Origin: Roseateles sp.
GTDB taxonomy: Bacteria; Pseudomonadota; Gammaproteobacteria; Burkholderiales; Burkholderiaceae_C
Length of the DNA stretch: 55,091 nucleotides
Direction of reading: 5' to 3'
Assembly (NCBI GenBank): GCA_019234295.1
Contig: JAFALK010000014.1
Location: forward strand, 1 to 55,091
The notes under the pieces were generated by a model. It was not told the origin of the DNA. It was given only the letters and a program-made list of their open reading frames with translations, and did no database searches. The translations under genes were made by a program, and so were the position numbers. This document shows, in pieces, positions 1 through 55,091 of the stretch; the first letter of the stretch is position 1, and each line of letters begins with the position of its first letter.

Positions 1-345
1 TCATTGTGATGAAGATGGGCGCACTACTGCATCGAGATGCAGCCAGGGGCATTTCGGCTGACGGGCGCATAGCGTACACCAGCAAGACGCGGCGAAAGTC
101 CGCAATGCAAGCTCGCAAGATTGCCGAAAGAGGCCAGCAGCGCCACATCGAAAGGCGTGAGGATCGACCCTCTGCGCGGAATGCGCGTCGGGACCCAATT
201 CTTGCTCGTGGGCCTGGTCTTCTTTGCAGCCGTCCTGCTGCAGCCCAGGCTTGATTTCAGGGCGGCCTGGCAGGAACATCTTCAAGCTCAGCAAGAAGAC
301 GCTCACGCGCGCTGCGGCGCACGCGCGAGAGGGGCCAGTGCCAGT
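1..345. other. Stretch without a supported gene
   Basis: Open frames exist on both strands here, but none has a recognisable domain, a good ribosome binding site or convincing codon use. A minus-strand frame runs off the left edge and could be the tail of something outside the window. No T-tract terminator is visible after the downstream end of the DoxX gene at 346. Confidence 0.4.
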
Positions 346-792
346 TCAGCGGGCCTGACGGGCGTCGAGGCTGTAACGCCCAGCGCCGTTGACCATCAGC
401 ATCAGGAAGGCTCCCGTGATCGACACGTTCTTCAAGAACATGATCATCTGGATCTGGTCTGCGAAGTTGTTGTGGAAGACCAGCGCCGACACCAGCGTGA
501 AGCCCGCCAACAGGAAGGCCGTGATGCGGGTCTTCCAGCCGGTCATGATGGCGATGGCGCCGCCCACTTCGGTCAGGATGACGAGCGGCAGCAGCGCGCT
601 GGGCAGGCCGGCGGCCGCCATGTAGGCAGCCGTGCCGGCATAGGCACCGATCTTGCCCAGGCCGGACGCCAGGAACAGCAGGGAGAGCAGGATGCGGCCG
701 GTCAGCTCGGTGGCGCTCTTGAGCACGCTGTCCTGCCTGAGCGAAGCAGCGGAAGCAGACGGCTCGATGGGCGCTTGGGCGAGGGTCGACAT
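346..792 (-). CDS. DoxX family membrane protein
   Basis: A 148-residue inner-membrane protein of the DoxX/SURF4-like family. Four hydrophobic segments are visible at about residues 30-50, 65-84, 90-107 and 116-136, after a hydrophilic N-terminal tail of about 28 residues. The motif LASGLGKIGAY in the first segment and the TEVGG motif in the second are typical of the family. DoxX proteins are linked to quinone or thiosulfate redox processes in some organisms and to oxidative stress in others, so the role here is open. The ATG start is backed by AGGAG seven bases upstream. The gene stands alone, with a 124-base upstream gap holding a short palindrome. Family is sure, function is not. Confidence 0.85.
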   Translation of the reverse strand: MSTLAQAPIEPSASAASLRQDSVLKSATELTGRILLSLLFLASGLGKIGAYAGTAAYMAAAGLPSALLPLVILTEVGGAIAIMTGWKTRITAFLLAGFTLVSALVFHNNFADQIQMIMFLKNVSITGAFLMLMVNGAGRYSLDARQAR

Positions 793-868
793 GAATATCT
801 CCTAGGTGGGGTGGTCGATGGCCTGAAATTTAGGAGCCGTGGCGCAACCTCACTAGAGGGTTCAATCG

Positions 869-888
869 GATTTCATTGATCCAAAATC
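869..888. promoter_or_regulatory. Palindrome upstream of the DoxX gene
   Basis: GATTT and AAATC form a perfect 5-bp inverted repeat with a 10-base centre. The shape resembles LysR-type operator half sites. It lies about 80 bases upstream of the DoxX start, where an activator could bind. No LysR gene is adjacent, so the binding protein is unknown and the call is tentative. Confidence 0.25.
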
Positions 889-916
889 AACCCCAATCCC
901 GCGTTCGCGCTGTCGG

Positions 917-1534
917 CTATTCGTCCCCCTGCGGTTCGCGCAAGACGTCGAACAGATGGCCCATGCGATGGGCCTTGGTGTCCAGGTAGGCGCCGTTGCG
1001 CCGGTTGCGCCCGACCTGCAATGGGACCCGCTCGACCACTTCAATGCCATGGACCGCGAGCCCGTTCACCTTGCCGGGGTTGTTGGTCATGAGCTTGACT
1101 TCGCGCACACCCAGCTCACCCAGCATGAGGGCCGCGAAGCGGTAGCTGCGCGCATCGGCGGGCAGGCCCAGCAATCGATTCGCGTCAAGCGTGTCTGCCC
1201 CCTTCTCCTGGAGCGCATAGGCGCGAATCTTGTTCACCAGGCCGATGCCACGCCCTTCCTGGCGCAGATAGAGCAGCACGCCGCGGCCCTCCTTGGCGAT
1301 GGCCTTCAGGGCGCTGCGCAGCTGCGGGCCGCAATCGCAATGACAGCTGCTGAAGGTGTCGCCGGTCAGGCACTCGGAATGCAGGCGGACGAGGACCGGC
1401 GCCCCGTCGCCGAAATCGCCATGGCACAGCGCCGCGTGCTCCAGCCCGGTCTCCGGCTCCTTGAAGCCGTAGAGCTGGAACTCGCCGTTGGCGGTGCTCA
1501 GGCGGCAGCTGGCTTGTTCAATGTCTTCGCGCAT
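917..1534 (-). CDS. ribA: GTP cyclohydrolase II
   Basis: RibA opens the imidazole ring of GTP and releases formate and pyrophosphate, giving the pyrimidine precursor of riboflavin. At 205 residues it is a stand-alone enzyme of normal length, not the RibBA fusion. The zinc-binding cysteines are C55 in SECLTGDT and C66 and C68 in CHCDCGPQ. The GTP-binding stretch RQEGRGIGL is at 91-99 and [10 protein letters not shown] at 150-159. The ATG start is preceded by only a weak GAG-type ribosome binding site. No other riboflavin gene is adjacent, so it is probably transcribed alone. Confidence 0.95.
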
Positions 1535-1643
1535 GGCTCACTCGGGGGCAATCCTGGGTTTTCGAGGTTCCCAGTGTCGCCCTGTTCGAGCTCAAAGGCG
1601 AGATAGCCAGGGTCGACCTCGCCATTGGTTTCCCAAATGAAAA

Positions 1644-1673
1644 GGCCCGCCTCACTTTTCAGCGAGGCGGGCC
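1644..1673 (-). terminator. Intrinsic terminator after the TonB receptor gene
   Basis: A perfect 10-bp stem, GGCCCGCCTC paired with GAGGCGGGCC around a 10-base loop, is followed on the minus strand by TTTTCATTT. It lies 45 bases after the stop of the TonB-dependent receptor and is correctly oriented to end that transcript. Confidence 0.85.
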
Positions 1674-1680
1674 GTGCGAG

Positions 1681-1702
1681 CTGATGCCCCGAGGGGCATC
1701 AG
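1681..1702. repeat. Second perfect hairpin beside the terminator
   Basis: CTGATGCCCC and GGGGCATCAG form a perfect 10-bp stem with a two-base loop, between the receptor stop codon and the main terminator. It has no T-tract of its own. It may be an RNA-stabilising 3' end hairpin or may assist termination. Confidence 0.6.
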
Positions 1703-1717
1703 GCCGGCATCACAAGC

Positions 1718-4700
1718 TTAGAACTCGTACTGAGCCGTGAAGCGCACTGCGCGCGGTGCCGAGTAGGAAATCGGCATGCCGTAGCTCGACAGCAGCGAGG
1801 TCGGGTCGCCGTCGTTCTCGTGCGTTTCGTTGATCGCCTGGACGGTCTGCTTGTTGAACACGTTGAAGACGTCGGCGCGCAGCGACAGGCCCTTGAACTG
1901 GGCCGGACGATAGACCGCGTTGATGTCGAAGTTCACATCCCAGGGCAGACGACCTTGCGAGCCGCGCGGGGCGAACACCAGCGTGCCACTCGTGCCCGTC
2001 GAGCAATAGAAGAATGCCGAGCCGTAGCCAGGATCACCATCCGGGTTCGTGCCACCGTAGTTGCCGAAGCAGTTCTTCGGACGGCCCGACTGCGCCGTCA
2101 TGTTGCCGCCGACCATCAGCTCGGGGCTGACTTGGAAGTAACCGAAGGCGTGGATCTGATGCGTACGGTCGTTCGGCAAGAAGCCATTGGCGCCTTCCAT
2201 CAGCTGCGGGAAGTCCCAGGTCTCCGTGGCCGACACGTCGGTCTGACCGATGTCAGACTTGGTCTGGCCTTCGGTGTTGCCCTTGTTCTGCGACCAGGTG
2301 TAGGTGATCTTGCCGTACCAGCCGTTCGAGAACGGATGCTCCAGCGAGAAGTCCAGGGCCAGGAAGGTGCGCTTGGGCTTTTCCGGGAAATTGATGTCCT
2401 GCGGCGTCAGCGTGACCGTCGTGTAGTTCGAGCGGGTGCCGGCATAGTCCACCAGGAAGGTGTTGTTGCGGCCCGGGTTGATCAGGAAGCAACCACCTTC
2501 GCCCGCGTAGTTCGTACGATCGATGTGGTGCGCATCGGCGTAGTTGTCGAAGGCCGTACCGCAGTAGTCGTCCAGCGTCGCGCCGAGCTTGCGGTAGGTC
2601 AGCATGAAGCTGCCAACCAGGGTCGGGCTGAGCGCCTTGTCGAAGCCCAGGCGGAGTTCATCCTGGTAGCTGGGCTTCAGGTCGTGAGCTGCGTAGGTGA
2701 GCGAATCCTTGACCTGGCCGGTCTCGCCGTCAGGCGAGAAGGGTGCTGGGGTCAGGGCTGTCAGGCCGGTCGGCTGGCCGTTGGCGTCGATGCCGGTGTA
2801 GCGGTAGTACTGATAGGTCAGCGTCGACACACCGGCGCCGCGGACGGCCAGGTGGGTCGGGGTCTGGATGCTGTAGCGACCCAGGCTGCCCTTCAGCGTC
2901 AGGCCGCTGTCGCCATAGACGTCGTAGGCACCAGCCAGACGCGGGCTGATGAAGTTCTTCGACTTCAGGTAGGTGGCACCGGCGCCGCTGGCACCCGAGA
3001 AGCCTTCGTCACGCAGACCCATCTGCAGGAACAGCTTCTTGGTGACTTGCCACTTGTCTTCGATGTACTCGGCGTCCTGGTCGGACGTGGCGTTGGTCAC
3101 GTCGCTGAAGACGTGCTTGCGGACGTAGTAACCCTGCGAAGCCAGCGATCCGGCAACGCCGTCAGACACCTGGAAGGTGTAAGGGCCGGCCGTGAGGGTC
3201 GACGTCGGCTTGCCGGTCTTGCGGAAGCTCCAGGTACCGCCGCCAGCTTCGACTTGGCCGGCACTGTCCGAGCTCAGCTTGACCTTGTCGATACCGGCAC
3301 GCACGGTGTGCGAGCCCAGCGTCCATTCAACGTCCAGGCGACCCGACTTGGTCGTGTCCTGGGCGAAGCCGGTGGGCAGGTCCTGGGCAGTCAGCGGGTT
3401 CGGGCTGTTGTAGTTCAGGCCAGGCGCTGCGCCGGCGCCGGAGACCACGGAGCCGGGGACGTTCAGATTGATGCCGGAGGCAAAATTGCCATAGCGCTGA
3501 ACGTGGGTGGACTTGGCTTCGCCGAGCACGGCAGTCAGCACCAGGTTCTCGGTCAGGTTGCCGGTGTAGCGCAGCAGCGAGGCATAGCCACCGACTGCCG
3601 GCGAGACGTTCGGCTGGTTGACGTAATGGCCGGAGTAGTTGGAGGTCGTACCCGGTTGCAGCGTTGCGTAGTTGAACGAGTAGTAGTTGGCGTCGGTCGA
3701 GTAGTTGTCGCCGAAGTTCATCAGCGTCACGCGATGATCGTCGTTGATCTGCCAATCGAGCTTGGCCAGCCAGCGGTTGTTCGTCGTCTCGGACGTGGTC
3801 CAGCCGTTCAGGCCGAGCGTCGACGAGTTCGTGGTGCCACCGATGCCGGTTTCGCGGTCGCGGGTCTGGTCAACGGCCGCGAACAGGAACAGCTTGTCCT
3901 GGACGATCGGACCACCGAGGTAGCCGCCGTACTTGTACTGGCTCTTGGTGTTGGCAGCGTTGTAGGTGTTCAGCGTGCCGTCAAAGGGCTTGCCGGTCTT
4001 GCTGTTGATCACGCCGGTGTTGGCGTAATAGATGTTGCTGTACGTGGAGCGCAGGGCGTCCGGCTCCATGTAGGCGAAGGCGCCGCCTTCCCACTTGTTG
4101 CCGCCGCTCTTGGTGACGATGTTCATCACGCCGCCGGTCGAACGGCCGAACTCGGCGCCGAAGCCACCGGTCAGCACGTTGGCTTGCGAGATCGCGCCGA
4201 AGGGCAGCTCGATGGAGCCCAGCTGCGACAGTGCGTTCGTGACGGGGAAGCCGTCGATGTAGTAGGAGTTCTCCGAAGGAGCGCCGCCACCGATGGAGGC
4301 GCCACCGGCGTAACGCGGGTCGGCCTTCACGGTGTCAGGAGCCAGCAGGATGATCGAGGTCAGGTCCTGGCCGATAGGCAGGTTGGCCAGTTGCTTGGCG
4401 GTGAAGGTCGAGACGCTGTTGGTGGCTTGCGCGTCGATCAGGCGGCGCGTACCCGTCACTTGCACGGTCTCAAGCGTGTTGCCGGCGCTGGCGAACGTGG
4501 CCTCCGCACCCGCACCGATCAGCACTTCGACGTTCTGGGTGCCGATGAGGGCGTCGCCCTTCATCAGGCTGACCTTGTAGTTACCCGGAGGCAGGGCGGT
4601 CAGCTGGTAGTGGCCCGAGGCGTCGGGCGTCGCGGTGCGCTTGGCACCGGTCGACAGGTTCTCGACGACCACCACGCTGCCGGGAGCAGCTGCCGTCACC

Positions 4701-4822
4701 GTACCGTAGACGTTACCGGTGGCGTTCGACTGAGCGTAGACGCCCGACGAAGCCACGGCCAAACCGGCCGCGACCGCCATGGCGGTCCTACGCAAGATCT
4801 TCAGTTCGCTTTTGCAAAGCAT
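1718..4822 (-). CDS. Oar-like TonB-dependent outer-membrane receptor
   Basis: A 1034-residue outer-membrane transporter. A signal peptide of about 31 residues ends at GVYAQ. A carboxypeptidase-regulatory-like beta-sandwich domain follows (about 36-115), then a TonB plug domain (about 120-240, with YYIDGFPV and GFGAEFGRSTGGVMN), then a long beta-barrel ending in the outer-membrane signature QYEF with terminal Phe. This layout matches the Oar family. The substrate is unknown; peptides or complex carbohydrates are usual guesses. ATG at 4822 is chosen because GGAG lies seven bases upstream; a TTG directly before it is in frame but less likely. No ExbB/ExbD, regulator or periplasmic partner is adjacent. 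The gene ends in a strong terminator, so it is monocistronic. Confidence 0.9.
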   Translation of the reverse strand: MLCKSELKILRRTAMAVAAGLAVASSGVYAQSNATGNVYGTVTAAAPGSVVVVENLSTGAKRTATPDASGHYQLTALPPGNYKVSLMKGDALIGTQNVEVLIGAGAEATFASAGNTLETVQVTGTRRLIDAQATNSVSTFTAKQLANLPIGQDLTSIILLAPDTVKADPRYAGGASIGGGAPSENSYYIDGFPVTNALSQLGSIELPFGAISQANVLTGGFGAEFGRSTGGVMNIVTKSGGNKWEGGAFAYMEPDALRSTYSNIYYANTGVINSKTGKPFDGTLNTYNAANTKSQYKYGGYLGGPIVQDKLFLFAAVDQTRDRETGIGGTTNSSTLGLNGWTTSETTNNRWLAKLDWQINDDHRVTLMNFGDNYSTDANYYSFNYATLQPGTTSNYSGHYVNQPNVSPAVGGYASLLRYTGNLTENLVLTAVLGEAKSTHVQRYGNFASGINLNVPGSVVSGAGAAPGLNYNSPNPLTAQDLPTGFAQDTTKSGRLDVEWTLGSHTVRAGIDKVKLSSDSAGQVEAGGGTWSFRKTGKPTSTLTAGPYTFQVSDGVAGSLASQGYYVRKHVFSDVTNATSDQDAEYIEDKWQVTKKLFLQMGLRDEGFSGASGAGATYLKSKNFISPRLAGAYDVYGDSGLTLKGSLGRYSIQTPTHLAVRGAGVSTLTYQYYRYTGIDANGQPTGLTALTPAPFSPDGETGQVKDSLTYAAHDLKPSYQDELRLGFDKALSPTLVGSFMLTYRKLGATLDDYCGTAFDNYADAHHIDRTNYAGEGGCFLINPGRNNTFLVDYAGTRSNYTTVTLTPQDINFPEKPKRTFLALDFSLEHPFSNGWYGKITYTWSQNKGNTEGQTKSDIGQTDVSATETWDFPQLMEGANGFLPNDRTHQIHAFGYFQVSPELMVGGNMTAQSGRPKNCFGNYGGTNPDGDPGYGSAFFYCSTGTSGTLVFAPRGSQGRLPWDVNFDINAVYRPAQFKGLSLRADVFNVFNKQTVQAINETHENDGDPTSLLSSYGMPISYSAPRAVRFTAQYEF

Positions 4823-4927
4823 CAAGATACTCCGAAAAAAAGGGATGGAGGTCGCTGCGGATATCGCAGATTCCGCATGACTAGCGGCAGACCAAGTGGC
4901 AGCGAGTCTAAAATTCGGACCCCTTGA

Positions 4928-4959
4928 GATTTGTAACGCGAACGCAAAGTTTACAAATC
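4928..4959. promoter_or_regulatory. Long inverted repeat in the receptor promoter region
   Basis: GATTTGTAA and TTACAAATC form a perfect 9-bp inverted repeat with a 14-base centre, about 105 bases upstream of the receptor start. One arm gives a minus-strand TTACAA that could be a -35 element, with a TTTTAG-like -10 element 17 bases further on. This is a plausible operator overlapping the promoter. Confidence 0.45.
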
Positions 4960-4982
4960 AGACACATACGCATCAGTGCTGC

Positions 4983-4994
4983 GACTTCCAAGTC
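4983..4994. repeat. Short palindrome upstream of the receptor
   Basis: GACTT-CC-AAGTC is a perfect short palindrome close to the longer inverted repeat. It overlaps a minus-strand TTGACT, which could be a -35 element, but no good -10 follows at the right distance. Confidence 0.25.
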
Positions 4995-5007
4995 AAGCGC
5001 TAAGGCG

Positions 5008-5036
5008 TTGATTTATCACAGACATTTGAAAATCAA
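5008..5036. repeat. Second inverted repeat upstream of the receptor
   Basis: TTGATTT and AAATCAA form a perfect 7-bp inverted repeat with a 15-base centre. Arm length and spacing resemble the repeat at 4928-4959, though the arm sequence differs. It may be a second protein-binding site or a hairpin after the end of the esterase-side region. Confidence 0.3.
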
Positions 5037-5105
5037 GGTAAGCAGTCGTGGCGGACCCTGCTGAAACTACCTGTCGGGTCTAGGCAACGGAATCCATACT
5101 GATCG

Positions 5106-5831
5106 CTAGGGTTTACCAGGGCTCCCGCCGTACCGGTCTTGCTCGGCCGCCTGCAGCACGGCTTCGCGCCAGAGCTTGCCCGGCAGGAACGTACGCAGCT
5201 GCTCCATGGCCTTGTCCACCAGCCGCGGATCGATCGCGTGCCCGATGCCGGGCAGCACGTCGGCCGTGACGTCGGCACCTAGGGAAACCAGCTCGCGCGC
5301 GGCGCTGACGATGGGCTGATAGGGCAGCACTTCGTCCTGCATGCCGTGCAGCAAGTGCACGCAGACGTCCTGCGGCGCGGCCTCGGGCAGCCAGGCATAG
5401 GCACCCGAGAGGCCGATCACGCGGCCGGCGAGACGGGCTTGTGCCTGCACGGCCTCGAGCGACATGATGGCGCCCTGGGAGTAGCCGACCAGGGCGACCA
5501 GGGGCCAGTCGAGCTCGAAATGTCCGGCCCATTGGCGGACCCGGGCGACGAACCCGGGCAGGGCCTGCTTCACCTGCGCTGCGATGACCGCGGGGCTGCG
5601 GTCCAGCATGGAGAACCATTGCCAGCCGGGGCCGCACTGCGGGTCGTCACAGCGTTCGGGCCCGTTGAGGGAAACGATGGCAGCCTGCGGATACTGGGCG
5701 CGCAGGGCGGCGGCCAGTGGCGCCATCTGTGCGCCGTCGCCGCCCACGCCGTGGCAGAGCAGGAACAGCAGCTCGGTCTTGCCGGTGGCGGGCAGCTCGA
5801 CCAGGGCGTGGGAGTCGGGGAATGCGCTCAT
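5106..5831 (-). CDS. YpfH-type serine esterase
   Basis: A 241-residue cytoplasmic alpha/beta hydrolase of the phospholipase/carboxylesterase family. The oxyanion region LLCHGVGGDG is at about 24-33. The nucleophile elbow GYSQG at 116-120 puts the catalytic serine at 118. Asp166 in HGMQDEVLP and His198 in GIGHAID complete the triad. Natural substrates of the YpfH branch are not settled; short-chain esters are typical in vitro. The start is an ATG at 5831, and the RDD gene ends 12 bases upstream on the same strand, so it may be the last gene of the histidine kinase-RDD-esterase run. Confidence 0.85.
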   Translation of the reverse strand: MSAFPDSHALVELPATGKTELLFLLCHGVGGDGAQMAPLAAALRAQYPQAAIVSLNGPERCDDPQCGPGWQWFSMLDRSPAVIAAQVKQALPGFVARVRQWAGHFELDWPLVALVGYSQGAIMSLEAVQAQARLAGRVIGLSGAYAWLPEAAPQDVCVHLLHGMQDEVLPYQPIVSAARELVSLGADVTADVLPGIGHAIDPRLVDKAMEQLRTFLPGKLWREAVLQAAEQDRYGGSPGKP

Positions 5832-5843
5832 GGGCGCATTGTC

Positions 5844-6296
5844 TCAGCGGCGGATAACCACGGTCCCGGCAATCTTGTCATGCCAGCCCTGCTTGCGGGA
5901 ATCGAAAGCCACCCAAATCAGGCCCAGGCCCAGCGGGACCGTGGAGACGTAGTAGCCGACGTAACGCAGCAGTGCCTGGCCGGTGCTCAGCCGCTTGAGG
6001 GTCTTGGCGTCGACGACCTCGGCGCCGATCACGCGCTTGCCTGGCGTGGCGCCGAACTTGAGCCAGCAAAACACCACGGCCACGGCGGGCAGCAGGTGGT
6101 TGACGAGCAGCTCGGGGCCGCTGGGAAGGCTCCAGCCCAGGGCGGACTGGCCGAGAGAGACGGTGGCGTGCACGCCCAGCAGCGCGCCCAGCAGGCCAAA
6201 CACCACCAAGACCACGATGGTGTCGATGAGGGCTGCGCCGACTCGGGCCCAGAAGCCCACGTACTTGATATTGGCAGTGGTGCTGCTGTCATCCAT
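5844..6296 (-). CDS. RDD family membrane protein
   Basis: A 150-residue inner-membrane protein with the RDD layout: GFWARVGAALIDTIVV at the start with the conserved Arg and Asp, a second hydrophobic segment at about 65-80, the GATPGKRVIG motif at about 82-91, and a last segment ending in WHDKIAGTVV. Some RDD proteins have been linked to ion transport, but most are uncharacterised. The start codon lies inside the last codons of the upstream histidine kinase gene (8-base overlap), which suggests translational coupling. Confidence 0.85.
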   Translation of the reverse strand: MDDSSTTANIKYVGFWARVGAALIDTIVVLVVFGLLGALLGVHATVSLGQSALGWSLPSGPELLVNHLLPAVAVVFCWLKFGATPGKRVIGAEVVDAKTLKRLSTGQALLRYVGYYVSTVPLGLGLIWVAFDSRKQGWHDKIAGTVVIRR

Positions 6297-9200
6297 GCGA
6301 AGACTCTCCTTCAGGAACGGTTCGACCGATCAGCCGCACCAGCGTCTGGCGCAGCTTCGGCGCATCCACGGGCTTGGTGAGGAAGTCATTCATACCGGCG
6401 GCCAGGGCCTCCTCGCGCTCGGAGACCAGCGCCGCGGCCGTGAGCGCGACGATGGGCAGTTCCCGGGGGCCGAAGCGCTTGCGCAGTTCGCGGGCCGTTT
6501 GGTGGCCGCCCATGACGGGCATCTGCACATCCATGAGCACGGCATCGAAGGGCCGGCCGGTGTCGGCCGCTCGCATCACGGCCTCGATGGCCTGGCGGCC
6601 GTCGTGGGCCTGGCCGACCACGACGCCCCATTGTTCGAGCTGGGCCACGGCAATCATCATGTTGACCGGATGATCCTCGACCATCAAGACGCGCAGCCCG
6701 CGAAGCTCCTTGGCCGGGGCGCTCGGGCCGGGCTCGAGGGCGGACACGGGGCGAAGGGGCGCCGCCGTGGGCAAGGGCAGTTCGGCCCAGAAGCTTGCGC
6801 CCTCGCCGAGCACGCTGCGCACGCCGACCTCGCCCTTCATCAAGCTGGCCAGTTCGCGGCAGATCGACAGGCCCAGGCCGGTGCCGCCGTAGCGCCGCGT
6901 GGTGGAGCTGTCCGCCTGCGTGAACGGCGTGAAGAGTTGCGGCTGGAGCTCCGCGGCGATGCCCGGGCCGGTGTCGCTGACCTCCAGCCGCACTCGGCCC
7001 GGCGCCGGGCATGTGACGCGCAGCACGACGCGGCCAGACTCGGTGAACTTCAGTGCGTTGCCCAGATAGTTGGAGAGGATCTGGCGCACGCGTGTCGGGT
7101 CGCCCACGACGCGCCCCGGCACCGCGGGGTCGACCTCGACGCAGAACTCCAACCCTCGCGCGTGTGCCAGCGTGGCGTAGGCGAGGCGGATTGTGGTGAG
7201 CATGTCCGCCAGCGAGAAGGGCAGGCTCTCCAGCGAGAGACGGCCGGCCTCGACCTTGGAGAGGTCCAGAATGTCGGAGATCAGGCTGGTCAGGCCTTCG
7301 GCGCTCTCGAGGAGCTGGTCCACGTATTCGGCGCGGGTGTCTTCGGACAGGCCGCGCTGCTGGAGCATCCGCGCCAAGCCCAGCATGCCGTTGAGCGGTG
7401 TGCGCAGTTCGTGGCTCGTGTTGGCCAGAAAGGCGCTCTTGGCGCGGCTGGCGGCCTGGGCGTCGTCCTTGGCCTGGGCGAGGGCGGCCTCGGTGCGGCG
7501 CCGCTCAGTCACGTCCTCCATGATCCAGATGGTGCCGTCCTCGAGCTTTCCGGGATACACGCTACGCCCGAGCAGCCGGCATAGGAACGGTGTGCCGTCC
7601 TGCCGCTGCATCTCGATCTCGAGCTCGACCCGTTCGCCGGCGTGCAGCCTGGGCCGGACCCGCTCGGCGACGGCTTTGTAGTCGTCCACGCCGGGCCAGA
7701 TCGCGCTCAGGTGCTTGCCGGCCAGCGAGCCCGCGTCCAGGCCCAGCATTTCGTCCACGAGCCGGTTGGCCAGCACGAAATGCTGGTCGCGCGTGAGCGC
7801 GATGCCGATGGAAGCATTGGCCAGGATGGCCTCTTGCACGAGCCGCGTGCGCTCGCTTTCGGTGACGTCGCGTGTGTTGGTCACCGTGTAGTGCTTGCCA
7901 TCGGCTTCAAAGATCGCCGCCGACATCACGGCGCTGATGGTCTTCCCGTTCTTGCCCACGAACTCGCAGGCCCGGTCGACGACGCGGCCCTCGTCGCGCA
8001 GGGTGCGCGAAACATCGGCGAGCTCGGCGGGGTTGCGGTAGATGCCAAGTTCGGCCGGTGTGCGCCCAATCACCTCTTCGCGCGAATAGCCGGTCACTTC
8101 CTCGTAGGTTTTGTTGACCATGATGTAGCGGCCCGTCTCCAGCTCGTTGAGCGTGACGATGTCGGGACTCACGGCCACCAGGTGCGAAAGCAGGCTCTCC
8201 GAGCGGCGCAGCGCCTCCTGAGCTTTGGAAGTCTCCGTCTGGTCCGTGTAAAAGGAGAGCGTGGCCGGACCGTCGGCATTGTTCACGCGCACGCAGGTCT
8301 CGGCCACGAGACGGCGGCGTTTGGCCAGGGTCAGCAGGCGGAATTCGTCGACCGGCAGCATGCCGCCCACGGGCATGGCCTCGATGCGGCTGCTGCGCTG
8401 GCGCGCACGTTCAGCATCGCCGGGCTCGTAGTGCGAGAACAGGTCCTGGCCGATCATGCTCGAGCGCTGCGTGTAGCCGAACATGGCCATGGCGGCCGGA
8501 TTGGCGTCGATCACGCGCCCCCAGCGGTGCAGCAGCAGCGGCGAGGGCGAGCGACGAAACAGCTCGCGGTAGCGCGTCTCAGTGATCTGCTTGGTCTGCT
8601 CGGCCCGCACCTCGGCTGTCACGTCGCGGCCCACGCCCCAGTAGCCGCGGAAGTTGCCGGCTGCATCGAAGCGCGGCTCGCCGCTGATGGAGACATGGCG
8701 GGGCTGGCCGTCCTTGCCCAGGCGCCGGGTCACCAGCCCGTGGAAGGCGCGGTGAGATTCGAGATCGGCGCGGTGGGCGTCCATTTCCTCGTCGCTGAGA
8801 CCCGGGGCTTCGAGCTCCCAGGGCGTCTTGCCCACGCGCTCGACCAGGTCCAGGCCAGAGCGGCCGGGCAGGTCTTCCGTCACGTGCGTGAAACGGTAAT
8901 CGCGGTCCATCTCCCAGTAGAAGTCGGCCGCCATCGCCAGCAGCTCACGGAAGCGCACGTTTCGCTCGGCGGCCGCCTGCGTGGCGCGCTGCACCATGCG
9001 CAGCACGCTGGCCCCGATCAGCAGACCCATGGCCACGAGGCCGACGTGGGCGGCGAGCCGTGCCGCGCCCGCGGGCTTGCCCAGCAGCGGCACGAGGCCG
9101 TTCAACTCGGCCATCCACAAGCCCGTCAGCGCTGCCAGGGACATCAGGGCGAGCGCGACCCCCGCGCGCAGACCCAGCATGCTCGTGCCCAGGGCCACCA

Positions 9201-9582
9201 TGAGGCTCAACATGCCCAGATTGATGGATTGCAGGCCCATGCCGTGGCTCCACGCCACCACCAGGGCCAGCACCATCACCAGCAGCACGCACAAGAGCGC
9301 ACCCTGGGGGCCGAAGCGGCGCGGCAGCTTCCACAGGAATAGCGGGCCCAGCAGGCCGATCACCGTGGCCAGCACGGGGGCCAGCGTGCCGGCGACGGAC
9401 TCTTCAGGGCGGCGCAGCAGCCACAGCACCACGGCACTGATCAAGAAGATCACCGAACTGGCCGCAAAGAAGACCTGCACGGCGCGCGCGCGCACCGTGC
9501 TCTCCAGCAGGGCTTGCCGTTCGCCCAGGGTCACTTCCGGGGAGACGAGGCTGCTGAGGTCGTCGCTGAAATCCCTTTTCAC
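6289..9582 (-). CDS. Membrane hybrid histidine kinase with several PAS domains and a receiver
   Basis: A 1097-residue hybrid sensor kinase. About six hydrophobic segments cover residues 33-200. They are followed by four PAS-like blocks (about 205-335, 340-455, 465-575, 585-700), a HisKA domain with SHELRTPLNG and phosphoacceptor His724, an HATPase domain with SDTGPGI and GGTGLGLSI, and a C-terminal receiver with Asp1018 in MDVQMPVMGG. There is no HPt domain and no separate response regulator beside it, so the phosphate must pass to partners elsewhere or the receiver may be autoregulatory. The start is GTG with AGGA just upstream. The 3' end overlaps the RDD gene by 8 bases. The signal is unknown. 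Confidence 0.9.
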   Translation of the reverse strand: MKRDFSDDLSSLVSPEVTLGERQALLESTVRARAVQVFFAASSVIFLISAVVLWLLRRPEESVAGTLAPVLATVIGLLGPLFLWKLPRRFGPQGALLCVLLVMVLALVVAWSHGMGLQSINLGMLSLMVALGTSMLGLRAGVALALMSLAALTGLWMAELNGLVPLLGKPAGAARLAAHVGLVAMGLLIGASVLRMVQRATQAAAERNVRFRELLAMAADFYWEMDRDYRFTHVTEDLPGRSGLDLVERVGKTPWELEAPGLSDEEMDAHRADLESHRAFHGLVTRRLGKDGQPRHVSISGEPRFDAAGNFRGYWGVGRDVTAEVRAEQTKQITETRYRELFRRSPSPLLLHRWGRVIDANPAAMAMFGYTQRSSMIGQDLFSHYEPGDAERARQRSSRIEAMPVGGMLPVDEFRLLTLAKRRRLVAETCVRVNNADGPATLSFYTDQTETSKAQEALRRSESLLSHLVAVSPDIVTLNELETGRYIMVNKTYEEVTGYSREEVIGRTPAELGIYRNPAELADVSRTLRDEGRVVDRACEFVGKNGKTISAVMSAAIFEADGKHYTVTNTRDVTESERTRLVQEAILANASIGIALTRDQHFVLANRLVDEMLGLDAGSLAGKHLSAIWPGVDDYKAVAERVRPRLHAGERVELEIEMQRQDGTPFLCRLLGRSVYPGKLEDGTIWIMEDVTERRRTEAALAQAKDDAQAASRAKSAFLANTSHELRTPLNGMLGLARMLQQRGLSEDTRAEYVDQLLESAEGLTSLISDILDLSKVEAGRLSLESLPFSLADMLTTIRLAYATLAHARGLEFCVEVDPAVPGRVVGDPTRVRQILSNYLGNALKFTESGRVVLRVTCPAPGRVRLEVSDTGPGIAAELQPQLFTPFTQADSSTTRRYGGTGLGLSICRELASLMKGEVGVRSVLGEGASFWAELPLPTAAPLRPVSALEPGPSAPAKELRGLRVLMVEDHPVNMMIAVAQLEQWGVVVGQAHDGRQAIEAVMRAADTGRPFDAVLMDVQMPVMGGHQTARELRKRFGPRELPIVALTAAALVSEREEALAAGMNDFLTKPVDAPKLRQTLVRLIGRTVPEGESSHG

Positions 9583-9659
9583 GATTCCTGTCCGTCAGTG
9601 CTGGATCTCGAAGTGTGGGCCCACAGGGGCCTTCTTCAGACATCACCGGGCGTGAGGAT

Positions 9660-10493
9660 TCAACGCTTGGTGCCCCGGGCTTGGTTGAGCGTATCGCGTG
9701 TTTGCAACGCCACGCGCCGCGCCTGCGCGGCAAAGTCGTCCGCCGCACTCGCGTAGAGAACGGCCCGCGAGGAGTTGACCATGATGGTGCCCTGGGCGCC
9801 CAGGCCCGCGCGGACCGTCGCCTCGGCGTCGCCGCCCTGGGCGCCCACGCCGGGGATCAGCAGCGGCAGCGTCGGCGCCAGTTCGCGCACGCGCGCGATC
9901 TCCTCGGGGTAGGTGGCGCCGACCACGAGGCCCAGCTGGCCGTTGCGGTTCCATTCACTCTGGGCCAGGCGGGCCAGGTGCTCGAACAGACGCGGCTGGC
10001 CGGGCACGTCGGCCAGGCGCTGCATCTGCCAGTCGTTGCCGCCAGGGTTGGAGGTGCGGCACAGCAAGATGGCGCCCTTGTCCGGGTAGCGCAGATAGGG
10101 CTCGATGGAGTCGAAGCCCATGAAGGGGGACAGCGTCACCGCATCGGCCTGGTAGCGCCCGAAGGCCTCCTTGGCGTATTGCTCGGCGGTGGAGCCGATG
10201 TCGCCGCGCTTGGCGTCCAGAATCACCGGCACCGAGGGCGCCACGCGCTTGATGTGGGCGATCAGCTGCTCGAGCTGCTCCTCGGCACGGTGAGCGGCGA
10301 AGTAGGCAATCTGCGGCTTGAAGCTGGAGACCAGGTCCTTGGTGGCATCGACGATGGCGGCGCAGAAGTCGAAGATGCGACCTGCGTCGCCCTTCCACGC
10401 GCCAGGGAATCGGCCAGGCTCGGGGTCCAGGCCCACGCAGAGCAGGGAGTTGTTGAGGTTTTCGGCTTGGCGGAGCTGGTCGATGAAGTTCAT
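9660..10493 (-). CDS. pyrF: Orotidine 5'-phosphate decarboxylase, long form
   Basis: PyrF converts orotidine monophosphate to UMP, the last step of de novo pyrimidine synthesis. The 277-residue length and the motif [11 protein letters not shown] at 92-102 mark the group 2 (long) form found in many betaproteobacteria. The catalytic Lys/Asp array is in DAKRGD at 93-98. The substrate-binding regions GLDPEP at 21-26 and PGVGAQGGD near 220-228 are present. The start is an ATG at 10493. It is divergent from an acetyltransferase, with 45 bases between the starts. Confidence 0.95.
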
Positions 10494-10526
10494 GGCGTAG
10501 CTTGGCGTGGAGGTTGGCTATTGTCC

Positions 10527-10532
10527 TATGCT
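10527..10532 (+). promoter_or_regulatory. -10-like element, possible leaderless start
   Basis: TATGCT lies six bases before the ATG of the acetyltransferase at 10539, with no Shine-Dalgarno sequence. TTGGCG at 10502-10507 could be a -35 element with a 19-base spacer. Transcription would start at or within a base or two of the ATG. Confidence 0.35.
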
Positions 10533-10538
10533 GACTGC

Positions 10539-11047
10539 ATGCACATCCTGACAACGGCAAGGCTCAGCCTGCGCGAATTCACGCCCGCCGATGCGGCTTT
10601 CATCCTCGAACTGCTCAGCGACCCCGACTGGCACCGCAATATCAACAACCCCAATGTGCAGGACCAGGCCGGCGCGCTGGCCTGGATGGAGGGCCGGCTC
10701 TTCGAGCCGTATCGGCGCCATGGCCACGGCTTCTGGGCCGTTGAGAGGCTCGACTCCGGCGAGCTGATCGGCATGTGCGGGCTCTTCAAGCGCGACGCCC
10801 TTCCCCTGCCCGACGTGGGCTACGCCTTCCTGCCACGTGGCCGCGGCCAGGGGTTCGCGCGCGAGGCGGCGGCGGCCTGCCTGAGCCATGGACACGAGAA
10901 GCTGGGCATGACAGCCATCTTGGCCATCACGGCGGTCGACAACCCGCCTTCGGTCCGTGTGCTGGAGAGCATCGGCATGGTCGAGCAGGGCGTGGAATTG
11001 CTGGCCGGCTACGAGGAGCCGAGCCGGGTCTTCCGTTGGGAGCCCTG

Positions 11048-11048
<1 letters not shown>
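10539..11048 (+). CDS. GNAT family N-acetyltransferase (first of pair)
   Basis: A 169-residue acetyltransferase of the RimJ/RimL-like branch. It opens with TARLSLREFTPADAAFI, the usual beta1-alpha1 signature. The acetyl-CoA pyrophosphate loop is in FLPRGRGQGFAREAA, and the C-terminal NPPSVRVLESIGM block is typical. The substrate cannot be told from sequence. ATG at 10539 is chosen over a long upstream extension that would run across the pyrF promoter. The stop overlaps the start of the next acetyltransferase by one base (TGATG), so the two form a coupled operon. Confidence 0.85.
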
Positions 11049-12990
<1,942 letters not shown>

Positions 12991-13046
12991 GGTGAAAACC
13001 CGCGAATTCTAGCCAGCCTTCGATCCGCCTTCGAGCGGTCGTCGAT

Positions 13047-13120
13047 GCGCCGCATTACTCCGCATTACGCCGCATGACGCCGCATGACGCCACATGACGC
13101 CCCGCTGCGCCGCATTGCGC
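13047..13120. repeat. Degenerate 10-bp tandem repeat between purB and the GST gene
   Basis: About seven copies of a decamer with the pattern CGCATnACGC run head to tail from 13051, for example CGCATTACGC, then CGCATGACGC twice, then CACATGACGC. Two copies are exact; the others differ by one to four bases. It lies in the 314-base gap between purB and the glutathione S-transferase gene and does not encode a recognisable protein. The rest of this gap holds the two promoter regions. Confidence 0.75.
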
Positions 13121-13230
13121 CCAGCTCCTCTGGCCAGAGGAAGGCAAACGCGGCGCAACATGTTGCTGGCAGCGTCGCCGTTTTGTCCAGCCTCTTGCCG
13201 AGGGGTTTTGTGAATCGCACCACAGCCTTG

Positions 13231-13258
13231 TTTGCAGCGCCGGACCGGCCTCTAGAAT
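13231..13258 (+). promoter_or_regulatory. Candidate promoter of the GST gene
   Basis: TTTGCA and TAGAAT are separated by 16 bases. The -10 element matches five of six consensus bases. It would give a leader of about 25 bases before the ATG at 13290. Confidence 0.4.
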
Positions 13259-13289
13259 GAAATCCCAACGGCACGCAGTCCTCTAAGCC

Positions 13290-13919
13290 ATGAAGCTGAT
13301 CGGTTCTCTTTCCAGCCCCTATGTCCGCAAGGTTCGGGTCGTGCTGAGCGAGAAGAAGCTCGATTACCAGCTCGTGCTCGAAGACGTGTGGAACAGCGAT
13401 GCCATCCTCAAGATGAACCCGCTGGGCAAGGTGCCCTGCCTGGTCATGGATGGCCAGGACGCCATCACAGGCGCGGTGTTCGACTCGCGCGTGATCTGCG
13501 AATACCTCGATGGCCTCTCGCCGGTGGGCAAGCTCATCCCCGAGCGCGGCCGCGAGCGCACCGAGGTGCGCACCTGGGAGGCGCTGGCCGACGGCCTGAT
13601 GGATGCCTGCGTGGCCGCGCGCCTGGAACAGACCTGGAGCGGCCGCAAACCCGAGGAGCGCAGCGGTGCCTGGGTGGATCGGCAACTGACCAAGGTGCAT
13701 GGCACGGTCAAGGCCATGAGCCAGGGCCTGGGCGAGAAGACCTGGTGCTCGGGCAATCACTTCTCGCTGGCCGACGTGGCCGTGGGCTGTGCGCTGGCGT
13801 ATATCGACTTTCGTTTCCCCGCCATCGACTGGCGCGATGGCCACGCCAATCTCGCCAGGTACTACGAGAAGCTGGCGGCGCGGCCGAGCTTTGCGGACAC
13901 GGCGCCGCCGGCGGCTTGA
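13290..13919 (+). CDS. Glutathione S-transferase family protein
   Basis: A 209-residue cytosolic GST. The thioredoxin-like N-terminal domain (1-80) has SSPYVRKVRVVLSEKK at the glutathione site, with Ser as the likely activating residue, and NPLGKVPCLV with the cis-proline. DSRVICEYLD carries the conserved Glu/Ser-like glutathione contact region. The all-alpha domain fills 88-200, with FSLADVAVGCALAYIDFR as the N-capping box. The substrate is unknown. The 3' end overlaps the next gene on the opposite strand by 58 bases. Confidence 0.92.
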   Translation: MKLIGSLSSPYVRKVRVVLSEKKLDYQLVLEDVWNSDAILKMNPLGKVPCLVMDGQDAITGAVFDSRVICEYLDGLSPVGKLIPERGRERTEVRTWEALADGLMDACVAARLEQTWSGRKPEERSGAWVDRQLTKVHGTVKAMSQGLGEKTWCSGNHFSLADVAVGCALAYIDFRFPAIDWRDGHANLARYYEKLAARPSFADTAPPAA

Positions 13920-14596
13920 ATCGGGCCAGCTGCGGCCTCCAGGGGTTCGGCTTCGGACTGCCTCAGCAGCGCATGCAAGCGCCGATAGACGGTGGCGATG
14001 CGCCGCTCGATCTCGCTCTCTGGCATGCCCCACGCACGGGCGATCTCGCTGGCCAGCATGCCGCTCGCGAGGAGGCTCAACAGATGCTGCTCGCAGCGCG
14101 CCAGACCGGGCGCGCTGCCCAGTGGTGTCTGGTCCCCGGCCGCAGAGTGGGACAGGGCGTCGAAGGATCGGCTGCGCGGCAGACCGAGCAGCGCCAAGCT
14201 GCGCTGCGCGATGCCGGGCGACATGTCGGCACGCCAGGCCGTGAGACGGCGCAGGCCCTGCTCAAGCCCCCGTCCGTCGGCCTCCACCAGGCAATAGGCA
14301 TTGGCACCCAGGCGCAGGGCGTCGAAGACGCGGGCATCGTTCGCGGTTTCCGTCAACAGGAGGATGCGCGGGCGGCGGCGCCAGGCGTGGCAATGCCGGG
14401 CCAACTGCTCGACGCGGCCGTCGGCCAGGCGCAGATCACAGGCCAGGATGTCCGGCTCGGCCGTCTGCAAGGCGGCACCGGCCTCGCCGACGTGCTGCGA
14501 CGCGCCGATCAGCTGCCAGCCGGCCATGCCAGCCACGACATCGCGCGCCTTGGCCAGGGCGGGTTCGCAGGAGCGCAAGAGGTAGACGCAGGGCAT
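13862..14596 (-). CDS. Degenerate receiver domain with LuxR-type HTH
   Basis: A 244-residue protein with response-regulator shape. The N-terminal half (1-130) aligns with a receiver fold and keeps Asp54 in ILACDLRLADG and a Thr in LLLTETA. It lacks the acidic pair near the first strand (VYLLRSCEP instead), and the conserved Lys is replaced in AYCLVEADG, so normal phosphorylation is doubtful. Residues 170-212 (LLSLLASGMLASEIARAWGM onward) match a LuxR/FixJ-type helix-turn-helix. The start MPCVYLL at 14596 is preferred to a longer form from 14668. No kinase is adjacent. It is probably a phosphorylation-independent regulator. Confidence 0.65.
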   Translation of the reverse strand: MPCVYLLRSCEPALAKARDVVAGMAGWQLIGASQHVGEAGAALQTAEPDILACDLRLADGRVEQLARHCHAWRRRPRILLLTETANDARVFDALRLGANAYCLVEADGRGLEQGLRRLTAWRADMSPGIAQRSLALLGLPRSRSFDALSHSAAGDQTPLGSAPGLARCEQHLLSLLASGMLASEIARAWGMPESEIERRIATVYRRLHALLRQSEAEPLEAAAGPIQAAGGAVSAKLGRAASFS

Positions 14597-14712
14597 CGGG
14601 TACGACAGATCGCTTGAACTGTCATGGATTGTGCGTAACCAGTTTCTGTGACAACACCCCGTGAGCAAGGCCCCCGGAATCGCGGGGCCCGGGCTGGCTC
14701 CGTGGCCCGAAA

Positions 14713-16359
14713 TCAGGCAAGTGTCATCAAGGGGCCGCTGGGTGCGAAGCTGTGCGCGCTCGCGATCGGCCAGTAGATCTTGAACACATTGCCCGGCAAC
14801 TCGCCGCCGAGCAGAGCGCCGGGCTTCACGAAGGGCAGCAGGTTGGCCAGCAGCTTGACCTCGTGCCGGCTCGTGCGATGCACGATGTGCACAGCTTGTA
14901 GCTCGCTCGGGTGATTGACGCCGGCCGCCTGCAGCAGCTCGCGCAGGGCCTCCAGGGTTTGCTCATGGAAGCGGTAGACGCGCTCGCTCTTGTCGCCCAC
15001 GACCAGGGCCTGCTGCCGGTGCGGGTCCTGGGTGGTCACGCCGGTCGGGCAACGGCCCGTGTGGCAGGACTGGGCCTGGATGCAGCCAAGGGCGAACATG
15101 AAGCCGCGCGCGGCGTTGCAGTAGTCTGCGCCCAGAGCCATCACGCGCGCCATGTCGAAGGCGCTGATGATCTTGCCCGCGCAGCCGATGCGGATCTTCT
15201 CGCGCAGGTTCAGGCCCACGAGCGTGTTGTGCACGAGCAGCAGGCCTTCCTGCAGCGGCGCGCCCACGTGGTCGGTGAATTCCAGCGGCGCCGCGCCGGT
15301 GCCGCCCTCGGCGCCGTCGACGACGATGAAGTCCGGCGTGATGCCGGTCTCCAACATCGCCTTGGCGATGGCGAACCATTCCCAGGGGTGTCCGATGCAC
15401 AGCTTGAATCCCACCGGCTTGTCGCCGGAGAGCTCGCGCAGGCGCACGATGAACTGCAGCAGCTCGACGGGCGTGGAGAAGGCGCTGTGTGAGGCGGGCG
15501 AGATGCAGTCCTGGCCCACCGGCACGCCGCGCGCTTCGGCGATCTCGGGCGTGACCTTGGCGCCCGGGAGCACGCCGCCATGGCCGGGCTTGGCACCTTG
15601 CGAGAGCTTGATCTCGATGAGCTTGACCTGCGGGTCCCTCGCGTTGGCGGCGAACTTCTCGGCGTTGAAAGTGCCGTCGTCATTGCGGCAACCGAAATAG
15701 CCCGAGGCGACTTCCCAGATCAGGTCCCCGCCGTTCTTGCGATGGTGCACGCTGATCGAGCCCTCGCCCGTGTCGTGTGCGAAGCCCCCGCGCTTGGCGC
15801 CGGCGTTGAGCGCCATGATGGCATTGGCCGAGAGCGCGCCGAAGCTCATCGCCGAGATGTTGAACACGCTCGCCGAGTAGGGCTGGGTCCGCTCGGCCCC
15901 GATGGTCACGCGGAAGTCGTGCGAGGGGATCTGTGTTGGGGCCAAGGAATGGTTGATCCACTCGTAACCGCCGACGCCGACATCGAGCTGCGTGCCAAAG
16001 GGACGCTTGTCGGGGTCGCCCTTGGCGCGCTGGTAGACGAGCGAGCGCTGGGTGCGTGAGAAGGGCGTGGCCTCATTGTCAGCTTCGAGGAAGTACTGGC
16101 GGATCTCTGGCCGGATGAATTCGAGCAAGAAGCGCAGATGGCCGATGACTGGGTAGTTGCGCAGCACTGAGCGTTTGGTCTGGGTGGCGTCGCGCAGGCC
16201 TTGCACGGTCAGGCAGGCGAAGAGCAGGGTGGGCAGCATCGCCGCCGAGCCCTTGAGCACCCAAATGATGGCGAAGATCAGAAACAACACCGCGCACAGC
16301 AGCCAGGTGCTGTATCGCAGGGGGAAGAAGTGATCTAAACGGCGCAGCCACTGCAGCAT
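14713..16359 (-). CDS. Membrane-anchored FMN-binding glutamate synthase family protein
   Basis: A 548-residue protein of the archaeal-type glutamate synthase alpha-domain family (YerD-like). Two N-terminal membrane segments (about 17-34 and 40-56) precede the FMN/Fe-S catalytic barrel. In the barrel, GEGSISVHH, KLSQGAKPGHGGVLPG and VDGAEGGTGAAP are flavin and 2-oxoglutarate site motifs, and CIQAQSCHTGRC has the C-x5-C-x4-C spacing of the 3Fe-4S cluster. There is no glutaminase domain, so it cannot by itself do the full GOGAT reaction; the true substrate is unknown. The start at 16359 has AGGAG seven bases upstream. The open frame continues upstream to 18387, but that part is antisense to SppA. 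It is divergent from SppA. Confidence 0.88.
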   Translation of the reverse strand: MLQWLRRLDHFFPLRYSTWLLCAVLFLIFAIIWVLKGSAAMLPTLLFACLTVQGLRDATQTKRSVLRNYPVIGHLRFLLEFIRPEIRQYFLEADNEATPFSRTQRSLVYQRAKGDPDKRPFGTQLDVGVGGYEWINHSLAPTQIPSHDFRVTIGAERTQPYSASVFNISAMSFGALSANAIMALNAGAKRGGFAHDTGEGSISVHHRKNGGDLIWEVASGYFGCRNDDGTFNAEKFAANARDPQVKLIEIKLSQGAKPGHGGVLPGAKVTPEIAEARGVPVGQDCISPASHSAFSTPVELLQFIVRLRELSGDKPVGFKLCIGHPWEWFAIAKAMLETGITPDFIVVDGAEGGTGAAPLEFTDHVGAPLQEGLLLVHNTLVGLNLREKIRIGCAGKIISAFDMARVMALGADYCNAARGFMFALGCIQAQSCHTGRCPTGVTTQDPHRQQALVVGDKSERVYRFHEQTLEALRELLQAAGVNHPSELQAVHIVHRTSRHEVKLLANLLPFVKPGALLGGELPGNVFKIYWPIASAHSFAPSGPLMTLA

Positions 16360-16467
16360 GTACAAGCTCCTCGGTGGCCGCGATGCTACGCCTGCGGGGA
16401 TGACTTCAAGCCCCTCATGTCGCGTCAGCCTCACAATGCACTCATCTCCGGTTCTGGACCGTATCCC

Positions 16468-18321
16468 ATGAAGACGATCTTTTCCTCGATTGGCTGGCTG
16501 TTCTCCAAGCTCTGGTGGCTGCTCGACGGTACACGCCGCGCCATCCTCAACCTGCTGCTGCTGCTGTTGATCCTGGCGTTTGTCTGGGGCCTGTTCAGCC
16601 GCGGCATCAAGCCGCTGATGGACAAGACTGTGCTCGTCTTGCACCTGGACGGCCAGATCGTCGAGCAGTTCTCGGGAGCGAACCGCAGCCAGGCCCTGGC
16701 GCGGCTGCGCGGCCAAGACGGGCCGCATCAGACCCGTCTGCGCGACTTGCTGCGCGGCCTGGATCTGGCCGCCAAGGACGCGAAGATCAGCTCCTTGCTG
16801 CTGGACCTCGACGACTTCTCCGCGGCGGGACCCGCCAATCTGCGCGAGGTGGCCGCGGCAATCCAGCGCTTCAAGACCAGCGGCAAGCCCGTGCTGGCTT
16901 ACGGTGACGCCTACAGCCAGCGGGCCTATTTCCTCGCCGCCCAGGCCAGCGAGATCTATATGCACCCGATGGGCGAGGTCCAGCTGAGCGGCTTCGGCGG
17001 CTACCGGATGTACTTCAAGGATGCACTGGACCGGCTGGGCATCAGCGCCAACGTCATCAAGGCCGGCGCCTACAAGAGCTTCGGCGAACCCTACTCGAAC
17101 AACGCGCCGTCCAAGGAGGCGCTGGACGCCGATCGCTATCTCTACGACGCCCTGTGGGCCCGCTTCACCGGCAGCGTGGAAGAGGCGCGCAAGCTCGAGC
17201 CCGGCAGCATCACCAAGGGCATCAACGAGCTGCCGCAGCGCCTGGCGGCCGCCAAGGGCGATTCGGCCGCCCTGGCGCTGTCCTCCAAGCTCGTGGACGG
17301 ACTCAAGACCCGCGACGAGATGCGTGCCCTGCTGATCAAGAACAATGCCGCGGCGGAGGGCGGCAAGAGCTTTCGCCAGGTGGCCTTTGTCGAGTACCTT
17401 GAGCGCCAACACGAGGAGCCGGTGCTTGGCGATCACGTGGCCATCGTGGTGGCGGAGGGCGAGATCGTCGATGGCGATGCCGGCCCGGGCAGCGTGGGTG
17501 GCGACTCGACCGCGCGCCTGGTGCGCGACGCCCGCGAGGACGATCACGTGAAGGCCGTGCTGCTGCGGATCAACTCGCCGGGCGGCAGCGCCTTCGCCAG
17601 CGAGATCGTGCGACGCGAGCTCGAACTGACACGCAAGGCCGGCAAGCCCGTCGTCGTCTCGATGGGCGATGTGGCGGCCTCTGGTGGTTACTGGATCAGC
17701 ATGAGCTCTGACCGCGTCTTCGCAGACCCAACGACCATCACCGGCTCCATCGGTGTCTTCGCCATGCTGCCCACAGGCGAGAAGCTGCTCGATAAGCTCT
17801 CCGTTCACACGGCCGGGTATGGCACGACGTGGCTGGCCGGCGGCTTCGATGCGCGCCGCGCGCTGGACCCGCGCATGGCCGGCATCGTGCAAGCGGGTGT
17901 GCTCCACACATACGACAGCTTCACGGGCCAAGCCGCCAAGGCACGCAAGAAGAGTCAGGCCGAGATCGACGCCGTGGCGCAGGGACGCGTCTGGACCGGC
18001 GCCCAAGCCCTGGACCGTGGTCTCGTGGACGAGCTCGGCAGCTTTGCCGATGCGCTGGTGGCCGCCAACAAGCTCGCCAAGCTCAAGGACAATGCGCCTG
18101 CCGTTTGGGTCGAGAAGGCGCCGGGCCGCTTGGAACGCCTGCTCGACAGCCTGGACCTCGTGCTTGCTCCGCACATCGCGGCCATGGTGCGCGAGCAACT
18201 CGGCTTCACGCCGCCGGCTGTTCTGAAGGACATGACGCGCGAGCTGCAAAGCCTGCAGCAGATGGCCAGAGGCGACAAGCCTTACGAGGCCCTCGTGCAC
18301 TGTCTGTGCACCGCGCCCTAG
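16468..18321 (+). CDS. sppA: Signal peptide peptidase SppA, 67K type
   Basis: SppA degrades cleaved signal peptides in the membrane. The 617-residue protein has one N-terminal membrane anchor (about 25-45) and two tandem S49 domains, like the E. coli form. The catalytic dyad is split between the halves as expected: Lys203 in KAGAYKSFGEPYS and the nucleophile Ser405 in GDVAASGGYWIS. INSPGGS near 369-374 is the oxyanion region. MKTIFSS at 16468 is the best start because the membrane anchor follows directly. The preceding 17 codons of open frame lack a family match. Confidence 0.93.
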   Translation: MKTIFSSIGWLFSKLWWLLDGTRRAILNLLLLLLILAFVWGLFSRGIKPLMDKTVLVLHLDGQIVEQFSGANRSQALARLRGQDGPHQTRLRDLLRGLDLAAKDAKISSLLLDLDDFSAAGPANLREVAAAIQRFKTSGKPVLAYGDAYSQRAYFLAAQASEIYMHPMGEVQLSGFGGYRMYFKDALDRLGISANVIKAGAYKSFGEPYSNNAPSKEALDADRYLYDALWARFTGSVEEARKLEPGSITKGINELPQRLAAAKGDSAALALSSKLVDGLKTRDEMRALLIKNNAAAEGGKSFRQVAFVEYLERQHEEPVLGDHVAIVVAEGEIVDGDAGPGSVGGDSTARLVRDAREDDHVKAVLLRINSPGGSAFASEIVRRELELTRKAGKPVVVSMGDVAASGGYWISMSSDRVFADPTTITGSIGVFAMLPTGEKLLDKLSVHTAGYGTTWLAGGFDARRALDPRMAGIVQAGVLHTYDSFTGQAAKARKKSQAEIDAVAQGRVWTGAQALDRGLVDELGSFADALVAANKLAKLKDNAPAVWVEKAPGRLERLLDSLDLVLAPHIAAMVREQLGFTPPAVLKDMTRELQSLQQMARGDKPYEALVHCLCTAP

Positions 18322-18358
18322 CCCTGGCTCGAGCTCGATAACGATCGCGGACGCTCGC

Positions 18359-20017
18359 ATGGGCCAGCAGACGCACCAAGTGCACAACCAGTTCGACGAG
18401 CTCGTCGGCTACAACCTGTTCGACACGGACCTCGCGCTGCAGGAGGCGGTGCGCGCCGCGGGCGCCGGGTGGGCCGCGCCCGAGCTGTCGGTCCATGGAG
18501 CTGAGGTGGGCAGCGCCCAGAGCTTTGAGGAGGCGGCGCTGGCCAATCGTCACCCCCCCGAGCTGCAGGCCTTCGACGGCCGCGGCCGTCGCATCGACCG
18601 GGTGGATTTCCATCCCGCCTGGCATGCGCAGATGGCTCGGCTGCGGGGCGCGGGTCTGGTCTCCAATTCCTTCCGCGGCGAGCGCGCGGGCCGCTGGGTG
18701 GCGCATTCGGCCGGTATGTACCTGCAGGGCCAGGTCGAGGCTGGCAGCACCTGCCCCTCGGTCATGACCTGGGCGGCCATCCCGCTGCTGCAGCGCGAGC
18801 CGCAACTCTGGGCCGAACTCGGCGAGAAGCTGATGAGCCGCGAGTACGACGCCCGCGACGTTCCGATCGCGAAGAAGTGCTCCATCTACATTGGCATGGG
18901 CATGACGGAGAAGCAGGGCGGCTCAGACGTGCGTGCCAACACCACCACGGCCACGCCCGTGGGCGCAGGCGGCCGCGGCCGGCCGTATCTGATCCGCGGC
19001 CACAAGTGGTTCTTCTCGGCCCCCATGTGCGACGCTCACCTCGTGGTGGCACAGATCGCCGGCGTGGGCCCCTCCTGTTTCTTCGTGCCGCGCTGGCGGC
19101 CGGACGGCAGCAAGAACCCCGTGCTGATCCAGCGCCTCAAGGACAAGCTCGGCAACCAGAGCAACTCCAGCAGCGAGGTGGAGTTCGACGACGCGCTGGG
19201 CTTCCTGATGGGCGAGGAGGGCCGCGGCATTCCCACCATCATCGAGATGGCCAATTACACGCGCCTGGCCTGTGTGGTGGGCAGCGCCGCCTTCATCCGC
19301 CAGGGCCTGGTGCAGGCGCTGGCCTATGCGCGCCAGCGCAAGGCCTTCGGCCGCGCGCTCGCAGAACAGCCCTTGATGCGCTCCGTGCTGGCCGACATGG
19401 TTGTGGAGAGCGAGGCGGCGCTCGTGCTCTCACTGCGCCTCTCGCAGGCCTTCGAGCATGGGGACGAGCCGGCCGAGCGGCTGTGGAAGCGCGTCATCAC
19501 GCCAGCGGCCAAGTTCTGGATCTGCAAGCGTGCCGTCGAACTCTCGGGCGAGGCCATGGAAGTCTTCGGCGGCAACGGATATGTGGAGACGGGGCCGATG
19601 GCGCGCCTGTACCGCGAGACGCCGGTCCACTCGATCTGGGAAGGCTCGGGCAACGTGATGTGCCTGGATGTGATGCGTGCCTTTGCGCGCGAGCCCGAGG
19701 GGGTGTTTGCGCTGCTCGCAGAGCTCGGCGAAGCAGCCGGTGGCGACAAGCTCGTTTCGGCCCGGATCGAGCGGCTGCGCGCGCTGCTGGGCGGCGCGCC
19801 GGATCTGCTGGAGGCGCGCGGACGTCAGGTCGCCCAAGACCTCGTGCTCGTGACGCAGGCGGCCCTGCTGCGCCGCCAGGCGCCGGCGTTCGTGGCCGAT
19901 GCCTTCATGGCCACGCGCCTTGGCAATCAGGGCTGGGGTGCCGTGGTCGGCGTCATCGATCCTGGCTCCATCGACGTGCAGGCGCTGCTGGAGCGGGCAC
20001 TGCCCGATGACGCCTAG
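18359..20017 (+). CDS. AidB-like acyl-CoA dehydrogenase
   Basis: A 552-residue flavoprotein of the acyl-CoA dehydrogenase superfamily. The N-terminal QVHNQFDELVGYNLFDTD and the overall length fit the AidB subfamily rather than the classic 380-residue enzymes. MGMTEKQGGSDVRANTT is the FAD-contact strand, EVFGGNGYVETGPMARLYRE is the C-terminal FAD/catalytic region, and a C-terminal helical extension from about 440 is present. In E. coli AidB belongs to the adaptive response to alkylation and binds DNA. Here no ada or alk gene is near, so the role may be metabolic. The start is an ATG at 18359, 37 bases after sppA. The end overlaps the J-domain gene by four bases at a CTAG. Confidence 0.88.
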   Translation: MGQQTHQVHNQFDELVGYNLFDTDLALQEAVRAAGAGWAAPELSVHGAEVGSAQSFEEAALANRHPPELQAFDGRGRRIDRVDFHPAWHAQMARLRGAGLVSNSFRGERAGRWVAHSAGMYLQGQVEAGSTCPSVMTWAAIPLLQREPQLWAELGEKLMSREYDARDVPIAKKCSIYIGMGMTEKQGGSDVRANTTTATPVGAGGRGRPYLIRGHKWFFSAPMCDAHLVVAQIAGVGPSCFFVPRWRPDGSKNPVLIQRLKDKLGNQSNSSSEVEFDDALGFLMGEEGRGIPTIIEMANYTRLACVVGSAAFIRQGLVQALAYARQRKAFGRALAEQPLMRSVLADMVVESEAALVLSLRLSQAFEHGDEPAERLWKRVITPAAKFWICKRAVELSGEAMEVFGGNGYVETGPMARLYRETPVHSIWEGSGNVMCLDVMRAFAREPEGVFALLAELGEAAGGDKLVSARIERLRALLGGAPDLLEARGRQVAQDLVLVTQAALLRRQAPAFVADAFMATRLGNQGWGAVVGVIDPGSIDVQALLERALPDDA

Positions 20018-20931
20018 GCGAACAGGCTGGCCCCCACCCTCGCGGCGCGCTGGTGGAGGAAGGCCCGCGCCAGGCTCGATTCCGGCTTGACGCGAAGCGC
20101 GATGTACAACTCCTTGCGCCGCTCCGCGATCTGCTCGCGCAGCTTGAAGGCCATGAAGCTCATGGGGTCGAGCCCGCGGCTCTCAGCCTGGCTGACCGAT
20201 TGCCAGAGCTTGCACATGCCCTGGCCGTCGAGGGCGCTCCTGTAGCTGTTGACCAGGCGCAGCCGGGCCTGGACGCGCTCCTCGCAATGCGCAAGCCAGT
20301 TGCACAGGGCCTGGATATTGCCCCCGGTGACCTTGGCGGGGTCCTCACCGGCCTCCAGCAGGATGGCTTCCAGGGCCTGGCGGTCGTGGGCGGCAAACGC
20401 TGCGTTCACGGCCATCATTCGCTGCTCGCGCTCGTCGCGCTCCGCATCGGCGCCAGCACGGTCGGGGTGTGCGCGCATCGCGGCGCGGCGGTAGAGCATC
20501 TTCAGCGTGGGCGGCGCCCATTGACTGATGTCGGCGCCCTGCGGCACGGGCGGCAGAGTATCGGCCGACGGCAAGCCTTCGACGCGCACCATCTGGGTCA
20601 GCTGAGGCATCTGTGTCTGGAGCTGGCCGCCTATGGGGGCTGCGGGGGGCTCGGGCAGGCGCAGCTCGATGCCGCGCAGGCGCAGGGTCTTGATCAGCGC
20701 GTGCGTGGTCGTCCTGAGCTGGGAGTCGAGATAGCCGAGCTCCTTGTACAAGGGCCCGAACATCGCCTGGTAGCGCTCGGCGAAGGCCTGGACCGCCAGG
20801 CGCCGCGCGTTGAACTCCTGCTCCTGCTGCGCGAGGTAGCGGCGCATGTCCAGCAGCCCCGCGTGGCGGCGTTCGAGCTCGCGCCGGCTGATGACGGGGT
20901 TTTGGGTGTACATGGAACCGATTCTGACCAT
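20014..20931 (-). CDS. Orphan J-domain protein
   Basis: A 305-residue soluble protein. A charged N-terminal region (about 15-90) is probably helical or coiled coil. A J-domain-like segment from about 142 has LKMLYRRAAMRAHPDRAG with the HPD tripeptide at 155-157, then a helical C-terminal half. The J-domain is shortened: helix I is hard to see. HPD normally stimulates DnaK ATPase, so this may recruit DnaK to a specific client. A second ATG at 20913 (MYTQNPVIS) is an equally good start; neither has a clear ribosome binding site. No chaperone gene is near. Confidence 0.7.
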   Translation of the reverse strand: MVRIGSMYTQNPVISRRELERRHAGLLDMRRYLAQQEQEFNARRLAVQAFAERYQAMFGPLYKELGYLDSQLRTTTHALIKTLRLRGIELRLPEPPAAPIGGQLQTQMPQLTQMVRVEGLPSADTLPPVPQGADISQWAPPTLKMLYRRAAMRAHPDRAGADAERDEREQRMMAVNAAFAAHDRQALEAILLEAGEDPAKVTGGNIQALCNWLAHCEERVQARLRLVNSYRSALDGQGMCKLWQSVSQAESRGLDPMSFMAFKLREQIAERRKELYIALRVKPESSLARAFLHQRAARVGASLFA

Positions 20932-20991
20932 TCCGTGGCGAAGTCAAAGCGCAATCAACCCATCGACTCAGGGGTGTTTCAGGGGCAGTTT

Positions 20992-22116
20992 TCAGTCGAG
21001 GGTCAGCCGATAGCGCCGGAGCGCCACCGCGCCGGCCACGAGCAGGAAGATCAGCATAGGCCAGACCTCGGGCCACAGCGTGGCGGCGTCGTTGCCCTTG
21101 AGCAAGATGCCGCGCACGATGCGCAGGAAGTGCGTCAGCGGCAGCGCCTCACCCAGGCGCTGCGCCCAGTCGGGCATGCCGCGGAAAGGGAACATGAAGC
21201 CCGACAGCAGCATCGAGGGCAGGAAGAAGAAAAAGGTCATCTGCATCGCCTGCAGCTGGTTCTTCGCGAGCGTGGAAAAGGTGAAGCCCACGCCCAGGTT
21301 GGCGAGCATGAAAATCCCGATGAGCCCGAGCAGCAGGGGCAGGCTGCCGAGCATGGGCACCTCGAACAGCACCCAGGCCGCGCTCATGATGACGCCGAGC
21401 TGGATGTAGCCGATCAGCACATAGGGCAGGATCTTGCCGACCATGACCTCGAAGGGCCGCACCGGCGTGGCCAGCAAGTTCTCCATCGTGCCGCGCTCGC
21501 GCTCGCGGGTCATGGCCAGCGAGGTGAGCATCACCATGGTCATGGTCAGGATGGTGCCGATCAGGCCGGGCACGATGTTGTAGCGCGTGAGGCCTTCCGG
21601 GTTGTAGCGGCGCTGCAGGCGCAACTCGAAGGGTGGATCCCCGGGGCGCAGTTGGGCGAGCGGGCCGGTGAGCTCGCGCTTGAGTCCGGCCACGCCCAGC
21701 TGCGCCAGGGCCGCCAGCGCATTGCCGGCCGCGGAAGGGTCGGTGGCGTCGGCGGCCACGAGCAGGACCGGCTTCTCACCGCGCACGAGGCGGCGCTTGA
21801 AGTCGCCGGGGATCACGACGATGAACTGGATCTCGCCGCGCGCGAGCATCAGATCGGCCTCGGACTCGCTGATGCCGCTGGCGTCCAGGCGGAAATAGCC
21901 GCTGTTCTGCATGGCGGCGACGAGGCTGCGGCCCACGTCGCTTTGGTCCTGGGCGACCACGGCCGTGGGCAGGCCCTTGGGGTCCATGTTGATGGCGTAG
22001 CCGAACAGCACCAGCTGCATGATGGGCACGCCCACCGCCATGGCGAAGGTCATCTTGTCGCGCAGCATCTGCTGCAGCTCCTTGATGAAGATGGCGGCCA
22101 TGCGGGCCCAGCTCAT
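20992..22116 (-). CDS. ABC-2 type exporter permease
   Basis: A 374-residue inner-membrane permease of the ABC-2 family (YbhR/YhiH-like). An N-terminal membrane segment at about 25-45 is followed by a large extracytoplasmic domain (about 50-170), then five hydrophobic segments from about 180 to the end. TRERERGTMENLLATPVRPFEVMVGK is the typical cytoplasmic coupling stretch. The start at 22116 overlaps the stop of the ATPase gene by four bases (ATGA). The open frame extends further upstream but antisense to the ATPase reading. It is the last gene of an HlyD-ATPase-permease operon. Confidence 0.9.
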   Translation of the reverse strand: MSWARMAAIFIKELQQMLRDKMTFAMAVGVPIMQLVLFGYAINMDPKGLPTAVVAQDQSDVGRSLVAAMQNSGYFRLDASGISESEADLMLARGEIQFIVVIPGDFKRRLVRGEKPVLLVAADATDPSAAGNALAALAQLGVAGLKRELTGPLAQLRPGDPPFELRLQRRYNPEGLTRYNIVPGLIGTILTMTMVMLTSLAMTRERERGTMENLLATPVRPFEVMVGKILPYVLIGYIQLGVIMSAAWVLFEVPMLGSLPLLLGLIGIFMLANLGVGFTFSTLAKNQLQAMQMTFFFFLPSMLLSGFMFPFRGMPDWAQRLGEALPLTHFLRIVRGILLKGNDAATLWPEVWPMLIFLLVAGAVALRRYRLTLD

Positions 22117-22868
22117 GCGTTGGCTCCCGCAAAGTTGTCGTGGGCGCGGGCGATGAGGCTGACGCAGGCGTCTTCGAGATTGCCCTCGGTGATGCCGGCG
22201 GCCTCGAGTACCGCCTGCTGCGAGCCTTGCGCCAGCACCTCGCCGTAGGCGATGAAGACGAGCTCGTCGCAGCGCTCGGCTTCGTCCATGTAGTGCGTGG
22301 CCACGAGCACGGTGATGCCGGCCGCGGCGAGCGTGCGCAGCTGGGCCCAGAACTCGCGCCGCGCCTGCGGATCGACGCCCGCCGTGGGCTCGTCGAGCAA
22401 GAGCAGCTGCGGATCGTGCAGCAAGCAAGCGGCCAGAGCCAGGCGCTGCTTCCAGCCGCCCGAAAGACTGCCGGCCAGCTGTTCCTGGCGGCTCGCAAGC
22501 CCCAGCTGCTCGAGCGCCTCATCCACGCGCCGCTTGCGGTCGGCCAGCTGGAACAGGCGCGCCACGAAGTCGAGGTTCTGGCGGATGCTCAGGTCCTCGT
22601 AGTAGCCGAACTTCTGCGTCATGTAGCCGACCTGGCGCTTGAGCGCGCGCTGCTGGCGGCGAAAGTCCAGGCCCAGGCAGCGGCCCTCGCCGGCGTCGGG
22701 CGTGAGCAGGCCGCAGAGCATGCGCATGGTCGTGGTCTTGCCGCTGCCGTTGGGGCCGAGGAAGCCGACGATGCGGCCCTTGGCGACCTGCAGAGTGACG
22801 TCCTTGACCACCCTGCGCCCGTCAAAAGACTTGCACAGCCCCTGTACGTCAATCGCGAAGTCACTCAT
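22113..22868 (-). CDS. ABC exporter ATP-binding protein
   Basis: A 251-residue ATPase. Walker A is GPNGSGKT at 38-45, the signature LSGGW at 135-139, Walker B LLLLDE at 155-160, and the H-loop is in VATHYMDEAERCDEL. It resembles one half of YbhF-type drug exporters. The start overlaps the stop of the HlyD-like gene and its stop overlaps the permease start, each by four bases, so the three products are probably made in fixed ratio. Confidence 0.94.
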   Translation of the reverse strand: MSDFAIDVQGLCKSFDGRRVVKDVTLQVAKGRIVGFLGPNGSGKTTTMRMLCGLLTPDAGEGRCLGLDFRRQQRALKRQVGYMTQKFGYYEDLSIRQNLDFVARLFQLADRKRRVDEALEQLGLASRQEQLAGSLSGGWKQRLALAACLLHDPQLLLLDEPTAGVDPQARREFWAQLRTLAAAGITVLVATHYMDEAERCDELVFIAYGEVLAQGSQQAVLEAAGITEGNLEDACVSLIARAHDNFAGANA

Positions 22869-23830
22869 GGGCTCACGTCGAGCGGCTGGCCCGGATGCAG
22901 GCGAGGCGCATCCTCGGCCTTGTCTGGCCGCGCCTCGACCATGAAGACGAGCTTGTTGCGCTGCTGGTTGGAGTAGATGACGGGCGGCGTGTACTCGGCT
23001 TGCGGTGCGATGTAGCTGACCCTGGCGGTGATGACGCCGCCACAGCCGTCACAGCTCAGGTGCACGGGCTGGCCGAGCTTGAGGCCGCCGACCTGCGTCT
23101 CGGGCACGAAGAAGCGCGCCTTGCGATTGGCCGGCGGCAGCAGGGCCAGCACGGGTTGGCCGGCCATCACCCATTCGCCGGGCCGGTAGAACACATCGGT
23201 GACCAGGCCCGCTGCGGGCGCTGACTGGGCCGTCTCCCGCAAGCTCCAGTCGGTCTGGGCTCGGCCGCTCTGCGCGGCGGCGGCCAGCGCGCGGGCGGCC
23301 GTGCGTTCGTCCTCGCGCGCCGGGAGTCGGGCGGTCTTCAGCGCTGCCTCCAGCTCGGCCACGCGCTCGCGGGCCGTGCGCGCCTGGAGCACGGCATCGT
23401 CGACCTGGGCCTGGGCGATGAAGCCCTGGGTCAGCAGTTGCTGGCGGCGCCGGAGCTCGGACTCGGCAAGCTGGGCCTGGGTGCGCGCCTGGCTCAGCTG
23501 GGCCTCGTAGATGGCCAGCTCCTCGAGTCGGCGGCCCTTGTCGGTGTCGCTGGCCTGGGCCTGGGCGCTTTGCGCGCGGGCCGCGGCCTCGGCATCGGCG
23601 GCGCGTTGCAGGCTGGCATCGAGCGCGAACAGCGGCGCGCCCCGCTCGGTGCTCTGACCCGCTTGCACAGCCAGGGAGCTCAATCGTCCGGCCACCGGCG
23701 CGGCCACGTAAAGCGTCTCGCCCTCCGCGTAGCCGCTCCAGGCCGGTGGGGCCTGCCGGTCGCAGGCCGACAGCAGGACAACGGTGGACAGCAGGACGAC
23801 GGTGGACAGCAGCAGCACTCGGGTCTTCAT
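22865..23830 (-). CDS. HlyD-family periplasmic adaptor, lipoprotein-like
   Basis: A 321-residue adaptor that would bridge the ABC exporter to the periplasm or an outer-membrane channel. MKTRVLLLS begins a signal sequence ending in LLSAC, a good lipobox, so the mature protein is probably a lipoprotein. A biotinyl-lipoyl-like half (VAAPVAGRLSSLAVQAGQS), a long coiled-coil region (about 70-180) and the second lipoyl half (SAPAAGLVTDVFYRPGEWV) follow. The start at 23830 is chosen because the signal peptide begins there; an in-frame ATG at 23881 adds 17 unlikely residues. The signal peptide contains an 18-bp tandem duplication. Confidence 0.88.
   Translation of the reverse strand: MKTRVLLLSTVVLLSTVVLLSACDRQAPPAWSGYAEGETLYVAAPVAGRLSSLAVQAGQSTERGAPLFALDASLQRAADAEAAARAQSAQAQASDTDKGRRLEELAIYEAQLSQARTQAQLAESELRRRQQLLTQGFIAQAQVDDAVLQARTARERVAELEAALKTARLPAREDERTAARALAAAAQSGRAQTDWSLRETAQSAPAAGLVTDVFYRPGEWVMAGQPVLALLPPANRKARFFVPETQVGGLKLGQPVHLSCDGCGGVITARVSYIAPQAEYTPPVIYSNQQRNKLVFMVEARPDKAEDAPRLHPGQPLDVSP
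23769..23812. repeat. 18-bp tandem repeat inside the adaptor signal peptide
   Basis: Two 18-bp units at 23769-23786 and 23787-23804 differ by one base. A partial third unit (GACAGCAG) follows. They encode the repeated hydrophobic VVLLST steps of the signal peptide and keep the frame. Confidence 0.85.
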
Positions 23831-23880
23831 CTTTGCGCAGGCGGGCCGATGGGGACTCCAGTATCTTCGCAGTGCACGCA

Positions 23881-23886
23881 TAGAAT
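23881..23886 (+). promoter_or_regulatory. -10-like element for the metX leader
   Basis: TAGAAT matches five of six consensus bases. Transcription would start near 23893, just before the riboswitch aptamer. The -35 region is weak. Confidence 0.4.
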
Positions 23887-23894
23887 GCCGAGCA

Positions 23895-23947
23895 TCGCGC
23901 CGATTTGCTCCGAATTGCGGGCGCGTTAGAAATGCCGCTAAAGAGGA
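23895..23947 (+). ncRNA. SAM-II riboswitch aptamer upstream of metX
   Basis: The segment follows the SAM-II fold. P1 pairs CGCGCC (23896-23901) with GGCGCG (23920-23925). The conserved GAUUU follows the 5' strand of P1 (23902-23906), and the conserved GCUAAA lies near the 3' end (23937-23942). A pseudoknot can form by pairing GCGG (23917-23920) with CCGC (23935-23938) and UCC (23909-23911) with GGA (23945-23947). SAM-II aptamers bind S-adenosylmethionine and repress methionine genes, which fits the metX gene 57 bases downstream. The motif was found by eye; a covariance search would settle it. SAM-II is best known from alphaproteobacteria. Confidence 0.8.
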
Positions 23948-23954
23948 TGCCTCG

Positions 23955-23989
23955 ACCGGTATCCGCCAAGCGGTGCCGGTTTTGTTTTT
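23955..23989 (+). terminator. Intrinsic terminator in the metX leader (riboswitch output)
   Basis: ACCGG pairs with CCGGT and CCGC with GCGG around a CAA loop, with a small internal bulge, followed by TTTTGTTTTT. It sits between the aptamer and metX on the same strand, so it is the likely expression platform: SAM-bound RNA would end transcription here. A small hairpin GAGG-ATG-CCTC (23943-23953) overlaps the aptamer 3' edge and could compete with pseudoknot formation. Confidence 0.75.
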
Positions 23990-24003
23990 GAAGAGGTGGG
24001 TTC

Positions 24004-25137
24004 ATGGCCGAACTTGGACATGTCAGACCGCAGACGATGACGTTCGACGAGCCGCTGCCCTTGCGCAGCGGCAACCGCCTGGGGCCCTACGAGCTCAAGG
24101 TCGAGACCTACGGGCAGCTCAACGCCGCCAAGTCCAACGCCGTCCTCGTCTGCCACGCGCTCAACGCCAGCCATCACGTGGCCGGCACCTACGAGGGCGT
24201 GGACAAGAGCGAGGGCTGGTGGGACAACTTGATCGGGCCGGGCAAGCCGCTGGACACCGACAAGTTCTTCGTGATCGGCGTCAATAACCCAGGTTCGTGC
24301 TTCGGCTCGACCGGGCCCATGCATGCCAACCCGGCCACCGGCCAGGTCTACGGTGCCGACTTCCCCGTCGTGACCGTGCAGGATTGGGTGGATGCGCAAT
24401 CGCGCGTGGTCGAGCGGCTGGGCATCACCCAGCTGGCCGGCGTGCTCGGTGGCTCGCTCGGCGGCATGCAGGCGCTGGATTGGTCGCTGCGCTATCCCGA
24501 GCGGCTGCGCCACTGCCTGGCCATCGCCACGGCGCCGAACCTCTCGGCCCAGAACATCGCCTTCAACGAGGTGGCGCGCCGCGCCATCATCACCGACCCC
24601 GATTTCCACGAGGGCCACTTCTACCGCCACGGCGTGATCCCCAAGCGCGGCCTGCGGGTGGCGCGCATGATCGGCCACATCACATATCTCAGCGACGACG
24701 TGATGGAGGAGAAGTTCGGCCGCCAGATGCGCGCCGCCGAGCTGGGCTATTCGACCCAGGACATCGAGTTCCAGATCGAGAGCTATCTGCGCTACCAGGG
24801 CGACAAGTTCAGCGAGTACTTCGACGCCAACACGTACCTGCTGATCACGCGGGCGCTGGACTATTTCGATCCGGCGCGCGAGCACGGCGGCGACCTGTCG
24901 CGCACCTTTGCCGCCGCCCGCTGCAAGTTTTTGATCGCCAGCTTCACGACCGACTGGCGCTTCTCGCCGACCCGCTCGCGCGAGATCGTCAAGGCGCTGG
25001 TGGACAACCGGCGCGAGGTGTCCTATGCGGAGATCGATGCGCCCCACGGGCACGACGCCTTCTTGCTCGACGACCCGCGCTATCACGGCGTGCTTCGGGC
25101 CTACTTCGAGCGCATGAGCCAGGAGTTCGCGGCATGA
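24004..25137 (+). CDS. metX: Homoserine O-acyltransferase
   Basis: MetX activates homoserine by O-acylation, the first committed step to methionine. At 377 residues it has normal length. The alpha/beta hydrolase core shows the nucleophile Ser151 in GGSLGGMQ, Asp317 in TTDWRFSP and His350 in [22 protein letters not shown] near 49-63 is the oxyanion region. Sequence alone does not decide acetyl- or succinyl-CoA as donor; many proteobacterial MetX proteins use succinyl-CoA. The ribosome binding site AAGAGGTGGG is just upstream. The stop overlaps the metW start by four bases. Expression is probably controlled by the SAM-II riboswitch. Confidence 0.95.
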
Positions 25138-25718
25138 GCGCGCCCGGAGTGATGGAGACAATTGCGGCGCTGGTTCCCGAGGGCTCGCGCGTGCTGGACC
25201 TCGGCTGCGGCACCGGCGAGCTGCTCGCCTACCTGCAAGAGAAGCGCGGTTGCACGGGCTACGGCGTGGAGTTGTCGGACGCGAACCTGCTCGCCTGCGT
25301 GAAGCGGGGCGTGAGCGCCATTCAGCTCAATCTGGAGGACGGGCTGGCCATGTTCGCCGACCAGAGCTTTGACGTCGTGCTGCAGCTGGAGACGCTCCAG
25401 CACCTGCGCAACACCGAGGCCATGCTGCGCGAGACGGCGCGCGTGGGACGCATCGGCATCGTGAGCTTCCCCAACTTTGCGCACTGGCCCAACCGGCTGC
25501 AGGTCATGATGGGGCGCATGCCCGTCACGCGCGTGCTGCCCTACGAGTGGTACGACACGCCGAACATCCGCGTGGGCACCTACGCTGACTTCGAGGTCCT
25601 GGCGCGCAAGAACGCCTTGCGCATCCTCGACAGCTTTGGCATCCAGGACGGTCGCGAGGTTCGCCGCTTCCCCAATTTGCTCTCCAGCATGGCGGTGTTC
25701 AAATTCGACCGCGGCTGA
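25134..25718 (+). CDS. metW: MetW methyltransferase-like protein
   Basis: A 194-residue protein with a Rossmann methyltransferase fold: [15 protein letters not shown] at about 19-33 is the SAM-binding loop. [20 protein letters not shown] and [10 protein letters not shown] are MetW family signatures. MetW is found next to metX in many proteobacteria and has been reported to be needed for full MetX activity, so the ATGA overlap (25134-25137) fits production of a MetX-MetW pair. ATG at 25134 is chosen; the open frame upstream is a shadow inside metX. Confidence 0.95.
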
Positions 25719-25739
25719 ACCGCGCACAAGGAGACACAC

Positions 25740-26108
25740 ATGATCGGCTACACCACCCTCGGCACCAACGACTTGCCGCGCGCCGCGGCCTTCTACGATG
25801 AGCTGTTTGCCGTCATCGGCGTCAAGCGCATCATGGACTTTGGTCGCGGCTACGCCTGGGGCACGGGCATGGACAAGCCCGGCTTCGGCGTCATGAAGCC
25901 CTACAACGAGCAGCCCGCGACCGTCGGCAACGGCGTGATGGTGGCCCTGGTCGTGGACAGCAAGGACAAGGTCGACGCCCTGCACGCCAAGGCCACGGCC
26001 CTGGGCGGCAGGTGCGAAGGCCCCCCGGGCCCGCGCGGCGAAGGTTTCTACGCGGCCTACTTCCGCGACCTCGACGGCAACAAGCTCAACGCCTTCTACA
26101 TGGGCTGA
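25740..26108 (+). CDS. VOC superfamily (glyoxalase-like) protein
   Basis: A 122-residue single vicinal-oxygen-chelate domain. It begins MIGYTTLGTNDLPRAAAFYDELF, the usual beta-alpha start, and ends AAYFRDLDGNKLNAFY. The DGN near the end replaces the common DPxG/E metal-ligand pattern, and the first-strand His is missing (Thr instead), so metal binding is uncertain. It is probably not glyoxalase I itself. AAGGAG lies seven bases before the ATG, and the next gene starts six bases after the stop. Confidence 0.85.
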   Translation: MIGYTTLGTNDLPRAAAFYDELFAVIGVKRIMDFGRGYAWGTGMDKPGFGVMKPYNEQPATVGNGVMVALVVDSKDKVDALHAKATALGGRCEGPPGPRGEGFYAAYFRDLDGNKLNAFYMG

Positions 26109-26114
26109 TACCTG

Positions 26115-26858
26115 ATGCCATTCATCGGACTGCTCCACATCGTCATCGCCATCTTCTTCGCGGTCCATGCCGTTCGCACGGGCCGCCAGATGTACTGGCT
26201 CTTCATCCTGTTGGCCTTCCCGCTGCTGGGCAGCCTGGTCTACCTCTTCGCTGAGTTTTTGCCCGAGCAGCGCAACAGCCGCCTGGTGCGCAAGACCGGC
26301 GCGGCCTTCAAGGCCATCGTTGATCCGGGGCGCGAGCTGCGCGAGGCCGAGGCGGCGCTGGAGCAGACACCTTCGATGGGCAACCGGCTGCGCCTGGCCC
26401 AGGCCCTGCTGGGGGCGGGGCGCGCGGGTGACGCGCTGCCGCATTTCGAGGCCTGCGCCCAAGGCTTTTTCGCCAAGGATCCTGAGGCTTTGCAAGGCCT
26501 GGCCCGCGCCCAACTGGCCGTGGGTCGCAAGGACGAAGCCTTCGCCACCCTGAACCGGCTGCTGGAAGCGGCGCCCGAGCGCCAGACCGGCGAGCTGGCC
26601 CTGCTGTATGCGCAGGTGACGGCGCAGGCCGCTCCCTTGCAGGCCGAGGCGGCCTTCCGGATCGCGCTGGAGCGTCACAGCGGCATGGCCACGAACAGCG
26701 CCTGGGGGCAATGGCTGGCGGCGCAAGGCAGGAAGGACGAGGCGCGGGCCGTGCTCGAGCTGGTGCTCAAGGACGCCCGGCTGGGCAGCGCCCACGCGCG
26801 CGGGCTCCATCGAGAGGAGATTGCTGCCGCGCAAGCCGCCCTGAGAGCGCTCGCCTGA
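26115..26858 (+). CDS. Membrane-anchored TPR protein
   Basis: A 247-residue protein. The first 50 residues hold two hydrophobic segments resembling the PLDc N-terminal module (RQMYWLFILLAFPLLGSLVY). The rest is a run of helical TPR-like repeats (from about 75 to the end), with pairs such as NRLRLAQALLGAGRAGDALP and LARAQLAVGRKDEAFATLNR. It likely scaffolds a membrane-side complex. It probably shares a transcript with the VOC gene. No enzyme domain is seen. Confidence 0.8.
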   Translation: MPFIGLLHIVIAIFFAVHAVRTGRQMYWLFILLAFPLLGSLVYLFAEFLPEQRNSRLVRKTGAAFKAIVDPGRELREAEAALEQTPSMGNRLRLAQALLGAGRAGDALPHFEACAQGFFAKDPEALQGLARAQLAVGRKDEAFATLNRLLEAAPERQTGELALLYAQVTAQAAPLQAEAAFRIALERHSGMATNSAWGQWLAAQGRKDEARAVLELVLKDARLGSAHARGLHREEIAAAQAALRALA

Positions 26859-26927
26859 GCACCGCGAGCTTCTTGGGGATATTCACCAGCCGGTGCAATC
26901 CCCAAGCTTCCCGCAAGGGCCGGTCCC

Positions 26928-26933
26928 TACACT
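26928..26933 (+). promoter_or_regulatory. -10-like element, possible leaderless start
   Basis: TACACT lies seven bases before the ATG at 26941 with no ribosome binding site. No clear -35 element is seen. The position predicts a transcript beginning at the start codon. Confidence 0.3.
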
Positions 26934-26940
26934 GCCGGCC

Positions 26941-27804
26941 ATGGAAAATCTGAGCACCCTCGACAAGCTGCCCTTGCATTGCCGCCAGTGGCGGCACCTG
27001 GGCGACCGGCCGGCCAAGGGCACGGTGCTGATCGTGCACGGCCTGGGCGAACACATCGGCCGCTACGAGCAAGTGGCGCAGCGCTTGAATGCCTGGGGCT
27101 GGAACGTCGTAGGCTTCGACCAGCGCGGCCATGGCGCCTCAGGGGGCACGCGCGGCGACATCGCGCAGAAGGAATCTCTGCTCTGCGACCTGGCCATCGT
27201 CATCGACGGCCTTCGCGCCGAGCGTGGCCTCAACACAGGCCGGCTGTTGATGCTGGGCCACAGCCTAGGCGGCTTGATTGCCGCTCGCTTCGTGGCCGGC
27301 GGCCTGATGGCGAATACGGCCGGCGCCCTGCCCGAATGGTTCCGCCCGGTGGACGGGTTGATCCTGTCTTCACCGGCGCTGGATCCGGGCCTCTCGGCCT
27401 GGCAGCGCTTGCAGCTCTGGCTGGGCATCCGCCTGGCGCCCCATCTCGGAGCGGTCAATGGGCTCAAGCCGGCCTGGATCTCGCGCGATCCCGAGGTCGT
27501 TCGTGCCTATGTGCAAGACCCGCTTGTGCACAAGCGGGTCACGCCCATGCTCGCAAACTTCGTCGTCGAAGCCAGCGAACTCGTGCGCCAACACGCCGCG
27601 GACTGGGTCGTGCCCACCCTGCTCCTGTGGGCCGGCTCGGACCGCTGTGTTTCTCCAGCGGGCAGCGCCGAGTTCGCATCCTCCGCGCCTGCCGAGGTGC
27701 TTCGGTCTCACTGCTTCGAGCGCTTGTTCCACGAGATCTTCAATGAGCCGGAAAAGGAGCAGGTCTTCGCCCGGCTACAGGCCTGGCTGGACGACAAGTT
27801 TTAA
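26941..27804 (+). CDS. Alpha/beta hydrolase, monoacylglycerol lipase-like
   Basis: A 287-residue hydrolase of the serine aminopeptidase S33 / Hydrolase_4 family. The oxyanion motif VHGLGEHIGRY is followed by FDQRGHGASGG, both typical of monoacylglycerol lipases. The nucleophile serine is in LGHSLGG near residue 108. WAGSDRCVSPAG holds the catalytic Asp and ERLFHEIFNEP the His. There is no signal peptide, so it is cytosolic. The ATG at 26941 is chosen over an in-frame GTG at 26893. The M20 peptidase gene starts 37 bases after the stop. Confidence 0.88.
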   Translation: MENLSTLDKLPLHCRQWRHLGDRPAKGTVLIVHGLGEHIGRYEQVAQRLNAWGWNVVGFDQRGHGASGGTRGDIAQKESLLCDLAIVIDGLRAERGLNTGRLLMLGHSLGGLIAARFVAGGLMANTAGALPEWFRPVDGLILSSPALDPGLSAWQRLQLWLGIRLAPHLGAVNGLKPAWISRDPEVVRAYVQDPLVHKRVTPMLANFVVEASELVRQHAADWVVPTLLLWAGSDRCVSPAGSAEFASSAPAEVLRSHCFERLFHEIFNEPEKEQVFARLQAWLDDKF

Positions 27805-27841
27805 GATGCAAGGCTTCTCCACGCGTTGGACGGAGCCGAAC

Positions 27842-29317
27842 ATGAATGCCCGCGACCCTTCGCTGCCGCTGCAGCGCGATCAAACCACTGCCCTGGGCGA
27901 ATTCGCCGCCCGCATCTGGGACGAGGAAATCGTCCCCGCCCTGACCGACTACATCGCCATCCCGGCTAAGAGCCCTATGTTCGACGCGGACTGGGCGGCC
28001 AACGGCCACATCGAAAAAGTGCTGCGCGATGCCGCTGCCTGGGTCGAGAGCAAGAAAGTGGCCGGCCTGACGCTTGAAGTCGTTCGCATCCCTGGCCGCA
28101 CGCCGGTGATCTTCTTCGAGGTGCCGGCCACCAAGGCCGGCAGCGAGGACACCATCGTCCTGTACGGCCATCTGGACAAGCAGCCCGAGTTCAGCGGCTG
28201 GCGCAACGACCTCGGCCCCTGGACGCCCAAATACGAGAACGGCCTGCTGTACGGTCGCGGCGGCGCGGACGACGGCTACGCCGTCTACGCCTCGCTGACG
28301 GCCATCATGGCCCTGGACCAGCAGGGCATCCCGCGCCCGCGCTGCGTCGGCATCATCGAGACCTGCGAGGAGTCGGGCTCCTTCGACCTGCCGGCCTATA
28401 TCGAGCTGCTCAAGGAGCGCCTGGGCCAGGTGTCCCTGGTCGTCTGCCTGGATTCTGGCGCCGGCAACTACGACCAGCTGTGGCTGACCACGAGCCTGCG
28501 CGGCATGGTCAGCGGCGTGCTCAAGGTCGAGGTGCTGACCGAGGGCATTCACTCGGGCGACGCGTCCGGCCTGGTGCCTTCGAGCTTTCGCATCCTGCGC
28601 CAGGTGCTGGACCGGCTCGAAGACAGCAAGACCGGCCGCCTGCTGCCCGAGAGCTTTCACTGCGAGATCCCGGCCGCCCGCGTCGAGCAGGCGCGCGCCA
28701 CGGCCGCCATCCTCAAGGACGAAGTCTGGAAGCGCATGCCCTGGGCCTGCGGCGCCGACGGCGGGCCGGTGCTGCCCACGACCACCGACCCCGTCGAGGG
28801 GCTGCTGGCCCGCACCTGGCGGCCCACGCTGAGCGTGGTCGGTGTCGATGGCTTCCCGGAACTCAAGAACGCTGGCAATGTGCTGCGCCCCTACACGGCC
28901 TTCAAGCTCTCGCTGCGCCTGCCGCCGGTGGTCGACGGCAATGAGGCCGCCCTCAGGCTCAAGGCCTTGCTGGAGGACAACGCGCCCTACAACGCCAAGG
29001 TCAGCTTCGTGCCCGATGGCCGTGCCGGTGCCTACGGCGCCACCGGCTGGAACACGCCCGATCTCTCGCCCTGGCTGTCCAAGGCGCTCAACGATGCCAG
29101 CGAGGCCCACTTCGGCCAGCCTGTGGGCTATATCGGCCAGGGCGGCACGATTCCCTTGATGAGCATGCTGCAGAAGGGCTTCCCCAAGGCGCAGATGGTG
29201 GTCTGCGGCGTGCTGGGCCCCAAGAGCAATGCCCACGGGCCGAACGAATTCCTGCATGTGCCCTACGGCAAGCGCCTCACGGCCGCCGTGGCGCAGATCA
29301 TGGCCGCCCATCCCTGA
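27842..29317 (+). CDS. M20 family zinc peptidase
   Basis: A 491-residue M20/M28-type metallohydrolase, longer than ArgE or DapE and close to the dipeptidase-like M20 branch. Metal and catalytic residues are visible: His110 and Asp112 in LYGHLDKQPEF, Asp143 in GRGGADDGYAVY, catalytic Glu176 and Glu177 in ETCEESGS, Asp204 in CLDSG, and a late His in SNAHGPNEF. The lid/dimerisation domain lies between about 220 and 360. The start MNARD at 27842 has GGAG seven bases upstream; an upstream ATG at 27806 is in frame but lacks one. It is likely a cytosolic di- or tripeptidase. LysR follows after three bases. Confidence 0.9.
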   Translation: MNARDPSLPLQRDQTTALGEFAARIWDEEIVPALTDYIAIPAKSPMFDADWAANGHIEKVLRDAAAWVESKKVAGLTLEVVRIPGRTPVIFFEVPATKAGSEDTIVLYGHLDKQPEFSGWRNDLGPWTPKYENGLLYGRGGADDGYAVYASLTAIMALDQQGIPRPRCVGIIETCEESGSFDLPAYIELLKERLGQVSLVVCLDSGAGNYDQLWLTTSLRGMVSGVLKVEVLTEGIHSGDASGLVPSSFRILRQVLDRLEDSKTGRLLPESFHCEIPAARVEQARATAAILKDEVWKRMPWACGADGGPVLPTTTDPVEGLLARTWRPTLSVVGVDGFPELKNAGNVLRPYTAFKLSLRLPPVVDGNEAALRLKALLEDNAPYNAKVSFVPDGRAGAYGATGWNTPDLSPWLSKALNDASEAHFGQPVGYIGQGGTIPLMSMLQKGFPKAQMVVCGVLGPKSNAHGPNEFLHVPYGKRLTAAVAQIMAAHP

Positions 29318-29320
29318 GCG

Positions 29321-30307
29321 ATGGACCAGCTGCGCGCCATGCGGACCTTCGTCCGCGTCATCGACGAGGGCAGCTTCGCGGGTGCGGCCCGGGCTCTGGA
29401 CCTGGCGCCGGCCATCATCACGCGCTTGGTGGCGGACCTGGAGGAGCACCTGGGCGCGCGCTTGCTCAACCGCACGACGCGCCGCCTCGCGCTGACCGAC
29501 ATCGGCGAGGCCTATCTGGAGCGTGCGCGCCGCATCGTGGCCGAGGTGGACGAGGCCCAGGCCCTGGCCAGCGCCGCCACCAGCGAGCCGCGCGGGCAAC
29601 TGCGCGTGCTGGTGCCGCCCTCGCTGGCCGTGCACCAGCTGGCCAAGCATCTGCCGCGCTTCCACGCCATGTACCCCAAGGTCACGATGGAGCTGCATTC
29701 GCCCGGGCCGGTGGAGGCTGTGGATGAGGCCTTCGACATCTCCATCCTCATGACGAGCAAGCCGCTTGACGGCGACTTCGTGGCACGCAGGCTGGCGCGC
29801 ACCGAAGTGATCCTTTGCGCCGCGCCCGAGTACCTGACGCAACGCGGTCGACCCGCCCACCCCAGCGAGGTGGCCGGCCACGACGCGCTCGTGCCGCCGA
29901 TCTCCAGCATCCAGCGCGGCTTCGACCTGCGCCGCGGCAAGGAGGTATTCACGGTGACCCCGGCGAAGACGGCCGTGCTGGCCACGCTGTCGCAGGACAC
30001 CAATTACGCAGCCGCCCTGCACGGCCTGGGCATTGCGGGTCTGCCGTCCTTCATGATCGAGGATGCCCTGCTCGAGCACGGCCTGGAGCGCGTGCTACCG
30101 GCCTGGTACCTGCGCAGCATGACGATCTGGGCCGCCATGCCCACGCGCAAGTACGTGCCCGCACGCACGCGGGTGTTCATCGATTTCCTGATCGAGATCT
30201 TCGGCGGCGCGGACCGCGACCCCTGGCTGGCCGCCGCCGGCTGCGAGACCAGCATGGACCAGTGGCTGGGACGCAACGCCGCGAACGAGACGATCAGCGC
30301 AGGGTGA
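29321..30307 (+). CDS. LysR-family transcriptional regulator
   Basis: A 328-residue LysR regulator. The N-terminal winged helix (1-60) shows MRTFVRVIDEGSFAGAARAL and LGARLLNRTTRRLALTDIG. The effector domain starts near 90 (GQLRVLVPPSLAVHQL) and ends near 300. It follows the M20 peptidase by only three bases on the same strand, unlike the usual divergent arrangement, and may therefore regulate genes elsewhere or its own operon. The end overlaps the AmgK-like relic on the other strand by 14 bases. Confidence 0.92.
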   Translation: MDQLRAMRTFVRVIDEGSFAGAARALDLAPAIITRLVADLEEHLGARLLNRTTRRLALTDIGEAYLERARRIVAEVDEAQALASAATSEPRGQLRVLVPPSLAVHQLAKHLPRFHAMYPKVTMELHSPGPVEAVDEAFDISILMTSKPLDGDFVARRLARTEVILCAAPEYLTQRGRPAHPSEVAGHDALVPPISSIQRGFDLRRGKEVFTVTPAKTAVLATLSQDTNYAAALHGLGIAGLPSFMIEDALLEHGLERVLPAWYLRSMTIWAAMPTRKYVPARTRVFIDFLIEIFGGADRDPWLAAAGCETSMDQWLGRNAANETISAG

Positions 30308-30869
30308 AGCCGGTTTCCATGAGACCGCCCTGGATCTCCTGCAGCAAGGCGGCGAGCGGCGACAGGGCCACATAGCGCGTCACCACCTTGACCGCATGGG
30401 CCATCAGCAAGTCTTGCGGGCCGGCCTGGCCGAGCAATGTGAGGTGCATCAGCAGGCCGGTCCAGTCGAACTGCTGCCAAAGCTCGCCGAAATCTTCGCC
30501 CAGCGGCAGGCCGACCTTGCGGGCAGCCTCCCACCAGCGGATGGCGGCGTCGAGCTCCACCTCCTCTTCATACGCTTGGTCCGGGCCGCGCAGCAGCAGA
30601 GCCAGGTCTTGGAGCACCGGACCCATGCGGCCGGCGCGCGTGGCGATCTGGGGCTGGGCCAGCGCATTGGCTACCAGCACCTTGACGCTGTGCTCCCACC
30701 AGCCCTGCTGTCGTGCGTCCCAGGCGCGGCCCTCGGCAAAGGCCTCGAGGTCGGCCCGCAGGGCAGCCGCATCGTGGGGCGGGAAACGATCGTCGTTCAG
30801 GTGCGCCTGCTGCCAGCTCAGGAGCTCGGCGAGGGCGGGGCGCAGGTCCGGGGGGGTAGGAGTGCTCAT
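30294..30869 (-). CDS. AmgK-like remnant lacking the kinase catalytic loop
   Basis: A 191-residue protein. From about residue 68 (LVANALAQPQ) it matches what I know of the aminoglycoside-phosphotransferase fold kinase AmgK, which phosphorylates MurNAc/GlcNAc in cell-wall recycling and usually sits divergent from lptD in betaproteobacteria. LALLLRGPDQAYEEE and IRWWEAARKVGLPLGEDFGE correspond to the C-lobe. The expected catalytic segment with the HRDxxxxN motif and the following metal-binding Asp, normally directly after LANALAQP, is absent: the frame jumps to RAGRMGPVLQDLALLL. The N-lobe is also missing. The reading frame is intact, so it may be expressed with a new role, or be a decaying gene. 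The partner murU is not adjacent. Confidence 0.6.
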   Translation of the reverse strand: MSTPTPPDLRPALAELLSWQQAHLNDDRFPPHDAAALRADLEAFAEGRAWDARQQGWWEHSVKVLVANALAQPQIATRAGRMGPVLQDLALLLRGPDQAYEEEVELDAAIRWWEAARKVGLPLGEDFGELWQQFDWTGLLMHLTLLGQAGPQDLLMAHAVKVVTRYVALSPLAALLQEIQGGLMETGFTLR

Positions 30870-30874
30870 GGATA

Positions 30875-30880
30875 ATGAAT
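30875..30880 (-). promoter_or_regulatory. Candidate -10 region of the AmgK-like gene
   Basis: On the minus strand TAGAAT followed by nine bases leads to the ATG at 30869 (the hexamer covers roughly 30879-30884). No ribosome binding site is present. The divergent gap to lptD is only 58 bases, so the two promoters must overlap. Confidence 0.25.
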
Positions 30881-30927
30881 TCTAAGAACTACGAGCCCCG
30901 GCAGTCGCCTTCCGGGCCGCCCCTGTC

Positions 30928-33297
30928 GTGCCGCTTTCCCCCCGTCCCCTCCTGTCGCCACTCTGGCTAGCCGTCCTGTGCCTGAGCGCGCGTGCCCAGG
31001 GCGTAGGCGGCCCGGTGAACCTGGACAGCGAGCCGCTGAAGCTCAAGCCGGCGCGCCAGCTTGGGCTGGGCGTCAAGGCCGAAACGCAGCCCGCACTGCT
31101 GATCCAGGCGCAGCGCCTGGAGATCCAGCTCGATCAGACCGCCAAGGCCGAAGGCGATGTGGAGTTGCGCTACGGCGATCTGTTGACGCGCTCCGACCGG
31201 CTCGACTATGACCAGCCCAACGACCTGGCCCGCATACGCGGCAAGGTCAGCATCCGCCGCGCGGGCAATACCTTCTCCGGCCCGGAGGCCAGTGTCTATC
31301 TGAGCCGCTTCGAGGGCGAGTTCGTCAACCCGACCTACTTCTTTTCGGCCACGGGCGGTTCCGGCAAGGCACGAAGCATCCGCTTTTCCGATTCCAAGCA
31401 CGTGAGCGCGGACGAGGGCACCTACAGCAGCTGCCCCGCCGTCGAGGGCCAGGAGCCGGACTGGCAACTCAAGGCCCAGCGCCTGACCATGGATTTCGAG
31501 AAGAGCGAGGGCGTGGCCTCCGGTGCCGTGCTGCGTTTTCTGGGCGTGCCCATCCTGGCTGCGCCGTCCCTTAGCTTCGCGCTCGACGGGCAGCGCAAAT
31601 CGGGCTGGCTGCCGCCCACGATCGGTCTGGACAACCGCAGCGGCTTCGAGTTCGGCGTGCCCTACTACTGGAACATCGCGCCGCAGCGCGACGCCACCGT
31701 GACGCCGGTGCTGATGACCAAGCGCGGTGCGGCCCTGGACACCGAGTTCCGCTACCTGGAGCCCGGTCACTCCGGCACGCTGGGCCTGGACCTGCTGCCG
31801 CACGACCAGGTGGCTGACCGCTCTCGCTGGGAAGCCAGCCTCAAGCAGGACGGCAGCTTCGGCGACAACTGGCACTACACCGTGCGCGCCGAGCGCGTCT
31901 CCGACGACGACTACTGGAAGGACATGCCCCAGCGCCTGCAGAGCAAGACCCAGCGCCTGCTCGCCGGCGACGCACTCGTGGAGCGCCGCAAGGAGTTCGG
32001 CTGGGGCGAGTGGCAGAGCTATCTGCGCGTGCAGCAATGGCAGGCCCTGCAGGGCACGGACCCGACGGTGCAGTTCGCCGCGCCCTACCAGCGCACGCCC
32101 CAGATCGGCATGCGGCTGACCAGTTCGGCCGACGACGCCGTGCTCGACGGCTTCACGCCCTGGGGCCGCAAGGCGCGGCTGGAGGGAGCGCTGGAGGCCG
32201 AGTACAACCGCTTCGACCTTTCGCCCGACGCCTTGCCCAGCCAGACCCAGACCGGCCAGCGCGTGCACCTGCTGGGCCACATCAGCTTGCCCACGGGAGG
32301 CGCGGGCTGGTGGCTGATTCCGCGCGTCTCCGTCAACGCAGCCAGTTATGACCTCGATCAGCCGCTGGCCGACGGACGCACGCGCCTGGGCCGCACGATT
32401 CCCAGCTTCAGCCTGGACAACGGCTGGGTCTTCGAGCGCGACACGAGCCTGCTGGGCCAGTCGATGCGCCAGACCCTGGAGCCGCGCCTGCTGTACGTGC
32501 GCACGCCTTACCGCGCCCAGGATCAGGTGCCCAGTTTCGATTCGGCGCCGCGCGACTTCAACTTCGACTCGATCTACGCGGAGAACCAGTTCACCGGCAT
32601 CGACCGCGTCAACGACGCCAACCAATTGACCTTTGGCGGGATCAGCCGCTGGATCCGGCCCGACTCGGGCGATGAGGTGCTGCGGCTGGGCGCCGTCCAG
32701 CAACTCGATTTCACGGCGCAGCGCATCACGACGGACGGCAGTCCGCCCAGCGGCCAGCGTTTTTCCGATCTGCTGCTGCTCAGCGCCGTTCATCTGAGCG
32801 AGTTCTGGTGGGCCGACGGCACCATGCAGTACGACACCAAGTCCAACCGCACGCAGCGATCGGTGCTGCGCGCGCGCTACTCGCCGGGCGACTTTCGCAC
32901 CGTCAGCGTGGCCTACCGCCTGGCACGCGATCAATTGGAGCAGGCCGAAGTGGCCTGGCAATGGCCGCTCTTCGGCGGCAAGCGCAGCGGCGGCAGCAAT
33001 GGCTGCAGCGGTGCGTGGTACAGCGCCGGCCGCGTCCAGTACAGCCTGCGGGACCGGCGCATCACGGATTCTGTGGCCAGCGTGGAGTACGACGCTGGTT
33101 GCTGGGTCATGCGCATGGGCGTGCAGCGCCAGTCCACCGGCTTCACGCAGACCAACACCCGCTTGATGCTGCAGCTCGAACTTGTGGGCCTGTCCCAGCT
33201 CGGTTCGAACGCCCTGCACATCTTGAAGGACAATATTCCCGGTTATCGGCCCCTGAGCTCCGAGCGCTCGACTTTCCCGTCCTCATCCAATGACTGA
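30928..33297 (+). CDS. lptD: LPS-assembly protein LptD
   Basis: LptD is the outer-membrane beta-barrel that inserts lipopolysaccharide, working with LptE (present here at 51944-52429). The 789-residue protein has a signal peptide cut near ARAQ, an OstA/LptA-like jellyroll (about 50-190, with AKAEGDVELRYGDLLTRSDR), and the C-terminal barrel. Cysteines in SSCPAV, NGCSG and DAGCWV could form the interdomain disulfides; the pattern is reduced compared with the four of E. coli. The start is GTG at 30928, since the ATG at 30875 is in another frame. It overlaps surA by eight bases. Confidence 0.94.
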   Translation: MPLSPRPLLSPLWLAVLCLSARAQGVGGPVNLDSEPLKLKPARQLGLGVKAETQPALLIQAQRLEIQLDQTAKAEGDVELRYGDLLTRSDRLDYDQPNDLARIRGKVSIRRAGNTFSGPEASVYLSRFEGEFVNPTYFFSATGGSGKARSIRFSDSKHVSADEGTYSSCPAVEGQEPDWQLKAQRLTMDFEKSEGVASGAVLRFLGVPILAAPSLSFALDGQRKSGWLPPTIGLDNRSGFEFGVPYYWNIAPQRDATVTPVLMTKRGAALDTEFRYLEPGHSGTLGLDLLPHDQVADRSRWEASLKQDGSFGDNWHYTVRAERVSDDDYWKDMPQRLQSKTQRLLAGDALVERRKEFGWGEWQSYLRVQQWQALQGTDPTVQFAAPYQRTPQIGMRLTSSADDAVLDGFTPWGRKARLEGALEAEYNRFDLSPDALPSQTQTGQRVHLLGHISLPTGGAGWWLIPRVSVNAASYDLDQPLADGRTRLGRTIPSFSLDNGWVFERDTSLLGQSMRQTLEPRLLYVRTPYRAQDQVPSFDSAPRDFNFDSIYAENQFTGIDRVNDANQLTFGGISRWIRPDSGDEVLRLGAVQQLDFTAQRITTDGSPPSGQRFSDLLLLSAVHLSEFWWADGTMQYDTKSNRTQRSVLRARYSPGDFRTVSVAYRLARDQLEQAEVAWQWPLFGGKRSGGSNGCSGAWYSAGRVQYSLRDRRITDSVASVEYDAGCWVMRMGVQRQSTGFTQTNTRLMLQLELVGLSQLGSNALHILKDNIPGYRPLSSERSTFPSSSND

Positions 33298-34624
33298 TCT
33301 TCGTCGTCTAACGGTGCTTGCCGCCGCCCTGCTGATCGCCGGCCTGGCACAGGCGCAGCACGCTGAGCCCATCGTCTCGGCCACCAAATCCACGCTTCAG
33401 CCAGGGGACTTCATCGCCGCCGTGGTCAACCAGGACATTGTTGCCGCCAGCGAGGTCACGGCCCGCATGGAGCAGATTCGCCAGCAAGAGCGCGCCAAGA
33501 ACCAGCCCGTGCCGCTGACCGAGGAGCTGCGCAAGCTGGCACTGGACGCCATGATCGACGATCGCGCCATGGTCACCTTCGCGCGCGAGAACGCCAACCG
33601 CGTGGACGAGGCCGAGTTGGACCGCGTGGTGGGCAACGTGGCGGCGCAGAACAAGGTCACGATGGCCGAGCTCGCCGAGCGGCTCAAGGCCGACGGAATG
33701 GACATGAAGCGCTTTCGGGAGAACCTGCGCGACCAGATCATGACCGAGCGCGTCCGGGACCATGAGGTCCAGGGCCGCATCCGCATCACCGACACCGAGA
33801 TCGACGCCTGGCTGGACAAGCGCCGCGAGGCCCTGGCCAACGGCGGCCAGCTCAATATCCAGCAAATCCTCGTCACCGTGCCCGACAACGCACCCGATGC
33901 CGTGCTGGCCGAGCGCCGTGCGCGCGCCGAAGCGGCCCTCAAAGCCGTGCAGGCGGGCCAGGACTTCGCCGCGGTCAACAAGGAATACTCGGAAGACGGC
34001 AACAAGGCCCAAGGCGGCGTCGTGGGCCTGCGCCCGGTCGAGCGCCTGCCCGACGTCTTCGTGGACGCCGTCAAGGGCCTCAAGAGCGGCGAGCTGCTGC
34101 CCAAGCTCGTGCGCTCTGGCGCGGGCTTTCACATCCTGAAGGTGGTCGAGCGCTCGGGTTCCAACTCGCTGACCGAGATCACGCAGACCCACGCCCGCCA
34201 CATCCTGCTGCGCCCCTCGGCGCAGATGACCATGCAGCAGGCCTCGCAGCGCCTCGCGGAGTTCAAGCGCGAGATCGAGGCCGGCCATGCCAGCTTCGAG
34301 AATCTGGCCCGCCAGTTCTCGGAAGACGGCAGCGCCGCGCAGGGCGGTGACCTCGGCTGGGCCTCGCCCGGCAATTTCGTGCCCGAGTTCGAGCAGGCCA
34401 TGAACGGTCTGGCCATCAACGGCATCTCCGAACCCATCCCGTCGCGCTATGGCGTCCATCTGATCCAGGTCACCGAGCGGCGCCAGGCTCAGATCGACAT
34501 GAAGCAGCTGCGCGAGCAGGCCCGCTCTGCCCTGCGCGAGCAGAAGTTCGACGCGGCCTACCAGGACTGGGTCAAGGAACTCCGCTCCAAGGCCTATATC
34601 GAAACGCGGGAATGGCTGGATTGA
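33290..34624 (+). CDS. surA: Periplasmic chaperone and peptidyl-prolyl isomerase SurA
   Basis: SurA escorts outer-membrane proteins, including LptD, across the periplasm. The 444-residue protein has a signal peptide ending at LAQAQ, an N-terminal chaperone domain (about 40-180), and two parvulin domains (about 187-287 from LNIQQILV, and about 303-400 from [11 protein letters not shown]). The ATG overlaps the end of lptD, and its own end overlaps the start of rsmA, giving a tightly coupled lptD-surA-rsmA operon. The pdxA gene often found between surA and rsmA is absent. Confidence 0.95.
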
Positions 34625-35379
34625 GCCAGCACATCGCGCGCAAGCGTTTCGGCCAGCACTTCCTGACCGACCCGCTCATCATCGACGGGATCGTCGACGC
34701 CATCGCCCCGGCCGAGGGCGAGGCCCTGGTGGAGATCGGTCCGGGCCTGGGCGCCATGACCCTGCCTCTGCTGGCCCGGCACGGCCGCTTCACCGTGATC
34801 GAACTCGACCGAGACCTCGCGGCGCGGCTCAGGAAGCGCGGCGACCTGGACGTGATCGAGTCCGACGTGCTCAAGGTCGATTTCGCGGAGATCGCCAAGG
34901 CCCGGGGCCAGAAGTTGCGCGTCGTCGGGAACCTCCCCTACAACATCTCCACGCCCATCCTCTTTCACCTGCTCGGATTCGTGGAGCACATGGTCGACCA
35001 CCATTTCATGCTGCAGAAGGAAGTCGTCGATCGCATGGCCGCCGGACCGGGTAGCAAGGACTACGGTCGGCTGTCGGTGATGCTGCAATGGCGCTACGAC
35101 ATCGAGAGCGTGCTCGACGTCCCGCCCGAGGCCTTCGATCCGCCGCCGCGCGTGGACTCGGCCATCGTGCGCATGCTGCCGCTGGCCGAGCCGCCCAGAC
35201 TCGACGAGGCGCTGCTCGGCGAGATGGTCCAGGTCGCCTTCTCGCAGAGGCGCAAGCTGCTGCGGCATTCGCTGGGCAAGTGGCTCGAGGCACGTGGATT
35301 CAGCGGCCACTTCGACCTGCAGCGGCGGGCCGAGGAAGTGCCCGTGGCGGAGTTCGTGAACCTGGCCCAGAGTCTCTGA
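34612..35379 (+). CDS. rsmA: 16S rRNA dimethyladenosine transferase
   Basis: RsmA (KsgA) dimethylates two adjacent adenines near the 3' end of 16S rRNA. The 255-residue protein has [14 protein letters not shown] at the N-terminus, the SAM loop [11 protein letters not shown] at about 40-50 and the catalytic NLPYNIS near 107-113. ATG at 34612 overlaps surA by 13 bases; a TTG at 34621 is the alternative. A strong intrinsic terminator follows, closing the operon. Confidence 0.95.
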
Positions 35380-35394
35380 GGCGAAAAAAAGATA

Positions 35395-35416
35395 AGCGCC
35401 CCGTGGGGCGCTTTTT
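35395..35416 (+). terminator. Intrinsic terminator of the lptD-surA-rsmA operon
   Basis: AGCGCCCC and GGGGCGCT form a perfect 8-bp stem with a two-base loop, followed by four to five T residues. It lies 16 bases after the rsmA stop. An A-rich stretch before it may let it also act on the opposite strand. Confidence 0.9.
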
Positions 35417-35438
35417 CATGCGAGGGCTCTCGCCCGGC

Positions 35439-35630
35439 TCATGCGGCGTTGAGCCACATCGAGGTATCGAAAGCGCTGCACATCATCGGCATGTTCATGC
35501 CGAAGTTGGCGTTGGCGGCGGCCTTCGAGTTCTTGGTGGCAGGCTTGGCGGCTGCGACGGGTGCCTCTTCTTGAGTAGCCCGCTCCCAGGAAGTTTCCTG
35601 TGAGCGGGCTACCGAAAAGAATAGAAGCAC
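35439..35630 (-). CDS. Possible small protein, 63 residues
   Basis: An open frame of 63 codons with an Ala/Lys-rich middle and a C-terminus rich in Met and Asn. I recognise no family. Its first codons overlap the end of the barstar gene and a strong hairpin, and no ribosome binding site is clear; a shorter version starting inside is possible. It may be real or chance. Confidence 0.25.
   Translation of the reverse strand: MLLFFSVARSQETSWERATQEEAPVAAAKPATKNSKAAANANFGMNMPMMCSAFDTSMWLNAA
35576..35611. terminator. Hairpin at the end of the barstar gene
   Basis: TAGCCCGCTC and GAGCGGGCTA form a perfect 10-bp stem, with a further AGGA/TCCT inner pairing. The outer base pairs include the barstar stop codon. 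There is no T-tract on either side, so it may be an RNA 3' end stabiliser or a factor-dependent terminator. Confidence 0.5.
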
Positions 35631-36004
35631 CTGAATGCGACTTTCCGGTCTCCCCAGTAGTCGGCCGCCTCTCGGAAGACGTCGAGCAACTGCTCGCGCG
35701 CCTCGCGGTCGAAACGGACGTTGTCGGGCAACTGCTCCAGCACCACCACGAAGCCCGGCTGGGAGCCGGATTTGTGGACGAGGTCGGTCATGCAGTCATG
35801 CAGTGCGTCGAGGTTCTTGCCGAAATGGGCCGGGAACAAAAAGGCCTGGGCAATGCCCTCCAGCACATCTTGTTTGGACTGGGCGTCCGTCAGGTTGGCG
35901 TACAGAAAGTGCTGTCCGGCATCCTGAGCGGCTTGCATCAAGTCCTCCACCCGGTAGGCCCGAATGGCCTGCACGATGTTGGGACGGACGGTCTGCAATT
36001 GCAT
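35609..36004 (-). CDS. Barstar family ribonuclease inhibitor
   Basis: A 131-residue cytosolic protein of the barstar family. The core match is FGKNLDALHDCMTDL at 61-75, which corresponds to the inhibitor helix whose acidic residues (Asp66, Asp70) plug the RNase active site. It has no signal peptide, as expected for an inhibitor that guards the cell before the enzyme is exported. AGGAGG lies nine bases before the ATG. It is 49 bases downstream of the RNase gene on the same strand, so the two form an operon. Confidence 0.9.
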   Translation of the reverse strand: MQLQTVRPNIVQAIRAYRVEDLMQAAQDAGQHFLYANLTDAQSKQDVLEGIAQAFLFPAHFGKNLDALHDCMTDLVHKSGSQPGFVVVLEQLPDNVRFDREAREQLLDVFREAADYWGDRKVAFRCFYSFR

Positions 36005-36053
36005 GGTCGCGATCCTCCTACGATGAAGTCAAAGAACGTGGTCCCACCGTCGA

Positions 36054-36467
36054 TCAATCCGCCAGCTGCTTGAAGCTGTTGTAGTGGTCGTCGGTGTAGT
36101 AACAAACATCAGGCGTCGTCGGGGGATTGCCGCCGCAGATGAGCCGGCGGGCCCCTCGGGTGCGCTCGCCGGGCGTGCGCACCGTGTACTCGTGGTAATA
36201 GCCCCGAGGCTTGGCGGGCAGCAGCCGCTCGCGATTGCCGAACACGATGCCGTCCTGGGAGTGGGGAAACGGCCCACCCGCCAGGATCATCTTGTGCGTT
36301 GCCTGGGCCTCGCGCGGGAGTGTGGCGAGCGCCACGACTTCCAGCCGCTGGGCCGAGGATCGCTCGTTCGGCTTTGCCAGCGCCTGCGGGGAGGAGGAGA
36401 GCATTGCAGCGCACAAAATCGCTGCCGCCGCCACACCTTTCACCACCGGCCGAGAGAGCAAAGACAC
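36054..36467 (-). CDS. Secreted barnase/RNase T1-type ribonuclease
   Basis: A 137-residue guanyl-specific ribonuclease with a signal peptide cut after ALA (about residue 32). The mature domain keeps the catalytic set of the N1/T1 microbial RNase family: Glu93 in YYHEYTV, Arg107 or Arg108 in RGARRLI and His128 in YTDDHYNSF. Cys111 and Cys122 could form a disulfide. The enzyme probably acts outside the cytoplasm, for nutrient phosphate or against competitors. The start is GTG at 36467 because a stop lies just upstream in frame. Barstar follows. Confidence 0.9.
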   Translation of the reverse strand: MSLLSRPVVKGVAAAAILCAAMLSSSPQALAKPNERSSAQRLEVVALATLPREAQATHKMILAGGPFPHSQDGIVFGNRERLLPAKPRGYYHEYTVRTPGERTRGARRLICGGNPPTTPDVCYYTDDHYNSFKQLAD

Positions 36468-36614
36468 GGGTTAACCCTGTTCCTGAAAGGCGAGATGGTA
36501 CCGACTCCGACCGAAATACTCAAGCCGGGGCCTCCCCTCAAGCCAGGATTTGGGGTTTTGTGAGTTTGCGCTCACATGTTTTGAAGGCTTTACTAATTCC
36601 GGAGTCTAGGGGGT

Positions 36615-36660
36615 AAAAAAGGGCTGGTGAGCTCTTACAAACTTTTGTGAATTCAGCCCC
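36615..36660 (-). terminator. Intrinsic terminator after maeB
   Basis: On the minus strand GGGGCTG pairs with CAGCCC around a 27-base loop that holds its own small ACAAA/TTTGT hairpin, and six T residues follow. It starts three bases after the maeB stop. Confidence 0.65.
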
Positions 36661-36662
36661 GA

Positions 36663-38957
36663 TTAACGGACGGCATTGGCGTCCGCCACGGTCAGCGCCG
36701 TCATGTTGACGATGCGCCGAACGGTGGCCGAAGGCGTCAGCACATGGATCGGTTTGGCAGCGCCCAGCAGGACCGGGCCGATGGCAATGCCACCGCCGGC
36801 CGCCGTTTTGAGCAGGTTGTAAGAGATATTGGCGGCATCGATATTGGGCAGGACCAGCAGGTTGGCCTCGCCCGTGAGCGTGCTGCCGGGCATCAGCTCG
36901 CGGCGGTAGGCGGCGTCCAGGGCGGCGTCGCCGTGCATCTCGCCGTCCACTTCCAACCAGGGCGCCTGGGTGCGCAGTAGGGCCAGGGTGTCGCGCATCT
37001 TCTGGGCCGAGGGGCAGTTGCTCGAGCCGAAATTGCTGTGAGACAGCAGGGCCGCCTTGGGCTGGAGGCCAAAGCGCATCATCTCCTCGGCGGCCATCAC
37101 GGTGATCTCGGCCAACTGCTCGGCGCTGGGATCGTAGTTGACGTGCGTGTCCACGAGGAAGACCTGGCGGCCCGGCAGGATCAGGCCGTTCATGCAGGCG
37201 TAGTTGCGGATGCCCGCGCGCTTGCCGATGACCTGGTCGATGTAGTGCAGGTGGATGCTGGTCGTGCCCCAGGTGCCGCACAGCAGTCCGTCGACTTCAC
37301 CCTTGTGCAGCAGCATGGAGCCGATCAGGGTCAGGCGGCGGCGCATCTCGATCTTGGCCATCTGCGCCGTGACGCCCTTGCGGTCCGTCAGCGCGTGATA
37401 GGTTTGCCAGAAGTCGCGGTAGCGATGGTCCTGCTCCACATTGACGACGTCGTAGTCCAGTCCTTCCTTCAGCCGCAGGCCAAAGCGCTCGCAGCGCTGC
37501 GCGATGACGGCCGGGCGGCCGATCAGGGTGGGGCGGGCCAGGTTCTCGTCGACGACGATCTGCACGGCGCGCAGCACTCGCTCCTCCTCGCCCTCGGCAA
37601 ACGCCACGCGCTTGTTGGCGGCGCGCTTGGCGACGTTGAAGATGGGCTTCATCGTCGTGCCTGAGGCGTAGACAAAGCTCTGCAGCTTCTCCTTGTAGGC
37701 CACCATATTGGCGATGGGACGCGCGGCCACGCCGGACTCCGCCGCGGCCAGCGCCACGGCCGGCGCCACCTTCATCATCAGGCGCGGGTCAAAGGGCTTG
37801 GGGATCAGATACTCGGGGCCGAAGGAAAGGGTGGCGCCCGCATAGGCTGCGGCCACCACCTCGCTCTGCTCGGCCTCGGCCAGCTCAGCGATGGCGCGCA
37901 CCGCGGCGATCTCCATCGCGTCGGTGATGGTCGTGGCGCCGCAGTCCAGGGCACCGCGGAAGATGTAGGGGAAGCACAAGACGTTGTTGACCTGGTTCGG
38001 GTAGTCCGTGCGGCCCGTGGCCATGATGGCGTCGTCGCGCACGGCCTTCACTTCTTCCGGCAGGATCTCGGGCGTGGGGTTGGCCAGGGCGAAGATCAGC
38101 GGGCCCTTGGCCATCTTGGCCACCATCTCGGGCTTGAGCACGCCGCCGGCCGACAGGCCCAGGAACACGTCAGCGCCTTCGATCACCTGGGCCAGCGTGC
38201 GCTGCTCGGTCTTCTGCACGAAGACGGCCTTGTCCGGGTCCATCAGCTCGGTGCGGCCTTCATAGACCACGCCCGCCAGGTCCGTCAGCCAGATGTTCTC
38301 GCGCGGCAGGCCGAGCTTGACGAGCAGGCCCACGCAGGCCAGGGCCGCCGCGCCGGCACCCGAGGTCACCAGCTTCACCGATCGGATGTCCTTGCCCGTG
38401 ACCTTGAGGCCGTTCAGAAAGGCCGCGCCCACCACGATGGCGGTGCCGTGCTGGTCGTCGTGGAAGACGGGGATCTTCATGCGCTCGCGCAGCTTGCGCT
38501 CCACGTAGAAGCAATCCGGCGCCTTGATGTCCTCGAGGTTGATGCCGCCGAAGCTGGGCTCCAGTGCGGCGATCACGTCCACAAGCTTGTCGAGGTCGCG
38601 TTCCTGGATTTCGAGATCGAACACGTCGATGCCGGCGAACTTCTTGAACAGCACGCCCTTGCCTTCCATGACCGGCTTGGCGGCAAGCGGGCCGATGTCG
38701 CCCAGTCCCAGCACGGCGGTGCCGTTGGTGACCACGGCGACCAGGTTGCCGCGCGAGGTGTAGCGGAACGCATTGGCCGGGTCGGCCACGATCTCCTCGC
38801 AGGCCGCAGCCACGCCGGGCGAGTAGGCCAGAGCAAGGTCGCTCTGGTTCAGCAGTTGCTTGGTGGCGGCGACGGCGATCTTGCCTGGCGTTGGAAACTC
38901 GTGATATTCGAGCGCGGCCTGGCGCAATTGGGCGCGCTTTTCTTCGCTGGTGGGCAT
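36663..38957 (-). CDS. maeB: NADP-dependent malic enzyme with phosphotransacetylase-like domain
   Basis: MaeB decarboxylates malate to pyruvate with reduction of NADP, feeding gluconeogenesis and NADPH supply during growth on C4 acids. The 764-residue protein has the malic enzyme N-terminal and NAD-binding domains (1-430; [16 protein letters not shown] and [15 protein letters not shown]) and a C-terminal phosphotransacetylase-like regulatory domain (about 430-764). The latter is thought to bind acetyl-CoA as an allosteric signal. ATG at 38957 is preceded by AGGA. Codons upstream in the same frame lack support. It is divergent from a DctS/DctR-like two-component pair. Confidence 0.95.
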
Positions 38958-39050
38958 CTCGTTCCTCGCAAACCTGGGGGGAAGGATTGTAGGAGCGCCA
39001 TCGGGTTCACGCCTGTGGAAGCTACTAGGTCGGCCTGCAGGGCCTGGCGA

Positions 39051-39056
39051 CATACT
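39051..39056 (+). promoter_or_regulatory. -10-like element before the sensor kinase
   Basis: CATACT lies eight bases before the ATG at 39065, with no ribosome binding site and no clear -35 element. A leaderless transcript is possible. Confidence 0.3.
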
Positions 39057-39064
39057 GACCGCCC

Positions 39065-41128
39065 ATGAGCCCCGCTCCCGTCCGTGCGCCGTCACGGCTC
39101 GATCCCCGCACGCGCGACCGGCGTCGGCCCTGGCTGTGGGCCCTGCTGGTGCTGTTGCTCGCGGTGGCTCAGACTCTGCTGGTTCTCATGACCCAGGCCT
39201 ACGAGGACAGCCGCCGCCAGCAGCACACGCACGAGCAATCGGCCGAGGTCGCGGCGCGCGTGCACCAGCTCTCCAATCGCGATGTGCAGGCGCTGCAGGG
39301 CCTGCTCTGGACGACGACCGACCGGCGCCGCTGGCGCGACGAAGCGGTGGAGCAACTGCGCCGCTTCCGCTCGCTGCTGCGCGTGGAGTCGCGCGACGCC
39401 GACTCGCGGCTGCAAGAGGCCGTCTCCTCGCCCTACCGCGCCCCGGTCTTCCTGGATGAGCAGCGCGGTCAGTTCCAGGCCGACACCGACCTCGCCTGCG
39501 CCGCGGCCCTGCGGCGCCAGGGCAACCCGCAGTACTCGCGCAGCTATTTCGTGCCGCGCGGCGACGGCGAGGGCGGCGAAGTCGTCGACGTCTGCCAGGC
39601 GCGCATGGAAGGCGGCGTCGTGCGCTCCTATCTCGTGGCCACGCTCTCGCTGGCCGCCCTGCTCGACGAGGCCTTGACACCCGAACAGGCCCACGGCTAC
39701 GAGTTCAGCTTCGTGGATGGCGACGGCTCGCGCCTGGCGCGCGCGGGCCTGGTGCGCGGCCGGGGTGTCTACCGCAGCGAGCGCTTGATCGAGCTGCCGG
39801 GCCTGTCGCTGATGTTGCGCGTGGACAGCAGCGCCGGGCCACCCGGCCTGATCCCCTCTTTGTCCACGGCGCTCGTGCTGGGCCTGTCGCTCGCCCTATT
39901 GGCCGTCGTGGTCCTGCTCGCCCGTGACGGCCGCCGCCGTGCCCTGGCGGAGCGCCGCCTGGCCCAGTCCCTGGCCTTCCGCCAAGCCATGGAGAACTCG
40001 CTGATGGCCGGCCTGCGCGCCCGCGACATGGACGGCAACATCACCTATGTGAACAAGGCCTTCTGCGCCATCGTCGGCTACGAGCCGCGCGAGCTGCTCG
40101 GCCAGGACAAGCCCCCTTACTGGCCGCCCGAGTTCGTTGAGACCTACCGCCAGCGCCTGCGCGAGCGCAATGCCCTGGTGGCCGAGAACGAGCGCCGCGG
40201 ACTGGGCGAGTCGGAAAGCTGGCGCAGCTTTGAGACCGTCTACCTGCGCGCCAGCGGCGAGCGCTTCCCGGTCATGATCTACGAAGCGCCGTTGCGCGAT
40301 GCAGATGGCAGCCAGACAGGCTGGATGAGCGCCGTTCTCGATATCACCGAGCAGCAGCGCATGGAGGAGTTCTCCCGCGCGCAGGCCGACCGGCTGCAGG
40401 CCTCTGCCCGGCTGGCCGCCGTGGGCGAGATGGCCTCGTTGATCAGCCACGAGATCAACCAGCCCCTGGCCGCGATCGCCAGCTACGCGGCGGCGGCGCG
40501 CAACTTGCTCGCCGACGGCCATGAGGACGCGCAGTCTCAGGAGATGCTGCGCCGCACGGCGGAGCGCATTGCCGAGCAAGCCGAGCGCGCCGGGCGCGTG
40601 ATCAAGAGCGTGCACGACTTCGTACGCCGGCGTGAGCGGGCCCATGAAATCGTGCCCGCCGCCGAATTGATCGAGGCGGTGCTGCCGCTCGTGCGCATGC
40701 AAGCCAGGAAGGGCGGCATCCGGATCTCGGTGGAGGTCCCAGACCCGAGTCCCGCCGTGCACTGCGACCGCACGCTCGTCGAGCAGGTCCTGCTCAACCT
40801 TGCGCGCAATGCCATCCAGGCCATGGAGGGCGGTACGCCGCCGGGACAGCGCCAACTGGTGCTCGGCGTTTCGATGGCGACGCCTCGCTGGGTCGTCTTC
40901 ACAGTGACCGACTCCGGGCCCGGCATTCCCCCCGAGGTCGGCCGCAAGCTCTTCACGCCCTTCTTCACCACGCGCACCGAAGGCATGGGGCTGGGCCTGT
41001 CGCTGTGCCGCACGGTGGTCGAGCAGCACGGCGGCGCGATGGACTTCCGCAGCCATGATTTGGGGCAGGCGAGCGGCTGTGAATTTCGGTTTACGCTTCC
41101 GGCCACAACAGGAGGAAATGCCCCGTGA
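39065..41128 (+). CDS. PAS sensor histidine kinase, DctS-like
   Basis: A 687-residue membrane sensor kinase. One membrane segment at about 23-44 and another at about 270-290 flank a periplasmic sensor domain of about 225 residues, the layout of DctS/DctB C4-dicarboxylate sensors. A PAS domain (about 310-435), a HisKA motif SLISHEINQPLAAI with His462, and an HATPase domain with VTDSGPGIPP and GLGLSLCRTVV follow. The EINQPL form of the H-box is typical of this kinase class. The stop overlaps the response regulator start by four bases. Its position opposite maeB supports a role in C4 acid sensing, but the ligand is inferred. Confidence 0.88.
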   Translation: MSPAPVRAPSRLDPRTRDRRRPWLWALLVLLLAVAQTLLVLMTQAYEDSRRQQHTHEQSAEVAARVHQLSNRDVQALQGLLWTTTDRRRWRDEAVEQLRRFRSLLRVESRDADSRLQEAVSSPYRAPVFLDEQRGQFQADTDLACAAALRRQGNPQYSRSYFVPRGDGEGGEVVDVCQARMEGGVVRSYLVATLSLAALLDEALTPEQAHGYEFSFVDGDGSRLARAGLVRGRGVYRSERLIELPGLSLMLRVDSSAGPPGLIPSLSTALVLGLSLALLAVVVLLARDGRRRALAERRLAQSLAFRQAMENSLMAGLRARDMDGNITYVNKAFCAIVGYEPRELLGQDKPPYWPPEFVETYRQRLRERNALVAENERRGLGESESWRSFETVYLRASGERFPVMIYEAPLRDADGSQTGWMSAVLDITEQQRMEEFSRAQADRLQASARLAAVGEMASLISHEINQPLAAIASYAAAARNLLADGHEDAQSQEMLRRTAERIAEQAERAGRVIKSVHDFVRRRERAHEIVPAAELIEAVLPLVRMQARKGGIRISVEVPDPSPAVHCDRTLVEQVLLNLARNAIQAMEGGTPPGQRQLVLGVSMATPRWVVFTVTDSGPGIPPEVGRKLFTPFFTTRTEGMGLGLSLCRTVVEQHGGAMDFRSHDLGQASGCEFRFTLPATTGGNAP

Positions 41129-41748
41129 GCCAGGTCCCGATGGTCTATCTCGTCGACGACGAGGACGTGATGCGCGATGCGCTGGGCCTGCTGCTGCGTT
41201 CGCGCCGCCTGCTGTCCCAGGGCTTTGCCAGTGCCGAGGCCTTCGAGGCGCACCTGGGCGCCACGCCCGGATTGCCCGCCGAGCCCTCCTGCTTGCTGCT
41301 CGATGTGCGCATGCCGGGCAAGAGCGGCCTGGCCCTGTTCGACGAGCTTGTCGAGCGCGGCCTGCACTCCGTGCTGCCGGTGATCTTCCTGACCGGCCAC
41401 GGCGACGTGCCCACGGCCGTGGCCGCCGTGCAGCGCGGCGCCTTTGACTTCTTCGAGAAGCCCTTCTCAGACAACGCGCTTGTTGACCGCATCGAGCTGG
41501 CGCTGCAGGCCAGCAGCCGTGCCATCGAGGCCCGCGCGGAGGCGCGCCGCCGCGAGCAGCGCCTGGCCGAGCTGACAGAACGAGAGCGAGAGGTCATGCA
41601 GCTCGTGGTCCAGGGCCTTCCCAACAAGCTGATCGCGGACCAGCTCTCAATCAGCGTGCGTACCGTTGAGGTCCACCGTGCGCGCGTGTTCGAGAAGATG
41701 GGCGTGAAGTCGGCCGTCGAGCTGGCCAATCAGCTCAAGTCGGGCTGA
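41125..41748 (+). CDS. FixJ/DctR-type response regulator
   Basis: A 207-residue regulator. The receiver (1-120) has the full set: Asp11, Asp12, phosphoacceptor Asp60 in LLLDVRMPGKSG, Thr90 and Lys112 in FFEKPF. The C-terminal LuxR-type helix-turn-helix (about 145-205) has LTEREREVMQLVVQGLPNKL and VRTVEVHRARVFEKMGVKS. The start is GTG at 41125, with AGGAGG nine bases upstream inside the kinase gene. The pair is co-transcribed. The end overlaps the M16 peptidase gene by 14 bases. Confidence 0.92.
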   Translation: MSQVPMVYLVDDEDVMRDALGLLLRSRRLLSQGFASAEAFEAHLGATPGLPAEPSCLLLDVRMPGKSGLALFDELVERGLHSVLPVIFLTGHGDVPTAVAAVQRGAFDFFEKPFSDNALVDRIELALQASSRAIEARAEARRREQRLAELTEREREVMQLVVQGLPNKLIADQLSISVRTVEVHRARVFEKMGVKSAVELANQLKSG

Positions 41749-43033
41749 AGAACAAGACCTCGGCCCGACTGCGCACCTTGGCCGGGACGCTGCCGGCCAG
41801 CGCAAGCGCGGGGCGGCGTTTCAGGGCCTTGACGAAAACCTGTCGCACCTCGTTGGCACTGACCTCCTCGAGCCGCTTCATCCAAGCTGCCTGATCGCGC
41901 AGGCGGCCAAAGCAGAACAGGTCCTGCACCGCCGACTCCATACGTCGCGAGGGCTGCTCCAACGCGCGCAGGGCGCGCACGGCCAGCTGGCGGCGAGCGC
42001 GCGCGAGCGCCTCAGGCGCGATGGCCCGTGCCTGCTCGCGCAAGAGGCCGTGCACCGTCTCCAGCAGTTCCGCGGCCTGCTCGGGCGAGGTGGCTGCCTC
42101 GATGACGAGCTGGCCCATCAGCGGCGAGATGTCGGCCGTGCAGGCCGCGTGATAGGCCAGGCCACGGCGCTCGCGCAGCTCGTCCAGCAGCGGTGAACTC
42201 ATGCCCTCGCCAAGCACGGCGGCGGCCAGCAGGTGCGGCACATGGGCCAGCTCGCCGGCTCGCGCCGCGACAAGCCCCGGCGCTTCGAAACCCAGCACCA
42301 CCTGACACTGACCACAGCCGCTCAGGCGCTTGACCTGCAGACCACCCTGCCAGGCTGGCGCGCGCAGCCCGTTTGGCGTGCCTGCGGGCATCGAGGCGAA
42401 GGCGCGTTGCACATGGCGCTGCAGGTCCTTGAATGCCCCGGCGTCCATGGGCCCGGCCGCCGCCACGATCACGTTGGAAGCCGTGTACTGGCGTTGCACA
42501 TAGGCGAGCAGATCCCTGCGCTTGAGGCGGCGCAGCACAGCGCGTCGGCCGATCACGGGGCGGCCTGCGGCATGTGCGTCGCCATAGCAGGCGCGGTCGA
42601 AGGCCTGGAAGGCCTGCGTGACCGGGTCGTCCTCGAACTCGTTGAACTCCTGCTCGATCACGCCGCGCTCGAGATCGAGCTCCTCGGCAGGAAAGCTGCC
42701 GTGCATGACCAAGTCGGCCAGTTGGGCGATCAACGCGCCAGCGTCCTTGGGCAGGCCTTCCATGTGATAGGCCGTGTGGTCCTTGTCCGTGTGCGCGTTG
42801 ACCTCGGCGCCGAGCAGCTCGGCGTCCAGGTTGATGCGCTGGCAATCGCGCGTGGCCGTGCCCTTGAAGGCCATGTGCTCGACGACGTGGCTGATGCCGC
42901 TTTCCGTCGGCGCCTCGTGGAGGCTGCCGGTGCGCACGAAGACGCTCAGCGAGAGCGTGTTGCGCCAGGGCATCGGGATGGCGAGGAGGCGCAGGCCGTT
43001 GGGGAGTGCGCTGCACAGAACAGATTCAGACAT
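41735..43033 (-). CDS. M16 family zinc peptidase
   Basis: A 432-residue single-unit M16 (pitrilysin/MPP-like) peptidase. The inverted zinc motif HVVEH at 49-53 gives His49, Glu52 and His53, and Glu129 in ERGVIEQEF is the third ligand. The C-terminal half-repeat (about 220-420) lacks the metal motif, as usual. Members of this branch act as processing or peptide-degrading enzymes, often as dimers. There is no signal peptide, unlike the exported pairs found in some Burkholderiales. It converges with the response regulator gene. Confidence 0.9.
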   Translation of the reverse strand: MSESVLCSALPNGLRLLAIPMPWRNTLSLSVFVRTGSLHEAPTESGISHVVEHMAFKGTATRDCQRINLDAELLGAEVNAHTDKDHTAYHMEGLPKDAGALIAQLADLVMHGSFPAEELDLERGVIEQEFNEFEDDPVTQAFQAFDRACYGDAHAAGRPVIGRRAVLRRLKRRDLLAYVQRQYTASNVIVAAAGPMDAGAFKDLQRHVQRAFASMPAGTPNGLRAPAWQGGLQVKRLSGCGQCQVVLGFEAPGLVAARAGELAHVPHLLAAAVLGEGMSSPLLDELRERRGLAYHAACTADISPLMGQLVIEAATSPEQAAELLETVHGLLREQARAIAPEALARARRQLAVRALRALEQPSRRMESAVQDLFCFGRLRDQAAWMKRLEEVSANEVRQVFVKALKRRPALALAGSVPAKVRSRAEVLFFSPT

Positions 43034-43077
43034 CGGAAGCCGCGTGGGTCAGGATCAAAGGTGTCGGCGCAACTCGC

Positions 43078-44379
43078 CTATGCGGCAGTGGCAGCGCCCG
43101 CGGCCGCGGCCGCGGGCGTTGCCGCCTCATGTTGCCTGCGCCCGGCCGTCCACCACAAGGCCAGTGCGCATACGACGCCCGCCGCGCTGGACAGGCCGAA
43201 GAACAGCATCATGCCGTCGTAGCCGGCGGGGTTCTGTGCGTTGGCGCCGGCGCGGTCGTTGAGCCAGCCGGCCAGCATGTTGGCGCCGCCGATGCCGGCG
43301 TTCTGGATCACCCACATCAAGCCGATGGCAGTGCCAAAGCGTTGCGGGGAGACGAGCTTGCTGGTCAGCGGCCACATGACGGCCGGCACGAGCGAGTAGC
43401 TGACGCCGAGCAGGGCCGTGGCCACCCACAGGCTCCAGTGGGTCAGGGCGACGATGGCCAGCGCGACGGGCAGCAGCAGGGCGCCGAAAGCTAGGAAGGG
43501 CGCATAGCGCCCCATTCGATCGCACACCCAGCCGAAGAGGGGCGTGGCGAACACCGCGGCCAGGTAGACGTAGCTGTTCATGGTGCCGGCCGCTGCCAAG
43601 TCCAGGCCGTGCACATCTTGGAAGTACTTGATCGAGAAAGTGCTGCGGAAGGCGAGGATCACGGAGTACCAGAGCACGCACAGCGCCAGCAAGTACCAAT
43701 AGGCCTTGCCGAAATGCCAAAGATCGGCGAAGCGGAACTTCTCGGCCACAGGCGCTGCGGCGACGCGCGTACGTGCCGGCTCGCGGTCGATCCACCAGTA
43801 GGCGAGGGCCGCGACGAGCGAGAGGGCCGCGGCGACGGCGGCGATCACCAGCGGCGGCTGCCAGCCCTGGGCATAGGCCTGTGCGAACCAGTCCGTCGAC
43901 TTGTCCACTGAGTAGGAGCCCAGCCGTCCGATCGACAGCCCCAGGCCCATGGCGAAGGCCAGCGGGCCGGTGGAGAAGTAGTCGGTGATGGCGGCGAGCG
44001 TCGCAATATTGAAAGTCTCCGCGCCGATGCCAAACAGCAGCCGGCCCGCGGCCATGCCGTAGAAGTCGCTGCTATAGGCCGTGAGCAGCGCGCCGGCCAG
44101 GCAGATGGCGCAGGTGAGGACTGTCATGCGCGCCGCGCCGAAGCGGTCCACCAGCACGCCGCCCACGAGGATGAGCACAACATTGGGGAGGTGGTAGATC
44201 GCGTCGAGCGCGCCGATCTGCGTGTCGCTGAAGCCGAGTTGCTTTTGCAGCAGATTGGCCACGGGGCCGATCGAGTCGTAGACGTAGAAATTGCCGAACA
44301 TGGCGGCGGCCGCGAGAGCGCAAACCAGCCATGCCGTGCCTGTGCCCCTACGGGGCGTCTTGTCGATCAGGGTGCTCAT
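43078..44379 (-). CDS. MFS transporter
   Basis: A 433-residue major facilitator with about 12 membrane segments. LVDRFGAARMTVLT after the second segment and CDRMGRYAPFLAFG after the eighth are the two cytoplasmic MFS loop motifs. The C-terminal tail is an Ala-rich low-complexity stretch. The substrate is unknown; the protein resembles the nitrate/sugar-like uncharacterised MFS group more than known drug exporters. ATG at 44379 is chosen; the open frame upstream is antisense to thiL. The gene is divergent from thiL across 33 bases. M16 lies 44 bases downstream. Confidence 0.85.
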   Translation of the reverse strand: MSTLIDKTPRRGTGTAWLVCALAAAAMFGNFYVYDSIGPVANLLQKQLGFSDTQIGALDAIYHLPNVVLILVGGVLVDRFGAARMTVLTCAICLAGALLTAYSSDFYGMAAGRLLFGIGAETFNIATLAAITDYFSTGPLAFAMGLGLSIGRLGSYSVDKSTDWFAQAYAQGWQPPLVIAAVAAALSLVAALAYWWIDREPARTRVAAAPVAEKFRFADLWHFGKAYWYLLALCVLWYSVILAFRSTFSIKYFQDVHGLDLAAAGTMNSYVYLAAVFATPLFGWVCDRMGRYAPFLAFGALLLPVALAIVALTHWSLWVATALLGVSYSLVPAVMWPLTSKLVSPQRFGTAIGLMWVIQNAGIGGANMLAGWLNDRAGANAQNPAGYDGMMLFFGLSSAAGVVCALALWWTAGRRQHEAATPAAAAAGAATAA

Positions 44380-44384
44380 GGACG

Positions 44385-44408
44385 GCGATTGTGGCCTGAC
44401 ACAATCGC
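44385..44408. promoter_or_regulatory. Symmetric inverted repeat between the MFS and thiL genes
   Basis: GCGATTGTG and CACAATCGC form a perfect 9-bp inverted repeat with a six-base centre. Each arm reads CACAAT toward its own gene, 7-8 bases before the start codon. It may therefore carry two divergent -10 elements and an operator in one. Neither gene has a ribosome binding site. Confidence 0.5.
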
Positions 44409-44412
44409 GGCC

Positions 44413-45384
44413 ATGGGTGAATTCGATCTGATCGCGCGCTATTTCGAGCGCGCCCAACAGGCTCCGGGCGTGACCGCCGGCGTGGAGCTGGGAATCGGCG
44501 ACGACTGCGCCGTGCTGGCGCCCCGGCCCGGCATGCAGTGGCTGGTCTCCAGCGACATGCTGGTCGAGGGCCGGCATTTCCTCTCCACCGTGGACCCCGT
44601 ACGGCTCGGCCACAAGGCCCTGGCCGTGAACCTGTCCGACCTCGCCGCCTGCGCCGCCGCGCCGCGCGCCTTCACGCTGGCACTGGCACTACCGCGTGTG
44701 GACGAAGCCTGGCTCGCCGGTTTTGCCCAGGGGCTTTTCGCGCTGGCCGACGAGCACGGCATTGCACTGGTGGGCGGCGACACGACGCAAGGGCCGCTCA
44801 ATCTCTGCATCACCGTGATGGGCGAGGCGCCGGCCGGTGCGGCCCTGCTGCGCTCGGGCGCGAGAGTGGGCGACGATGTCTATGTCTCCGGCACGCTCGG
44901 CGATGCGCGCTTGGCGCTGGAGGTGTTCCGCGGGAAGCTGCGCTTGTCGGGCGATGCCTTCGAACAGGTGCGTCGCGCCATGGAATGCCCGCAGCCGCGC
45001 GTGGCGCTGGGCCAGGCGCTGCGCGGTCTCGCGACGAGCGCCATCGACGTCTCCGACGGCTTGCTCGGCGACTTCGGCCACATCTTGCGCCGCTCGCGCG
45101 TGGGCGCGACGCTCGATGCCGATGCCCTGCCGCGCAGCGCCGTGCTGGACGCGCAGCCACTGGCCTTTCGCCGAGAGATGGGCCTGGCCGGAGGGGACGA
45201 TTACGAGCTGGTCTTCACCGCGCCTGTCGCGATGCGCGATGCCGTGGCGCAAGCGGCGCGAGCGGTCCACACGCCGGTCACGCGCATTGGCGTGATCGAG
45301 GCCGAACCGGGCCTGCGCCTGGTGGATGGGGCCGGTGCGCCAATGGACACGCGCTATGCCTCCTTCGACCACTTCAAATCATGA
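44413..45384 (+). CDS. thiL: Thiamine-monophosphate kinase
   Basis: ThiL phosphorylates thiamine monophosphate to the active diphosphate cofactor. The 323-residue protein has the PurM/ThiL fold: GIGDDCAVL near the start binds metal and ATP, SSDMLVEGRHF and GHKALAVNLSDLAA follow, VGGDTTQGPL is mid-protein, and AIDVSDGLLGDFGHI and AGGDDYELVFT near the end complete the active site. ATG at 44413 is chosen because the family N-terminus MGEFDLI begins there; the open frame upstream is a shadow. The stop overlaps pgpA by four bases. Confidence 0.95.
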   Translation: MGEFDLIARYFERAQQAPGVTAGVELGIGDDCAVLAPRPGMQWLVSSDMLVEGRHFLSTVDPVRLGHKALAVNLSDLAACAAAPRAFTLALALPRVDEAWLAGFAQGLFALADEHGIALVGGDTTQGPLNLCITVMGEAPAGAALLRSGARVGDDVYVSGTLGDARLALEVFRGKLRLSGDAFEQVRRAMECPQPRVALGQALRGLATSAIDVSDGLLGDFGHILRRSRVGATLDADALPRSAVLDAQPLAFRREMGLAGGDDYELVFTAPVAMRDAVAQAARAVHTPVTRIGVIEAEPGLRLVDGAGAPMDTRYASFDHFKS

Positions 45385-45911
45385 ATGCTCCCGTGCGCCC
45401 CACTTGGCGTTTCATGCTGCGCGACCCCGCGCATTGGATCGCGCTGGGATTCGGCAGTGGCCTCGCGCCCAAGGCGCCTGGCACCTTTGGCACGCTGTGG
45501 GCCTGGGCGGTGTATGCCGCACTGAGCTTTGGCTTCGGCGCCTTGCCCTGGGGCTGGATCGTGCTGGTCGGGACCGCCATCGGCATCTGGGCCTGCACAG
45601 TCACGGCCCAGCACCTGAACACCCCCGACCCAGGCTCCATAGTCTGGGACGAGGTGCTCGCCTTCTGGCTGGTGCTCTGGCTGACGCCAACAATGTGGTG
45701 GATGCAGGCCATCGCCTTCGCCCTGTTCCGCTTCTTCGACGCCGCCAAGCCCGGCCCCGTCGGTTGGGCCGACCGGCTTTTCAAGACGGAGCGTGGCGCG
45801 CCCATCACCGTGCGCCAAGGCATCGGCATCCTGATCGACGACTTCGTCGCCGCCGGGTGTACGCTTGTGCCCATCTGGTTTTGGAATGCCTACGATGCTG
45901 TTCCCCGATGA
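45381..45911 (+). CDS. pgpA: Phosphatidylglycerophosphatase A
   Basis: PgpA removes phosphate from phosphatidylglycerophosphate to make phosphatidylglycerol. The 176-residue membrane protein has GFGSGLAPKAPGTFGTLWA near the start, DPGSIVWDEVLAFW with the conserved acidic residues, and FRFFDAAKPGPVGWAD, the family's cytoplasmic signature. About four membrane segments are seen. The ATG at 45381 overlaps the thiL stop. Its end overlaps the cinA-like gene by 17 bases. Confidence 0.94.
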   Translation: MNAPVRPTWRFMLRDPAHWIALGFGSGLAPKAPGTFGTLWAWAVYAALSFGFGALPWGWIVLVGTAIGIWACTVTAQHLNTPDPGSIVWDEVLAFWLVLWLTPTMWWMQAIAFALFRFFDAAKPGPVGWADRLFKTERGAPITVRQGIGILIDDFVAAGCTLVPIWFWNAYDAVPR

Positions 45912-46395
45912 GCATGAACTGATCCACCGGATTGCCTTGGCCCTGATCCGGCGCAAGGAGCGGCTGGGCACGGCCGAGTCCTGCACGGGCGGCCTGATCG
46001 CCGCGGCCTGCACCGAGCTGCCGGGTTCGAGCCAATGGTTCGAGCGTGGCGTGGTCAGCTACACGAACCAGGCCAAGACCGAGCTGCTGGGCGTGCCGCC
46101 GGGCCTGATCGAGACCTGTGGCGCCGTCAGCGGAGAGGTGGCCCAGCACATGGCGCGCGGCCTCATGGCGCATGCGCCGGTGGATTGGGCCGTGGCCGTC
46201 ACGGGCATTGCGGGTCCCACGGGTGGCAGCAGCGCCAAGCCGGTCGGCACGGTCTGGCTGGCGCTCGCGCACGACGGCAAGCTGCTGCGTGTGTGGCAGG
46301 AGTTCTTCGGCGGCGACCGGCACGAGGTGCGCATCGCCACGGTGCGCGCGGTGCTCAGCGCGCTGTGCGAGGCCGTGGAAGACCGCGACGCCTGA
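45895..46395 (+). CDS. pncC: CinA C-terminal type NMN amidohydrolase
   Basis: PncC deamidates nicotinamide mononucleotide in pyridine nucleotide recycling. The 166-residue protein is the stand-alone CinA C-terminal domain: GTAESCTGGLIAAACTELPG holds the catalytic Ser/Thr region, RGVVSYTNQAKTELLGV follows, and TGIAGPTGGSSAKPVGTVWLA is the last core motif. The start at 45895 (MLFPDE) is likely; ATG at 45886 is in frame as well. It is the third gene of thiL-pgpA-pncC. Confidence 0.92.
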   Translation: MLFPDEHELIHRIALALIRRKERLGTAESCTGGLIAAACTELPGSSQWFERGVVSYTNQAKTELLGVPPGLIETCGAVSGEVAQHMARGLMAHAPVDWAVAVTGIAGPTGGSSAKPVGTVWLALAHDGKLLRVWQEFFGGDRHEVRIATVRAVLSALCEAVEDRDA

Positions 46396-46420
46396 GCGTT
46401 TGAAGAGCGCCCGAGGCTGC

Positions 46421-48808
46421 TCAGGCGTCCAGCCTGGCGAAAATCGAGTCGGTCAGCGGCGTGCCATCGGGCAACTGCCAATCGCTGGCCCAGCTCAGCA
46501 GCTCTGAGGCCGGCATGGGCTTGGCCATGAAGTAGCCCTGTGCCTCATCGCAACCCAGGCGGGCCAGCAGCTGCCAGGCGCCCGAGGTCTCCACGCCCTC
46601 TGCCACGACGGAGAGGCCGAGGTTGTGGGCCAGCTCGATGGTGGAGCGCACGATCTTCGCGTCGTCGAGATCGCGCTCCATGCCCATGACGAAGCTCTTG
46701 TCGATCTTGAGTTCGTCCACCGGCAGGCGCTTCAGGTAGGCCAGCGAGGAGTAGCCAGTGCCGAAGTCGTCGATCGAGAGCTTGAAACCCATGTTCGAGA
46801 GCTGCTCCAGCGTGCTGAGCGCGCGCTGGGGGTCGTCCATGATGGCGCTCTCGGTGATCTCCAGGCACAGGCTGCCGGGGGGGAGTGCAAATTCACTGAC
46901 CAGGGCCTGAATCGCGCTCGGCAGGCCCGGGTCCATCAGGTCGCGCGTGGAGAGATTGACCGAGACCTTGAGCGGCATGTCACTCGCGTGGGCCGAGGCC
47001 AGGAAGCGCGCGGCCTCGGCGATCACCCAGCTGGTGAGCGTGCGGATGAAGCCGGTCTGCTCGGCAAAGGGGATGAAGGCCATGGGTGGCACCATGCCGC
47101 GCTGCGGATGCTGCCAGCGCACGAGGGCCTCTGCGCCAATCACGCGGCCCTCGGCTACGCCGATCTTGGGCTGCATGTACAGGCACAGCTCATTGCGCTC
47201 GATGGCCTGGCGCAGCTCCGACAGCAGGGACAGCGAGTCCTGGCTGCCCGCATCGAGCGCGCTGCTGTAGACGAGCTGGCCGCAGCGGCGCTGCTTGGCC
47301 GCATACATGGCCAGCTCGGCGCGGGCCAGCAATGCCCGGGCATCCTGCCCGTGCTGAGGCGCGAGCACGATGCCGATGCCGGCACCGAGGTCCACGGTCT
47401 GTGCCTCGATGCGCAGCGGGCGTTCGAAGTCGCGCAGGATCTCCTGCGCGGACTCGATGGCGCGGTCCTCGTCCGCGCCCTCGATCATCAGCGCGAATTC
47501 GTCGCCGGCCAGGCGTGCCAGCATGCGATGCGGCCCGCTGCACAGCGCCGAGAGCCGCTCGCCCACGCGCTGCAGCAGCGCGTCGCCGAACTCCTGGCCG
47601 AGCACGTCGTTGACATGCTTGAAGCGGTCCAAGTCCAGCATCAATACCGCCAGCGGCCGGCCGGCGGCACAACACTCCTCGAGCCGCGCGCGCAGTTGCG
47701 CGCCATTGGGCAGGCCGGTCAGTTCATCCCAGTAGGCCAGGCGGTCGACCTTGGCGGTCTGCGCGCGAATGCCTTTGCGCATGGCCTCAAAGGCATCGGC
47801 CAGATCGCCCACCTCGTCGCGCGAATGGCGCTGGACCGGCGTTGCGTAGTCGCCGCTGCCCAGTCGCGCGGCCGATTCGCTGAGCGACTTGATCGGCCCG
47901 CTGATGGCGCGCGCGAGCAGGACGCTGAGCAGGGCGAAGACCAGGACGCCGAGTGCCGTCAGCCCCAGCAGCGAGAGCTGGAGGTCGCGAAACGGTGCCA
48001 CTGCCGCATCGAAGGAGCGCAGCAGCACCACGCCGATCTGCGGCTCGCCGGCGCGGCCCAGCGGCACCAGGTGGCCGCGCCATTGCTCGCCTTGGATGTG
48101 GACCGCGAAGTTCTCGGGATCGGGCGGCACCTGCGCCGCGATCTGGGCCGAGTCCGCGGCCCCGAAGCGGCTGACGAGCGGCTGCCAGCCCGCCTCGCGC
48201 CGCACCACGATGGCCTGCAGCTCCGAGAGCGACTTCAGATCCTCCAGCAAGGAGGCGTCGAGCGCGAATCCCATCAGCACCCAGCCGCGCGGCGCCGGCG
48301 TGCGTACGGGCTGGGCCACGACCTGGTAGGGTTTGCCGTCGAGCTGCACGAGTTGCGCGTCGTCCGCGGCGCTGCCGTCCACGCGTTTCTTCAGCAGTTC
48401 CTGGAAGCGGCGCGCCTCGGGCCGCGTGGCCGCCACGAGGTTGAGCTCATTGTCGAAGTAGGCCACGACCGTAGCGCCGATGCGCTGGCCCTGGTTGGCC
48501 AGGGCATCCTGGATGGTCTCCATCGTGCCGGCCTCGGCCCTGGGCAGTGCGATGGTCTGCTTGAAGCCGTAGTCCTGGGCCAGCAGCGCGGCCGCATCGC
48601 GCCGCTTCTCGGCCTGCTGGGCCAGCAAGCGGTGGAAGACCTTCTCGCCCGTCTGCAGCTCGGCCGCGATGTCGTTGTTGGCATTGCGCGTGATCACGCG
48701 GTCGATCACCGCGAAGCTGGCCATCTGCACGACCAGCAGCAGGCTCAGGAACACGGCCACGATGCGGCCTTCGAGGCGGCGCACGTTCAAGAAGGCGGGC
48801 AGCTGCAT
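46421..48808 (-). CDS. Membrane GGDEF-EAL cyclic di-GMP protein
   Basis: A 795-residue bifunctional-type protein. A membrane segment at about 14-35, a periplasmic sensor domain (about 36-275) and a second segment (about 277-300) lead to a HAMP domain, then GGDEF and EAL domains. The cyclase signature reads AGDEF (434-438), a variant that is often active. The phosphodiesterase domain keeps Glu560 in GAEALVRW, ITESAI, IDDFGTGYSSL and KIDKSFV, so it should hydrolyse c-di-GMP. The start lies 15 bases after the truncated haemoglobin gene on the same strand, so both are probably co-transcribed. The periplasmic sensor could read the state of the exported globin or its ligand. Confidence 0.9.
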   Translation of the reverse strand: MQLPAFLNVRRLEGRIVAVFLSLLLVVQMASFAVIDRVITRNANNDIAAELQTGEKVFHRLLAQQAEKRRDAAALLAQDYGFKQTIALPRAEAGTMETIQDALANQGQRIGATVVAYFDNELNLVAATRPEARRFQELLKKRVDGSAADDAQLVQLDGKPYQVVAQPVRTPAPRGWVLMGFALDASLLEDLKSLSELQAIVVRREAGWQPLVSRFGAADSAQIAAQVPPDPENFAVHIQGEQWRGHLVPLGRAGEPQIGVVLLRSFDAAVAPFRDLQLSLLGLTALGVLVFALLSVLLARAISGPIKSLSESAARLGSGDYATPVQRHSRDEVGDLADAFEAMRKGIRAQTAKVDRLAYWDELTGLPNGAQLRARLEECCAAGRPLAVLMLDLDRFKHVNDVLGQEFGDALLQRVGERLSALCSGPHRMLARLAGDEFALMIEGADEDRAIESAQEILRDFERPLRIEAQTVDLGAGIGIVLAPQHGQDARALLARAELAMYAAKQRRCGQLVYSSALDAGSQDSLSLLSELRQAIERNELCLYMQPKIGVAEGRVIGAEALVRWQHPQRGMVPPMAFIPFAEQTGFIRTLTSWVIAEAARFLASAHASDMPLKVSVNLSTRDLMDPGLPSAIQALVSEFALPPGSLCLEITESAIMDDPQRALSTLEQLSNMGFKLSIDDFGTGYSSLAYLKRLPVDELKIDKSFVMGMERDLDDAKIVRSTIELAHNLGLSVVAEGVETSGAWQLLARLGCDEAQGYFMAKPMPASELLSWASDWQLPDGTPLTDSIFARLDA

Positions 48809-48823
48809 TGCGCTTGGCGTGGA

Positions 48824-49267
48824 TCAGCCGGCGGGAACGATGTCGCGCTTCATCGGTGCGAGCTGCTTGAGCAGCTCGTTCTTGGCGCCCGCGCTGACGC
48901 CTGCGGCGTCGAACTCCTCGCGCAGCATGTCCACGAGGGCGTCGAACTCGCTGGCACGAATATTCAGGCTCTGGTGCGCCCGGGCCATGGTCTCGCCTTC
49001 ATACTTGCAGCCGCCGCCCGAGATTGAGCAGATCTGCTGGACGATGCTGGCCTCCACCGTCGCGAGCTTCACGCCGTCGAAGCTGCGCTGGGTGCGCGGG
49101 TCATGCGCCGCGCGCTCGATAGTGCGCGTGATCACCTTGCTCACCGTGGGCTCGCCTCCAAGCCGGGCGTAGAGCGTGCTGTCGTCGGGCGGCGCTGCGC
49201 CAGCCGCCAGACAGATGCATGCAGCCAACACCGGCAAGCAGACGCTGCGCATTCGTTGCATTTCCAT
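48824..49267 (-). CDS. Exported group 1 truncated haemoglobin
   Basis: A 147-residue protein with an N-terminal signal sequence ending in AAGAAP (or a lipobox LAAC at 14-17). The mature domain is a 2-on-2 globin: LYARLGGEPTVSKVI at the start, RSFDGV, the QICSISGGGCKYEGETM stretch, and proximal His98 in MARAHQSLNI. Group 1 globins bind oxygen or nitric oxide, and an exported form is unusual. Cys80 and Cys87 could form a disulfide in the periplasm. AGGAG lies before the ATG at 49267; the longer open frame to 49540 runs into the divergent gene. It is coupled to the GGDEF-EAL gene. Confidence 0.88.
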   Translation of the reverse strand: MEMQRMRSVCLPVLAACICLAAGAAPPDDSTLYARLGGEPTVSKVITRTIERAAHDPRTQRSFDGVKLATVEASIVQQICSISGGGCKYEGETMARAHQSLNIRASEFDALVDMLREEFDAAGVSAGAKNELLKQLAPMKRDIVPAG

Positions 49268-49296
49268 CGAATCTCCTCGCGGCGTGGGATACCGAG

Positions 49297-49314
49297 CCGG
49301 TCGGCACGGACCGG
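49297..49314. promoter_or_regulatory. Inverted repeat in the globin/DUF3034 divergent promoter region
   Basis: CCGGTC and GACCGG form a perfect 6-bp repeat with a six-base centre, 30-80 bases from either start codon. It is a good candidate operator for joint control of both transcripts. Confidence 0.4.
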
Positions 49315-49329
49315 TCAGCACAGAATGGA

Positions 49330-49346
49330 CCACCACATGGTAGTGG
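49330..49346. promoter_or_regulatory. Second palindrome in the same divergent region
   Basis: CCAC and GTGG with near-symmetric inner bases around a short centre. It is an imperfect palindrome, 49 bases before the DUF3034 start. Confidence 0.25.
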
Positions 49347-49394
49347 CCGACTGTAGCGCCGCGCCTGCTCGTGACTCGGAAAAAGGCCGACAAC

Positions 49395-50267
49395 ATGTCT
49401 TTCAATGTGCGCTTGATTTCTCGCTCAGCCCTGGGAGTCTGGGCGGCGCTGTTGTGCGCAAGCCAAAGCTTCGCCGGGGACCGCGTGCTGGCCGCCTCGG
49501 GCGTGAGCCAGGTCGAGGGTGCGGCTGGCGGCGGCCTCACGCCCTGGGCCGTGATCGGCGGTGAGGGCAGCCGCGATCAGATCGGCGCCTCGGTCTACGC
49601 CACTCACCTGCGCACGCGCGGCGGCTACGAGCTCGACGCGCATGGCGTGGCGCTGGGCCTCTACGACACCGTAGAACTCTCGGCTGCGCAGTGGCGTTTC
49701 GGCCTCTCAGACACCGTGCCCGGCGCCAGCCTCAAAATGGACGTGCTGGGCCTGAAATGGCGCGTATTCGGCGATGCCGTCTTCGACGCCGATACGCCCT
49801 GGCCGCAGATCTCCGTCGGCGCGCAGTACAAGCACAACCGCGACATGTTCGTGCCGAATCTGCTCGGTGCCAAGCATCAAGACGAGATCGATCCCTATGT
49901 GGCCGCCACCAAGCTGTGGTTCGGTGCCGCCTGCGGCTTCAACCTCTTGACCAACCTGACGCTGCGCGCCACCCGGGCCAACCAGATGGGCCTGCTGGGC
50001 TTCGGCGGAGACCGCCACGACAGCCGGCGCATCGAGCCCGAGGCCAGCATTGCCGTGCTGCCGCGCGACGCTCTCGCCATCGGCGTTGAGTACCGGGCCA
50101 AGCCCAGCAATCTGAGCGCTGCGCCTGAAACCCGCGCGGCCGACCTCTTCGTCGCCTGGTGGCCCATGCGCCATCTCAGCGTGACGGTCGCCTGGGTGGA
50201 CCTGGGCCAGATCGCGAACAAGACATCGCAGCGCAGCAGCTACGTCTCGGTGCAGGCGCAGTTCTAG
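49395..50267 (+). CDS. DUF3034 family outer-membrane-like protein
   Basis: A 290-residue exported protein. A signal peptide (1 to about 28, ending SFAG) precedes a domain of alternating hydrophobic strands that ends in YVSVQAQF, with terminal Phe, as in outer-membrane beta-barrels. GGGLTPWAVIGG, ASVYATHLRTRGGYELDAHG and FFVAWWPMRHLS-like strands fit my memory of DUF3034. No function is established. It is divergent from the globin gene and converges with the cupredoxin-like gene, sharing a CTAG at the stops. It may be a porin or an anchor for this block. Confidence 0.82.
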   Translation: MSFNVRLISRSALGVWAALLCASQSFAGDRVLAASGVSQVEGAAGGGLTPWAVIGGEGSRDQIGASVYATHLRTRGGYELDAHGVALGLYDTVELSAAQWRFGLSDTVPGASLKMDVLGLKWRVFGDAVFDADTPWPQISVGAQYKHNRDMFVPNLLGAKHQDEIDPYVAATKLWFGAACGFNLLTNLTLRATRANQMGLLGFGGDRHDSRRIEPEASIAVLPRDALAIGVEYRAKPSNLSAAPETRAADLFVAWWPMRHLSVTVAWVDLGQIANKTSQRSSYVSVQAQF

Positions 50268-50845
50268 TCGCCGAGCGTCACGCTGGTCGTTCCACCTTCG
50301 TTGCCGACTGTCAGCGGGCGCGACTGCAACTGGTCGGTACGCAATGTGGCGTGCCACACCTGCAGCTCGTGGTCGCCGGGCGGCAGGTCGAGCGTGGCCT
50401 GGCCCTTGGCATCGGTGCGAGCGAACAGCGGCGTGTCCACCACGACGATGCGAGCGCTCATGCGGTCGTGGATGTTGCAGCCCAGGGTGGCCACTCCGGG
50501 CTTGTCGAAGGTCACCGGGGCGGCCGGCGTACCGGCGTAGAGCCTGATCTCGAAGGATTTGATCGGCGAGAAGGAGTAGACGTGGTGGCGCACCGTGTCG
50601 AAGTTCGGGAAGCTCACCGCCGTGCCGGTCTGCACCACGAGCAATTGGGGCGTGAACTGGCGGTCGCGCTGGCCCATCTCGGCCTTGGCACTCGTCGTGT
50701 GACTGGGCTTGCCGCGCAGTTCCACTGCCACCACCGCATCGACCAGGGGCTGGCCGGCGGCGTTCTTCACCTGCACGGTCCAGGGCAGTGCCTGAGCCGC
50801 AAGGGCGGGGAGCAGCAGCAGTGCAAACAGGGCGGGCTTCTTCAT
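50264..50845 (-). CDS. Exported cupredoxin-like protein (methylamine-utilisation type)
   Basis: A 193-residue exported protein with a signal peptide cut near AQA (about 19). A cupredoxin domain keeps a complete type 1 copper set: a His in TVRHHVYSF (87-88), Cys123, His126 and Met129 in GCNIHDRM. A C-terminal beta-sandwich (about 140-193; GQATLDLPPGDHELQVWH) resembles a carboxypeptidase-regulatory-like domain. Such proteins are often named methylamine utilisation protein, but no mau genes are here. It should carry electrons or copper in the periplasm. Its last base pairs overlap DUF3034; holA ends 20 bases upstream. Confidence 0.85.
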   Translation of the reverse strand: MKKPALFALLLLPALAAQALPWTVQVKNAAGQPLVDAVVAVELRGKPSHTTSAKAEMGQRDRQFTPQLLVVQTGTAVSFPNFDTVRHHVYSFSPIKSFEIRLYAGTPAAPVTFDKPGVATLGCNIHDRMSARIVVVDTPLFARTDAKGQATLDLPPGDHELQVWHATLRTDQLQSRPLTVGNEGGTTSVTLGD

Positions 50846-50865
50846 TGCGGGCCTGTCCTCAGGGT

Positions 50866-51942
50866 TCACAGGGCGCTCAGACTGTAGCGCGGTGCACGCG
50901 GGCCGGCGACGGTCTGGGCCAGCATCAGTGCGAGCTTGCGCAGGCCCATCCAGGGCTCGGCGGGCCAGTCGGGGTGGCGCAGGCCTTTGACGAGACCGTC
51001 GCAAATCTGTGCTGCCTGCACGAGGGGCGTGAGTGCACCGGCGCTCAGCGTCGGCGCCACGCGCTCAAAGATTTTTTCCTTGGCACCCCAGACGCGCGCC
51101 TCGCGCAAGGCCAGGGGCAGCGGCTTGCCGGCATCGAGCGCCTCGCGCACACGGGCCAGGGCGCGGATGTCTTCGGCCAAGGTCCAGTGCACCAGGACGG
51201 CGGCTTCGCCTTCGGCCTCCAGGCCGTCGAGCATGCGCAGGGCGCGGGCGAGCTGGCTGGCCAGCACGGCCTCGCTGAGCTTGAAGACGTCGAAGCGGGC
51301 CACGTCGAGCACGGCGGCCTCGATCTGCTCGAAGCTCAGCACGCCGGCCGGGTGCAGCAGGGCGAGCTTTTGCAGCTCCTGGTGCGCGGCGAGCAGATTG
51401 CCTTCTACGCGATCGGCGAAGAAGTCCAGCGTGCGCTGGCCGGCTTCGCCGTCTTCCACGCGCTGTTGCTGGCGGGCCAGGCGTTGGGCGATCCACTGGG
51501 GCAGGGCGCGGCGCTCGATGGGGTCCACGCGCACGGTGACGCCGTGCTGGTCCAGGGCCTGGAACCAGGCGCTGGACATCTGCGTCTTGTCCAGGCGCGG
51601 CAGGGTGACCAGCGTAAGCACGTCGGGCGGCAGTCCGTCGCAATAGCGCTGCAAGGCCTCGGAGCCGTCCTTGCCGGGCTTGCCCGAGGGAATGCGGATC
51701 TCGATGAACTGGCGCTCGGCGAACAGGCTCATGGCCTGCGAGGCAGCGATCACCGCCGACCAGTCGAAGGCATTGCCGGCGACGGTGAAGACCTGCCGCT
51801 CGCCATAGCCGTCTGCCTTGGCGGCGACGCGAATGGCGTCGGCCGCCTCCTGGGCGAGCAGGGGCTCGTCGCCGAAGACGGTGTAGACGGGCCGCAGCCC
51901 TTTGGAGAGCTGGGAGCCGAGGGCGTCGGGGCGGATCAGCAT
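50866..51942 (-). CDS. holA: DNA polymerase III delta subunit
   Basis: HolA is the wrench of the clamp loader that opens the beta clamp. The 358-residue protein shows the family N-terminus LIRPDALGSQLSKGLRPVY, GDEPLLAQEAADAIR, and the central EGNLLAAHQELQKLALL motif in the lid domain. It lacks a functional Walker A, as expected for delta. The ATG at 51942 is one base after the lptE stop, giving the leuS-lptE-holA operon typical of proteobacteria. Confidence 0.94.
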   Translation of the reverse strand: MLIRPDALGSQLSKGLRPVYTVFGDEPLLAQEAADAIRVAAKADGYGERQVFTVAGNAFDWSAVIAASQAMSLFAERQFIEIRIPSGKPGKDGSEALQRYCDGLPPDVLTLVTLPRLDKTQMSSAWFQALDQHGVTVRVDPIERRALPQWIAQRLARQQQRVEDGEAGQRTLDFFADRVEGNLLAAHQELQKLALLHPAGVLSFEQIEAAVLDVARFDVFKLSEAVLASQLARALRMLDGLEAEGEAAVLVHWTLAEDIRALARVREALDAGKPLPLALREARVWGAKEKIFERVAPTLSAGALTPLVQAAQICDGLVKGLRHPDWPAEPWMGLRKLALMLAQTVAGPRAPRYSLSAL

Positions 51943-51943
51943 C

Positions 51944-52429
51944 TCAGCTGGGGTGGATGGCGGCGAGGCGGCGCAACAATTGATGGACAACGTCCGACTG
52001 CATGGCGCGGTACAGCGAGGCCTCTTCCTGCTCCTTGGCCAGGGCCTGGGTTTCGGTGAAGGTCATTTCGCGGGTGACCAGCACCTCGGCGCGCGGCAGC
52101 AGCAGCTCGCCATCGGGGCGGCGCAGCACGTAGTCCAGGTGCAGGCGCAACTCCCATTCGCGGACCTGGCCCGCGCTGGTGGTCACCACGGCCACGCGCT
52201 CGCGCTGGTCGCGCTGCGCCTCGATCACGACCTCGGCACGGTTAGCGTCCTCCAGGACCTGCACGTTGCTGCGGCCCAGCTGGCGGCGCAGCTCCGCTGC
52301 CAGCGGCGAGTTCGGCGTGAAGCCCGCCAAGCCGATGGTGCGCACATACAGCTCGGGCTCCTTGCGGAGCTGGAAACCGCAGCCGGACAGGGCGGCGAGG
52401 CCGAGGAGCAGGGCGCGGCGCTGGATCAT
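51944..52429 (-). CDS. lptE: LPS-assembly lipoprotein LptE
   Basis: LptE plugs the LptD barrel in the outer membrane. The 161-residue protein has a lipoprotein signal peptide with lipobox LSGC (Cys17), followed by GFQLRKEPEL, the conserved start of mature LptE. The rest is the small alpha/beta domain. ATG at 52429 is chosen since the signal peptide starts there. It lies four bases after leuS and one base before holA. Its partner lptD is 20 kb away in this window. Confidence 0.92.
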   Translation of the reverse strand: MIQRRALLLGLAALSGCGFQLRKEPELYVRTIGLAGFTPNSPLAAELRRQLGRSNVQVLEDANRAEVVIEAQRDQRERVAVVTTSAGQVREWELRLHLDYVLRRPDGELLLPRAEVLVTREMTFTETQALAKEQEEASLYRAMQSDVVHQLLRRLAAIHPS

Positions 52430-52433
52430 GGCT

Positions 52434-55085
52434 TCAGGCGACGACGTTGACCAGGCGACCTGGCACGACCACGACCTTCTTGGGCGGGCGGCCTTCGCTG
52501 AACTTGGCGGTCTCGGGATGGGCCAGTGCCGCCGCCTCGATCGCGGCCTTGTCGGCGTTGGCGGCAACCTTGACCGCTCCGCGCAGCTTGCCGTTGACCT
52601 GCAGCATCAACTCGATCTCGTCTTGCACGAGCGCGCCTTCGTCGACCGAGGGCCAGGGCGCGTCGAGCAGCTCACCGTGCTCGGCCGCAAAGCCAAGGTC
52701 CTGCCACAGTGCATGGCCGATGTGGGGGCAGGCCGGGTAGAGCACGCGCAGCAGCACGGAGAAGCCTTCGCGAAGAACGGCAGCATGGGCGGCAGTCGCC
52801 TCGCCCTTGAAGCCTTCGAGCGCGTTGAGCAGCTTCATCGCGCCGGAGACGACGGTGTTGTACTGCATGCGCTCGTAGTCGTGGCTGACCTGCTTGAGCA
52901 CGAGGTGCACCTCGCGGCGCAGGGCCTTGGCGTCCTCGCCCAGGGCGCTGAAGTCCTTGCCTGCAGCCTTGATCGCGTCTGCGTTCTTGAACCCGAAGCC
53001 CCAGACGCGCTTGAGGAAGCGGTGCGCGCCCTCCACGCCGGCGTCGTTCCACTCGAGCGTCTGCTCGGGCGGAGAGGCGAACATGACGAAGAGACGCGCC
53101 GTGTCGGCGCCGTACTCGTCGATCAGGGCCTGCGGATCCACGCCGTTGTTCTTGGACTTGGACATGGTGGTCATCTCGTACTCGACGGGCGTGCCGTCGG
53201 ACTTGAGTTTGCCTCCCGTCGGTGCGCCGTGCTCGTTGCGGGCGACCTCGACCTCGTGTTCCCAGTAGTAGTTCTTGCCCGCGTCCGCGGGCTTGTGGAA
53301 GTAGGCGCCCTTGAGCACCATGCCTTGGGTGAGCAGGCGCTTGAAGGGCTCGTCTGCCTTGACGAGGCCCAGATCGCGCATCACCTTGGTCCAGAAGCGA
53401 GCGTACAGCAGGTGGAGGATCGCGTGCTCGATGCCGCCGATGTACTGATCCATGCCGCCATCGCGCATCCAGTACTCGGTGCCGGCGCCGACCATGGCCT
53501 CGGCGTTCTTGGCGTCGCAATAGCGCATGAAGTACCACGAGCTATCCACGAAGGTGTCCATCGTGTCCGTCTCGCGCTTCGCCGGCTTGCCGCAGCAGGG
53601 GCAGGCAACGTTGAGGAAATCGGCGCGCTTGTTCAGCGGGTTGCCACTGCCGTCGGGGATGCAGTCCTCGGGCAAGACCACGGGCAGGTCCTTCTCGGGG
53701 ACCGGCACGGTGCCGCAGCTCTCGCAATGGATGATTGGGATCGGCGTGCCCCAGTAGCGCTGGCGGCTGATGCCCCAGTCGCGCAGACGCCAGGTGGTCT
53801 TCTTCTCGCCCAGGCCCTTGGCGCCGACGAGTGTGGCCACCTTGTCGACGGCGGCCTTGTAGCCGAGGCCGTCGAGGCCGTCGGACTCGATGCAGACACC
53901 GCGCTGCTTGTCGCCGTACCACTCGGCCCAGGCCTCGAGGCTGTAACTCTCGCCTTCGACGGCCACGACCTGCTTGATCGGCAGCTTGTACTTCTTGGCG
54001 AACGCGAAATCGCGCTCATCGTGCGCCGGCACGCCCATCACGGCGCCGTCGCCATAGGACATCAGCACGTAGTTGCCGACCCAGACCTCGACCTGCGCGC
54101 CAGTCAGCGGGTGCGTGACGAAGAGGCTGGTTGCCATGCCCTTCTTCTCTTGCGTGGCGAGCTCGGCTTCGGTGGTGCCGCCCTGCTTGCATTCCTCGAT
54201 GAAGGCAGCGAGCGCGGGGTTCGAGGCGGCGGCGTGCGCGGCCAGCGGATGCTCGGGCGCCACGGCGCAGAAGGTCACGCCCATGATGGTGTCGGCGCGC
54301 GTCGTGAAGACGTACAGGCGGCCGTCCTGGATCAGGGTGCCGTCGGCGGCCCGGATCTCATGCGTGAAGGCGAAGCGCAAACCTTCGCTCTTGCCAATCC
54401 AGTTCTCCTGCATCAGGCGCACGCGTTCGGGCCAGCCGCTCAGGTATTGCGGGTTGGCCGGGTCGGCTACTGAGCCGAGCAGCTCCTCGGCGTACTGCGT
54501 GATGTTCAGGTAGTAGCCGGGGATCTCGCGCTTCTCCACCACGGCGCCCGAGCGCCATCCCTTGCCGTCGATGACCTGCTCGTTGGCCAGCACGGTCTGG
54601 TCCACCGGGTCCCAGTTGACCACCTGGGTACGGCGCTCGGCGATGCCCTTCTCGAGCATCTTGAGGAACAGCCATTGGTTCCACTTGTAGTACTCGGGCG
54701 AGCAGGTGGCGACCTCGCGCGACCAGTCGATGGCCAGGCCCATGGCCTGCATTTGGCCCTTCATGTGGGCGATGTTGGAGTAGGTCCACTGCGCTGGCGG
54801 CACCTTGCCCTTCATGGCGGCGTTTTCGGCCGGCAGGCCGAAGGCGTCCCAGCCCATGGGCATGAGCACGTTGTAGCCCTTCATGCGCAGGTGGCGGGCC
54901 AGCATGTCGTTGATCGTATAGTTGCGTACATGACCCATGTGCAACTTGCCCGATGGGTAGGGCAGCATGGAACAGGCGTAGTATTTCGGCTTGTTCTTGT
55001 CCTCGACGACACGGTAGGCGTTGCGCGCCTGCCAGTGATCCTGGGCGGCGGCTTCGACATCGGCTGGGCGGTAGTGCTCGTGCAT
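52434..55085 (-). CDS. leuS: Leucyl-tRNA synthetase
   Basis: LeuS charges tRNA-Leu. The 883-residue protein is complete and of normal length. The class I signature is KLHMGH at 47-52, the editing domain (CP1) lies at about 220-420, a zinc-binding pair of cysteine knots is seen in HCESCGTVP and CPCCGKP, and the KMSKS loop is TMSKS at 640-644. The anticodon-binding and C-terminal domains follow. The ATG is six bases from the right end of the window, so its promoter is outside. It begins the leuS-lptE-holA operon. Confidence 0.97.
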
Positions 55086-55091
55086 ATCGGC

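Follow-up and report, generated by a model that had tools for sequence, protein, structure and literature searches.

The window analysed here is a stretch of 55,091 nucleotides from Roseateles sp. (assembly GCA_019234295.1, contig JAFALK010000014.1), and it holds a group of four genes that encode a sensor protein with GGDEF and EAL domains, a truncated globin, a DUF3034 protein and a cupredoxin (Table 1). All four lie where an initial annotation had placed them, and the coordinates were confirmed. The globin gene lies upstream of the sensor gene, on its strand and at a distance of 15 bases; from strand and spacing we infer that the two are co-transcribed in the window. The DUF3034 gene diverges from the globin gene and converges with the cupredoxin gene, with overlapping stop codons. 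The cupredoxin gene stands apart from the sensor gene, 20 bases after another gene of the same strand, and may be regulated separately from the sensor.

Table 1. The four genes of the locus and the divergent intergenic region, in coordinates of the window.
Feature	Position	Strand	Remarks
Sensor-GGDEF-EAL gene	46421-48808	-	795 aa; Pfam match
Truncated globin gene	48824-49267	-	147 aa counted from ATG; Bac_globin match
Globin/DUF3034 divergent intergenic region	49268-49394	.	Imperfect palindrome by eye, ccaccacatggtagtgg
DUF3034 gene	49395-50267	+	290 aa; Pfam match
Cupredoxin gene	50264-50845	-	193 aa; type 1 copper ligand set

The control regions gave little in the way of common signals. No sigma-70 promoter-like site was found across positions 46300-51000, and no shared operator motif was found in 41 divergent globin/DUF3034 regions of relatives, which were compared for common 8- to 10-mers and in which the most frequent 8-mer occurs in 6 regions. 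FNR-like and sigma-54-like sites were seen in only 6 and 8 of the 41, respectively, with two mismatches allowed and without a shuffled control, and a loose NorR-like pattern matches all 41 and is therefore uninformative.

The sensor matches the Pfam profiles EAL (E = 2.1e-77), GGDEF (1.5e-33), HAMP (1.1e-13), dCache_3 (5.4e-9; 36.4 bits against a cut-off of 25.7) and CHASE4 (1.7e-6), and is a predicted inner-membrane protein in which dCache, HAMP, GGDEF and EAL domains follow one another. The model of its sensor domain has a pLDDT of 93.8 and the Foldseek neighbours DctB, CtaA and PctA, so that a dCache domain is predicted by profile and fold alike; the earlier claim of a periplasmic-type sensor domain coupled to a c-di-GMP enzyme is supported. 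The residues E560, R564, N618, E650, E653, D680, D681, K701, E737 and Q757, which make up the EAL catalytic set, are each kept in 65 of 65 sensors, whereas the GGDEF signature [GAS]G[DE]EF is found in only 32 of the 65 (as AGDEF in the window). Because the EAL residues are invariant and the GGDEF motif is not, the sensor is probably a c-di-GMP phosphodiesterase; this refines the initial annotation, in that the conserved activity would be hydrolysis by EAL.

The globin matches Bac_globin (PF01152; E = 2.7e-12, 47.4 bits against a cut-off of 21), its closest solved chains in a PDB sequence search are group 1 globins, and the proximal His98 is present in 117 of 117 sequences, all of which agree with its description as a group 1 truncated haemoglobin. 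A Cys80-Cys87 pair is nearly invariant among the same 117. The distal side is a different matter. The window globin has Ile50 at B10 and Ile75 at E11, and the corresponding positions hold L/I/M/V in 116 of 117 sequences and L/V/I/F in all 117; the polar distal residues of HbN, Tyr B10 and Gln E11, are not kept at positions 50 and 75 in this set. Judged by these residues, the globin is a divergent group-1-like subfamily and not the canonical ligand-binding type. Both the globin and the cupredoxin are predicted to be exported, from signal peptides judged by eye. Lipoprotein anchoring as a rule of the globin family was considered and set aside, a crude lipobox pattern being present in only 54 of 116 sequences.

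The full type 1 copper set noted earlier in the cupredoxin was found to be invariant among its relatives (His87 in 87 of 87; Cys123, His126 and Met129 in 88 of 88). The protein has no Pfam cupredoxin match, only CarboxypepD_reg below its cut-off, and against PDB sequences it reaches plastocyanin at a non-significant E of 0.74; its relatives carry names such as 'methylamine utilization protein' or plastocyanin. The DUF3034 protein matches its own profile (PF11231) at E = 3.3e-98, with 328.7 bits against a cut-off of 25, and its model has 12 strands in the fold of an outer-membrane barrel, ending in a C-terminal Phe. We regard it as a predicted 12-strand outer-membrane barrel, in keeping with the barrel-like protein first proposed. 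A PDB sequence search with DUF3034 gave no significant match, and no described function was found for it in a full-text literature search, in which the name turned up once in each of two open-access papers.

The constancy of this grouping was followed in an even draw of 398 Pseudomonadota genomes, the window's own included, of which 39 contain DUF3034. The other 38 genomes supply 38 loci, at which DUF3034 and the exported globin are each present 38 times, the cupredoxin 32 times and the dCache-GGDEF-EAL sensor 30 times, and any fifth gene in at most 5. The globin subfamily (E <= 1e-42) occurs in 39 of 39 DUF3034 genomes and in 2 of the 359 others, namely G328 and G154, which have it without DUF3034. 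The sensor is encoded by 37 of the 39 and the cupredoxin by 38, each against 1 of 27 comparison genomes, which were hand-picked and non-random: G328 and G154, and 25 others chosen from the 359 without DUF3034 for the same family, the same order or weaker globin matches. Fisher tests on these genome counts ignore kinship, and the genome of the window is itself among the 39. The families also co-occur with DUF3034 genome-wide as unlinked copies. The sensor is absent from the locus in 8 DUF3034 genomes, of which 6 encode it elsewhere, in 5 of those 6 cases adjoining a cupredoxin gene; the other two, G019 and G078, have DUF3034 and the globin, and no such sensor was found in either genome.

In a larger set of 119 loci, partly redundant (the DUF3034 proteins of L050 and L115 are identical), globin and DUF3034 are the most constant part (119 of 119). 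The presence counts are lower bounds, since loci cut by contig ends (L018 and L019, for example) were scored as lacking the missing part, and these cuts may also have inflated the number of changes on the tree; a broken second copy in G078 (L149) was excluded from every locus count, and a locus of G261 with a DUF3034 frame shortened to 186-193 codons (L148) was counted at loci and excluded from the tree. The four-family association persists at a median identity of 35-44% and in varied gene order (by profile coordinates, G< C< T< D> at L007 and D> T> C> G> at L123), in hosts that include Pseudomonas, Roseateles, Aquabacterium, Methylophilus, Rhodanobacter and Sphingopyxis. The four families are a unit conserved across alpha-, beta- and gammaproteobacteria. 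Conserved co-occurrence beyond close relatives, whose absence had been named beforehand as grounds for refutation, was thus found in the gene-neighbourhood counts. These counts also refute the view that the genes are accidental neighbours with no common function, which we consider scarcely conceivable: lineages do differ in gene order, and the order of the window recurs at no other of the 119 loci, but the association survives at such low identity, in varied order and in unlinked copies.

Two modules emerge within the unit, the cupredoxin with the sensor, usually adjoining, and the globin with DUF3034. The first pair shares a strand in all 69 loci that hold both, most frequently with a 4-base overlap, and the second is fused into a single reading frame in a Rugamonas genome (L078). 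In G154 the neighbour of the cupredoxin is a dCache-HAMP receptor whose output part is a Ser/Thr kinase in place of GGDEF-EAL; the copper protein thus tracks the sensor domain and not the output. Among 12 further sensor-domain loci, 4 have the sensor without an adjoining cupredoxin; 3 of these 4 sensors are second copies, and the two that were scanned (L158 and L160) are GGDEF-only. The sensor is missing at 49 of the 119 loci, and at 14 of these 49, genes for an ECF sigma factor and/or an anti-sigma factor of the ChrR or RskA type lie beside the DUF3034-globin pair (L140 alone among the 38 even-draw loci, and 13 from a similarity-ranked named set). Because of these sensor-less loci, the globin and barrel can apparently work without an adjoining sensor. 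The 49 sensor-less loci, the 14 ECF loci among them and the separate cupredoxin gene of the window count partly against the initial interpretation.

We tentatively favour, at a little under an even chance, a reading in which the four proteins form one envelope relay, running from barrel and globin to cupredoxin to sensor and ending in lower c-di-GMP. The predicted outer-membrane barrel and the exported globin would be placed side by side where the outer membrane faces the periplasm, and would condition the periplasmic copper protein; the input would be a ligand of the heme, for example NO, or the redox state of the heme, passed on by electron exchange between heme and copper. In one redox state the cupredoxin would dock on its partner sensor at the dCache domain, and the EAL domain of that sensor would then lower c-di-GMP, so that the outcome would be c-di-GMP breakdown and departure from the surface. 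The four-gene set is likely to report envelope redox or gas conditions to the choice between settling and swimming.

NO as the input is suggested by its fit to the apolar heme pocket. NO-selective members of the H-NOX and NosP families have an aliphatic distal pocket, as does cytochrome c', a periplasmic heme protein; the latter is a four-helix c-type cytochrome with CxxCH, whereas the protein here has a globin fold without CxxCH. Gene association lends NO no support: the NO-defence gene nnrS occurs in 19 of the 39 DUF3034 genomes and in 17 of the 27 hand-picked others (Fisher p 0.32, kinship ignored). The surface unit reporting to c-di-GMP that was first proposed is upheld in part, as a conserved unit with a sensor-enzyme.

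A somewhat unlikely alternative is that the globin, cupredoxin and barrel detoxify or repair oxidant or NO damage, with the sensor, or in other lineages an ECF sigma factor, only coupling the set to behaviour or switching it on. The globin-DUF3034 pair as the most constant part and the 14 sensor-less loci with ECF or anti-sigma genes point that way, and ChrR systems are described as responding to oxidants. Yet the ECF set appears at only 1 of 38 even-draw loci, the adjacency of cupredoxin and sensor genes is left unexplained, and the apolar pocket lacks the polar distal residues on which oxygen-binding and peroxidase globins rely. Distinctly improbable is a transport set, in which copper or a small substrate would pass through a DUF3034 channel, the cupredoxin would store copper or act as its chaperone, and the sensor would report on the cargo. 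The structural neighbours of the barrel model (FapF, KdgM, NanC and COG4313) are channels, the copper ligands are invariant, and dCache domains usually bind small molecules, with which the neighbours of the model agree.

Several known systems resemble the proposed relay in part. In NspS-MbaA, the gene of a periplasmic protein lies beside that of a membrane GGDEF-EAL protein and the former acts through the periplasmic domain of the latter; NspS is a polyamine-binding solute-binding protein, and the partner here is a cupredoxin. YfiBNR and HmsCDE likewise have components at the outer membrane, in the periplasm and in the inner membrane and alter c-di-GMP upon periplasmic signals, with a redox link described for HmsC. 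The present set differs from both in its predicted phosphodiesterase with dCache, its DUF3034 barrel and its periplasmic partners, for which heme and type 1 copper sites are predicted. In YfiBNR the partners of a PAS-type diguanylate cyclase are YfiR-like and OmpA-like, and neither domain is among the Pfam matches of the four proteins. H-NOX and NosP are separate heme proteins encoded with c-di-GMP enzymes, but these have HNOB or FIST domains and no export signals, unlike the exported truncated globin here. Globin-coupled sensors such as DgcO also tie a globin to c-di-GMP turnover; theirs is a cytoplasmic protoglobin that is fused to the enzyme and binds O2 with polar distal residues, while ours is separate, exported and truncated, with an apolar pocket. 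Protoglobin, HNOB and FIST domains are all absent from the Pfam matches of the four proteins. No description of the four-gene grouping was found in the abstracts and passages searched, those of PMC3770913 included, and the words copper and cupredoxin are absent from the main text of PMC8846402, a review that takes a census of the stimuli and receptors of c-di-GMP.

The most specific form of the relay is a heme-copper wire that connects the outer membrane with the messenger, in which a barrel-borne, NO-selective globin would swap electrons with the type 1 copper protein, whose dCache-docked redox state would turn on c-di-GMP breakdown. We think it quite unlikely in all its parts; if true, it would be the first cupredoxin-gated second-messenger receptor and a periplasmic counterpart to H-NOX and NosP, and would give DUF3034 its first function. 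Should the broader relay be true, about one-tenth of the Pseudomonadota genomes drawn (39 of 398) would encode a path, so far unstudied, that leads from the outer membrane to c-di-GMP, and DUF3034, the 'methylamine utilization protein' cupredoxins and the exported globin subfamily would share one testable role.

The search for DUF3034, a predicted outer-membrane barrel, covered 398 evenly drawn Pseudomonadota genomes, the window's own included, and 14 named control genomes; it was present in 39 of the former and in none of the latter. The surroundings of the matches in the 38 other genomes were searched with profiles drawn for the most part from a different set, 80 named loci. This gave 38 draw loci, at one of which the DUF3034 frame is shortened. 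A 39th locus, L149 in genome G078, carries a second DUF3034-globin pair interrupted by stop codons and was excluded. Near DUF3034, the globin was found at all 38 loci, the cupredoxin at 32, the GGDEF-EAL sensor at 30, and all four families at 29. A profile-free clustering of frames of at least 100 codons returned the same four families, at 38, 35, 32 and 31 loci, and no other family in more than 5 of the 38 once frames overlapping the four genes were excluded. Since median identity in the draw is 44% for the DUF3034 proteins and 35% for the globins, the grouping is not a recently inherited stretch of DNA. The conserved co-occurrence that the initial annotation had put forward for a gene-neighbourhood count is thus borne out.

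The four families travel together even when they are unlinked. All 39 DUF3034 genomes have the globin subfamily (E <= 1e-42), as do 2 of the 359 others (G328 and G154), the next matches standing at 2.5e-31 and weaker, a gap that is partly built in because many profile rows come from these same loci. Against 27 hand-picked comparison genomes, the sensor domain occurs in 37/39 versus 1/27 (Fisher p 6e-15) and the cupredoxin (E <= 1e-40) in 38/39 versus 1/27 (p 4e-16), with kinship ignored in both tests and four weaker cupredoxin matches among the 27. Eight DUF3034 genomes of the draw have no sensor at the locus; six carry it elsewhere, and in five of these a cupredoxin gene abuts it there. Five of the six that lack the cupredoxin at the locus hold it elsewhere.

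Within the group, the cupredoxin and the sensor form one module. They share a strand at all 69 loci holding both, most commonly with a 4-base overlap, and the cupredoxin abuts the sensor at 8 of 12 further sensor-domain loci, the other four being L154 and three second copies. Two of these three second copies, L158 and L160, have GGDEF without EAL by scan. In genome G154, which has the globin and no DUF3034, the neighbour abutting the cupredoxin is a dCache-HAMP receptor with a Ser/Thr protein kinase at its end in place of GGDEF-EAL. It is thus the sensor domain, and not the c-di-GMP output, that the putative copper protein accompanies, a pattern that rests on one genome and is as expected of a signal-bringing partner. 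At L111 and L112, from one genus, a second dCache sensor copy lies immediately past the cupredoxin gene.

Across all 119 loci (G, sensor; C, cupredoxin; T, globin; D, DUF3034), gene order varies, with G< C< T< D> (33), C> G> D> T> (26), D> T> alone (25) and various others; G< T< D> C< occurs in the window alone. There the four genes lie where the initial annotation had placed them, two of the products being exported as judged from their sequences.

Coordinates of the four genes and of other features discussed
Sequence	Feature	Position	Strand	Remark
Window	GGDEF-EAL membrane sensor	46421-48808	-	
Window	Globin	48824-49267	-	15 bases upstream of sensor gene; export read by eye
Window	DUF3034 gene	49395-50267	+	Divergent
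Window	Cupredoxin	50264-50845	-	Converging; export read by eye
Window	Antisense open frame, 800 codons	46625-49027	+	Through sensor gene
L028	Unit beside ThiL-PgpA-CinA relatives	10789-12753		
L035	Unit beside ThiL-PgpA-CinA relatives	10789-12784		
L078	Globin-barrel frame, 434 aa	9500-10804	+	Rugamonas sp. A1-17
L163	Cupredoxin and kinase receptor	5529-9558	-	Genome G154

The flanking genes look like ordinary housekeeping genes, which we take to be ThiL, PgpA and CinA on one side and HolA, LptE and LeuS on the other. The window's cupredoxin and sensor frames are 1455 bases apart, the one clear exception to close spacing among the 69 loci. The cupredoxin sits beyond DUF3034, 20 bases past the end of the HolA frame, and may therefore be read together with leuS-lptE-holA; by this placement, cupredoxin and sensor need not share a transcript. 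A relative, L002, occupies the same site beside HolA, LptE and LeuS but keeps the usual arrangement, globin and sensor standing on either side of the cupredoxin. L028 and L035, from two other lineages, adjoin the ThiL-PgpA-CinA relatives at the DUF3034 end of the unit, versus the sensor end in the window. Antisense frames over the four genes recur in relatives; they appear to be a side effect of GC-rich codon use.

The other module is the globin with the barrel. They lie within 6.5 kb of each other at 119/119 loci, with other members of the four in between only in L026. In L078 the two are a single reading frame, with one signal peptide, the globin, a short linker and the barrel; at the fusion point the sister loci L071, L076 and L081 have the globin stop codon, then a spacer, then a separate signal peptide for the barrel. 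Had a sequencing slip joined the frames, this second signal peptide should still be there; that it is missing argues for a real fusion, in one genome.

This pair can stand under two kinds of control. At 14 of the 49 sensor-less loci (L043, L053, L054, L056, L057, L060, L062, L064, L066, L069, L071, L075, L076 and L140), all or some of an ECF set, a sigma factor with an anti-sigma gene of the ChrR or RskA type, lie within about 3 kb, often along with a PF03640 lipoprotein; 13 of the 14 are named loci, a set ordered by similarity, and the even draw gives 1/38. The hosts include Arenimonas, Dyella, Aquimonas, Duganella and Oleiagrimonas. L065 and L077 (lipoprotein alone) and L061 (weak ChrR match) were left out of the count. 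In L054, L057, L060, L062, L064, L066, L075 and others, the ECF sigma factor, the anti-sigma gene and the lipoprotein lie upstream of DUF3034, the place taken in other lineages by the c-di-GMP sensor. None of the 70 sensor-bearing loci has the ECF set nearby, the ChrR-like gene of L003 being 7.6 kb off. A quickly built DUF3034 tree (116 rows) requires a minimum of 7 changes in whether the locus has the sensor and a minimum of 9 in the ECF context, counts that contig-end cuts may inflate. The two kinds of control keep alive the alternative of a stress defence, in which globin, cupredoxin and barrel would detoxify or repair envelope damage and the sensor or the ECF sigma factor would only couple the set to behaviour or switch it on.

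As for the signal, NO fits the globin pocket, but the NO-defence protein NnrS is not commoner with DUF3034 (19/39 DUF3034 genomes versus 17/27 hand-picked genomes without it). Redox state, copper, CO and an organic oxidant are other candidates.

In overall plan the predicted unit is similar to YfiBNR and HmsCDE, and also to H-NOX and NosP, which partner c-di-GMP enzymes. In the main text of one review (PMC8846402) the words "copper" and "cupredoxin" are both absent, and the globins in the passages considered are protoglobins. By its predicted domain content the four-gene unit belongs to none of these systems.
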